From Parvibaculaceae bacterium (GTDB taxonomy: Bacteria; Pseudomonadota; Alphaproteobacteria; Parvibaculales; Parvibaculaceae): DNA of 41,926 nucleotides. The stretch's first letter is position 1. Each line of letters begins with the position of its first letter. Made by a program: the position numbers and the translations under genes. Below are positions 1 through 41,926 of the stretch, piece by piece. The notes below the pieces were generated by a model. That model was given only the letters and a program-made list of their open reading frames with translations, did no database searches and was not told where the DNA came from. Location: positions 178,244 through 220,169 of the forward strand of contig JARGNZ010000002.1 in assembly GCA_029209985.1 (NCBI GenBank). Reading direction: 5' to 3'.

Positions 1-323
1 TAAATCGCGGTGTTGCATACAAGAATACGGGAAACTTGGAAATGGCGGTGGTCGATTATACGTCTGCCCTCGACATTGCGCCAAAGGATGCCGTCCTCTG
101 GGCAAACAGAGCAAACGCGCACCGAGAGATGCAACAGCTTAATCCGGCTTTGTCGGATATTAACCGGGCGCTAGAACTCGATCCTGAGCGGGCGACTTCT
201 TACTATGTACGCGGCGCCATTTTGGAAGCGCGCGGTGAGCTAGAAGCCGCCCAAAACGATTTTCTAAAAGCTTATGAATTGCAGCCTCAAAACACAGTCT
301 TCAAACAAAAGGCTGGGAAGTAA
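1..323 (+). CDS. TPR-repeat protein, C-terminal fragment
   Basis: The reading frame is open from base 3, so the gene begins outside the window and only its last ~106 residues are seen. They form about three tetratricopeptide repeats. The recurring pattern is an N-R-x-x-A/G-x-x-x-x-x-G start, an A-x-x-D-Y/F core and a closing A-L-x-I/L-x-P (for example ALDIAP, ALELDP, AYELQP). TPRs are helical protein-protein interaction scaffolds. Nothing in the fragment tells what it binds or where it sits in the cell. It stops only 3 bases before the next gene, so the two are almost certainly co-transcribed with the membrane protein at 327. An in-frame TTG at 36 could be mistaken for a start, but the repeat continues upstream of it. 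Confidence 0.8.
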   Translation, partial: NRGVAYKNTGNLEMAVVDYTSALDIAPKDAVLWANRANAHREMQQLNPALSDINRALELDPERATSYYVRGAILEARGELEAAQNDFLKAYELQPQNTVFKQKAGK

Positions 324-326
324 CAC

Positions 327-1139
327 ATGTCTGAAAATTTGCTGCCGCCCAAACTACCTGTCATCGAAATGGTCAAGGAAGCCTTTCAAGGGGCCTATTT
401 TCATTTCAATGATATGGTGCGTATCGTTTGGTTGCCGACATTACTGTACGTGATGATCAATGTGTACATTAGCCAACAAACTGCAAATGCACTTGAGCCG
501 TCTATATTTTTGCTGGGCGCCTTTATGGCATCCACCTTTCTGTGGGCCATGATGGCTGTGGCTTGGCACCGTCGCATTTTGACCGGAGAAACACCAACAG
601 ACCTCGTTCATTTTAAGTTTGGTCGTCCCGAGGCGCGCTTCGTTCTTGTCACCATAATGCTGACCTTACTTTTTTTGCCGGGGGTTATATTCATTGTGAT
701 GTCAACGGGCCTCTCGACAGCGGACCTTCAAAATATGATGGCCGGGGCTGAACCGACTTTGCAGCCAGACAATGTCTCTGTGCCTTTCTTGATTGTGGGA
801 TACGTATTGCTGTTCATGGCGTTCCATTTCAGCGTCCGTCTCAGCCTCTTGCTGCCTGCGGTTGCCATTGGGGACGGGGTCAATGCCGGGCAGGTTATTA
901 ACATGACCAAAGGCAATTTTTGGCGTTTGCTTGGGGCCGTTTTGTTGTGTGGTTTAATCGTGGCTATTGCAGTCAATATCGTGAGCGCCATCGTCGGCTC
1001 GGTCTTTCTCGCAATTGGGCTAGGCGTTGCAGAAGTCACCTTAATCATCAACATCGTTGTGTCGCTCTTATCTATCTTCGCCCTCGTGGTGAATGTAGCG
1101 GTACTTTCCATTGCATATCGCCATCTATCCAAGACATGA
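327..1139 (+). CDS. Polytopic membrane protein of unknown function (paralogue of 1241-2140)
   Basis: A 270-residue, strongly hydrophobic protein with a short polar N-terminus (about 35 residues) and roughly six membrane segments. Visible segments lie near residues 36-50, 65-85, 108-130, 150-175, 195-225 and 235-262. It carries two small polar motifs shared with the next gene: A-W-x-R-x-x-x-x-G-E between early helices (near residue 80) and a K/R-G-N-x-W-R motif (near residue 197) just before a hydrophobic helix. This resembles YciC/DUF-type bacterial integral membrane families, but I cannot assign a named family with certainty. The ATG at 327 lies 3 bases after the TPR gene's stop, which suggests translational coupling. 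Function unknown. Confidence 0.7.
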   Translation: MSENLLPPKLPVIEMVKEAFQGAYFHFNDMVRIVWLPTLLYVMINVYISQQTANALEPSIFLLGAFMASTFLWAMMAVAWHRRILTGETPTDLVHFKFGRPEARFVLVTIMLTLLFLPGVIFIVMSTGLSTADLQNMMAGAEPTLQPDNVSVPFLIVGYVLLFMAFHFSVRLSLLLPAVAIGDGVNAGQVINMTKGNFWRLLGAVLLCGLIVAIAVNIVSAIVGSVFLAIGLGVAEVTLIINIVVSLLSIFALVVNVAVLSIAYRHLSKT

Positions 1140-1168
1140 AGGCGACAGTTCATCACGAAAACAGATAC

Positions 1169-1195
1169 TTGATACTCTGAACATTTTAGTATGTA
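1169..1195 (+). promoter_or_regulatory. Weak candidate promoter ahead of 1241
   Basis: TTGATA (1169-1174) and TATGTA (1190-1195) are separated by 15 bases in the 101-base gap between the two membrane-protein genes. The spacing is shorter than ideal. A 5-base inverted repeat (ATACT/AGTAT) lies inside the same stretch. This is suggestive only; the downstream gene may simply be read through from 327. Confidence 0.25.
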
Positions 1196-1240
1196 GTGAC
1201 GTGATCGCGTATGTATGACGCCAAAGGTCGAGGGGGGCCA

Positions 1241-2140
1241 ATGTCAGAGTTTATTCAAGAACGTAAAATATCAATCATGTCGTCAGTGTCAGAGACAATA
1301 GGCGGCATGTTTTCAAATCTAGGAAGCCTGCTGTCGGTCAGTTGGTTTGCATGGCTTTTATTATTTGCTTGGGGAATCTTGAGTGCATATGCAGGTGTTT
1401 CAACAACACTCGCTGCTACTCTGGGCGTGAGCCTAGAGGTCTTGGCCCAGATTGTTCAGTACACGACGACATTGATACAAGTTCTTTTAACAAGCGTGAT
1501 TAGTATCGCTTGGTACCGCTATCTAATTGTAGGGGAAGAGGCAGAAGGCATAGTGTTCCTGCAAATAGGCAAAAGAGAGATGGTCTATTTAGGGTATCTG
1601 TTCTTATTTGGCGTGGCTTTTGTTCTGCTGGCTGGGGGGCTTGGTGGAGCCGGATGGCTTATGATGCAGTCCCTTGGGACTGGTTGGCTAATATATCTGT
1701 ATGGTCTTGGGGCTGTTATCCTTCTTTCCTTTTTTATTATCCGTACCATGTTGACACTTGCCGGAGTGGCATTGGACGAACCTGAGCCATTGCGCTCTGC
1801 ATGGAAAATCACACGAGGTAATTGTTGGCGTATTTTCTGGGCAATGGTTTTACTCTATTTAGTCATCTTGCTTGTGTATGCGGTTATGCTCGGAATTGGT
1901 ATGGCCGTGGGGTTCTCACCGGCTGTAATGGGTGAAATATTTTTGAGCATCGCATCTGGGAAGGCGCCCTTTGAGACGATACTTTTTGTCCACGCGGTAT
2001 CGATAATTCTGACAGTTTTTTCTACGATGCTGGGTGTTGCTTTTCTATCAAGCTTGTATCGACAACTCACGAACATTACGTCTGGTGATCTGTCCGCAGT
2101 GTTTGGTGAGGCCACCGCTACGGCTGAAGAGGGCGCGTAA
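1241..2140 (+). CDS. Polytopic membrane protein of unknown function (second paralogue)
   Basis: A 299-residue hydrophobic protein with about six membrane segments. It has the same layout as the 327 gene: a polar N-terminus, I-A-W-Y-R-x-L-I-V-G-E-E after the second helix, and T-R-G-N-C-W-R before a late helix. The pair probably arose by duplication, although overall identity looks low. I chose the ATG at 1241 because a purine-rich GAGGGGGG ribosome-binding site sits just before it; the in-frame ATG at 1211 has no such site. The gene ends in a strong terminator at 2214-2244, so it closes a TPR-membrane-membrane cluster. A role in envelope homeostasis or transport is possible, but nothing in the sequence shows it. 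Confidence 0.7.
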   Translation: MSEFIQERKISIMSSVSETIGGMFSNLGSLLSVSWFAWLLLFAWGILSAYAGVSTTLAATLGVSLEVLAQIVQYTTTLIQVLLTSVISIAWYRYLIVGEEAEGIVFLQIGKREMVYLGYLFLFGVAFVLLAGGLGGAGWLMMQSLGTGWLIYLYGLGAVILLSFFIIRTMLTLAGVALDEPEPLRSAWKITRGNCWRIFWAMVLLYLVILLVYAVMLGIGMAVGFSPAVMGEIFLSIASGKAPFETILFVHAVSIILTVFSTMLGVAFLSSLYRQLTNITSGDLSAVFGEATATAEEGA

Positions 2141-2213
2141 CCCAAGCTTACGAAATCAATATCCGGTAGAGGTTGCATCGTTTGAGATGCTTTTTCATTG
2201 GATGAAAATGTGT

Positions 2214-2244
2214 AAAAGGGAGCGCTTTAAGGGCTCCCTTTTTT
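2214..2244 (+). terminator. Rho-independent terminator after the membrane-protein cluster
   Basis: GGGAGC (2218-2223) pairs with GCTCCC (2233-2238) around a 9-base loop. Four A's precede the stem and six T's follow it (2239-2244). Confidence 0.88.
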
Positions 2245-2400
2245 CTTGAGCTAAGGTGGGTGGGAGACGATGACGCGCAGTCATGGCCATAAATACCTCA
2301 TTTGCAAAAACAGTGTACGACAGCTATGGTTCCCTCAATTGAGAGATCTATAGCCAGTCCACACCACAGGGGTGTGCTCCTAACTGGCTGATTTAGCTGT

Positions 2401-2423
2401 GCTTTCGAGCGGTTTTCGAAAGC
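2401..2423 (+). promoter_or_regulatory. Perfect 8-base stem-loop in the panB leader
   Basis: GCTTTCGA at 2401-2408 is the exact reverse complement of TCGAAAGC at 2416-2423, with a 7-base loop. No T-run follows. It could act at RNA level (leader structure) or as an operator. I match it to no known riboswitch. Confidence 0.4.
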
Positions 2424-2485
2424 GCTAAGCGTCCTATAGGGTGCATTTAATACCGTGTGATAGGTATGCGTGACCCACAGGACAA

Positions 2486-2516
2486 CCCATCCCTCAAAGC
2501 CCCCCATCCCTCAAAG
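2486..2516 (+). repeat. Tandem duplication ahead of the panB ribosome-binding site
   Basis: CCCATCCCTCAAAG occurs at 2486-2499 and again at 2503-2516, a period of 17 bases. The second copy is followed directly by GAGG, completing the AAAGGAGG Shine-Dalgarno. It looks like a small slippage duplication. Confidence 0.7.
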
Positions 2517-2524
2517 GAGGCCCT

Positions 2525-3349
2525 ATGTCCGTTCATAATCAAGTAAACCGAATTACAGTGCCGCAGATCATGGCGCGTAAAAACAAACAGCCAATCGTGA
2601 GCCTCACCGCCTACCACGCCCATACAGCCCGATATATCGACCCTTATGTTGATATGCTGCTCGTGGGCGATAGCCTAGGCATGGTGATGTACGGCATGGA
2701 AACCACGCTTGGCGTGACGCTCGATATGATGATTGCCCACGGGGCTGCTGTGATGCGGGGAACAGAACGTGCGCTGGTCGTTGTTGATATGCCATTCGGG
2801 TCCTATGAAGAAAGCCCAGAAGTAGCCTTCCGCAACGCCTGCCGGGTCATTAAAGAAACCGGCTGCACGGCTGTTAAAATGGAAGGCGGGGAGCGCCTCG
2901 CTGACACCATTCACTATCTGACCCAGCGCGGCATTCCCGTGCAAGGCCACATTGGGCTGACCCCACAAAGCGTGCAAGTGATGGGTGGGTTTAAGACCCA
3001 AGGCCGCACAGAAGATGAATGGGCGGCGATTGAAGAAGATGCAGCACAAGTGGCCGAAGCAGGGGCTTTTTCTGTTGTGCTTGAAGGCATGGCAGAGCCG
3101 TTAGCAGCGAAGATCACCCGCCAAATTGCGATCCCAACCATTGGCATTGGCGCGTCTCCAACCTGTGACGGGCAAATCCTCGTTCTGGAAGATATGTTGG
3201 GCCTTTCGCCCAAGCCGCCAAAATTCGTCAAAGAGTTTGCAACATTGGGTGCCGCCATTGCAGGGGCCGCAGAAGCCTATGCGGGAGCCGTGCGAGAGCG
3301 TGCATTTCCAGCACCTGAGCACACCTACGGCATGAAAAAGGTCGACTAA
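2525..3349 (+). CDS. panB: 3-methyl-2-oxobutanoate hydroxymethyltransferase
   Basis: PanB transfers a hydroxymethyl group from 5,10-methylene-tetrahydrofolate to 3-methyl-2-oxobutanoate, giving ketopantoate. This is the first committed step to pantothenate and CoenzymeA, and it is cytoplasmic. The 274-residue length is typical. Family landmarks are clear: SLTAYH near residue 26, [10 protein letters not shown] with metal-binding D49 and S50, [10 protein letters not shown] with D88, AVKMEGG with K118/E120, GHIGLTPQ, and VVLEG with catalytic-type E187. The C-terminal TIGIGAS and DGQ motifs are also present. The ATG follows AGGAGG at 2515-2520 with ideal spacing. The usual partner panC is not adjacent. 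The neighbours downstream (YfgM-like, BamB, Der) are a conserved block in alphaproteobacteria and need no functional link to pantothenate. Confidence 0.97.
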
Positions 3350-3462
3350 CAGGCGTTTGACCCCGAAAAGGTGTCTACCCCATTGGCAACCCCTTGATTC
3401 TTCTGTAGCTTACGGCACCAGAATAATCTTGGGGCCTGCCCAGTGGCAGCTTTCCCCGCAGG

Positions 3463-4209
3463 GTGTCGGAGACGTCGTTGAGCGATATTTTCAGAGAAGT
3501 AGATGAAGAATTGCGCCGGGACAATGCGTCCGCGCTTTGGTCCAAATATGGCATTTATGTCATTGGCACGGCTGTCGGCATTGTGGCGCTCACAGCGGCT
3601 ACCGTGGGCTGGAATAATTGGCAGCAATCCACGGCTGAGGACGCGTCTGCGGCGTATGAAACCTTGGAAGCTGAAATAACAGACCAAACTCCCGCGCAAA
3701 TCGCCGCTGCTTACGCAAGTTTTGAAGCTGGCAATGCAGGCTACGCAATGCTCGCAGGCTTTCAAGAAGCCGCAGCCCTTGCCCAAGCCGGTAAAAATGA
3801 TGAGGCAGTAACAGCCTATGAGCGCGTGGCCGCCGATTCTTCAATTGATAATGTGATGCGCCAGCTCGCGGTCCTAAAAGGCGCTATTTTGATCTCTGGG
3901 GAAGCAAGTGACGCAGACATGCGGGCACGGCTGCTGCCACTAACAGGCGCAGATGCCCCGTGGCGCAACCCGGCCCGAGAGTTGCTCGGACTTTCCGCCT
4001 ATAAGGCAGCGGATTTTGATGTAGCTGCTGTTCTGTTTGAGGAAATCATACAAGATAGTGGGGCGGCTCCGGGCATTCGGGACCGCGCACATATTATGCA
4101 GGCGCTGCTCGCGTCTAAAGTTGTTGCAGAACCGACGGGTACAAGCGATGACGAAACTAAGGGCGAAGAAGAAACTGGGGAGGCTGCGGCACCAGCCGCG
4201 CCACAATAA
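3463..4209 (+). CDS. YfgM-like inner-membrane TPR protein
   Basis: A 248-residue protein of the YfgM/TPR_21 family, known in enterobacteria as a SecYEG/periplasmic-chaperone accessory and found next to bamB and der. The N-terminus carries the family signature SDIFREVDEELRRD (residues 6-19). One membrane helix follows (about residues 30-50), then a periplasmic region with weak TPR-like helices (around 55-220). The tail is low-complexity, acidic and Ala-rich (from about 226). I kept the GTG at 3463; a TTG at 3478 would start exactly at the conserved SDIFREVDEE and is a fair alternative. The 40-base gap to bamB contains that gene's ribosome-binding site, so the two are likely one transcript. Confidence 0.85.
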   Translation: MSETSLSDIFREVDEELRRDNASALWSKYGIYVIGTAVGIVALTAATVGWNNWQQSTAEDASAAYETLEAEITDQTPAQIAAAYASFEAGNAGYAMLAGFQEAAALAQAGKNDEAVTAYERVAADSSIDNVMRQLAVLKGAILISGEASDADMRARLLPLTGADAPWRNPARELLGLSAYKAADFDVAAVLFEEIIQDSGAAPGIRDRAHIMQALLASKVVAEPTGTSDDETKGEEETGEAAAPAAPQ

Positions 4210-4249
4210 GGCCACTCGTCCTTGGGGCGAACCTTGAGAAGGTGAAGAA

Positions 4250-5584
4250 ATGAATAAACGTTTTGCGGCGGCTGCAACGGCACTTCTAATGATGACAGGG
4301 TGCTCTACTTTCGACGATATTTTTTCTTCTGGTTCAGGCGTGAAAGACAAATTGCCCGGTGAGCGCATTTCAGTGATGCAGCTAGAGCGGGCCCTTGAAG
4401 CTGATCCACGCATTGCCAATCAACAAGTTGTGCTGCCACCTCCTTATGTAAACCCCGATTGGCCGGAGCCAGGTGGTTACGCCGATAACGTTATGCACCA
4501 TTTGCAAGTGTCTGGAAATTTGGACGAGCTATGGTCAAGCAATGGAGGGGCAGGTTCTAGCTCCGACACGCAGCTTGCAACCACACCAATCGTTGCTGAT
4601 GGGCGGGTGTACTTACTTGATGCCGAAGCAACTGTGCGCGCATTCGATATGAACACAGGGGACAATCTGTGGACTGTTGAGCTGACCCCTGAAGATCAAT
4701 CGTCCGAAGAAGGCCGGGGCGGCGGTGTGGCTTATGAAGGTGGTCGCATTTTTGTGACGACTGGCTTTGGAGATATGGTGGCCCTTGAAGCGGCTTCCGG
4801 CAGTGAACTGTGGCGCTCTAAGGTGGAAGTTCCTTTCCGCGCAGCACCAACGGCCAGCGGCGGCCGGGTTTTCTCTGTCACCAACGACAATCAAGCGATT
4901 GCCTTTGATGCCAATACAGGCCGTGTCTTGTGGCGCCACCGTGGGATTACAGAATCCGCTGGCATTTTGGCATCCACAAGCCCAGCGGTTTCAGGCAGCA
5001 TTGTCGTCATTCCTTACTCTTCTGGTGAAGTATTCGCATTGCGGGTGGAAAATGGCACCGCTTTGTGGAGTGATTCACTCACACGCACCGGCAATTTGTC
5101 TTCTATTACCGAGCTAAATGACATTGCAGGCCGTCCGGTTATTGACCGTGGACGAGCTTACGCGATCTCTCATTCTGGACGTATTGTCTCAATCGACATG
5201 CGAACAGGAGAACGTGTTTGGACTCGCAACATTGCTGGTGTACAAACACCGTGGATTGCAGGGTCGTTTTTGTTTCTCGTGACGACCGAAGCCGAAGTTG
5301 CTGCCTTGTCGTTGAGAGATGGCCGTATTCGGTGGATTACAAAACTACAAAAATTCCGCAATGAAGAAGCTCGCAAAGACCCAATTCAATGGTCTGGGCC
5401 TGTTCTTGCTGGTGATCGTTTGGTGTTGACCTCCTCATTGGGAGACGCCGTATCGGTTTCCCCGTACACAGGGGAAGTTCTGGGCAAAATTGAACTCTCA
5501 GGTGGTGTTTACATTCCCCCTGTTGTGGCTCAAGAAACCCTATATATCGTAACAGATAGTGCGGAGCTGATCGCACTGAGATAG
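4250..5584 (+). CDS. bamB: Outer-membrane protein assembly factor BamB (lipoprotein)
   Basis: BamB is the beta-propeller lipoprotein of the BAM complex, which folds beta-barrel proteins into the outer membrane. The 444-residue protein opens with a lipoprotein signal peptide ending M-T-G-C, so C18 would be lipidated. The -3 residue is Met rather than the usual Leu. About seven PQQ-like propeller blades follow, recognisable by repeated A/S-x-D-x-x-T/N-G-x-x-x-W elements, for example AFDMNTGDNLW, AFDANTGRVLW and SIDMRTGERVW. A GAAGGTGAAG ribosome-binding site precedes the ATG. It sits between yfgM-like and der, the classic arrangement. LptD and SurA, a BAM substrate and its chaperone, are encoded elsewhere in this window. 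Confidence 0.94.
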   Translation: MNKRFAAAATALLMMTGCSTFDDIFSSGSGVKDKLPGERISVMQLERALEADPRIANQQVVLPPPYVNPDWPEPGGYADNVMHHLQVSGNLDELWSSNGGAGSSSDTQLATTPIVADGRVYLLDAEATVRAFDMNTGDNLWTVELTPEDQSSEEGRGGGVAYEGGRIFVTTGFGDMVALEAASGSELWRSKVEVPFRAAPTASGGRVFSVTNDNQAIAFDANTGRVLWRHRGITESAGILASTSPAVSGSIVVIPYSSGEVFALRVENGTALWSDSLTRTGNLSSITELNDIAGRPVIDRGRAYAISHSGRIVSIDMRTGERVWTRNIAGVQTPWIAGSFLFLVTTEAEVAALSLRDGRIRWITKLQKFRNEEARKDPIQWSGPVLAGDRLVLTSSLGDAVSVSPYTGEVLGKIELSGGVYIPPVVAQETLYIVTDSAELIALR

Positions 5585-5623
5585 TGCATTTATCGGGTGG
5601 TCAGCTCTCCCTAAGGAGATCCT

Positions 5624-7036
5624 ATGTCGTTCAAGCTCGCTGTGGTAGGGCGCCCGAATGTCGGTAAGTCCACCCTGTTCAATCGGCTTGTCGGTAAGAA
5701 GCTGGCACTGGTGGATGACACCCCCGGCGTGACCCGCGATCGCCGTGAAGGGGCCGCCACGCTTGCTGGCCTTGATTTTACAATCATCGACACCGCCGGG
5801 CTGGAAGAGGCCAAGGGCGACGTGCTTGAAGCACGGATGCGCCAACAAACCGAGTTGGCAATTCAAGAGGCAGACGTGTGCTTGCTGTTGATTGATGCAC
5901 GCCTAGGCGTGGTGCCGCATGACCAGTATTTTGCAACATTGCTACGTAAGTCGACGACCCCTATCATTTTAGCCGCGAATAAATGTGAAGGCGGGGCGGG
6001 GCAAGCCGGTCTGCATGAAGCCTTTAAGTTAGGTTTGGGGGAACCGATTCCGCTCTCTGCTGAACATGGACTTGGTTTGAGCGAGCTTTATGACGCGCTC
6101 GAACCTTTTGCGATGGGCATTGAAGAAGACGAGCTGAACCAAGCCATTGATGAGGAGTTGGGTGACGGCGAAGAAGGGTTTGACCCTGACGCGCCGTATG
6201 AACCTGATTTGGAAGCACCCCTTCGCATTGCTGTTGTGGGCCGTCCAAATGCGGGTAAATCAACAATGATCAATCAGCTTCTAGGGGAAGACCGGATGCT
6301 GACGGGGCCAGAAGCAGGAATCACCCGAGACTCTATCGGTGTTGAGTGGGAGTGGCGTGGACGCCGCGTTAAACTATTCGATACAGCTGGCCTACGACGG
6401 CGTGCGCGGGTAACAGAAAAGCTCGAAAAGCTTTCCGTTGCAGACACGTTGCGCGCAGTACGGTTTGCGGAAGTGGTTGTTTTGACGATTGACGCAACCA
6501 TTCCATTTGAGAAGCAAGACCTGCACATCGCAGATTTGGTGGAACAAGAAGGGCGCGCCTTGATTGTTGCTGTGAACAAATGGGACTTGGTAGAAGACGC
6601 GCCAAAGGTTCTCGCTGATTTGAAAGAAAAGCTGGAACGCTTGTTACCTCAAATTAGAGGGGTGCCAATCGTGACGTTCTCTGCCTTGACAGGCCGTGGC
6701 CTAGATCGCTTGATGCCGCGTATTGAGGAAATTCATACCCTCTGGAATACGCGTGTCACAACATCGCGGTTGAACAGATGGTTGGGCGCAGCCACTTCAC
6801 GCCATACACCACCAGCGGCCAAGGGACGGCGTGTTGTCTTGCGATACGCCACCCAGATCAAAGCGCGGCCACCAACCTTTGCCATTTTCTCAAGCCGAGC
6901 TGATGAGGTGCCGACGGACTACAAGCGCTATCTCGTCAATTCGATCCGGGAGAATTTGGACTTACCCGCCGTGCCTATTCGGCTTTATATGCGCCAGGGC
7001 AGCAACCCTTTTGCGGATAAAAAGAAAAAACGCTAA
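5624..7036 (+). CDS. der: Ribosome biogenesis GTPase Der (EngA)
   Basis: Der is an essential GTPase with two tandem G domains and a KH-like tail that helps mature the 50S subunit. The 470 residues hold both P-loops (GRPNVGKST near residue 9 and GRPNAGKST near residue 206), two switch-II DTAG motifs ([18 protein letters not shown]), and NKC/NKWD base-recognition motifs. An acidic linker lies between the domains (about residues 165-195), which is usual. The KH-like domain ends in a lysine-rich tail, KKKKR. AAGGAG stands just before the ATG. The gene is last in the panB-yfgM-bamB-der run and is followed by a strong hairpin terminator. Confidence 0.97.
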
Positions 7037-7051
7037 ACCGGTTTCAACAGA

Positions 7052-7087
7052 AAAGCCCGCTTCGAGAAATCGAAGCGGGCTTTGTTT
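7052..7087. terminator. Bidirectional terminator between der and the SDR gene
   Basis: A 14-base perfect stem (7052-7065 with 7070-7083; core AGCCCGCTTCGA) is closed by a GAAA tetraloop. It has T's on its right side (TTTGTTT) and A's on its left, so it can end transcription of der (+) and of the convergent purF-SDR operon (-). Confidence 0.93.
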
Positions 7088-7107
7088 ATATTCCAATTTG
7101 TAGTTGC

Positions 7108-7824
7108 TTAGTCCGCTTGTTTGAAATCAACAATTTCGCCGTTGGTTTTCAAGTCAGGCAGTGCAAGCTGAACAAAAAGGGGCGCAAGGTCGGCGGGGCT
7201 TGGCAAGCTCATAGGGTCTTCACCAGGCATCGCCTTTGCGCGCATATCCGTGCGCGTCGCACCCGGATTGATAAGATTGACCCGAACCGGTGTGTTTTCC
7301 ATCTCATGGGCCCAGCTTGTCACAATCGCGTTCAAAGCTGCTTTACTGGCTGCATATCCCCCCCAGTAAGGCTTGCAGCTTTCAGCTGCACCGGAAGTGA
7401 CGAAGAGGGCACGCCCTGCATCTGAACGACGCAGCAAAGGATCCATAGAGCGGATCAACCGCCAATTAGCCGTCAGGTTGATATTCATCACCTCGTCCCA
7501 GTCCTTCGGGGCGATATGGCCAACGGGGGTCAGCGTGCCTAAAACACCTGCATTGCCAACCAGAATATCCAAATGGCCCCAACGCTCAAAGATTGTTGCG
7601 CCTAACCGGTCAATGGCTTCTCCGTCCGTGATGTCGAGAGGAACCAAAGTTGCCTTGCCACCGGCAGCTTGTATTTCATCATCCACTTCTTCCAGTGCGC
7701 CGGTTGTCCGAGCTACCAAAATAACATGCGCCCCTTGCGCTGCGTAGGCGAGCGCAACAGCCCGCCCAATGCCGCGCGATGCACCGGTGATGAGGGCGAG
7801 ACGGTTTTCTAAAAGACCAGCCAT
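7108..7824 (-). CDS. SDR-family NAD(P)-dependent oxidoreductase, YciK-like
   Basis: A 238-residue classical short-chain dehydrogenase. The cofactor motif TGASRGIG is at residues 14-21 and NAG at about 91-93. A catalytic Ser sits in FVTSGAAE (the residues after FVTS differ from the common SS pair), and Tyr/Lys lie in YAASKAA. The segment INPGATRTDMRAKAMPGEDP is characteristic of the YciK-like branch, whose substrate is not established. The gene is 19 bases downstream of purF and ends at the bidirectional terminator, so it is the last gene of the dnaB-to-purF run. Conserved neighbourhood with purF is known in alphaproteobacteria, but no metabolic link is proven. It is clearly distinct from the FabG encoded at 20510. 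Confidence 0.88.
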   Translation of the reverse strand: MAGLLENRLALITGASRGIGRAVALAYAAQGAHVILVARTTGALEEVDDEIQAAGGKATLVPLDITDGEAIDRLGATIFERWGHLDILVGNAGVLGTLTPVGHIAPKDWDEVMNINLTANWRLIRSMDPLLRRSDAGRALFVTSGAAESCKPYWGGYAASKAALNAIVTSWAHEMENTPVRVNLINPGATRTDMRAKAMPGEDPMSLPSPADLAPLFVQLALPDLKTNGEIVDFKQAD

Positions 7825-7843
7825 TGAAACTCCTGCAACTCTA

Positions 7844-9376
7844 CTATGCGATTTCGGCTAAAAGAGAAAGTTGATCGGATTTTCGTTTTTGGTCAACGTC
7901 CGTCAACGGTGTTGGGTAATCGCCTGTAAAGCAATGGTCAGTGTATTGCGGGTTGTCGGCGTTACGTCCTTCCTCTTGTCCCATAGAGCGATAAAGTCCG
8001 TCTACGGATATAAAGGCAAGGGAGTTAACGCTAATGTACTTGCGCATTCCTTCAAGGTCATATTGAGCTGCTAGCAATTGATCGCGGTCTGGCGTGTCGA
8101 TGCCGTAAAAATCAGAATGCGTAATAGGCGGACTGGCAATGCGCATGTGCACTTCTGTGGCACCTGCTTCATACATCATTTTGGCAATTTTGAGCGACGT
8201 GGTGCCACGCACAACACTGTCATCAACCAGAATAATACGTTTTCCCTGCACCAGCGCTCGGTTGGCATTGTGCTTCAACTTCACACCCAATGAGCGAATG
8301 TGCTGTGTTGGCTCAATAAAGGTTCGACCAACATAGTGATTACGAATAATCCCAAGTTCAAAGGGGATGCCAGATTGGTTGGAAAAACCAATGGCCGCGG
8401 GGACACCAGAGTCTGGCACGGGGATAACCATATCCGCCTCAACCGCACTCTCTTTCGCCAGCTCTTCCCCCATACGTTTGCGCACATTGTAAACGCTCAA
8501 GCCACCGACAATGCTGTCTGGGCGTGCAAAGTAAATGTGTTCAAAAATGCAAGGGCGGGTTTTTGCTTTCGGGAAGGGATGGATGCTGTGGACACCGTCT
8601 TTATCAACAACAACAATTTCGCCAGGCTCAACTTCCCGAATGAATTTAGCGCCAATAATATCCAAGGCGACAGTTTCAGAACAGAAGATAGGCGCGCCAT
8701 CTAGCTCGCCCAACACCAAGGGACGAATGCCCAAAGGATCGCGCGCACCGATGAGTTTTTTATTGGTGAGAACCGTCAAGGCATAAGCCCCTTCGATCTG
8801 TTTAATGGCATCCACAAACCGGTCCATGACACGGGGGAGGGGACTACGCGCAACCAACTGAAGAATGACTTCTGTGTCTGAGGTTGATTGGAAAATCGCG
8901 CCAGCTCTAACCAATTCGCCACGCAAGGTGACAGCATTGGTGAGGTTGCCATTATGTGCAACGGCAAAACCGCCGCCCCATAGGTCAGCAAACAAGGGTT
9001 GAACATTTCGAAGGACTGTTTCACCCGAAGTAGAATATCGCACGTGCCCAATTGCGGCAGTCCCTGTCAGACGGTCCATGACGGATTGTTTGGTGAAGTG
9101 GTCACCTACCAAGCCCATGCGCCGTTCTGATTGGAAGCGCGTGCCGTCAAAGCTCACGATGCCAGCAGCCTCTTGGCCACGGTGTTGAAGTGCATGAAGT
9201 CCCAGCGCCGTCAATGCAGAAGCATCGGGGTGGTTGAACATGCCAAAAACACCACATTCTTCACGTAGACGATCAGAATTCAGATCCTCATCGCTCAAAC
9301 CGTCAATTTCATTGGTTTGAGAAAGTTCTACATTTTTTTGAACGTGCTGTGGTTCAAAACTCTCAAATCGAGACAT
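7844..9376 (-). CDS. purF: Amidophosphoribosyltransferase
   Basis: PurF makes phosphoribosylamine from PRPP and glutamine, the first committed step of purine synthesis. The N-terminal Ntn glutaminase domain begins at the nucleophile Cys in EECGVFG, residue 41 from this start, so a ~40-residue propeptide must be removed. The C-terminal phosphoribosyltransferase domain has the PRPP loop (ILVDDSVVRGTTS). I chose the ATG at 9376 because AGAGGA precedes it and the length (510) suits the family; an in-frame ATG at 9454 would add 26 residues. Comparison with the Bacillus-type enzyme suggests two of the four Fe-S ligand cysteines are kept (RPCIFEH, HCFTG) and two are missing (THSDFYG, QYTDH). purN and purM are also in this window, 32 kb away. 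Confidence 0.95.
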   Translation of the reverse strand: MSRFESFEPQHVQKNVELSQTNEIDGLSDEDLNSDRLREECGVFGMFNHPDASALTALGLHALQHRGQEAAGIVSFDGTRFQSERRMGLVGDHFTKQSVMDRLTGTAAIGHVRYSTSGETVLRNVQPLFADLWGGGFAVAHNGNLTNAVTLRGELVRAGAIFQSTSDTEVILQLVARSPLPRVMDRFVDAIKQIEGAYALTVLTNKKLIGARDPLGIRPLVLGELDGAPIFCSETVALDIIGAKFIREVEPGEIVVVDKDGVHSIHPFPKAKTRPCIFEHIYFARPDSIVGGLSVYNVRKRMGEELAKESAVEADMVIPVPDSGVPAAIGFSNQSGIPFELGIIRNHYVGRTFIEPTQHIRSLGVKLKHNANRALVQGKRIILVDDSVVRGTTSLKIAKMMYEAGATEVHMRIASPPITHSDFYGIDTPDRDQLLAAQYDLEGMRKYISVNSLAFISVDGLYRSMGQEEGRNADNPQYTDHCFTGDYPTPLTDVDQKRKSDQLSLLAEIA

Positions 9377-9530
9377 TTGATCCTCTGAGTGTTCGGCGAG
9401 AATATCGCCAGATTGATCAGGATTAGTAACGGAAGTGCAATCGGTCAGTCGCATCGCCTATGTCCATTAGGGCCCCAAAACGGCACTCTCGCACCACAAC
9501 AAAGCGTTGCTTTTCAGGTCGGTCCGGTGG

Positions 9531-10172
9531 TTACTCGCTAGTTGCTTCAAACAACTGGTCGAGCCCTCTCCTCTCCGAAGGCTTATAGCCTGTTGCAGGC
9601 GTGCTGTCAGTCGTAGAATTGTCACGTTTTTGGGAGTTTTTATCTTCTGGACGATTTGCCGCTTTTGGGGTTGGAATAAACCCTTCCTGCGTCTCTTCTC
9701 CAACCAATCCGCGCATGGCCCCATGTAGTGCTTGTGATGTGCTTTCAACGATCGGTAAAAGCTTGGCTTCGCGCACCCAATCAGGATGGTCGCTCCGGTC
9801 CACCACCAGCCATGAGAAGAAAAGAAACGCGACCGCAATCACAATTAACCCACGCACGACCCCAAAAACAAAGCCAAGTGTGCGGTCCAACATGCCGATG
9901 TGGCTACTGCGGATTTTTTCGCCCCACTTGTAAGTGAGTGCGGAGATGGCGACGAAGACAATGGTGAAGACAATGGCGGCTGAAAGGGCAGCGGCCATCC
10001 AATCCGGAGAAACGATTTCGCTGAGGAAAGGCAGCAGGTAGGGGTAGAGCCAGAGCGACATTAAAGTGCCCGCAACCCAAGCCAAAATAGAAATCACTTC
10101 ACTGGTGAAACCACGGAAAAAGGCAAGTACACCTGAGATCAACATGATAACGATGACCGCAACGTCGAACAT
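9531..10172 (-). CDS. cvpA: CvpA family membrane protein
   Basis: A 213-residue protein with a CvpA/colicin V production domain. Four membrane helices occupy about residues 2-20, 28-50, 60-82 and 100-125. The family element G-x-L-D-R-x-L-G-F-x-F-G-x-x-R-G (GMLDRTLGFVFGVVRG) lies before the last helix. A polar, probably disordered cytoplasmic or periplasmic tail of about 65 residues follows. The name comes from a colicin V phenotype in E. coli; the general cellular role is still unclear, though it is often placed next to purF, as here. Read after radA and before purF on the minus strand, with about 125-155-base gaps on each side that could hold promoters. Confidence 0.9.
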   Translation of the reverse strand: MFDVAVIVIMLISGVLAFFRGFTSEVISILAWVAGTLMSLWLYPYLLPFLSEIVSPDWMAAALSAAIVFTIVFVAISALTYKWGEKIRSSHIGMLDRTLGFVFGVVRGLIVIAVAFLFFSWLVVDRSDHPDWVREAKLLPIVESTSQALHGAMRGLVGEETQEGFIPTPKAANRPEDKNSQKRDNSTTDSTPATGYKPSERRGLDQLFEATSE

Positions 10173-10299
10173 CTAGATTTCCCCAATACAATATAAGCAC
10201 AATCCCCGAACGAGAGGTGGTCACCCCTCGCTTTGAGCGCAATCTAGCACATAACCCTTAAAGGTTTGAATGGGAATGCAGTAAATTATCGCGGTAGGG

Positions 10300-11685
10300 C
10301 TAAATTCCAGCGGTAAGGTGAGCAATTAACGCGGCCAAATCAGGCACTTCAATAAGGTCTAAACCGCAATCTGCTGGTTTTTGGCGTTCTGGAATTTTGG
10401 GCACAATGGCCCGTGTGAACCCCAGTTTTGCAGCTTCTTTGAGGCGTGGTTCCATCTGGTTTACGGCGCGCACGGCACCCGACAGGCTGATTTCCCCAAA
10501 AAATACCGAATTATCCGGTAATGCCTTTCCTTGGAGAGAGGAAATAAGAGAAGCCGCCACCGCAAGGTCAGCAGCAGGCTCTGCAATCCGCAGCCCTCCC
10601 GCGACGTTGAGATAGACATCTTGCCCCGATAAAGAGAGGCCACACCGGGAATCCAGAACTGCCAGAACCATTGAAAGCCGTCCTGTATCCCAGCCCACCA
10701 CAGCACGGCGGGGTGTGCCTAAAGAGCTATCAGAAACAAGGGTTTGAATTTCAACGAGAACGGGGCGGGTGCCTTCAATGCCGGCAAATACCGTGGTGCC
10801 ACTCGAATCGCCTGTTCGGTCCCCAATGAAAAGAGCCGATGGGTTTGGCACTTCGCCTAAGCCTTTTTCGCCCATATCAAAGACACCAATTTCATTGGTT
10901 GGGCCAAAGCGGTTTTTCACGGCGCGTAGAATGCGAAAATGGTGCCCCCGTTCCCCCTCAAAATAGAGCACAGTATCGACCATATGCTCCATGACACGTG
11001 GTCCTGCAATTTGCCCATCCTTGGTGACATGGCCAACAATGATAACGGCCACCCCCGATCCCTTGGCAACCCGAATGAGGTCCTGAGAACAGCCGCGCAC
11101 CTGCGACACAGAACCGGGCGCTGAATCGATGGAGTCAGACCACATGGTTTGAATGGAATCGATCACGACCGCATCAACAGGTTGCTCCGCCTCAAGCGTA
11201 GCAATGATGTCCGGTAAATGCGTTTCGGCGGCAAGTCCAACATCTGCATCCGCAAGGTCCAGTCTGCGGGCGCGCATACGTACTTGTTCAATGGCTTCCT
11301 CACCGGAGATGTAGATCGCCTTTTTGCCGCCCCGCGCGAGCGCCGCCATAACTTGGAGAAGAAGCGTGGATTTGCCGATGCCGGGATCGCCGCCCACCAA
11401 CAGAGCAGAACCGGGCACAAGGCCGCCGCCACACACCCGGTCAAATTCGGCAATGCCGGTAACGTGGCGGGGCCGGTCCGGGCTCTCGCCGTCCATCGGC
11501 ATTAGGGGTATGGCGCGCCCTTTGGTGGCTTTGCCCGCACGTGTGGGACGCCCCCCCACACCGCCTGTTTCAACACCTTCTTCGGAAAGGGAATTCCATT
11601 CGCCGCAAGCTTCGCATTGTCCGGCCCACTTGGAAAAGACGGTAGAACACTTTTGACAGACAAATCGTTTTTGCGCACGCGCCAT
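10300..11685 (-). CDS. radA: DNA repair protein RadA (Sms)
   Basis: RadA is a DnaB-like ATPase that drives branch migration in recombinational repair. The 461 residues show all its parts in order. A four-cysteine zinc finger comes first (C10-x2-C13 and C24-x2-C27), then the Walker A GGDPGIGKST (98-107) and a Walker B-type VVIDSIQT. The RadA-specific KNRFG motif (VKNRFGPTNEIGVF, about 256-269) and a Lon-protease-like C-terminal domain follow. The start is the only sensible ATG. The gene lies between mlaF and cvpA on the minus strand. A 6-base stem-loop (GCCTCA/TGAGGC, 11709-11723) sits in the 76-base gap upstream. Confidence 0.96.
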   Translation of the reverse strand: MARAQKRFVCQKCSTVFSKWAGQCEACGEWNSLSEEGVETGGVGGRPTRAGKATKGRAIPLMPMDGESPDRPRHVTGIAEFDRVCGGGLVPGSALLVGGDPGIGKSTLLLQVMAALARGGKKAIYISGEEAIEQVRMRARRLDLADADVGLAAETHLPDIIATLEAEQPVDAVVIDSIQTMWSDSIDSAPGSVSQVRGCSQDLIRVAKGSGVAVIIVGHVTKDGQIAGPRVMEHMVDTVLYFEGERGHHFRILRAVKNRFGPTNEIGVFDMGEKGLGEVPNPSALFIGDRTGDSSGTTVFAGIEGTRPVLVEIQTLVSDSSLGTPRRAVVGWDTGRLSMVLAVLDSRCGLSLSGQDVYLNVAGGLRIAEPAADLAVAASLISSLQGKALPDNSVFFGEISLSGAVRAVNQMEPRLKEAAKLGFTRAIVPKIPERQKPADCGLDLIEVPDLAALIAHLTAGI

Positions 11686-11761
11686 GGCTAACCTTACCAG
11701 CTTGCTCGGCCTCAGCGTGAGGCTCAGAATCAGACGTAAGGGGGCAGTCTAACTGAGTCTG

Positions 11762-12577
11762 TTAGAGCTTGCGCACATCCATTTTGATGGGGCCGTCTGC
11801 ACGCCCATGAATGAATTGATCAACGTATTCATTGCCCGAATGGTCCACGTCATCTTTGGACCCTTGCCAAAGGATTTCGCCTTTGTAGATCATGGCAATA
11901 TTGTCAGCAATTTTGCGCGCACTGGCCATATCATGGGTAATAGACAGGGCCGTGGCCCCAAGATCTTTCACAGATTCAACAATAAGGTCATTGATGACAT
12001 CGGCCATAATCGGATCAAGCCCGGTGGTTGGTTCATCAAAAAAGATGATTTCGGGATCAGCGGCAATGGCACGCGCCAAGCCAACGCGTTTTTGCATCCC
12101 CCCAGACAGCTCAGCAGGGAAAAGCTCGCCAACATCTGAATTCAAGCCAACTTTGGCCAATTTAAGAACGGCGATTTCTTTCGCATCTTTTCGGTTCATG
12201 CCTTGGCCCTGAATAAGCCCAAAGGCAACATTTTCCCAAACCCGGAGGCTGTCAAAAAGCGCTGCCCCCTGAAACAGCATGCCGAATTTATGTAATACGG
12301 TTTCCTGTGCCCGCCCGGTGAGCTTTGTGACCTCTTCACCATCCACTTTGATGGACCCTGATGTGGGGCGAATAATGCCCAAAATGGATTTCAGCATGAC
12401 GGACTTGCCGGTGCCCGATCCACCGATCACAACAAGCGATTCCCCCGCAGGAACAGTTAAGTTGATGCCGTTGAGCACCTTCTTGCTTCCAAACCGCTTA
12501 TGCACATCAGTCAGAATGATTTTGGAATCGGTCATTGAATCTTGTCTCTTGTTGCGGCGAAAAAGGGAGGGAGCCAT
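11762..12577 (-). CDS. mlaF: ABC transporter ATP-binding protein, MlaF-type
   Basis: This is the ATPase of an Mla/MCE-type phospholipid transporter. The 271 residues include the P-loop GGSGTGKS (52-59), Q-loop, signature LSGGMQKR, Walker B FFDEPTTGLDP and H-loop SITHD, in the order and style of MlaF/TtgA2 proteins. It follows mlaE by 12 bases, so the two are translated together. The ATG at 12577 is preceded by an AAGGGGGC-type ribosome-binding site. An internal ATG at 12535 (MTDSK) would match the shorter family N-terminus and cannot be excluded. The periplasmic substrate-binding subunit MlaD, usually next in such operons, is not here; radA follows instead. Confidence 0.9.
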   Translation of the reverse strand: MAPSLFRRNKRQDSMTDSKIILTDVHKRFGSKKVLNGINLTVPAGESLVVIGGSGTGKSVMLKSILGIIRPTSGSIKVDGEEVTKLTGRAQETVLHKFGMLFQGAALFDSLRVWENVAFGLIQGQGMNRKDAKEIAVLKLAKVGLNSDVGELFPAELSGGMQKRVGLARAIAADPEIIFFDEPTTGLDPIMADVINDLIVESVKDLGATALSITHDMASARKIADNIAMIYKGEILWQGSKDDVDHSGNEYVDQFIHGRADGPIKMDVRKL

Positions 12578-12589
12578 CTGGGCGCCCCC

Positions 12590-13363
12590 TTAAGAGGAGA
12601 AGAAGAGCGAGGTCATGAGATAATTACTCGCCAAAATAAGAATGGAAGACATCACAACTGCATTTGTGGTGGCACGGCCCACACCCTGTGCGCCGCCTTT
12701 ACTGTTAAAGCCGTGGAAACAGCCCATCAACGCGATGATAAAGCCGAATACTGAGGATTTAATCATGCCGGAGGTGACATCATCCATGTCCAAAAAGTCC
12801 ACGGTGGTTTTTACATAGACGCCCGGATTGAATTCCAGTGTTTGGGTGCCCACCACAAAGCCGCCAAAGATGCCGATCACATCTGCGACAAAGACCAACA
12901 AGGGAAGTGTCAGAACAGCCGCGATCAAGCGCGGAGCCACCAAGTATTTATACGGATTTGTGGAAAGGGTGGTGAGCGCGTCAATTTGCTCCGTCACACG
13001 CATTGTCCCAAGCTCAGCTGCAATGGCCGCAGACACACGACCAGCGATCATGAGGCCAGCCATAACAGGACCAAGCTCACGGGTAATCCCAAGGGCCACA
13101 ATCGTTGCCACAATCGATTCCGAGTTAAACTCATTCCCACCGTAATAAATTTGAAGCGCCAGCACACCGCCCGTAAAAAATGTGGTTAGCGCAACAACGG
13201 GAAGGGAGAAGTACCCAATGCGCATCATCTGCGCCAAAACCAATCGACCGAAAATAGGCGGGCGGAAACAATGGGAGACCCCATGCCATGTAAACACGGC
13301 TAACTGACCTACGTCCTGAAGCGTACCCAAAACCACACGCCCAATGATCGCCAATAAATTCAC
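12590..13363 (-). CDS. mlaE: MlaE-family ABC transporter permease
   Basis: This is the inner-membrane permease that pairs with MlaF for phospholipid transport between the membranes. The 257 residues have an amphipathic N-terminal segment, then about five membrane helices. Family marks are ALTTFFTGGVLALQ, RELGPVMAGLMIAGRVSAAIAAELGTM (read in parts), the EQIDAL coupling element, and a late helix with GCFHGFNSKGGAQGVG. Overall length and motif order are typical. It lies 124 bases after alr and just before mlaF on the minus strand. Placing mlaE-mlaF between alr and radA is seen in other alphaproteobacteria. Confidence 0.93.
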   Translation of the reverse strand: MNLLAIIGRVVLGTLQDVGQLAVFTWHGVSHCFRPPIFGRLVLAQMMRIGYFSLPVVALTTFFTGGVLALQIYYGGNEFNSESIVATIVALGITRELGPVMAGLMIAGRVSAAIAAELGTMRVTEQIDALTTLSTNPYKYLVAPRLIAAVLTLPLLVFVADVIGIFGGFVVGTQTLEFNPGVYVKTTVDFLDMDDVTSGMIKSSVFGFIIALMGCFHGFNSKGGAQGVGRATTNAVVMSSILILASNYLMTSLFFSS

Positions 13364-13487
13364 GTCTCGCTCCCAGGTCCCTGTTCTAGCCGTCAGTCAA
13401 CCCACACCTTGCACGCAGTAGATTGATAGTCGGTTAGTATTTTACTTTTGGGGCCAAATTGGATCAACCTGCACCCCAATAAATCTA

Positions 13488-14660
13488 TCAAGAAGCACTT
13501 TGCGTGTAGTGCCGGTGGTATCTGTACCCTAAGCTGGTAAGGACTTCGTAACCAATCGTACCTGCCGCCTCGGCAAAATCATCAATTGTTTGGTTTTTAC
13601 CCAAAATTTCTGCCCAAGCCCCCTCAAGAGCAACACTTTCAGGGATATGACTGACATCAACGGTCAATTGATCCATGGACAAGCGCCCGACGATGGGTGC
13701 TTTCGTCTCGCCAAAGAAAACACCGATTCTTAAAAGATCGTTTTGGGCGTTGTTGACCGGCGGAAGGTTGGGGCGTCCAATGTGCCTGAAAAGGCCGTCC
13801 CCATAGCCAAAACCGAGAACAGCAATTCTGCTTGGGCTGGGCGTAATATAGCTGGCACCATAGCCAATACCGTCACCGGCTGGCACGTCTTGAATTTGAA
13901 GAACGCGCCCCCGAAGGCTCACAACAGCTTCAAAGGGAGATTCCTGCTTCAAAAAAGGAGAGCCGCCGTAAAGGCCGATGCCTGGCCGGGCAATGTCCCC
14001 CTGATAAACCTCACTCAAAAACACACCCGCACTATTGGCAAAGCTTGTTGGCGTTGCCGGAAAAATCTCTTGGGCTTTTCGGAAAATCGCTAATTGGGCC
14101 GTATTTTGGCTGTGTGTCGGGTCATCGGCACATGCCAAATGGCTCATGAGAAAAACCGGCTTAATATCAGCGGCGTCGAGCTTGTCTTTGACAGCCTTCA
14201 AGTCGTTGAGGGAAATCCCGAGCCGGTGCATGCCGGTATCCACATGCAAAGCAGCGGGCAGTTCACGCAGTGCTTTTGCGCACCATGCGTCAACATCAGC
14301 CATCGATTTTAAGCAAGGTGTTAATCGGTATGATGTGTAGCTGTCGAGGGCATCTGCAAACACGCCGTCCATGATGTAAATGTTCACATCAGGGAGCAGC
14401 TTTCGGAGAGTGACACCTTCTTGAGGGTCGGCCACAAAGAAGTGTTGGCATCCCTGTTGGGCAAGGGCAGGTGCAACGTGCGCCATGCCCAATCCGTACG
14501 CATCCGCTTTGACGCATGCCCCCATTTGTGTGTTGGGCGCAGTTTTGTTGAACAAGCACCAGTTGCGTTGAATAGCGCCTAGGTCGATGTCAAGCGTCGC
14601 ACCGGTCAGTGCGCCGCCGCCAGTAGACGAGGGTGGACTATGTGAAGAACGAGGGCTCAA
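13488..14660 (-). CDS. alr: Alanine racemase
   Basis: Alr interconverts L- and D-alanine with pyridoxal phosphate, supplying D-Ala for peptidoglycan. The 390-residue protein has the PLP lysine K51 in VKADAYGLG and a second catalytic Tyr in GIGYGASYI. The conserved VGRLSMDQ motif and a typical C-terminal domain follow. The start is a TTG whose last two bases lie inside the dnaB stop (TTGA, a 4-base overlap), implying translational coupling to dnaB. The first ~20 residues are polar, Ser/Pro-rich and not conserved-looking, so a later start is possible, but no ATG or GTG precedes the core LDIDLGAI. It is second in the dnaB operon. Confidence 0.94.
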   Translation of the reverse strand: MSPRSSHSPPSSTGGGALTGATLDIDLGAIQRNWCLFNKTAPNTQMGACVKADAYGLGMAHVAPALAQQGCQHFFVADPQEGVTLRKLLPDVNIYIMDGVFADALDSYTSYRLTPCLKSMADVDAWCAKALRELPAALHVDTGMHRLGISLNDLKAVKDKLDAADIKPVFLMSHLACADDPTHSQNTAQLAIFRKAQEIFPATPTSFANSAGVFLSEVYQGDIARPGIGLYGGSPFLKQESPFEAVVSLRGRVLQIQDVPAGDGIGYGASYITPSPSRIAVLGFGYGDGLFRHIGRPNLPPVNNAQNDLLRIGVFFGETKAPIVGRLSMDQLTVDVSHIPESVALEGAWAEILGKNQTIDDFAEAAGTIGYEVLTSLGYRYHRHYTQSAS

Positions 14661-16153
14661 TACATATCTTCCGGTTCATCGGCAGGTTGGGCAAGGTCAG
14701 AGAACTGAGTGAATTGCGGCAAGAACGCCATCTTCACGGTGCCTGTAGGGCCGTGACGCTGTTTCCCGATCACAACCTCTGCAAGGCCATGTACCTTTTC
14801 CATCTCGCTTTGCCATTCCAAATGTTCCGGCGTGCCTTCTCGTGGCTCAGCTCGTTGAACATAATACTCTTCACGGAATACAAACATCACCACGTCCGCG
14901 TCTTGCTCAATAGAACCAGATTCACGAAGGTCAGAGAGTTGAGGGCGTTTGTCTTCACGTGCTTCCACCTGACGAGAAAGCTGGGAGAGGGCGATGATGG
15001 GAATGGAAAGTTCCTTCGCCAATGCTTTGAGGCCCGTGGTGATTTGCGTGATTTCTTGCACCCGGTTTTCCTGCCCAGACCCGGCAAGAAGCTGGAGGTA
15101 ATCGATGATGAGAAGCCCAAGGCCGCGCTGCCGTTTGATCCGGCGGGCCCGCGCGGCAACTGTTGCAATGGTCAATCCGCCCGTATCGTCAATATAGAGG
15201 GGGAGGCTTTCCAGTTCCTGTGAGGCGGTCACAAATCGATGCCATTCTTCTTGGTCGATTTTTCCGCGTCGCAGTTTCTCTGAAGAAATCCGCGAATGTT
15301 CTGCGAGCAAACGAGTCGCCAACTGATCAGAGGACATCTCCAAAGAGAAGAAGCCGACAATAGCCCCGTCTTTTACTTCGACCGTGCCATCAGCCTTATG
15401 CTCAGACTTGAAAGCCTTCGCGGCGTTAAACGCGATATTGGTGGCTAGGGCGGTTTTCCCCATAGACGGACGACCTGCAAGCACAATCAAATCGGAGGGG
15501 TGAAGTCCCCCCAATTTTTCATCCAGATCGCGTAGGCCAGTCGATATGCCTGCAAGGCCCCCGTCGCGCTCATAGGCTTGCGCGGCCACGTCAACAGCTT
15601 CCCGCACAGATTCGGTGAAGGTCACAAAGCCACCTTCATACTTACCCGTTTCAGCGAGTGAATAGAGGGATTGTTCTGCATCTTGAATTTGTTGGGCAGG
15701 GGGATCTTCAACCGGCGCATCAAACGCACGCGAATGAATATCCTCACCAATGGCGATCAACTCCCGGCGTATCGCCAAGTCATAAATGGTGCGTCCGTAT
15801 TCCGCTGCATTTATGATGGTGGTTGCGGCACCGGCAAGACGCGCCAAATAGGCACTACCGCCGACTTCAGCCATGGACGGGTCATGTTCAAAGTACGTTT
15901 TGAGAGTGACCGGCGTTGCGACATGGCCACCGGTAATCAACTTAGACATCGCCTCATAAACACGAGCGTGAAGTCCTTCATAAAAATGCGAAGGCTCCAA
16001 AAACGAAGCAACCCGGTCAAAGGAATCATTGTTGATCAACATCGCACCAAGCAAGGCTTGCTCAGCTTCGAGGTTGGCAGGGGCGGTCCGTACGGGGGCG
16101 CTGGGCTCCTCGTCGGGCAGGTCATAAGTGGGCTCAAAATTTTCCATGCGCAT
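14657..16153 (-). CDS. dnaB: Replicative DNA helicase DnaB
   Basis: DnaB is the hexameric helicase that unwinds DNA at the replication fork. The 498 residues hold the N-terminal helical domain with the conserved NLEAEQALLGAMLI (27-40), a linker, and the RecA-like C-terminal domain. That domain has Walker A GRPSMGKTA (227-235), Walker B LLIIDYLQLL, and the later motifs ALSQLSRQVE, SDLRESGSIEQDAD and GKQRHGPTGT. No intein is present. The start could be this ATG or the one two codons on. It begins a new transcript after the rplI terminator at 16356-16384 and overlaps alr by four bases at its 3' end. Confidence 0.97.
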   Translation of the reverse strand: MRMENFEPTYDLPDEEPSAPVRTAPANLEAEQALLGAMLINNDSFDRVASFLEPSHFYEGLHARVYEAMSKLITGGHVATPVTLKTYFEHDPSMAEVGGSAYLARLAGAATTIINAAEYGRTIYDLAIRRELIAIGEDIHSRAFDAPVEDPPAQQIQDAEQSLYSLAETGKYEGGFVTFTESVREAVDVAAQAYERDGGLAGISTGLRDLDEKLGGLHPSDLIVLAGRPSMGKTALATNIAFNAAKAFKSEHKADGTVEVKDGAIVGFFSLEMSSDQLATRLLAEHSRISSEKLRRGKIDQEEWHRFVTASQELESLPLYIDDTGGLTIATVAARARRIKRQRGLGLLIIDYLQLLAGSGQENRVQEITQITTGLKALAKELSIPIIALSQLSRQVEAREDKRPQLSDLRESGSIEQDADVVMFVFREEYYVQRAEPREGTPEHLEWQSEMEKVHGLAEVVIGKQRHGPTGTVKMAFLPQFTQFSDLAQPADEPEDMY

Positions 16154-16355
16154 AGTAATACGCTAGAGAACGCACGAGGCAAAGCTTGTTGAGTCTGAAG
16201 TTTTCCACGGGTTTTGGGATTTGGGGGTAACTGAATAAGTGGCTGTTTAGAAAAAGAAATTCAAGGTGCAGCCTGTGTAAGAAATGTCGAATAACTTTGC
16301 CGCGCGAGAAACAGAGCAAGGAAAGCATTCGGTGCTCATATAAAAGTGTCGAAAC

Positions 16356-16384
16356 AAAAAAGGCGCCCCGAGGGACGCCTTTTC
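16356..16384 (-). terminator. Terminator at the end of the rpsF-rpsR-DUF2232-rplI operon
   Basis: On the minus strand AAGGCG-TCCC pairs with GGGG-CGCCTT around a minimal loop and is followed by six T's. It lies 20 bases beyond the rplI stop and so separates the ribosomal operon from dnaB. Confidence 0.88.
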
Positions 16385-16404
16385 GTAAAACCGGTGAGAG
16401 ACGC

Positions 16405-17013
16405 TTAGTCTTCTTTTTCAGCTTCGTCTGATGCTTCTTCAGTGCTTTCTTCTGCGTCAGCGTCGTCGCCGTCATCATCAAGAAATTCACTTGCTTCCAA
16501 CTCTTCATCGTCTTCGTCTTCGTAGCCCGGACGGATCACTTCGCCGCGTGCTTGCGCTTCAGCTTCTTCAGCAGAACGAGCAATGTTGAGTGTAATAGAA
16601 ACAGTCACTTCTGGGTGAAGGCGGATGTTCAAGTCGCTCAAGCCAAGCTCTTTGATTGGACGATCAAGAATGACTTGGTTGCGAACGATGGTGAAGCCAT
16701 TTTCAGTAATGGTTTCAGCGATATCACGAGTGGAGACAGAACCGTAAAGCTGGCCTGTGTCAGAAGCCTGACGGATAACGATGAATTGTTCGCCGTTGAG
16801 CTTATCACCAACGATGGACGCTTCGCCTTTGCGCTCGAGGTTTTGAGCTTCGAGTTGAGCGCGTTGCGCTTCAAACTGAGCCAAGTTTGCTTTAGTTGCG
16901 CGCAGAGCTTTACCGCCCGGCAGCAAGAAATTCCGTGCAAAACCATCTTTCACGCGCACAACGTCACCCATTTGGCCAAGACGTTCAATCCGCTCTAAAA
17001 GCACTACTTCCAT
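16405..17013 (-). CDS. rplI: 50S ribosomal protein L9
   Basis: L9 binds 23S rRNA and bridges neighbouring ribosomes. The protein opens with [17 protein letters not shown] and the conserved [16 protein letters not shown], the hallmark L9 N-terminal domain. The long connecting helix and the C-terminal domain follow (to about residue 148). I start at the ATG at 17013 because AAGGAGAG lies just ahead. At 202 residues it is longer than the ~150-residue standard. The extra ~50 residues are very acidic (strings of D and E), a tail often seen in alphaproteobacterial L9. It is the last gene of the ribosomal operon. Confidence 0.97.
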
Positions 17014-17134
17014 AATTCTCTCCTTGCCCCGTAGGGCTTCGTCATATCGGCGGGTCCGTTGGACCCGTTCAAAAAGTTTCTCGATGCCCCACATATGCAG
17101 AGCGATGATAGGCCGAGCTTAATAGGCTCGGTTA

Positions 17135-18187
17135 TTAAACGGTCATATCCATTGCCATTTTGCGTCGAATATGAGCCCAGTTTTCTACAATTCCAAGCAG
17201 GGCAATTGGAACAATCAACCAGCCTGGGATCACAAGAATAAGGTAGAAAAGACCAAGGACACTATAACGAAGCGCCGCACGGTCGATCCAGCGCCGGGAA
17301 ATAGCATGTATTACCGAAAGTCCCAACAAGAAATAAGGAACGAGGAGCACGAGGGTAAGTGCGCCCCCCAAAAAGGCCGTTTCTCCGGGAATAAACGACA
17401 GAATAACGCCTCCCAGCAACAGCCATAGCAAATAGGGCGGTAACCCAAAATCTAAAAAGTCCGGCATGGGCCGCAATGTATGCTCAAACCGCTGGAGGAT
17501 TTCCTGTGCGATCCACATATGCAAAAGCGTCAAAAGGCTCCAGCTTGCCATCAAAATGGCCGGGAGCAGGGCCACGCCGAGGAGGGCAAGGCGCTCAGCT
17601 TCAACTGGGATCCCAAACCAAGTCCCATCTGGCCCAAGGACTGTCGTATCAGACAAAATGCTCATGATGGTGTTTTTGAGGGCGATGGAGAGGCCCTCAT
17701 ATCCCATCAGAATAACAGAAAGTTCTGTGAGAAGCAGAATGAGACAGCCCGCAATAGCCGTCCATCCCATCAATCCACCAACTTGATACCACTCCACATT
17801 GGCTGGGGCATGGTGCAAGTCATCTGCGTGTTCGGTGGGCAGGTCGTCGTCTTCCGCTTCGGAAGGGTACGAATGGACAGCTGGCAAAGGAGCGGGAGTT
17901 TCAACACGGTACAGCAGCGCTTGTCGGCTCAACCAAACAGGAACCAGTCCAAAATGCATGATGTAAAGCAATCCAGCGGTTGCAGATTCAAAACTGGAGA
18001 GCATGAGGAACGCAATGAGGGCCGCAATCAGGGCGCTCATGGCTCCCCAGCCAAGACCCGCAATAAAAACGGGTAAGGGTGTTAGGCAAATAAGAAACCA
18101 CGCCAGCAGTGATCCGCTGGCGTGGCTCCAAAAGAGTAGGGCACTCAAAACTCCGGCAGCAAGACCCGCAATCCAATGGGGAACCAT
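17135..18187 (-). CDS. DUF2232 family membrane protein
   Basis: A 350-residue polytopic membrane protein with about eight helices. A polar, acidic loop of about 40 residues (roughly 95-135, including a run of E, D and H) sits between the third and fourth. It matches DUF2232/YybS-like proteins, which in alphaproteobacteria sit between rpsR and rplI exactly as here. The first ~90 residues repeat small-residue helices (GLAAGVLSALLFW, ALIAALIAFLML) like the substrate-binding S components of ECF transporters, to which this family has been compared. Substrate and function are unknown. The stable location inside a ribosomal operon suggests steady, growth-linked expression. Confidence 0.83.
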   Translation of the reverse strand: MVPHWIAGLAAGVLSALLFWSHASGSLLAWFLICLTPLPVFIAGLGWGAMSALIAALIAFLMLSSFESATAGLLYIMHFGLVPVWLSRQALLYRVETPAPLPAVHSYPSEAEDDDLPTEHADDLHHAPANVEWYQVGGLMGWTAIAGCLILLLTELSVILMGYEGLSIALKNTIMSILSDTTVLGPDGTWFGIPVEAERLALLGVALLPAILMASWSLLTLLHMWIAQEILQRFEHTLRPMPDFLDFGLPPYLLWLLLGGVILSFIPGETAFLGGALTLVLLVPYFLLGLSVIHAISRRWIDRAALRYSVLGLFYLILVIPGWLIVPIALLGIVENWAHIRRKMAMDMTV

Positions 18188-18270
18188 AGAACGGTAACCT
18201 CTTTGCGTGGGCGAATAGCCGGGTGAAACAAATGCCGAAAGGGCTGCGTTAGCTGCGCCCTAACTGTTGC

Positions 18271-18516
18271 TTACTTAATGACGTAAGGCAGCAGAGAAAG
18301 AAAACGAGCACGCTTAATAGCACGAGCAAGTTCACGCTGTTTCTTTGCAGAAACGGCAGTAATACGGCTCGGTACAATTTTACCGCGCTCAGAAATGTAG
18401 CGCTGCAGCAATTTCGTATCTTTGTAATCAATCTTCGGCGCGTTATCGCCAGAGAATGGGCATGTTTTACGACGACGGAAGAATGGACGACGTCCACCAG
18501 ATGATTGTGTTGACAT
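18271..18516 (-). CDS. rpsR: 30S ribosomal protein S18
   Basis: S18 forms a pair with S6 on the platform of the 30S subunit. The 81-residue protein has the expected [12 protein letters not shown] start, the [19 protein letters not shown] core and the [14 protein letters not shown] end. All sit at family-typical positions. It begins 5 bases after rpsF, so the two partners are made together. An 83-base gap leads to the DUF2232 gene. Confidence 0.98.
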
Positions 18517-18521
18517 ATTTC

Positions 18522-18962
18522 TTACTCCTCAGTCGAAGCGCTAGGAGCAGCTTCAGCTTTAGCAGGCTCTTTAGCCGCTCTTGGGGAATCTGAGCGAGGG
18601 GTGCGTGGACCACGATCGCCACGGCGGCCATCACGGCTACCTTTGTTTTGCATCACAGCAGATGGACCTTCTTCAAGCTCATCAACACGGATGGTCATGA
18701 AGCGCAGGATATCTTCGTTGAGGCTCATCAAGCGTTCCATCTCAGCAACGGCAGCATGAGGTGCATCGATGTTGAGTAGGCCGTAGTGACCTTTGCGGTT
18801 TTTCTTAACCTTATAGGCAAGGTTCCGCAGACCCCAATATTCGTTTTTAGTGATTTTACCTTCAGCGTCCGTGATGACAGCTGAAAATTGCTCCACGAGA
18901 GTCTCAACCTGTTGGGCTGAGATATCCTGACGGGCAATGAAAATATGCTCGTAAAGAGACAT
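18522..18962 (-). CDS. rpsF: 30S ribosomal protein S6
   Basis: S6 binds S18 and 16S rRNA in the 30S platform. The 146-residue protein starts [13 protein letters not shown] and carries the conserved [20 protein letters not shown] and [12 protein letters not shown]-type region (here [14 protein letters not shown]). The C-terminal ~45 residues are a charged extension rich in R, D, A and P, common in alphaproteobacteria. In many bacteria the S6:S18 pair represses its own mRNA through a leader hairpin. The 156-base leader predicted here (see 19126-19153) could hold such a site but I cannot fold it by eye with certainty. Confidence 0.97.
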
Positions 18963-19125
18963 GATTTTGCCTTTCCTAACAATGTATGAGCTTCGGCGCC
19001 AAGCCCCCTTTGAGCCCTAAAATAGGAAGGCTCGAAAGGACCACAAAGAAGCGGAGACACGGGACAGTCTAAAAGTTAATAGACAATCCGTTCAGCCCCC
19101 AACCGAAGCCATTTGTGAAGTGCGG

Positions 19126-19153
19126 AATATACGTATGTCTCGCCCGTCTGCAA
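19126..19153 (-). promoter_or_regulatory. Candidate promoter for the rpsF operon
   Basis: Read on the minus strand, TTGCAG (19153-19148) is followed after 16 bases by TATATT (19131-19126). This would give a leader of roughly 155 bases before rpsF, long enough for ribosomal-protein feedback control. Confidence 0.4.
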
Positions 19154-19346
19154 GAGAAATATTGGGCCAAAGTCGAATCTACTGGCCGATGGACTGATTC
19201 TTGACTTTTCGTCTGCTTATCCAGTCGTCGTGCGGAGTAAATAGCGCCTGTCTGTGCCGCTATGGCACGGTTAGGCTGGGGGGGAAGATTGGCTGAAAAC
19301 CTATCGGAAAAGGCTCTCAGGGCTTTTATAGGGATGCAGCACTTGC

Positions 19347-19374
19347 TTGACTTGCCCTTTCAGCACTGTATGCA
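19347..19374 (+). promoter_or_regulatory. Candidate fabD promoter
   Basis: TTGACT (19347-19352), a 16-base spacer and TATGCA (19369-19374) precede fabD by about 90 bases. The -35 is good and the -10 is poor, so a helper or repressor protein may matter here. The inverted repeat at 19357-19384 overlaps it. Confidence 0.35.
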
Positions 19375-19384
19375 TGGCTGAAAG
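19357..19384 (+). promoter_or_regulatory. 8-base inverted repeat overlapping the fabD promoter
   Basis: CTTTCAGC (19357-19364) and GCTGAAAG (19377-19384) are exact reverse complements separated by 12 bases. The pair straddles the likely -10 of fabD, the usual place for a repressor operator. It could also form a hairpin, but no T-run follows. Confidence 0.4.
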
Positions 19385-19465
19385 CTTAGTGGGAGGAGAA
19401 CCGCCGATTGGGTCGTTGAGGGCTTGAGTACGCGTCGTTCCCAGAATATTTAGACAGAGGCAGCT

Positions 19466-20407
19466 ATGAAACGCGCATTCATTTTTCCCGGTCAAGGGTC
19501 TCAAGCAGTCGGTATGGGCAAAGAATTGGCAGATGCATTTGCCGTTGCCCGTGAGACATTTCAGGAAATTGATGATGCATTAGGGCAAAACCTCACGCAG
19601 ATGATGTGGGACGGCCCGGCTGAAGATCTTGTACTGACAGAAAATGCCCAACCGGCATTGATGGCCGTTTCTATGGCGACCATGCGGGTTTTAGAAACTG
19701 AAGGTGGTTTTAAGATCGGCGATCATGCAGCCTATGTTGCAGGCCATTCTTTAGGGGAATACTCAGCATTAGCAGCCGCAGGAACCTTTGGGCTTGCCGA
19801 TACGGCGCGTCTTCTCAAAATCCGTGGTCAAGCGATGCAAAAAGCTGTACCCGTTGGCGAGGGCGCGATGGCAGCCTTGTTGGGTTTGGACTTTGAGACC
19901 GCTCAGGCCGTAGCTGAGGAAGCTGCACAGGGCGAAGTTTGCCAAGCGGCAAATGACAACGCGCCGGGACAAGTTGTGATTTCAGGCAGTAAAGCCGCTG
20001 TTGAACGGGCAATCGTATTGGCAAAAGAAAAAGGGGCCAAACGTGCCATGCCTCTTCCTGTCAGCGCACCGTTCCATTGCACATTGATGCAACCCGCCGC
20101 TGACGCCATGCAAGAAGCTTTGAGTGCCGTCACAATGCAAGCACCTGCTGTGCCGTTGGTGGCAAATGTAACGGCTGAAGCTGTGAGTGATCCAAATGCG
20201 ATCCGCGATCTCCTAGTGTCACAAGTGACGGGCCGGGTACGGTGGCGTGAGAGTGTTTTATGGATGGCTGCCCAAGAAGTTGAAGCGACCGTGGAAGTGG
20301 GCACGGGCAAAGTATTGACCGGAATGGCAAAGCGGATCGACAAATCTATCGCAGCCTCTGCTGTGGGAACCCCTGCCGATGTGGAAGCTTTTCTCGCATC
20401 ACTCTAA
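19466..20407 (+). CDS. fabD: Malonyl-CoA:ACP transacylase
   Basis: FabD loads malonyl groups from CoA onto acyl carrier protein, providing the extender unit for fatty-acid synthesis. The 313 residues have the GQGSQ motif at 9-13, the nucleophile Ser95 in GHSLGEYSA, and the partner His in VSAPFHCTLM (near residue 203). The conserved QP-A and NDNAPGQVVISG elements are also present. The start ATG follows AGAGGCAG. It heads the cluster with fabG, acpP and fabF, all on the plus strand, and is transcribed away from rpsF. Length and motif spacing are normal. Confidence 0.97.
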   Translation: MKRAFIFPGQGSQAVGMGKELADAFAVARETFQEIDDALGQNLTQMMWDGPAEDLVLTENAQPALMAVSMATMRVLETEGGFKIGDHAAYVAGHSLGEYSALAAAGTFGLADTARLLKIRGQAMQKAVPVGEGAMAALLGLDFETAQAVAEEAAQGEVCQAANDNAPGQVVISGSKAAVERAIVLAKEKGAKRAMPLPVSAPFHCTLMQPAADAMQEALSAVTMQAPAVPLVANVTAEAVSDPNAIRDLLVSQVTGRVRWRESVLWMAAQEVEATVEVGTGKVLTGMAKRIDKSIAASAVGTPADVEAFLASL

Positions 20408-20428
20408 ATCTCGTCGCAAAATCGCCTA

Positions 20429-20442
20429 ATTTACAGGCGACA
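20429..20442 (+). repeat. 14-base motif, copy 1 (ahead of fabG)
   Basis: ATTTACAGGCGACA occurs here and again at 21384-21397 ahead of acpP. This copy sits in a small hairpin context (TCGCCT at 20422-20427 pairs with AGGCGA at 20435-20440), just beyond the fabD stop. Confidence 0.6.
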
Positions 20443-20462
20443 CCTGCATCGAAAAATTTAAG

Positions 20463-20487
20463 ACCTTCACTCAATGTAGATGAAGGT
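20463..20487 (+). promoter_or_regulatory. 7-base inverted repeat ahead of fabG
   Basis: ACCTTCA (20463-20469) pairs with TGAAGGT (20481-20487) across 11 bases, 22 bases before the fabG start. It may be an operator or a leader hairpin. Confidence 0.35.
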
Positions 20488-20509
20488 GCGAACAAAAAGG
20501 ACCGACCCC

Positions 20510-21247
20510 ATGTTTGATCTCACGGGAAAAACAGCGCTTATCACTGGCGCTTCGGGTGGCATTGGCTCTTCTATTGCCAAAGCTTTACATGAGGCAGGGG
20601 CGACGGTTGCTTTGTCCGGCACGCGCAAAGAAAAGCTTGAGGAAGTAGCTTCAAGCCTCGGAGAACGCACACATATTCTCCCTTGCAATCTATCGGATTT
20701 AGATGCCGTTGATGCGTTGCCTAAGCAGGCTGAAGCAGAAATGGGTCAGCTTGATATCTTGGTCAACAATGCGGGAATCACCAAAGACAACATTTTCATG
20801 CGTATGAAAGATGACGAATGGGATGATGTTCTGCAGGTGAATTTGACCGCAAGTTTCCGTCTCTGCCGTGGTGTCATGCGCGGGATGATGAAACGTCGCT
20901 GGGGCCGCATCATTGGCATTACCTCAGTCGTTGGCGTAATGGGCAATCCCGGACAGGCCAATTACGCGGCGTCAAAAGCGGGTATGATTGGCATGAGCAA
21001 ATCAATCGCGCAGGAAGTCGCTAGCCGTAACATCACTGTAAACACGGTTGCGCCAGGCTTCATTGCAACGGCGATGACAGACGCGTTGGACGAGAAACAA
21101 CAAGAAGCTATTAATGGGCGAATCCCTGCCGGTCGCATGGGTACGCCAGAAGAAATTGCAGCGGCATGCCTTTATCTCGCTGCTCCCGAAAGTGCTTATG
21201 TTACTGGACAAACAATCCATGTGAATGGTGGCATGATCATGATTTGA
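20510..21247 (+). CDS. fabG: 3-oxoacyl-[ACP] reductase
   Basis: FabG is the NADPH-dependent ketoreductase of fatty-acid elongation. From the ATG at 20510 it has 245 residues, the family standard. It shows TGASGGIG (12-19), NNAG (86-89), the catalytic triad S139, Y152, K156 (YAASK), and the FabG-type VAPGFIATAMTDAL. The start is supported by AAAGGA eight bases ahead; the in-frame ATG at 20480 would add ten poorly conserved residues. Its position between fabD and acpP confirms the role, unlike the SDR at 7108. Confidence 0.97.
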   Translation: MFDLTGKTALITGASGGIGSSIAKALHEAGATVALSGTRKEKLEEVASSLGERTHILPCNLSDLDAVDALPKQAEAEMGQLDILVNNAGITKDNIFMRMKDDEWDDVLQVNLTASFRLCRGVMRGMMKRRWGRIIGITSVVGVMGNPGQANYAASKAGMIGMSKSIAQEVASRNITVNTVAPGFIATAMTDALDEKQQEAINGRIPAGRMGTPEEIAAACLYLAAPESAYVTGQTIHVNGGMIMI

Positions 21248-21311
21248 TCTAAAAAGATCAATTGAAACAGTTGCTTGTGCGTATATGCTGCTATTTATGT
21301 GCACGCAAGTA

Positions 21312-21340
21312 TCTCACACTGTGGAGTTGGCATTGTGAGA
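21312..21340 (+). promoter_or_regulatory. Inverted repeat in the fabG-acpP gap
   Basis: TCTCACA (21312-21318) and TGTGAGA (21334-21340) are exact reverse complements 15 bases apart, in the 248-base gap before acpP. No T-run follows, so an operator or RNA structure is likelier than a terminator. The gap otherwise shows no gene. Confidence 0.4.
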
Positions 21341-21383
21341 GAAAGTATGGTACCTAGACCGCGATTTCGCTTGCGGAAGAGGC

Positions 21384-21397
21384 ATTTACAGGCGACA
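21384..21397 (+). repeat. 14-base motif, copy 2 (ahead of acpP)
   Basis: This is identical to the sequence at 20429-20442. Copy 1 ends 67 bases before the fabG start and copy 2 ends 98 bases before the acpP start, so both lie in 5' regions of fatty-acid genes. Confidence 0.6.
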
Positions 21398-21495
21398 AGA
21401 ATATGAATTTTGCCGCAGCTGGCCCGGCACTCACTGAAATGTCTCAGTTTGTGTAGAGGTTAGATTGGACGGCCTTTAAGACTGAGGAATAAGAC

Positions 21496-21729
21496 ATGAG
21501 TGATATTGCAGATCGCGTTAAAAAAATCGTTGTCGAACATTTGAGCGTTGACGCTGACAAAATCGTAGAAGGTGCTTCCTTCATCGACGATTTGGGTGCT
21601 GATAGCCTGGATACTGTTGAGTTGGTTATGGCCTTCGAAGAAGAATTCAGCGTTGAAATTCCTGATGACGCAGCTGAAAACATTCAGACCGTTGGCGATG
21701 CAGTAAAATTCATCACTGCCAACGTTTAA
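21496..21729 (+). CDS. acpP: Acyl carrier protein
   Basis: ACP carries growing acyl chains on a 4'-phosphopantetheine arm. The 77-residue acidic protein has the attachment serine S37 in [12 protein letters not shown] and the rest of the four-helix fold (for example [12 protein letters not shown]). The standalone gene, with its own terminator right after and a long upstream gap, is likely expressed at a much higher level than its neighbours, as expected for an abundant protein. Confidence 0.98.
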
Positions 21730-21739
21730 GTTTTGAAAG

Positions 21740-21780
21740 CGGAGCAATTCCCCATCTAGGGGATTGCTCCGTTTTTTTTT
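21740..21780 (+). terminator. Strong terminator after acpP
   Basis: A stem of about 13 pairs (CGGAGCAAT at 21740-21748 with ATTGCTCCG at 21763-21771, extended by CCC/GGG) is followed by nine T's. It would cut transcription between acpP and fabF, leaving fabF to read-through or to an unseen promoter in the 50 bases downstream. Confidence 0.93.
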
Positions 21781-21830
21781 GAAGGCCTGCACGGATTGCG
21801 GGCAAAACTTTCTATACGGAGTGGTCCCTC

Positions 21831-23090
21831 ATGAGACGCGTAGTGGTTACCGGTCTTGGCATGGTTAGCCCTTTGGGCAGCAGTGTTGATACAACTTGGA
21901 AACGGCTTATTGCCGGCGAATCTGGCGCGCAGCGCATTACGGATTTCGAAGTAGAGGATCTTCCGTGTAAAATTGCCTGCCAGGTTAAGCGAGAAGGCGA
22001 TGACGCCTTTATCGTTGGAGACTGGATTGACGCCAAAGAAGCGCGCCGGGTAGACGATTTCATTATTTACGGCATGGCGGCGGCAAAGCAGGCCCTCGCA
22101 GACGCGAACTGGAAACCTGAGACCGACGAAGATCAATTCCGCACTGGCGTGATGATCGGTTCTGGTATCGGTGGATTGAACGGTATTGCCGAAACTGCCA
22201 TCACCTTGAAGGAACGCGGCCCGCGCAAAGTGAGCCCATTCTTCATTCCCGGCCGATTGATCAATCTGATCTCCGGTTATGTGTCGATTGAACACGGTCT
22301 TAAAGGGCCCAATCACTCGGTTGTAACGGCTTGTTCCACAGGCGCTCATGCGATCGGGGATGCCGCACGTCTCATCATGTTTGGCGATGCCGATGTGATG
22401 GTTGCTGGTGGTGCTGAAAGTGCCGTGAACCGCATTGGGATCGCTGGCTTTGTGGCTTGCCGTGCGATGTCGACAGGGTTTAACGATACCCCTGAAAAAG
22501 GCTCACGCCCTTATGATAAGGACCGGGATGGCTTTGTCATGGGTGACGGCTCAGGCGTTGTCGTACTCGAAGAATACGAGCACGCAAAAGCGCGGGGCGC
22601 AAAAATCTATGCGGAGATCAAAGGTTACGGTCTTTCCGGTGATGCCTATCACATCACCTCTCCCGCACCCGATGGAAATGGTGGCTACCGGGCCATGCAG
22701 TCTGCATTGAAAAATGCAGGCATGGCAGCCGATCAGATTGATTATGTCAACGCGCACGGGACATCTACTCCAGTAGGCGATGAAATCGAGCTGGGTGCCG
22801 TTCAGAGGCTCTTTGAGGGCTCTCTCTCTAAATTGTCTATGTCCTCCACAAAATCGGCCACAGGCCACCTTCTTGGGGCTGCTGGGGCGATTGAGGCTAT
22901 TTTCTGCATCAAGGCGTTGCAGGACCAAATTGCGCCACCAACCATTAATCTGGACAACCCCTCTGTCGAGACTGACTTGGATTTGGTGCCGCACAAAGCA
23001 CGCAAACGCGAAATTAACGCGGTTCTGTCAAACTCCTTCGGGTTTGGGGGCACAAATGCTTCCCTTGTCATGCAAAGAGTGGACGATTGA
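21831..23090 (+). CDS. fabF: 3-oxoacyl-[ACP] synthase II
   Basis: FabF condenses malonyl-ACP with acyl-ACP to lengthen fatty acids. The 419 residues contain the Cys-His-His site: C168 in TACSTGAHA, H309 in NAHGTSTPVGD and H346 in KSATGHLLGAAG. The FGFGGTNAS loop lies near the end. The 420-residue size and order match FabF rather than FabB. It lies just beyond the acpP terminator and overlaps the mltG start by four bases. Confidence 0.97.
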   Translation: MRRVVVTGLGMVSPLGSSVDTTWKRLIAGESGAQRITDFEVEDLPCKIACQVKREGDDAFIVGDWIDAKEARRVDDFIIYGMAAAKQALADANWKPETDEDQFRTGVMIGSGIGGLNGIAETAITLKERGPRKVSPFFIPGRLINLISGYVSIEHGLKGPNHSVVTACSTGAHAIGDAARLIMFGDADVMVAGGAESAVNRIGIAGFVACRAMSTGFNDTPEKGSRPYDKDRDGFVMGDGSGVVVLEEYEHAKARGAKIYAEIKGYGLSGDAYHITSPAPDGNGGYRAMQSALKNAGMAADQIDYVNAHGTSTPVGDEIELGAVQRLFEGSLSKLSMSSTKSATGHLLGAAGAIEAIFCIKALQDQIAPPTINLDNPSVETDLDLVPHKARKREINAVLSNSFGFGGTNASLVMQRVDD

Positions 23091-24172
23091 CGGAAACACC
23101 GGACACAACAGAAAATTCTGGCTCTCAGGCTGATGCGGCAAAAACCGCTCAGCCTGAAGCTGTTTCTAGCGCCAAAAAGCCAAAACGGTTTCTCAAGTGG
23201 CTTCTGGTGAGCTTCATGCTGATCTGTGTGCTGGGTGCGGGCGCTTTAGGCGGCACCTTTTATTACGCAAAAGATCAATACGAACGTGCGGGGCCTGCAA
23301 GCCAAGACCTCACGGTGCAGTTCAAACGAGGCACCAGCCTGATCGCGATTGCCCGCAAATTGGAAAACGCAGGCGCAATCACAGATGCGCGGATTTTTCG
23401 GTTCGGGATCCAATTACAAAAGGGACAGGGCGCTCTCAAGGCTGGGGAGTATAATATTCCAGCTGCGGCCTCTATGGCTGAGATATTCGCTCTCCTCAAA
23501 TCGGGGAAATCCATCCTGCACAAAGTGACCATCCCAGAAGGCATCACGGTGCAGGAGGCGATGGCTGTCATCCAAGCAAACCCCATTTTGACTGGTGATC
23601 TGCCCGCCATGCCGCCCGAAGGGTCCTTGCTGCCGGAAACCTATCTTTTTGAACGCGGGATGACGCGCACAGAGCTTGTCACCCAAATGCGCACCGCTCT
23701 CACTGCAGAGTTGGATAAACAATGGGCGGCGCGGGCTGAAAACTTGCCGCTGAACAGCCCCCAAGAAGCCTTGATTCTGGCGTCCATTGTCGAAAAAGAA
23801 ACAGGCCTTGCCGCCGAACGTCCGCAAGTGGCATCGGTGTTTATCAATCGCTTGCGTCGTCCAATGCGCTTGCAATCAGATCCCACCATTATTTATGGGA
23901 TTACATTGGGCAAAACGACCCTTGGCCGGGGCCTGCGCCGCTCAGAGATTGACCGCAAGACCCCTTACAACACCTATCAAATTGATGGGCTTCCCCCCAC
24001 ACCCATTGCCTTGGTAGGACCTGACGCCATACATGCCGTTCTGAATCCTCCCACCAGCAAATTCTATTATTTTGTGGCAGACGGCACCGGCGGGCATGTA
24101 TTTGCCACCTCCTTGCGAGAGCATGAGAAAAACGTGCGAAATTGGCGTAAAATTGAACGTCAGCGTAAATAG
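23087..24172 (+). CDS. mltG: Endolytic murein transglycosylase MltG
   Basis: MltG cuts nascent glycan strands during peptidoglycan synthesis and sets their length. The 361 residues show a polar cytoplasmic N-terminus of about 36 residues rich in A, T and E, and one membrane helix (about 38-60). A LysM-like region (about 75-140, with a T-S-L-x-x-I-A-x-x-L pattern) and the YceG catalytic domain follow. The catalytic-type Glu (about E236) is in LASIVEKETG, and the conserved SDPTIIYG and YNTYQIDGLPPTPI motifs come after it. The start is a TTG overlapping the fabF stop (TTGA). Its place after fabF is conserved in many proteobacteria. Confidence 0.95.
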   Translation: MTETPDTTENSGSQADAAKTAQPEAVSSAKKPKRFLKWLLVSFMLICVLGAGALGGTFYYAKDQYERAGPASQDLTVQFKRGTSLIAIARKLENAGAITDARIFRFGIQLQKGQGALKAGEYNIPAAASMAEIFALLKSGKSILHKVTIPEGITVQEAMAVIQANPILTGDLPAMPPEGSLLPETYLFERGMTRTELVTQMRTALTAELDKQWAARAENLPLNSPQEALILASIVEKETGLAAERPQVASVFINRLRRPMRLQSDPTIIYGITLGKTTLGRGLRRSEIDRKTPYNTYQIDGLPPTPIALVGPDAIHAVLNPPTSKFYYFVADGTGGHVFATSLREHEKNVRNWRKIERQRK

Positions 24173-24236
24173 GCGAGAGCGGCTATACTCGTGCCACAAA
24201 TTGATTCCCAAAGACCATGATCAGAATAGGTGACAG

Positions 24237-25139
24237 ATGACCCTCCGCTCCATGACCGGCTTTGCGCGCCATGAAGGCACTTTCGATGGCCAAGACGGCA
24301 CTTGGCGTTGGTATTGGGAACTGCGCAGCGTAAACGGAAAGGGACTGGATATTCGGTTCCGTATGCCCTCAGGCTTTGAGGCCATTGACCCGGATTTGCG
24401 CAAAATGGTTGGCCAACACCTAAAGCGCGGCAATATTCAAGCATCGCTGCAATTGGACCGCTCGACAATGCAGGCCACCCCTCAAGTGAATGAAGCAGGC
24501 TTGCAATCTGTTCTCGCAGCGGTCGCAGACCTGCGGACGCGCGGCATTTATCTGGGCGACAGCACTGCCGAAGGTATTTTAGGCATTAAAGGTGTAATGG
24601 AACTGGCCGAACCAAAACAATCTGACGAAGAAAAGACAGCTTTGATGGCGGCCCTCATATCCAGTTTTGAAGGGGCATTAAAAGCATTAGCGTCCGCACG
24701 TGCCGAAGAGGGGGCTAAGCTCGGTACAATCTTTGCCGGGCACGTCACCCGCATTGACGAGCTGTCACGTGAAGCTGCCGCCTCACCTGCGACTTCAATG
24801 GAAGCGCAACGGGCGCGGTTGAAAGCCCAAGTGGATGAGCTGCTGCAAAGCACATCTAATTTTTCCGAAGATCGATTGGCGCAAGAAGCCGCCTTGCTGG
24901 CAACCAAGGTTGATATTCGGGAAGAAATCGACCGTCTCCATGCTCACGTTGAGCAAGCCCATGAGCTGCTTGCCTCCGACGATCCGGTAGGGCGTCGATT
25001 AGATTTTCTTACCCAAGAGTTTAACCGAGAAGCCAACACACTGTGTTCCAAAGCAGCCTCCGTAGATATCACCCGAATTGGGCTAGAACTTAAAGCCGTC
25101 ATTGATCAACTCCGCGAACAGGTACAAAATTTAGAATGA
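24237..25139 (+). CDS. YicC family endoribonuclease-like protein
   Basis: A 300-residue YicC/YloC-family protein. It begins with the hallmark MTGFARHEG (residues 6-14) and has the conserved N-G-K-G-L-D-I-R-F-R-M-P and F-x-Q-E-x-N-R-E-A-N-T-L-C-S-K (FLTQEFNREANTLCSK) near the C-terminus. E. coli YicC has been described as an endoribonuclease acting on small RNAs. The family is widely conserved and usually precedes gmk, as here. The stop overlaps the gmk start by four bases (ATGA), so the two are coupled. A 64-base gap separates it from mltG. Confidence 0.92.
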   Translation: MTLRSMTGFARHEGTFDGQDGTWRWYWELRSVNGKGLDIRFRMPSGFEAIDPDLRKMVGQHLKRGNIQASLQLDRSTMQATPQVNEAGLQSVLAAVADLRTRGIYLGDSTAEGILGIKGVMELAEPKQSDEEKTALMAALISSFEGALKALASARAEEGAKLGTIFAGHVTRIDELSREAAASPATSMEAQRARLKAQVDELLQSTSNFSEDRLAQEAALLATKVDIREEIDRLHAHVEQAHELLASDDPVGRRLDFLTQEFNREANTLCSKAASVDITRIGLELKAVIDQLREQVQNLE

Positions 25140-25774
25140 GTGAAATTGCAATCCAACGCCATGGCTTAATGCTGGTGCTGTCTTCTCCATCTGGCGCAGG
25201 CAAAACCACCTTGTCGCGCCTTCTGCTGGAAGCAGATGAAAACATCTCCATGTCCGTTTCTGTCACCACACGCGCGCCGCGTGAAGGGGAAGTGGACGGG
25301 CGTGACTATTTTTTCAAGAGCACAGAAGAATTCGGGTTGATGCGCAATCGCGGGGAGTTACTCGAACACGCCAAAGTTTTTGACAATTATTATGGGACAC
25401 CGAGTGCACCCGTAAACGAGGCTTTGGCGAAAGGGCGCGATGTCTTGTTCGATATTGATTGGCAGGGCACGCAACAACTAATGGAAACGGCGAACCAGCA
25501 TTTGGTCAAAGTATTCATTATGCCCCCGTCGGGCCAAGAATTGGAAAAGCGTCTCACCAAGCGGGCGCTTGATCCGCCTGAGGTTGTGGCGGCACGCATG
25601 GATAAGGCGTGGAATGAAATTAGTCACTATACGGACTATGAATACATCATCATCAATGATGTGGTTGAAGAGAGCATGAAAAAACTACGCTCAATTCTAC
25701 GTGCTGAGAGGCTGAAACGTGAGCGCCAAATTGGCTTGGCAAATTTTGTGCGGGGGCTTCAACAAACCTTGTAG
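25136..25774 (+). CDS. gmk: Guanylate kinase
   Basis: Gmk phosphorylates GMP to GDP using ATP. The 212 residues have the P-loop SSPSGAGKTTL (16-26), the GMP-binding SVTTRAPREGEVDGRDYFF, HAKVFDNYYGTP, and the DIDWQGTQQL Walker B-like segment. All are standard. It is the last gene of the plus-strand run that began with fabD and converges on the alcohol dehydrogenase gene. The hairpin between them has a T-run only for the opposite strand. Gmk also links to the purine genes purF, purN and purM in the window. Confidence 0.97.
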   Translation: MSEIAIQRHGLMLVLSSPSGAGKTTLSRLLLEADENISMSVSVTTRAPREGEVDGRDYFFKSTEEFGLMRNRGELLEHAKVFDNYYGTPSAPVNEALAKGRDVLFDIDWQGTQQLMETANQHLVKVFIMPPSGQELEKRLTKRALDPPEVVAARMDKAWNEISHYTDYEYIIINDVVEESMKKLRSILRAERLKRERQIGLANFVRGLQQTL

Positions 25775-25802
25775 AGCGCGTTCGTTTTTACGAAGTCCAA
25801 AC

Positions 25803-25827
25803 AAAAAGGGGAGCCCAAGGGCTCCCC
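25803..25827 (-). terminator. Terminator of the alcohol dehydrogenase gene
   Basis: GGGGAGCCC (25808-25816) and GGGCTCCCC (25819-25827) form a 9-base stem with a minimal loop. On the minus strand it is followed by five T's. On the plus strand only AAATTC follows, so gmk is served poorly or not at all. Confidence 0.87.
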
Positions 25828-25848
25828 AAATTCGTATCAAAGCCGATG

Positions 25849-26898
25849 TTATGGCTTTAGAACAACACGTCCTACGACATTACCATCGCGCAAATCCTGC
25901 AAAGATTTTGTCGCTTGGTCGAGGGGGCGTTCTTCAACTGGAATCGGATCAATCTTGCCAGCTTTAACCAGCTTCATCATTTCGTGCGTCTCGCCCAATG
26001 AGCCCACATAGGCACCACCAATAGAAATGGCCCGCATTGGGAAGAGAGGGATAGGCATTGTCAAGGCACCGCCAAACAGCCCAACAACAATCACCTTGCC
26101 GCCTTTACGGACAACAGACGAGGCAAAGGCGAGAGAGGCTTCAGAACCCACGAAGTCAACAGCGGCAGGCACCCCGCCATTTGTATCCTTGAGGATTTGT
26201 TTAACGACGTCCTCTTGCGTTGGGTTGTAAGTTTGATGCGCACCCGCTTTAAGCCCAGCTTCCAATGTCGCTGGGTTTACATCCGCACCTAATGGCGCTT
26301 GTCCAAACATTGCTTTGGCAAATTGCAGACCCATCATGCCAACACCGCCAAGACCAACAACCATGACGCGCTCTTGATCGCTGATGCTGCCCAATTTTTT
26401 CATGGCACTATATGCAGTCAAACCTGAGCACATGTAGGTTGCAGCCAAACCTTTTGGCACACCTTCATAATCCAAAGCGTAGCGGGAATGCGGAACCAAC
26501 ACGTGGGTTGCATATCCACCGGCAACTTGAATGCCCAATTGTTGTGGTTTGTTGCAGAGCTGTTCTTCATCGCGGTTACACGTAGGGCAGTCGCCGCAAC
26601 CAATCCACGGATAGATAACCCGTTGGTCGCCAACTTTAACGCCTTCAGCGTCTGGCCCAACAGCGATTACTTCGCCTTCAATTTCATGTCCAAGAGTGAA
26701 AGGCAATTTGCGGCCTCCCCGAACGTCGAGCTTGTTGTCGCCGCCCATTGAGAAATAGCCATCGTGCAAATGCACATCAGAGTGGCACACGCCGCAGTGA
26801 GTGACTTTAATCAATACTTGAGCGCCTTGGGGTGCCGGTGTTTCAGAAGCTGTTTCCTGAAGAGCTTCACCATATTCAACGATGGATTGAGATTTCAT
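25849..26898 (-). CDS. Zinc-dependent alcohol dehydrogenase
   Basis: A 349-residue medium-chain dehydrogenase, most like the AdhP/AdhA group. Catalytic zinc ligands lie in THCGVCHSDVHLHDG and the GHE motif LGHEIEGEV. Four structural zinc cysteines follow (CGDCPTCNRDEEQLC). The NAD-binding GLGGVGMMGLQFA lies mid-protein, and the C-terminal region is typical. The start at 26898 is fixed by AGGAGG on the minus strand; longer in-frame versions are non-coding extension. It sits between gmk and rsmA, genes often adjacent in alphaproteobacteria, so it may be an insertion into a conserved block. It has its own terminator and a candidate regulated promoter. The substrate alcohol is unknown. Confidence 0.9.
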   Translation of the reverse strand: MKSQSIVEYGEALQETASETPAPQGAQVLIKVTHCGVCHSDVHLHDGYFSMGGDNKLDVRGGRKLPFTLGHEIEGEVIAVGPDAEGVKVGDQRVIYPWIGCGDCPTCNRDEEQLCNKPQQLGIQVAGGYATHVLVPHSRYALDYEGVPKGLAATYMCSGLTAYSAMKKLGSISDQERVMVVGLGGVGMMGLQFAKAMFGQAPLGADVNPATLEAGLKAGAHQTYNPTQEDVVKQILKDTNGGVPAAVDFVGSEASLAFASSVVRKGGKVIVVGLFGGALTMPIPLFPMRAISIGGAYVGSLGETHEMMKLVKAGKIDPIPVEERPLDQATKSLQDLRDGNVVGRVVLKP

Positions 26899-26974
26899 AG
26901 CTGGTGGCCTCCTGAGCCGTTTCTTGTTGTCATAGCTACCAATACACATCAGGTGCGTATTTGGGCGATAAAAT

Positions 26975-27053
26975 ATTATGAGCAGTGAATGTACACCACT
27001 CCGCCCTGTAAAAAAGGCCAGATCCCCCACCCTTGATGCCAGTAAATGTACTG
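26975..27053 (-). promoter_or_regulatory. Candidate promoter and repeated 12-mer ahead of the alcohol dehydrogenase
   Basis: On the minus strand a good -10 (CATAAT, 26980-26975) has no matching -35. Two near-identical 12-mers lie just upstream: GTACATTCACTG (26994-26983) and GTACATTTACTG (27051-27040), differing at one base. The distal one is part of CAGTA-N4-TACTG (27040-27053). The pattern fits activator sites for an activator-dependent promoter. Confidence 0.4.
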
Positions 27054-27128
27054 ACTGTGTGGAGTATTTGGCGGGATGTACTTAGTTTGCCATGCCTACA
27101 CGTCCGGGACAATGCGGCATCTGATAAT

Positions 27129-27968
27129 TTATTCAGCCGCGCTGTAGGCACGCGCTAAAGCGCAGAATTGCTCTACACTGAGCGTTTCAGCCCTGGCTTC
27201 TTGGGCAATGCCTGCCTCTTCGAGCAAGGGCAGTGGATCACGTCCCAGTGGTTTTAAGCTGGCCCGCACCATTTTGCGTCTTTGGCCAAAAGCCGCCCCG
27301 ACAACACGGTTCAACATGCCTGCATCTGCTGGTGCCAGCGGTTCTGACCGAGGGGTGAGGCGCACAATTGCAGAGGTAACTTTAGGGGGAGGTGTAAAAT
27401 TGCGGCGGTCTACATCAAACATCAATTCAGTTTCACATCGCCACTGAGCCAAAATGGATAAGCGGCCATAGGCTTTGCTGCCCGGTTGGGCCGTAATCCG
27501 ATCCGCGACTTCTTTCTGAAACATCAGCGAAAGGTTGGTGAAAAAAGGGGGCCATGGCTCGCTTTGCAACCACCCAACGAGAAGCGGTGTGGCGACATTA
27601 TAAGGCAAATTGGCGACAATTTTTTTGGGTCGGTCGGATAGGTTTTCTAAATCAACCTCCAACGCATCTCCCTCAATCACGTCCAAGCGTCCCGGATAGG
27701 CCGCTTGAATTTCTCCCAATGCAGCAAGGCAGCGGGGATCACGTTCAATGGCAATAACGCGTTCAGCACCTTCGGTCAAAAGCGCGCGTGTCAGCCCGCC
27801 AGGACCAGGCCCCACTTCGATAATGTCAAATCCTGTAAAACTCCCCGCCGTGCGTGCAATGCGGCTGGTTAAGTTCAAGTCGAGCAGAAAGTTTTGACCC
27901 AATGACTTTTTGGCGCGTAGGCCATGAGTGTCAATGACATCACGTAAGGGGGGAAGGCCATCACTCAT
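27129..27968 (-). CDS. rsmA: 16S rRNA dimethyladenosine transferase RsmA (KsgA)
   Basis: RsmA dimethylates two adjacent adenosines at the 3' end of 16S rRNA during 30S maturation. The 279 residues have the SAM site VGPGPGGLT (near residue 52), the acidic IERD turn, and the catalytic [11 protein letters not shown]. The [10 protein letters not shown] start region binds the RNA. The start overlaps the pdxA stop by 8 bases, so translation is coupled. It ends the lptF-lptG-lptD-surA-pdxA-rsmA run, an arrangement also known from enterobacteria (surA-pdxA-rsmA). Confidence 0.96.
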
Positions 27969-29028
27969 TTGGGTTCTCCGTCAAGCCGGGGTGGCGGCTT
28001 GCCATTCTATGTTGGGCCATCGTCGCAGCGCCGTAAAGCGCGGCAATAAAGCTCTCTGCGTTGGCAATGCCTTGGGTGGCAATATTGAAAGCTGTGCCGT
28101 GATCTGGGGATGTGCGGACGAGGGGCAACCCAAGGGTCGTATTCACCCCCCGGTCAAAATCAATTGTTTTCAGCGGAATAAGCGCTTGGTCATGATACAT
28201 GCACAAAACCGCATCGTAATGCGTCCGCGCACGGGCGTGAAACAAAGTATCTGCCGGGGCAGGGTCAAAAATATCAATACCCGCCGCCCGTAACCGGTTG
28301 ACGGCAGGTTGAATAATACGGCTCTCTTCATCGCCCATGGCGCCATCCTCTCCCGCATGGGGATTAAGGGCAGCAACAGCAATGCGGGGCTTGGCAATCC
28401 CAAAATCTTGCGTAAGGCTCTGGGCTAAAATGCGGCCACAGGTTTCAATCCTGTCCGTTGTAAGTTCCAAAGCCACCCGGTGCAGGGCGATGTGGATGGT
28501 AATAGGCACCACCCTAAGCCCGGGCGCTGACAGCATCATGATGGGCGTGCCACCAGTCAATTCGGCCAAAAACTCAGTATGCCCCGGATGCTTAAACCCG
28601 GCTTCGTAAAGGGATGCCTTGTGAATGGGGTTGGTCACCACACCGCTGCACTTCCCGGCGCGCACCAATTCAACGGCACCCGTAATTGAAGCAATCACAG
28701 CTTGGCTCCAAGCCGGATGAGGTGTGCCCAATTTGGATGTGGGAAGGCCCACGGCCTCCTCAAGCGCAAGAACAGGCAGGCCGTCACGAAAAGCAAGGAG
28801 CGCGTCTTCAGGTTTGGATATGGAGCATATCGGCACGTTCAACTGCAATTGCTCAGCAATAGCTTTCACCCGCGCCGGGCTATCGAGAAGAAAGAAGGGC
28901 GGCAAGTCAATGGCGCGGGTAAGCCACGCTTTGAGCGTCACCTCACAGCCAATGCCAGCAGGATCACCCATCGTTACCGCCAACGCTTGAGGCGCGAGCG
29001 GAGGGGCAGGTGAGGCTGCTTGGCTCAT
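27961..29028 (-). CDS. pdxA: 4-hydroxythreonine-4-phosphate dehydrogenase
   Basis: PdxA oxidises 4-phosphohydroxy-L-threonine in the DXP-dependent route to pyridoxal phosphate. The 355 residues show [13 protein letters not shown] at residues 19-31, [20 protein letters not shown] with a metal-binding His, [14 protein letters not shown], and [11 protein letters not shown] with a second metal His. The family layout is complete. PLP is the cofactor of Alr in this window, though the two genes are far apart. It begins 7 bases after surA's stop, so it is co-transcribed. Confidence 0.96.
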
Positions 29029-29035
29029 TTACGAC

Positions 29036-30355
29036 CTACTTCTTTGAGTCGACGATCGCGTCACGACGCAAATCACGAAACTGAAGGCGAGATACCATGG
29101 ATGTTTTTTGCGAGAATAAGCTATTTTCAACGCTCTCACGTGTGATGTTGGTGCCTTGGTCATCTTTACGGTCACAAATGGCAAATAATTCAGAACCTGC
29201 TTTAGAGCGCATTGGACCAAGCACTGTGCCAGCTTTTGAGGCTTGCAATTGGCTCCGCAAAGGATCCCGCAATTGACCAGCAAGAGCAGTTTGTGGCGGG
29301 TCTACACGACCTCCAAATTTAGGGGCAAGGTCAGCCATCTGTTTACAGGTCTTGAATTGAGCTTTGAGGCGATTGGCCTTGGCATCTGCACTCGCATATT
29401 GCGCATTCGTGGCGTTTGCTGGCACAGGAAAGAGCGTGCGCAGCAGAATAAATTGGTTCTTCATTGCATTGGGGCCGGTGCCTTGTTGGGCAGCCCGAAC
29501 GTTATAAACAAAAATACTATTTGTCGTGCGGATAGGGTCTGTCACGCCGCCCAACGGGGTTGAACGGATCGCCTCCAAAGCCCTTTCAGGCAGTTGGCTT
29601 TCTGCAACCCATCCAATGTCGCCACCCCGTGCTGCAGAGGCAGACTGGGAGAATTGCGAGGCAACCGCTTGGAACGGTGCCCCTTGGCGTAATTGCTGCA
29701 CCAAACGCTCGGCACCCGCCGTCATCTCGCGCTCTTGGGCCGCATTGTCGAAGGACAAAACAAGCTCAGACAATTGGTATTGCTTTTGATCGGCATCAGC
29801 GGCCAGTCGATTGAGAATTTCGTCTACTTCATCTGCACTGACAGTAACTTGTGGGGCAAACAAACGAGCAGTCACCTTTTGCCACGCGAGGTTGGCTGTG
29901 ATCTGGCCAATGAAAGCCTCTTTGGTGACACCGGAATTGCCCAAAAGAGCAATGATTTCATCCGGCGTGCGGCCTGAGCGCGATGCAATTTGTTCAAGCG
30001 CAGAATCGATTTCTGACTGCTCCACCTTCAACTCAAGGCGCGCGAGTTCTTGGCTCTGTAGTTTCTCATCCACCAAGCTGCGAAGCACTTGTTCCTTGAG
30101 GCGCTCTACATTCTCTTTGGTCGGGCGAATACTGCCGGAAGCCACAAGCAGGCGCATCCGCTGATCAAGGTCATACTCAGAAATGACCTCATCATTTACG
30201 ATTGCCGCAATTCCTTGCACCTCCGCCGCTTGAGCGGTTGCGGTAAGGGGTGTGCCGGGCACTGACATCACCGTGAGGCCACTGAGCGCCAAGGCTGCGA
30301 AAGTAAGTCCGGTACGAGGAGAGGCAAGGTTTAGCAAACGTCTAAAGAGTGTCAT
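29036..30355 (-). CDS. surA: SurA-type periplasmic chaperone / peptidyl-prolyl isomerase
   Basis: SurA escorts unfolded outer-membrane proteins across the periplasm to the BAM complex. The protein (439 residues from this start) has a signal peptide ending near ATAQA-A and an N-terminal chaperone domain that opens with IAAIVNDEVISEYDL. One parvulin (PPIC) domain is recognisable (QYQLSELVLSF to GDIGWV). A second, C-terminal parvulin-like region is degenerate. I chose the ATG at 30355 because AGGTG lies just ahead; an ATG five codons earlier (30370) is possible. Its neighbours lptD (a known client) and pdxA are the classical set. Confidence 0.9.
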   Translation of the reverse strand: MTLFRRLLNLASPRTGLTFAALALSGLTVMSVPGTPLTATAQAAEVQGIAAIVNDEVISEYDLDQRMRLLVASGSIRPTKENVERLKEQVLRSLVDEKLQSQELARLELKVEQSEIDSALEQIASRSGRTPDEIIALLGNSGVTKEAFIGQITANLAWQKVTARLFAPQVTVSADEVDEILNRLAADADQKQYQLSELVLSFDNAAQEREMTAGAERLVQQLRQGAPFQAVASQFSQSASAARGGDIGWVAESQLPERALEAIRSTPLGGVTDPIRTTNSIFVYNVRAAQQGTGPNAMKNQFILLRTLFPVPANATNAQYASADAKANRLKAQFKTCKQMADLAPKFGGRVDPPQTALAGQLRDPLRSQLQASKAGTVLGPMRSKAGSELFAICDRKDDQGTNITRESVENSLFSQKTSMVSRLQFRDLRRDAIVDSKK

Positions 30356-30488
30356 TCTGCACCTGGTCATGAAATCTCAGCCTCACCGTGTGGGTATGCG
30401 CCGAGGCAATAAAGTGGTTGCAAGCTAAACCCCTAAATAGTTGAGAAGAGGGGATGCTAACGGGTGGGGCAATTACTTGTTAGGATCA

Positions 30489-30508
30489 GCATACTCAATT
30501 GAGTATGC
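30489..30508. promoter_or_regulatory. Perfect 20-base palindrome between lptD and surA
   Basis: GCATACTCAA (30489-30498) is followed immediately by its reverse complement TTGAGTATGC (30499-30508), with no spacer. It lies in the 181-base gap between the lptD stop and surA. There is no T-run on either side, so it looks like a dimer-bound operator rather than a terminator. A hairpin in the lptD-surA mRNA is the alternative. The rest of the gap shows no gene. Confidence 0.5.
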
Positions 30509-30551
30509 GTTTCAACATTTCCACATGGTTTGGAGCTGTTATTACGGACAA

Positions 30552-32855
30552 TTAATACGTTGTATTTTCAGTGACATCTTGAGAGAACGCCGCACCACCC
30601 AAATGCTTCAAAGAAATACGGAATATGATGGATTGTTCAGGTTGAATATCCCGGTCTTCATAGTTGCTTTCCTCGTAAGAAAGGCCAAAACCGATACATT
30701 CATCTAGGTAATCGATGCCGATTTTATTTTCGATCGAAAGGCTATCTTCCAAATCTTGACGAGTTGAACCGCTCACCGACCAATATTCAGCAAATTGGTA
30801 TTTGGCAGACGCATGGATTTCTTCGCGGTCTTGAAGCCCTGACGAGAATGTATCGCCAAATTGACCGTAAGTGAGTGAACCGCTGAGTGGACCGTAGTTG
30901 CCGCTGAGATAAACCTCATTACGGTGAATTTCCCAGCTGTTGTGATCCACACGAAAGCGGTGAGAGATTTCAAAGTTACTATTCGGGCGCCAGACAGTCG
31001 CACCGACATAGTCAGATTGCTGATCGCGCAAACCTGTTTCTTGGCTAAAGGCCGAGTTCTCTCTCATACGTAGAGTTTGACCGATCATGAAACTCGCAAA
31101 TCCACCACCTGCACTGTAGGTGGAAGCCTGCACACCAATGTTTGCCCGTGGGCCGCCTTCCCATTGATCAAGCCCGGCAAAGCGGTTGCGATCAAAAAGA
31201 TTGGAATCATCGAAGTCAAATGCAGACGAGTCTTCGTCTGGAATTTCATCCGGGTTACCGCCGTAAGGGGAGTAAATCAACTGGACGATCGGCTCAATGA
31301 TTTGGCGAGAGCCGCCCGTGGCTTGCACCAGTGGCCAGCGCCATTCAACACCCATAGACGGGAGGGCGCGCGCAACATAGTTGTCGTCCGAAAGGCTACC
31401 GTCATCAAGGGTGACATCATTCGTGTGGTAAATGTCGCCGCGCAAGCTGGCAAAGAAAGTATAGAGTTCACCAGACTCGGTGGTTGTGGGGCGTTCCCAG
31501 CCAAATGTATTGGAGAAGCGTGTGGAATTAGCGCCCTCAGTCCGGCGCAGCACCATGACATTGGTGTCGAGGGTCGTGTCGCCCCCTAGGATTTGATCAT
31601 CAAAGACATGGTGATAATTGATCAGAGGAGCCACAAAAGGAGTGGTGTCGTCGTCATCAGTGGAGAGCAAACCTTGGAAGAAGAACCCTTCGGCGCGGAG
31701 GTAATCCTCACCAAATGCCTTTTCAACATAGGCCGTAGACGTTAAGTCCGTGTCGCTACTAATGTCGAAACGACGCAAGAAAGTGTCGTCGGATGTGAGT
31801 TCCACATCCCAGCCCCAAGTCCAGTCAGACTCGGTTTTGAACGCCGCCTCACTAAAAAAGGATCCACGGAAGTTTGTGTCCGCTGGTGTGCCAGCGTCTT
31901 CTTGCGGGTTTTTCGGGAAGTTGGTTGCCACGTCGAAGGAATATTGCCCTTCATTCAGCCGATGGCGGAATTGGCCTTGATAAAGCATCCCTTGAACGCG
32001 GGTATAGCGCGGCGTGAGGGTTGCATCCATGTTAGGCTGAATAGCCCAGTAGTAGGGGAGTTGAAACTGCGTACCCAGCTCATCAGAAACCTTAAACGAC
32101 GGCGTCAAAAAGCCCGATTGACGCTCAACCGTGGGGTCGGGATGCGAGAAGAAGGGGAGATACATCACCGGGACGCCCAGAACTTCAAAAATAGCATCTT
32201 CGTAAAGAATGCGATGTTCTTCGTTGTTGTGCACTACCTTATAGGCTTTCACCTGCCAAGAAGGCGCGCGCGTCGGATCATCTTTACACACCTCACATGG
32301 GCTAAAGACCCCCTTGTGCAGCGTCGTGACGTTCCCGTCTTTGCGCTCCGCTTTACTACCAGCAAGGCGGGATTTATCCGCAAGCAGAATCGAGATGGAT
32401 TCCACAATGCCGTTTTTCATCTCGTCGGTGAGCTCAACATTGTCAGCAAAAACCACGTCCCCTGATGGCTCCACCAAGGACACATTGCCTTGTGCGCTAA
32501 CTTTGCCCGTAATTTGGTTATACGTGACCCGGTCAGCCATCAAAATGCGGGGGCCATAGACGATTTCAACATTGCCTTCAGCGGTAACAATCTGCGTGTC
32601 TTGATTGTAGACAAGCTCATCGGCTTGCATCAAAACTTCGTCGTCTTCGGAAACCGATTGCACTGTAGGAAGAGGGGCGGTCGGTGCAGCAAAAGCAGAT
32701 TGCCCGGAGGCATCGCTCAACGTAAGGCCGACAACGGCCGCACTGCCAAGTAAAAGGCGGCTTGTAAAAGGAAATGCCATCAGTGAAAAGCCGATCTGGG
32801 CGACGCTTCCCAAAAATTGGGTGCGTTTTGACCACTGTGTTTCACGATTCGACAT
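30552..32855 (-). CDS. lptD: LPS-assembly protein LptD
   Basis: LptD is the outer-membrane barrel that, with LptE, inserts lipopolysaccharide into the outer leaflet. The 767-residue protein has an N-terminal signal region and a periplasmic LptA/OstA-like domain (ADELVYNQDTQIVTAEGNVEI and ADRVTYNQITGKVSAQGNV segments). A large barrel of alternating aromatic strands follows. Markers are CEVC (an N-terminal-domain CxxC), VPVMYLPFFSHPDP, and GFLTPSF. It has three cysteines, two in CEVC and one in YLDECIG, compared with four in E. coli. The start at 32855 is preferred: GGGGAA lies ahead and a Gly-rich stretch before it looks non-coding. It follows lptG. Confidence 0.94.
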   Translation of the reverse strand: MSNRETQWSKRTQFLGSVAQIGFSLMAFPFTSRLLLGSAAVVGLTLSDASGQSAFAAPTAPLPTVQSVSEDDEVLMQADELVYNQDTQIVTAEGNVEIVYGPRILMADRVTYNQITGKVSAQGNVSLVEPSGDVVFADNVELTDEMKNGIVESISILLADKSRLAGSKAERKDGNVTTLHKGVFSPCEVCKDDPTRAPSWQVKAYKVVHNNEEHRILYEDAIFEVLGVPVMYLPFFSHPDPTVERQSGFLTPSFKVSDELGTQFQLPYYWAIQPNMDATLTPRYTRVQGMLYQGQFRHRLNEGQYSFDVATNFPKNPQEDAGTPADTNFRGSFFSEAAFKTESDWTWGWDVELTSDDTFLRRFDISSDTDLTSTAYVEKAFGEDYLRAEGFFFQGLLSTDDDDTTPFVAPLINYHHVFDDQILGGDTTLDTNVMVLRRTEGANSTRFSNTFGWERPTTTESGELYTFFASLRGDIYHTNDVTLDDGSLSDDNYVARALPSMGVEWRWPLVQATGGSRQIIEPIVQLIYSPYGGNPDEIPDEDSSAFDFDDSNLFDRNRFAGLDQWEGGPRANIGVQASTYSAGGGFASFMIGQTLRMRENSAFSQETGLRDQQSDYVGATVWRPNSNFEISHRFRVDHNSWEIHRNEVYLSGNYGPLSGSLTYGQFGDTFSSGLQDREEIHASAKYQFAEYWSVSGSTRQDLEDSLSIENKIGIDYLDECIGFGLSYEESNYEDRDIQPEQSIIFRISLKHLGGAAFSQDVTENTTY

Positions 32856-32993
32856 TAATTCCCCATTGCCCCCTAAGCCGTTACCAGAAAACACCATACC
32901 CCCGGCCATTCTCCGTCTGCCACGCGTTAACCTATACTTCTAAAGTGTCTGTGACCCATTTTCTAGGCAAAACCCAGCAATTTTCAAATTAAC

Positions 32994-34094
32994 CTAGCCA
33001 TCTTCCAAATAAAACAAGGCAGAAAGCCCAAGAAGGAGCGCAACCCCTGCCGGTGCCCATGCCGCGAGGAAAGGTGGCACACTGCCACTGTTGCCGAGCG
33101 CCAAAGACAGTTTGGTGAGGAAGAAGAACAAAAACCCTGAGATCACAGCCCCAATGATGAGTTGATTAAGCCCCCCCATGCGCGAAGTCCGCATGGTGAA
33201 GGCCGCTGCAATCAGCACCATTGTGGCAAAAAGTACAGGATTGGAAATAAGCGAGTGCCAATAAATTCGGTGCCGAACAGCCGAAAACCCGGCCTTTTCT
33301 GCGGTTTCAATAAAACGAGGCAAGTCCCAAAATGAAATGGTTTTCGGGCTGGCAAAACTTTCTTGAACTTGTGTCGGCTGTAGGTTGGTTTTCAGTTGGT
33401 ATTCTTTTTCATAGGACGTGGGCGGCTCAATACCCGTGATCCAAGCATTCGTCAAAAGCCAGAACCCTTTGTCGAGGGAGGCTTTCTCCGCGTCGATTCG
33501 GCCTAAAAACTCATCACTCGGACCATATTGGAAAACAATAACGTCCTGCAGCTCAATCCCGGCATCAGTCTGGCTGCCCCGCAAGGCGTGCACAACCTTT
33601 CGGCCTTCTTGATTGGCCTCGCCCAGCCATAACCCAGATTGACTGAGTGATAGAATGCTTGCGCGTCCCTTGATGTGCTTGGCTTCCATCACCTCAAAGC
33701 GAGAGATCATGCGGGCGGCAACGGGATTATAAACCGTTGTGACAAAGGTGCCGAGAATGAACGCCAATACAAAAATGGGGGCCAAAAACTGCCACGCCGA
33801 GACACCGGCCGCGCGGGCCACAACCAGCTCGCTGGATCGGTTGAGCCGCAACAGCGCTGCCATGGCCCCAATGAGAACCGCAAACGGCAACACTTCAGCA
33901 CCTAAGCTGGGCATACGTAGGGAGGTCATGGTCAAAACATCAAGGAAGCTAATGCTTTGATTGTCAGATGTGCGCCGTAACAACTCGACAAAATCCGCCA
34001 GAAAAATGACAACGGTGCAGACGGCAAAGGCCCCAAAACTCATTTTGAGAAATTGATAGCCAAAATACCGTGAGAGGGTCCAACTGAAATTCAT
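32994..34094 (-). CDS. lptG: LPS export permease LptG
   Basis: LptG is one half of the LptB2FG inner-membrane transporter that extracts LPS for delivery to LptD. The 366 residues begin with a membrane helix after LSRYFGYQFL. They show a helix-loop pattern of six membrane segments (three at each end) around a periplasmic beta-jellyroll. The N-terminal pair has SELVVARAAGVSAW, the coupling element typical of LptF/LptG. The start overlaps the lptF stop by 4 bases. The ATPase LptB is not in this window. Confidence 0.95.
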   Translation of the reverse strand: MNFSWTLSRYFGYQFLKMSFGAFAVCTVVIFLADFVELLRRTSDNQSISFLDVLTMTSLRMPSLGAEVLPFAVLIGAMAALLRLNRSSELVVARAAGVSAWQFLAPIFVLAFILGTFVTTVYNPVAARMISRFEVMEAKHIKGRASILSLSQSGLWLGEANQEGRKVVHALRGSQTDAGIELQDVIVFQYGPSDEFLGRIDAEKASLDKGFWLLTNAWITGIEPPTSYEKEYQLKTNLQPTQVQESFASPKTISFWDLPRFIETAEKAGFSAVRHRIYWHSLISNPVLFATMVLIAAAFTMRTSRMGGLNQLIIGAVISGFLFFFLTKLSLALGNSGSVPPFLAAWAPAGVALLLGLSALFYLEDG

Positions 34095-35305
34095 GCCGCA
34101 TCTCCTGATGTCGGGGGAGTGCCTGAGGATGGTTTATCTGTGGGACGGATACGGTCAATAACAGCGTACCAGCCGTTGATAACCCATTTGTCAAAAGGGG
34201 CCCCGGCTATGCTGGCCAACGCCATACCAATCACCCCAATGGGCAATAGATAATAGGCGACAACGGCGATCTTGCTGCTATCGGCCATATTGAACAACCC
34301 TAGGGCCAAGAGGCGGGCGAGTAGGGCAAAAACAATCGCGATGACTAAGCGTGTTGCATAACCCCGCCGATTGAATTCAGCAGAAATAAGCGACGCAATG
34401 GCGATGCAGGCAAGCATCAGGGGAAACAAGTTGGAGACTAAGCGGTCGTGCAGCTCAGCCAGCAGCTTTCCTCGATTGCGTTCTGAATACGCATCCGTCG
34501 GGTCATATTCAAAGAGTTCCCACAAATATCTTTCCCGCGCTTCCAAATAGCCTTTGTTGCGATTCGGCGCTAAGGCGGACAAGTCATATGTGTAGGTCGC
34601 AAAATGAAGCACAGTGATGGACGTTTTATCGGGCATCTCCGGGTCATTAGTTTTGTTGTGAGAGGCCCGTTGAACGGTGCCATTGAACATGACCAACCGG
34701 GGGCCAGCGGCAGAACGGATCAATTGCCCCGTATCCGCCATATATGTCACTGGCTCACCGGGCTTGCGGTTGTCGTGCACCAAAATACCTTCGATGATAC
34801 CGTTCCCAGAACGCTCCCGAACATAAACCGTTAAGCCACTGATTGGATTGGTGAAAGAGCCTTCACGGATCATCGAGGAGGCGATATCGGCCCGAATGTC
34901 ATAAATCCGCGTTTTCAGTTCTCTGTGAGCGGCGGGCATGATGTAGAGATTGAGCAGGAAGACCACGAGCGAGATCAAACTGGCGAAACCCAAAATCGGC
35001 AAGGCAATGCCCCAGCGGCTCAATCCGGCAGAAAACATCACAACCAGCTCGCTGTCCGTATAGGCTTTATGAAGTGCGAAAAGCACCCCGAAAAACAAAG
35101 AGATAGGTAAAACGATTGCCAAAACAGTGGGCAGCACCAGAAGGGTCAGAAGAAAAAATGTGCCTGAGCCCTGACCTTGGGCAATCACCACATCCAACAA
35201 TTGCAAAGCTTGTGTTAGCCAAATGATGCCAGTCAAAACCACCGTCGCAATGGCAAAGGGTGTAAACGTCAGTCTAAGAAGGTATCGGCTCAAGGCAGAA
35301 AACAT
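34091..35305 (-). CDS. lptF: LPS export permease LptF
   Basis: LptF is the partner permease of LptG. The 404 residues start with LSRYLLRLTF and share the LptF/G fold: three N-terminal helices, the SELVVMFSAGLSRW coupling element, a periplasmic domain (about 100-270) and three C-terminal helices. A hydrophilic tail of about 35 residues follows, rich in S, P, T and D. It begins the lptF-lptG-lptD-surA-pdxA-rsmA run and is divergent from pepA, an arrangement shared with many Gram-negative bacteria. Confidence 0.95.
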   Translation of the reverse strand: MFSALSRYLLRLTFTPFAIATVVLTGIIWLTQALQLLDVVIAQGQGSGTFFLLTLLVLPTVLAIVLPISLFFGVLFALHKAYTDSELVVMFSAGLSRWGIALPILGFASLISLVVFLLNLYIMPAAHRELKTRIYDIRADIASSMIREGSFTNPISGLTVYVRERSGNGIIEGILVHDNRKPGEPVTYMADTGQLIRSAAGPRLVMFNGTVQRASHNKTNDPEMPDKTSITVLHFATYTYDLSALAPNRNKGYLEARERYLWELFEYDPTDAYSERNRGKLLAELHDRLVSNLFPLMLACIAIASLISAEFNRRGYATRLVIAIVFALLARLLALGLFNMADSSKIAVVAYYLLPIGVIGMALASIAGAPFDKWVINGWYAVIDRIRPTDKPSSGTPPTSGDAA

Positions 35306-35758
35306 CGATCAATGCACCAAAGTCGTCGCTGTAAAGCGATCATCGGATGAGACCTTCTATGCGATTTTCAAACGACGAATAGAGGGTATCAAATTAAAAC
35401 GAGGACTTAGCGTCCAAAGGGCTTCCCCAAGCCACCGTTTAAGATAGGATATTTTTACCAAGAAAACGAATGGATAAAACAATTTAGCGTAGAAAGATAA
35501 AGTACAAACGCACGAATCATTTCTAAACCTGTTTTGAGTGCAGGCCCGTGGCGGTGCCTTGCAATCGAAATCGGTTTTGACACGTAGGTTTCACGTGTAG
35601 AGGGGCTGAAAAGCAGATAGGGCGAAAACGAGTGCAGCCCAATAGCAGCCCTGCAGATGCTCAGCATCTTGCATACTTTATATTTCTGCTCATGCTGCCA
35701 CTTGCGAATGCGGCACCCAATGAAAGCAACAGGCCGAAGGGCCACGATGAGGCAATAC
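35306..35758. other. 453-base divergent region between lptF and pepA
   Basis: No gene is convincing here. It contains TTGACA (35577-35582) on the plus strand with only a poor -10 (TAGAGG, about 15 bases on). CACGT/ACGTG are arranged as an inverted repeat at 35581-35597 overlapping that -35. A tight stem AGATGCT-C-AGCATCT lies at 35655-35669, near the pepA leader. Promoters for both operons must be in this stretch but I cannot place them confidently. Confidence 0.5.
35581..35597 (+). promoter_or_regulatory. CACGT/ACGTG inverted repeat beside a pepA -35 candidate
   Basis: CACGT (35581-35585) and ACGTG (35593-35597) flank a 7-base spacer, directly overlapping TTGACA at 35577. The location would suit control of pepA transcription. 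Evidence is a short match only. Confidence 0.25.
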
Positions 35759-37246
35759 ATGATAAAAATTTCCTTTGCAGACATGGCGACACCAAAAGGC
35801 GAGGCCCTACTGGTTCTCACTGGAGAAGGTAAAACACTGTCCGGTGTTGCAGCCGATTTGGATGTGAAAACCGATGGGGCGCTTAAACGCGCAGCCAAAG
35901 CGGTGGAGTTCAGCGGTAAGCTTGGGTCCACCGTCGATGTGGTGGCACCAAAGGGAACAACGCTGACGCGTATTATTTTGATGGGCGCGGGCAAAGGCGC
36001 AGACCTCGATACGGACAAATTGGAAAAACTGGGTGGCAAGGTTGCTGCACGGTTAGCTAAAAATGGTCCCAAAGCCTCAGTCGTGATCGGAGAGATTAAA
36101 GGTCTCCCCGTAAGCATTGAAGAAGCCGCTGCTCATATTGGACTGGGCGCGAAACTGCGCGGCTATGCGTTCAATAAATACAAAACAAAAGCAAAGCCAA
36201 GCGAAAAAGAGCTGACCAGCCTTGTTGTACGTTCTGCCGTGTCCACAAAAGCACGTCGTCTCTTTGGCCCATTGGGCAAAGTCGGGGATGGTGTTTTGTT
36301 CGCGCGTGAATTGGTCAACGAACCTGCAAACGTCTTATTCCCTGCTGAATTTGCTGCACGCTTGAAAAAACTCACCGATCTTGGTGTGAAAGTTGAAGTC
36401 CTGACAGAGAAGCAAATGGCCCGCCTTGGCATGGGCGCATTGCTGGGTGTGGGGCAAGGCTCCGTGCGCGATAGCTTAATGGTGGTGATGCACTGGAACG
36501 GCGGCAAAAAAGCAGATCAACCTATTGCCTTCGTGGGTAAGGGCGTCTGCTTTGATACAGGCGGCATTTCCTTGAAACCCGGCGGTGGCATGGAAGATAT
36601 GAAAGGCGACATGGGCGGGGCCGCTTGTGTCTCTGGTCTCATGCACGCCTTGGCGGCGCGTAAAGCAAAAGCCAATGTCATCGGTGTGGTCGGCTTGGTT
36701 GAAAACATGCCAGATGCGAACGCACAACGTCCCGGTGATATTGTGACCTCCATGTCAGGGCAGACCATTGAAGTGATCAACACAGACGCAGAAGGCCGGT
36801 TAGTTTTGGCGGATGCGCTTTGGTACACACAAGATCGCTTCAAACCAAAATTCATGATCGATTTGGCAACATTGACCGGCGCCATCATGGTTGCGTTGGG
36901 CCAAGAATATGCAGGGCTCTTTTCCAACAACGATAAGCTGAGCGAGCAGCTCACGGAAGCTGGGTTGGAAACCGATGAAAAAGTCTGGCGGATGCCAATG
37001 ACGGCGAAGTTCGACAAAATGGTCGATAGCCGGTTTGCGGATATGAAAAATGTCGGCTCTCGGTACGGTGGCTCCATCACCGCTGCACAGTTTTTGCAGC
37101 GATACGTCAATGACACTCCATGGGCGCATTTGGACATTGCCGGTACTGCAATGAACTCCCCAAAATCCGACATCAATGTGAGCTGGGGGTCTGGCTACGG
37201 CGTTCGCCTTCTCAACCGCTTGGTTGAAGCACACTACGAGGGTTAA
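35759..37246 (+). CDS. pepA: Leucyl aminopeptidase (PepA)
   Basis: PepA is a hexameric two-metal aminopeptidase (M17) that trims N-terminal residues from peptides; in E. coli it also binds DNA. From the ATG at 35759 it has 495 residues, close to the family norm. The C-terminal catalytic domain holds K261 and D266 in [11 protein letters not shown], the [14 protein letters not shown] signature (341-354), and [11 protein letters not shown] near the end. I chose this start because TGAGG precedes it and MIKISFADM fits the family; upstream in-frame ATGs would add basic, Cys-rich residues that look non-coding. It runs with holC, divergent from the lpt operon, as in many proteobacteria. Confidence 0.96.
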
Positions 37247-37252
37247 GCCGCT

Positions 37253-37702
37253 ATGGCTGAGGTGCTATTCTATCACCTAACACGTGCGACGTTAGAGGGG
37301 ACCTTACCGGGTCTCCTCGAGCGTTCGTTGGAGCGTGGCTGGAAGGCAATTGTGCAAACCAGCACCAAAGAACGCTGTGAAGCGTTAACCAGTGAGCTAT
37401 GGACCTATAAGGATGGAAGCTTTCTTCCTCACGGCACCCGTGAGGATGGCGACCCCGCCAAGCAACCAGTTTACCTGACCGATCAGGAAGAAAACCCGAA
37501 CGGCGCTCAAGTCATCTTTTTGGTTGATGGCAGTGTGCCCGGGGATCTATCCGCCTACGAACGATGTGTTCTCATGTTCGACGGTCTTAACGACGAAGCT
37601 GTCGCAGCCGCTCGCGGCCATTGGAAAACCCTACAAGGGGCAGGACACGCCGTCACCTATTGGAAGCAAGCCGAAACAGGCCGCTGGGAAAAAGCAGGCT
37701 AG
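37253..37702 (+). CDS. holC: DNA polymerase III subunit chi
   Basis: HolC (chi) links the clamp-loader to single-strand-binding protein at the replication fork. The 149 residues match the chi family: VLFYHLTRATLEGTLPGLLERSL at the N-terminus, an LWTYKDGSFLPHG segment, QPVYLTDQEENPNGA, and a closing TYWKQAETGRWEKAG. The start is 6 bases after the pepA stop, giving a pepA-holC pair seen widely in proteobacteria. It converges with the Sel1-repeat gene after a short gap and no clear terminator hairpin. Confidence 0.94.
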   Translation: MAEVLFYHLTRATLEGTLPGLLERSLERGWKAIVQTSTKERCEALTSELWTYKDGSFLPHGTREDGDPAKQPVYLTDQEENPNGAQVIFLVDGSVPGDLSAYERCVLMFDGLNDEAVAAARGHWKTLQGAGHAVTYWKQAETGRWEKAG

Positions 37703-37721
37703 GCCTTATTACTCCCCAACC

Positions 37722-37753
37722 CTATTCACAGCTCCCAAACTCTATTCACAGCT
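37722..37753. repeat. 12-base direct repeat at the holC/Sel1 gene junction
   Basis: CTATTCACAGCT occurs at 37722-37733 and 37742-37753 (period 20). The second copy holds the TAG stop (minus strand) and last codons of the Sel1-repeat gene. It looks like a small local duplication. Confidence 0.65.
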
Positions 37754-38302
37754 AATGTTGTGAGGGTCTTCTAAATGACTTTCCAACCCAAGGTTAGCGG
37801 AGCCGTTTTCACCGGCTTTGCGAAACAATGCGTGTGATTTTTCGATGTCCTGCGCAAGCTCATCATCATTTTCGTCGCCATATAAATGCGCGAGCGAGTG
37901 ATAGGCGCGTTCATAGCCTTGTTCAGCCGCACGCTTAAACCACTGAACCGCTAGATGTATGTTCGGCTCTACGCCGGTTCCGCAGTGGTAGGCAATTCCC
38001 AGATTAAACTGTGCTTCTGGATGACCTAAGTAGGCTGCCTTTTCGTACCATTCAAAAGAAGCCACATGATCTGTTTTGACAATACGTCCGACGGCATATT
38101 GCTGCCCGCGTTCAAACCAGAGACCGGCGAGATGGGCCTTCATTTTTTCTTCCAACCACCCAGGCGTTATGCTGTCAGCCTTCTCCATGCCATAGGGGTC
38201 ACGCTCTATGGCAGAGTGCGCCGCCTGTGGATAGGAGACGGTAAGCAGAAGGAGACCAACGGTTAGGGTGGACAAAATATAACGACGTCGAATATTGCAC
38301 AT
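37742..38302 (-). CDS. Secreted Sel1-repeat (SLR/TPR-like) protein
   Basis: A 186-residue protein with a signal peptide of about 30 residues (basic RRR, hydrophobic core, likely cut near AAHS-A). About three Sel1-like repeats follow. Visible pattern: A-S-F-E-W-Y-E-K-A-A-Y-L-G-H-P-E-A-Q-F-N-L-G, then A-V-Q-W-F-K-R-A-A-E-Q-G-Y, then SHALFRKAGENG. Sel1 repeats bind other proteins, often in envelope or signalling settings; this one should be periplasmic. I do not recognise a specific orthologue. It is alone, converges with holC, and its own promoter candidate is at 38339-38369. Confidence 0.75.
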   Translation of the reverse strand: MCNIRRRYILSTLTVGLLLLTVSYPQAAHSAIERDPYGMEKADSITPGWLEEKMKAHLAGLWFERGQQYAVGRIVKTDHVASFEWYEKAAYLGHPEAQFNLGIAYHCGTGVEPNIHLAVQWFKRAAEQGYERAYHSLAHLYGDENDDELAQDIEKSHALFRKAGENGSANLGLESHLEDPHNISCE

Positions 38303-38338
38303 CAGGTCACCAATCAGCTGTAGATCAAGTTTGAGTAC

Positions 38339-38369
38339 AGCATAATTGGTGAAATAGATGTTTTGTCAA
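38339..38369 (-). promoter_or_regulatory. Candidate promoter for the Sel1-repeat gene
   Basis: A perfect minus-strand -35 (TTGACA, 38369-38364) is followed after 19 bases by TATGCT (38344-38339), or after 18 by TTATGC. The gene start at 38302 lies about 35 bases further on. Confidence 0.45.
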
Positions 38370-38374
38370 TTCTA

Positions 38375-40282
38375 TTAAGGTGCCTTTTTGCTATCTTCGA
38401 ATTTCTCCAAAAGCAGCATCCATTTTTCTTCAGCTTTCTCCAGCGCCTTTTGTGCATTGGCGCGGCCACGCGCAAAGCGCTTGGCCTTGTCAGGCTCTTG
38501 CTGAAAGAGTTTGGGGTTGGCAAGGCGACGGTCAAACTTAGCAACCTCAGCGGCAATACGTTCGACCTCTAGGCCCGCTTCATCCGCCTTTTTCTTTAGG
38601 GGAGCACGCGCCTTGCGACGGTCTGCGGCCGCTTGGCGTGCAATTTTCTTCTCGCTGTCGCCAGCCTCTGCTTTCGCCTTTTCTTTTTTGTTCTGGCTCA
38701 TGGGGCCGCGTTTACGCGCGGGATCAAGCAACCATTTGGTATAGGCGTCCAGATCATCTTCCCACGGCGTGACCGAGCCATCAGACACGAGCCAAAGGCG
38801 TTCCGCGCACGCTTCAATCAAATGTCGGTCGTGACTAATGAGAATGACGGCGCCTTCAAAGTCATTGACCGCCAGCATCAACGCATCCCGCGCTTCCATG
38901 TCTAGGTGGTTGGTTGGCTCATCGAGAATGAGAACATGGGGCTTGCTGTATGTCGCGATTGCAAAGAGCAGACGAGCTTTCTCCCCGCCAGAGAGTTGCA
39001 ATATCTTCGTGTCAGCTTTGTTGGCACCAAATCCATAGAAACCAGCCTTTGCACGCACTTGGGCGATCGTCGCATCCGGCATGATACCGCGAAAAGCTTC
39101 ATAGGGCGTGTCGTTTGCGTTCAACTCGTCCAAGTTATGTTGCGCAATATAGGCAACATTGAGCTTCTTATGCTTAAAGAGATTGCCATCAGATGTTTGC
39201 AGCCGGTCCGCAACCAATTTGGCAAAGGTCGATTTCCCGTTGCCGTTGGCACCCAAAAGGGCAATCCGGTCATCTTGGTCAATCCGCAGATCCAGATTGC
39301 GCAAGATGGGTTTGCCTTCTTCGTAAGAGACGCTGGCTTTTTCCATCCGAATGATCGGCGAAGCAAGGGCGCGTTCCGCAAAAGGAAAATGGAACGGTGC
39401 AATACGTTCTTCCACGATAGAAGCTGGAGGAGCCATTTTCTCCAATGCCTTCACACGCGACTGGGCTTGTTTGGCTTTACTGGCTTTCGCTTTGAAGCGC
39501 TCCACAAAAGCTTCCATGTGGCGGCGTGCGTCTTCTTGTTTTTTCCGCTGAGACATTTGCTGCATCAGGTTTTCACGCCGTTGGCGTTCAAACCGCTCAA
39601 ACCCACCTGAGTAGTAAGTCAGCTTGAGTTGGTCCAAATGCAGAATGCCCGTGACAGAGCGGTTCAACAGATCCCGGTCGTGACTAACAATAATGACCGT
39701 ATAGGGATAGGAACGCAGAAAGCTCTCAAGCCAAATCGCCCCTTCAAGGTCAAGGTAGTTGGTCGGCTCATCAAGGAGCAGAATATCAGGCTCGGAAAAC
39801 AGCATGGCCGCAAGCGCCACCCGCATGCGCCACCCGCCAGAATAATCCGAGCAAGGCCGTGACTGCGTATCTTCTGGAAATCCTAAGCCTGCCAAAATAG
39901 CCGCCGCTTTGGCAGGCATGCTGTGTGCACCCATATCTGCTAGACGGGTCTGAATTTCGGCGATCCTGTGCGGATCGGTCGCAGTCTCTGATTCCTGCAT
40001 TAGAGCATGGCGCTCTTCATGGGCTTCCAAGACAAAGTCGATCAAACTGGTCTGCGTACCAGGCGCTTCTTGCGCAACTTGCCCCATGGTGGCTTTTTTG
40101 GGCAAGGTCACAGAGCCTGATTCTGGCGCAATATCGCCAGAAATCAGCCGTAAAAGGGTGGACTTGCCAGCCCCATTACGCCCAATAAGGCCCACTTTGT
40201 GGCCCTTTGGGATAGCGGCGGTCGCTTGCTCGAACAGCGCCCGGCCTTCAATTCGGTAGGTGAGATCATTAATATGTAACAT
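38375..40282 (-). CDS. ABC-F family ATPase (YheS-like)
   Basis: A 635-residue protein with two ABC domains and no membrane segments, as in ABC-F translation factors that act on the ribosome. N-domain: Walker [10 protein letters not shown] (near residue 34), signature YSGGWRMR, Walker [16 protein letters not shown] charged P-site-interaction linker (about residues 230-275, rich in R, K, Q and E) follows. C-domain: [33 protein letters not shown] Lys/Ala-rich coiled-coil tail (about 530-630) resembles YheS/Uup. The precise sub-family cannot be fixed by eye; resistance-type members cannot be excluded, but the core-genome context favours a housekeeping role. Confidence 0.9.
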
Positions 40283-40321
40283 GAGATTTCCTTCTTGATC
40301 CGCTCTCTAGCACACGAATGG

Positions 40322-40350
40322 TTGCTCCCGCCAGCCTCTCCGGCTATAAC
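40322..40350 (+). promoter_or_regulatory. Candidate ndk promoter
   Basis: TTGCTC (40322-40327), a 17-base spacer, and TATAAC (40345-40350) lie about 65 bases before ndk, in the 132-base divergent gap with the ABC-F gene. The -10 is strong and the -35 moderate. Confidence 0.45.
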
Positions 40351-40414
40351 CCGCGCAATTGTGGCGGGCGGTGCTCGCTTTTCTTTGATGTGCAACCGAA
40401 TGGAAACAGACCCA

Positions 40415-40837
40415 ATGGCTCTCGAACGCACCTTTTCTATCATTAAACCCGACGCTACACGCCGCAACTTGACCGGCAAAATTGTTGATCGTTTCGAATC
40501 TAACGGTCTTCGGATTGTTGCTTCTAAGCGCATCCACATGTCCCGCGAGCAAGCTGAAGGCTTCTACGCAGTACACAAAGAGCGCCCATTCTTTGGTGAA
40601 TTGGTCGACTTCATGATTTCCGGCCCAGTTGTGGTTCAGGTTCTTGAAGGCGAAAACGCTGTTTTGAAAAACCGCGAAATCATGGGCGCAACAAACCCAG
40701 AAGACGCCGATGCAGGTACTATCCGCAAAGATTTTGCTGAAAGCATCGAAGCAAACTCAGTGCACGGTTCAGACGCGCCTGAAACTGCTGCAGAAGAAAT
40801 CAAATTCTTCTTCTCTGATGCAGAGCTTGTTGGCTAA
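40415..40837 (+). CDS. ndk: Nucleoside diphosphate kinase
   Basis: Ndk moves phosphate between nucleoside tri- and diphosphates through a phospho-histidine. From the ATG at 40415 it has 140 residues, the family size, with [18 protein letters not shown] at the start and active H117 in [10 protein letters not shown]. In-frame ATGs upstream (40400, 40388) would add residues outside the family. The ribosome-binding site is weak (GGAAAC). The gene is monocistronic, with its own promoter candidate and a strong terminator. Confidence 0.97.
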
Positions 40838-40856
40838 GCCAATCGCTTATCACAAA

Positions 40857-40896
40857 GAAAAGCCCTCCGGAGCATATGCGCCGGGGGGCTTTTTTA
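40857..40896. terminator. Terminator between ndk and purN
   Basis: AGCCC-T-CCGG (40861-40870) pairs with CCGG-G-GGGCT (40881-40890), with one T-G pair and a 10-base loop. About six T's follow on the plus strand and A's precede it, so it can also serve the convergent purM-purN transcript. Confidence 0.9.
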
Positions 40897-40915
40897 GCGA
40901 CTATTTGGGAGCGCT

Positions 40916-41560
40916 CTACTGCGGGTGGCTCAGCACTGGCGCTTCTTCGGTTTCGTCTAGTCCTGAAAAGACAACTTTCTCACCCACCACACGGGCCTTG
41001 CCTTCTGCGACTAATTTCAGCGCGAGGGGATAGATTTTATGCTCTGCCACTAAAATACGCGCGGCGAGGGTGCTGGCTGTGTCATCACTATGCACAGGGA
41101 CCGCAGCTTGAGCCACGATCGGGCCATCATCCATTTCTGCACGCACAAAATGCACCGTACAGCCACTAATGCGCACCCCGGCTTCAATAGAGCGTTCATG
41201 CACATGCAGCCCCTTAAACGACGGCAACAGGGAAGGGTGAATGTTAAGCTGCTTATTGCGCCACTTCTCAACAAATCCATCGGTCAGAATGCGCATGAAG
41301 CCCGCAGAACAAATGAGTTCGACGCCAGCGGCTTGCAGGGCCTCATCTAGTGCCCCGTCAAAACTTTCGCGGTCTTCAAAGTCTTTGTGATTGATAACCT
41401 GATGGGGAATGCCCGCCGCTTCTGCCAACTCCAAACCACCCACGTTGGGGCGGTTGGAAATCACAGTCACAATCTCAGCAGGGAAATCGGCTTCCGCACA
41501 AGCATCTATAAGGGCTTGCAGGTTACTTCCGCGCCCGGAAATGAGGACACCAACCTTCAT
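40916..41560 (-). CDS. purN: Phosphoribosylglycinamide formyltransferase
   Basis: PurN formylates GAR with 10-formyl-tetrahydrofolate in purine synthesis. The 214 residues begin with MKVGVLISGRGSNLQALIDAC and carry the catalytic trio N106, H108 and D144 in NIHPSLLPSFKGLH and AEMDDGPIVAQ. The numbering agrees with the E. coli enzyme. The start overlaps the purM stop by 4 bases (ATGA), so the two are coupled. Together with purF and gmk it gives the window a purine theme, though they are separate transcripts. Confidence 0.97.
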   Translation of the reverse strand: MKVGVLISGRGSNLQALIDACAEADFPAEIVTVISNRPNVGGLELAEAAGIPHQVINHKDFEDRESFDGALDEALQAAGVELICSAGFMRILTDGFVEKWRNKQLNIHPSLLPSFKGLHVHERSIEAGVRISGCTVHFVRAEMDDGPIVAQAAVPVHSDDTASTLAARILVAEHKIYPLALKLVAEGKARVVGEKVVFSGLDETEEAPVLSHPQ

Positions 41561-41926
41561 GCGCCTGATCCCAGCTCACCTTGCATCAAAACAGCCGGTC
41601 CATCGCCACGCGCTGCAAGCGTGCCCAACTGGTAGACAGTCTCACCTTCGCTTTGCAAAATTTCAGTAACCTGTTCAGCCTTGTTCGCTTCCACAACAAC
41701 CACCATGCCGACGCCGCAATTGAATGTGCGGCTCATTTCGGAAAGTTCAATGCCGCCCAGTTTGCGAAGCCATTGGAACACAGCCGGCAAGGACCAAGAG
41801 GAACCATCAATGTGGGCCGCAAGAGTATCCGGCAGCACGCGCGGGATATTTTCGTCAAAACCACCGCCTGTAATGTGAGCCATGGCCTTCACAGCGCCAC
41901 TCTCACGGATGGCTTTGAGGAGAGGT
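41557..41926 (-). CDS. purM: Phosphoribosylformylglycinamidine cyclo-ligase, C-terminal fragment
   Basis: This is the 3' part of purM; the reading frame runs off the right edge of the window, so about 122 residues are seen. PurM closes the imidazole ring to give AIR. The segment AHITGGGFDENIPRVLP is a family hallmark, followed by PAVFQWLRKLGGIELSEM and FNCGVGMVVVV. It ends GSGA and its stop overlaps purN, the common purM-purN pair. Confidence 0.95.
   Translation of the reverse strand, partial: PLLKAIRESGAVKAMAHITGGGFDENIPRVLPDTLAAHIDGSSWSLPAVFQWLRKLGGIELSEMSRTFNCGVGMVVVVEANKAEQVTEILQSEGETVYQLGTLAARGDGPAVLMQGELGSGA

Follow-up and report, generated by a model that had tools for sequence, protein, structure and literature searches.

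The window analysed here, a stretch of 41,926 nucleotides from a genome of the Parvibaculaceae, contains the alphaproteobacterial gene cluster lptG-lptD-surA-pdxA, all on the minus strand. The order lptD-surA-pdxA is the same as in the imp(lptD)-surA-pdxA-ksgA operon of E. coli, and the gene behind pdxA is assumed, by its position, to be ksgA/rsmA. lptD and surA were assigned from their best NCBIfam matches, both of which fall under the curated cut-offs, and the two genes follow one another as expected. A search for surA returned a match in 60 of 61 genomes, our own included, and the five named relatives with a match carry the labels Rhodobiaceae, Rhodospirillales, Rhodospirillaceae or Alphaproteobacteria. 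In the feature list below and throughout, the sister species is the only other available genome of the genus (70% complete), and the family set of 37 consists of our genome and the 36 members returned by a genome search (loci L002-L031 and L060-L066).

29036..30370, minus strand: surA (periplasmic peptidyl-prolyl isomerase), served by the predicted promoter; NCBIfam SurA, E 1.9e-28, below the curated cut-off
30371..30551, minus strand: lptD-surA intergenic gap of 181 bp, with the promoter and a predicted leader of ~110 nt (start inferred near 30481)
30488..30493, minus strand: predicted -10 box of the surA promoter, TATGCT; separated from the -35 box by 16 bases in 37/37 family gaps; unchanged in the sister species
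30489..30508, no strand: perfect 20-base palindrome; read towards surA, 15 of the 16 spacer bases belong to it, together with the first five of the -10 box
30510..30515, minus strand: predicted -35 box of the surA promoter, TTGAAA; found by consensus scan; TTGA in 37/37 family gaps; unchanged in the sister species
30552..32909, minus strand: lptD, the upstream gene; NCBIfam LptD, E 2.8e-52, below the curated cut-off

The palindrome, its chance expectation and its copies

An initial annotation of this DNA had placed a perfect 20-base palindrome between lptD and surA, and we confirmed that the sequence at 30489-30508, GCATACTCAATTGAGTATGC, is identical to its own reverse complement. It begins 43 bases past the lptD stop codon, ends 118 bases ahead of the surA start and is the longest spacer-free palindrome of the window, the runner-up having arms of 7 bases. 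Base composition predicts ~0.04 palindromes with arms of at least 10 bases for the window, 0.33 for 350 kb and ~2.9 for the 3.09-Mb genome, and a third-order Markov model gave ~0.08 per window (5 cases in 60 simulated windows). The same annotation had called such a palindrome very unlikely by chance in one short gap. This holds for the lptD-surA gap alone, where the composition-based chance is ~0.00015, but with ~2.9 expected genome-wide the 20-mer is ordinary for a genome scan, and one such sequence per genome requires no special cause.

We also counted perfect palindromes in 350,171 bases of our own genome. This sample is non-random: with N runs removed, it comprises the window, and with it the 20-mer, plus 16 stretches that make up the remainder of the window's contig, two contigs picked for the core 10-mer described below and one further stretch. 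Palindromes with arms of 6, 7, 8, 9 and 10 bases numbered 43, 16, 2, 0 and 1, against third-order Markov means of 71.3, 17.7, 5.3, 0.8 and 0.5 for the same bases (10 simulations), so that the sample holds no enrichment of palindromes over the Markov means.

The initial annotation had proposed a genome-wide search for the 20-mer and for its inner 10 bases, CTCAATTGAG, and had named hits scattered at random or lying mainly inside genes as evidence against a regulatory role. We found the 20-mer as a single copy in the 3.09-Mb genome, even when 3 mismatches were allowed; at the same threshold, 60 relatives yielded one site each in four genomes (G001, G016, G038 and G052), and only the G001 site is at the same locus. 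The inner 14-mer, with 2 mismatches allowed, occurred at 3 sites in our genome as compared to 7 for a reversed control, and the core 10-mer at 4 sites as compared to 2 for its control. Of these four core sites, one is at surA and one precedes panB (2334-2343, the second exact copy in the window, as the annotation had reported); a third precedes an aroK-like gene, and the fourth spans the stop codon of a CobB-like gene, these last two genes being named by eye from their translations. By length alone, ~0.04 exact copies would be expected per window and 3 per genome; as 2 and 4 were found, the pair of exact cores within 42 kb is uncommon and the genome-wide total is not. A shuffle control that allowed at most 1 mismatch (1.49 expected; 49 of 100 shuffles reached 2) is no test of two exact copies.

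Three of the four core sites are intergenic, compared with ~12% of the sampled sequence, a contrast that is suggestive but post hoc and is biased by the choice of contigs for the sample. The search thus returned mostly intergenic core sites, and the pattern of scattered or mainly genic hits was not cleanly observed, but the 20-mer stands alone and one core overlaps a stop codon. No shared flanks around the four sites were seen by eye. The sister species also lacks the core at the aroK-like gene, and the one copy it has falls within a TetR-like reading frame (named by eye), so the core site beyond surA that is comparable between the two species does not survive. We rejected a regulon of the core on this set of four sites with no common flanks, one on a stop codon and the aroK-side site lost in the sister species; the 10-mer does not define a convincing regulon.

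Other inverted repeats were observed in the window. A 32-base imperfect palindrome at 2323-2354, with arms 84% complementary, is centred on the second copy of CTCAATTGAG and sits between a hairpin followed by T's (2214-2242) and panB. No comparable repeat was found in the stretch searched upstream of panB in two relatives of other genera, where one locus held one short imperfect inverted repeat, and a 660-base query from the panB region gave no match in the 70% complete genome of the sister species. At 40858-40893, an inverted repeat with 22-nt arms (91% complementary) ends in GGGGGGCTTTT, is terminator-like and apparently lies between the long minus-strand frames 38375-40282 and 40916-41560. 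A perfect 14-bp stem with a 4-base loop at 7052-7083 (AAAGCCCGCTTCGA / TCGAAGCGGGCTTT) lies between a plus-strand and a minus-strand frame and is perhaps a shared terminator.

A predicted surA promoter beneath the palindrome

A consensus scan of a 1.2-kb region returned one promoter-like site, TTGAAA-N16-TATGCT on the minus strand, a result that is weak by itself as 1.2 sites are expected by shuffling. Across the family, the pattern TTGANN-N16-TATNNT was present in the lptD-surA gap of all 37 genomes (30/30 family loci with lptD and surA, and the 7 remaining family members). When all 37 gaps were shuffled 100 times with dinucleotides preserved, on average 0.06 of 37 carried it, and in no round more than 1. 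The gap in this test runs from the lptD stop codon to the start of the surA alignment and often includes some signal-peptide coding sequence. We tightened the pattern to this form after a looser scan, which had given extra matches in L010, L011 and L017, and applied the same form to the shuffles. Within the 37 gaps, the pattern was found at no other spacer length from 10 to 24 and, for spacers of 14-19, not at all on the opposite strand; L010 holds a second pattern, TTGAAA-N18-TATTTT, that extends beyond its defined gap. The family comparison therefore makes the promoter call strong, even though the consensus scan alone is weak, and the palindrome coincides with this predicted surA promoter.

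Column counts over the 37 gaps showed TTGA, TAT and the final T to be invariant, as the pattern requires, and also revealed conservation beyond it: a G precedes the -35 box in 34/37 gaps and the -10 box in 33/37, and a G follows the -10 box in 35/37. At its fifth position the -35 box has T in 33 gaps, A in 4 and never C, and the -10 box takes the form TATTCT, TATTGT or TATGCT. The spacing stays at 16 bases despite wide variation in the length of the gap, in how far the promoter lies from the lptD stop codon and in the letters of the spacer. Outside the family, where 24 genomes were available and 13 were compared (one of the other 11 is without a surA match), the pattern lay between lptD and surA in one genome (L074), and an upstream lptD could be identified in 6 of the 13; a match in L067 falls inside surA. 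In the intergenic sample of our own genome, TTGANN-TATNNT pairs were not visibly enriched at spacings of 16 and 17 (2 and 1 sites, which are small numbers).

The arrangement resembles that of promoters recognised by the alphaproteobacterial primary sigma factor (sigma-70/SigA). For R. etli, the primary-sigma consensus is given as CTTGAC-N16-23-TATNNT (PMC4943231), and the elements at surA agree with it in the TTGA of the -35 box (37/37, as the pattern requires, and related to TTGAC), in the TATNNT of the -10 box and in a spacer of 16 bases, which also falls within the E. coli range of 15-19. They differ from it in the fifth base of the -35 box, which makes TTGAA or TTGAT of TTGAC. They also keep the T at -7, in contrast to the majority of alphaproteobacterial sigma-70 promoters in one study (PMC8407463). 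In a literature search we recognised no account of this surA promoter, which is not proof of absence.

Based on these comparisons, primary-sigma RNA polymerase would start transcription near 30481, independently of lptD, and the transcript would consist of a leader of ~110 nt, surA and probably pdxA behind it. In E. coli, sigma-E induces the imp-surA-pdxA operon, perhaps by an indirect route, as an upstream sigma-E consensus site was not found (PMC2731931); here, by contrast, a conserved predicted promoter stands between lptD and surA. Within the predicted leader, at 30380-30407 on the minus strand and just ahead of surA, we observed that GCCTC and GAGGC flank a stretch of ~18 bases; the stretch differs strongly between the two congeners, and GCCTC and GAGGC are both kept. 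The GAGG could be a ribosome-binding site, and the pair might mask it; the predicted leader folds of the two congeners disagree on whether GCCTC and GAGGC pair. As a candidate on its own, RNA leader structure downstream of the promoter was rejected, since the folds were no better than those of shuffles (z -0.9 in our genome, -0.3 in the sister species).

Promoter boxes, symmetry and competing explanations

To separate the palindrome from the promoter, we compared how each fares among relatives. The gap is 88.6% identical to that of the sister species where the two align (6 positions are gapped), as compared to 79.1% for surA coding DNA. All 12 box positions are unchanged between the congeners, and 2 spacer positions differ. 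The 20-mer itself is identical at 18 of 20 positions, with both differences in the left arm and uncompensated: one breaks complementarity outright, and the other puts a T opposite a G, which pairs only in RNA. The sister species thus keeps 8 of the 10 complementary positions, a single comparison on which any statement about gain or loss of the symmetry rests. In the same register, the other 35 family genomes have 0-5 of 10 complementary positions, with a tallied mean of 2.2 against 2.5 by chance. Selection thus visibly maintains the two boxes and the distance between them, and the dyad is not maintained.

From these data, we consider it quite likely that the palindrome is a chance coincidence lying over a sigma-70-type surA promoter, TTGAAA-N16-TATGCT, on the minus strand. 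Judged by its conservation, this is a real regulatory site, and the conserved part of it appears to be an ordinary promoter. In the surA direction, the right arm, TTGAGTATGC, would be under constraint through its share in the promoter, namely most of the -10 box and the conserved base that precedes it, and the left arm would be freely evolving spacer that in our species came by chance to mirror the right arm. Its symmetry would then carry no function of its own.

We next weighed whether the palindrome could serve as an operator private to the genus or species, at which a dimeric repressor bound over the spacer and the -10 box would block RNA polymerase at the surA promoter. Overlap with the spacer and -10 box is a classic position for a repressor, and a perfect dyad of operator size lies across exactly these elements, with a chance of only 0.00015 for this gap, 8 of 10 complementary positions retained in the sister species, three of four core sites intergenic and two exact cores in one window. 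Even so, we regard an operator as improbable: the 20-mer has no second site in the genome at 3 mismatches, the inner 14-mer is rarer than its reversed control, and the genes that flank the palindrome are lptD and surA, with no adjacent regulator gene. The relatives point the same way, as the left arm changed without compensation in the sister species while the promoter boxes stayed, the core was lost there at the aroK-like gene with its sole copy within a reading frame, and the remaining 35 members of the family show a symmetry of 0-5 of 10. A recently arisen, genus-specific form of such a repressor site on the surA promoter seems slightly less probable still. The suggestion in the initial annotation that an envelope-stress regulator binds the palindrome is left without support by the single copy at 3 mismatches and the broken symmetry in the sister species.

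A different kind of envelope control is known for surA in another alphaproteobacterium. In Rhodobacter sphaeroides, surA is activated by CenR, which acts at a TGA-N8-TGA type of site, and the authors report this repeat upstream of surA in four other alphaproteobacteria (PMC9275681). As predicted here, surA has a promoter of its own in that species, a regulated one (PMC9275681). The two cases differ in that the CenR site is a direct repeat and no palindrome, and the exact site was not found at our locus. We therefore asked whether surA might be under the CenKR envelope two-component system through a direct repeat near the promoter, and consider this very unlikely. A CenR-like site one letter off the repeat, TGT-N8-TGA, seen by eye, overlaps the -35 box in both the window and the sister species, but its TGT bases are not conserved in the family. 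TGA-N9-TGA, whose spacing is one base longer than that of CenR sites, is found near the promoter in 12/37 family regions, on the strand of surA; exact TGA-N8-TGA is absent from our genome and the sister species (in the stretch that starts 120 bases ahead of the -35 box and ends 60 bases past the -10 box) and is present in 5/37 family members at scattered places. These observations leave room for a degenerate CenR site near the surA promoter. 

EcfG-type stress promoters have a GGAAC -35 element. No GGAAC was found on the surA strand of the gap in our genome or in the sister species, nor was GANTC found in either gap; TTAA occurs once, in the sister species only.

The poorest prospects among the explanations considered belong to an RNA hairpin acting in processing or attenuation of transcripts that read through from lptD into surA, which we judge highly unlikely. 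As RNA, the 20-mer folds at -10.5 kcal/mol, and the fold of the complete 181-nt gap of our genome is modestly more stable than those of shuffled versions (z -2.0; equalled by 6 of 200 shuffles). The hairpin of the sister species, however, reaches only -3.5 kcal/mol and contains a mismatch, so that RNA structure, which the initial annotation had also offered as the role of the palindrome, gains no support, and a transcript starting at the surA promoter itself would exclude the hairpin. No T-run follows the palindrome on either strand, a terminator scan returned nothing at the palindrome, and no Rfam family matched anywhere in the window at gathering thresholds; each of these absences also counts against an RNA hairpin. 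An intrinsic terminator, meaning a G+C-rich hairpin followed by a T-run, was rejected for want of both the T-run and a scan match, in agreement with the earlier view that the palindrome is not a simple terminator.

Meaning for surA expression

A striking perfect palindrome can be incidental, while evolution keeps an ordinary promoter beneath it. For genome scans, this is a reminder that about three perfect 20-base palindromes are expected in a genome of this size and composition. If the palindrome were a recent operator after all, this lineage would have gained private control of an outer-membrane chaperone atop a family-wide promoter. On the preferred reading, that of a chance palindrome over a conserved promoter, the comparison of 37 genomes places the surA promoter of the family, and predicts that expression of surA independently of lptD is possible.
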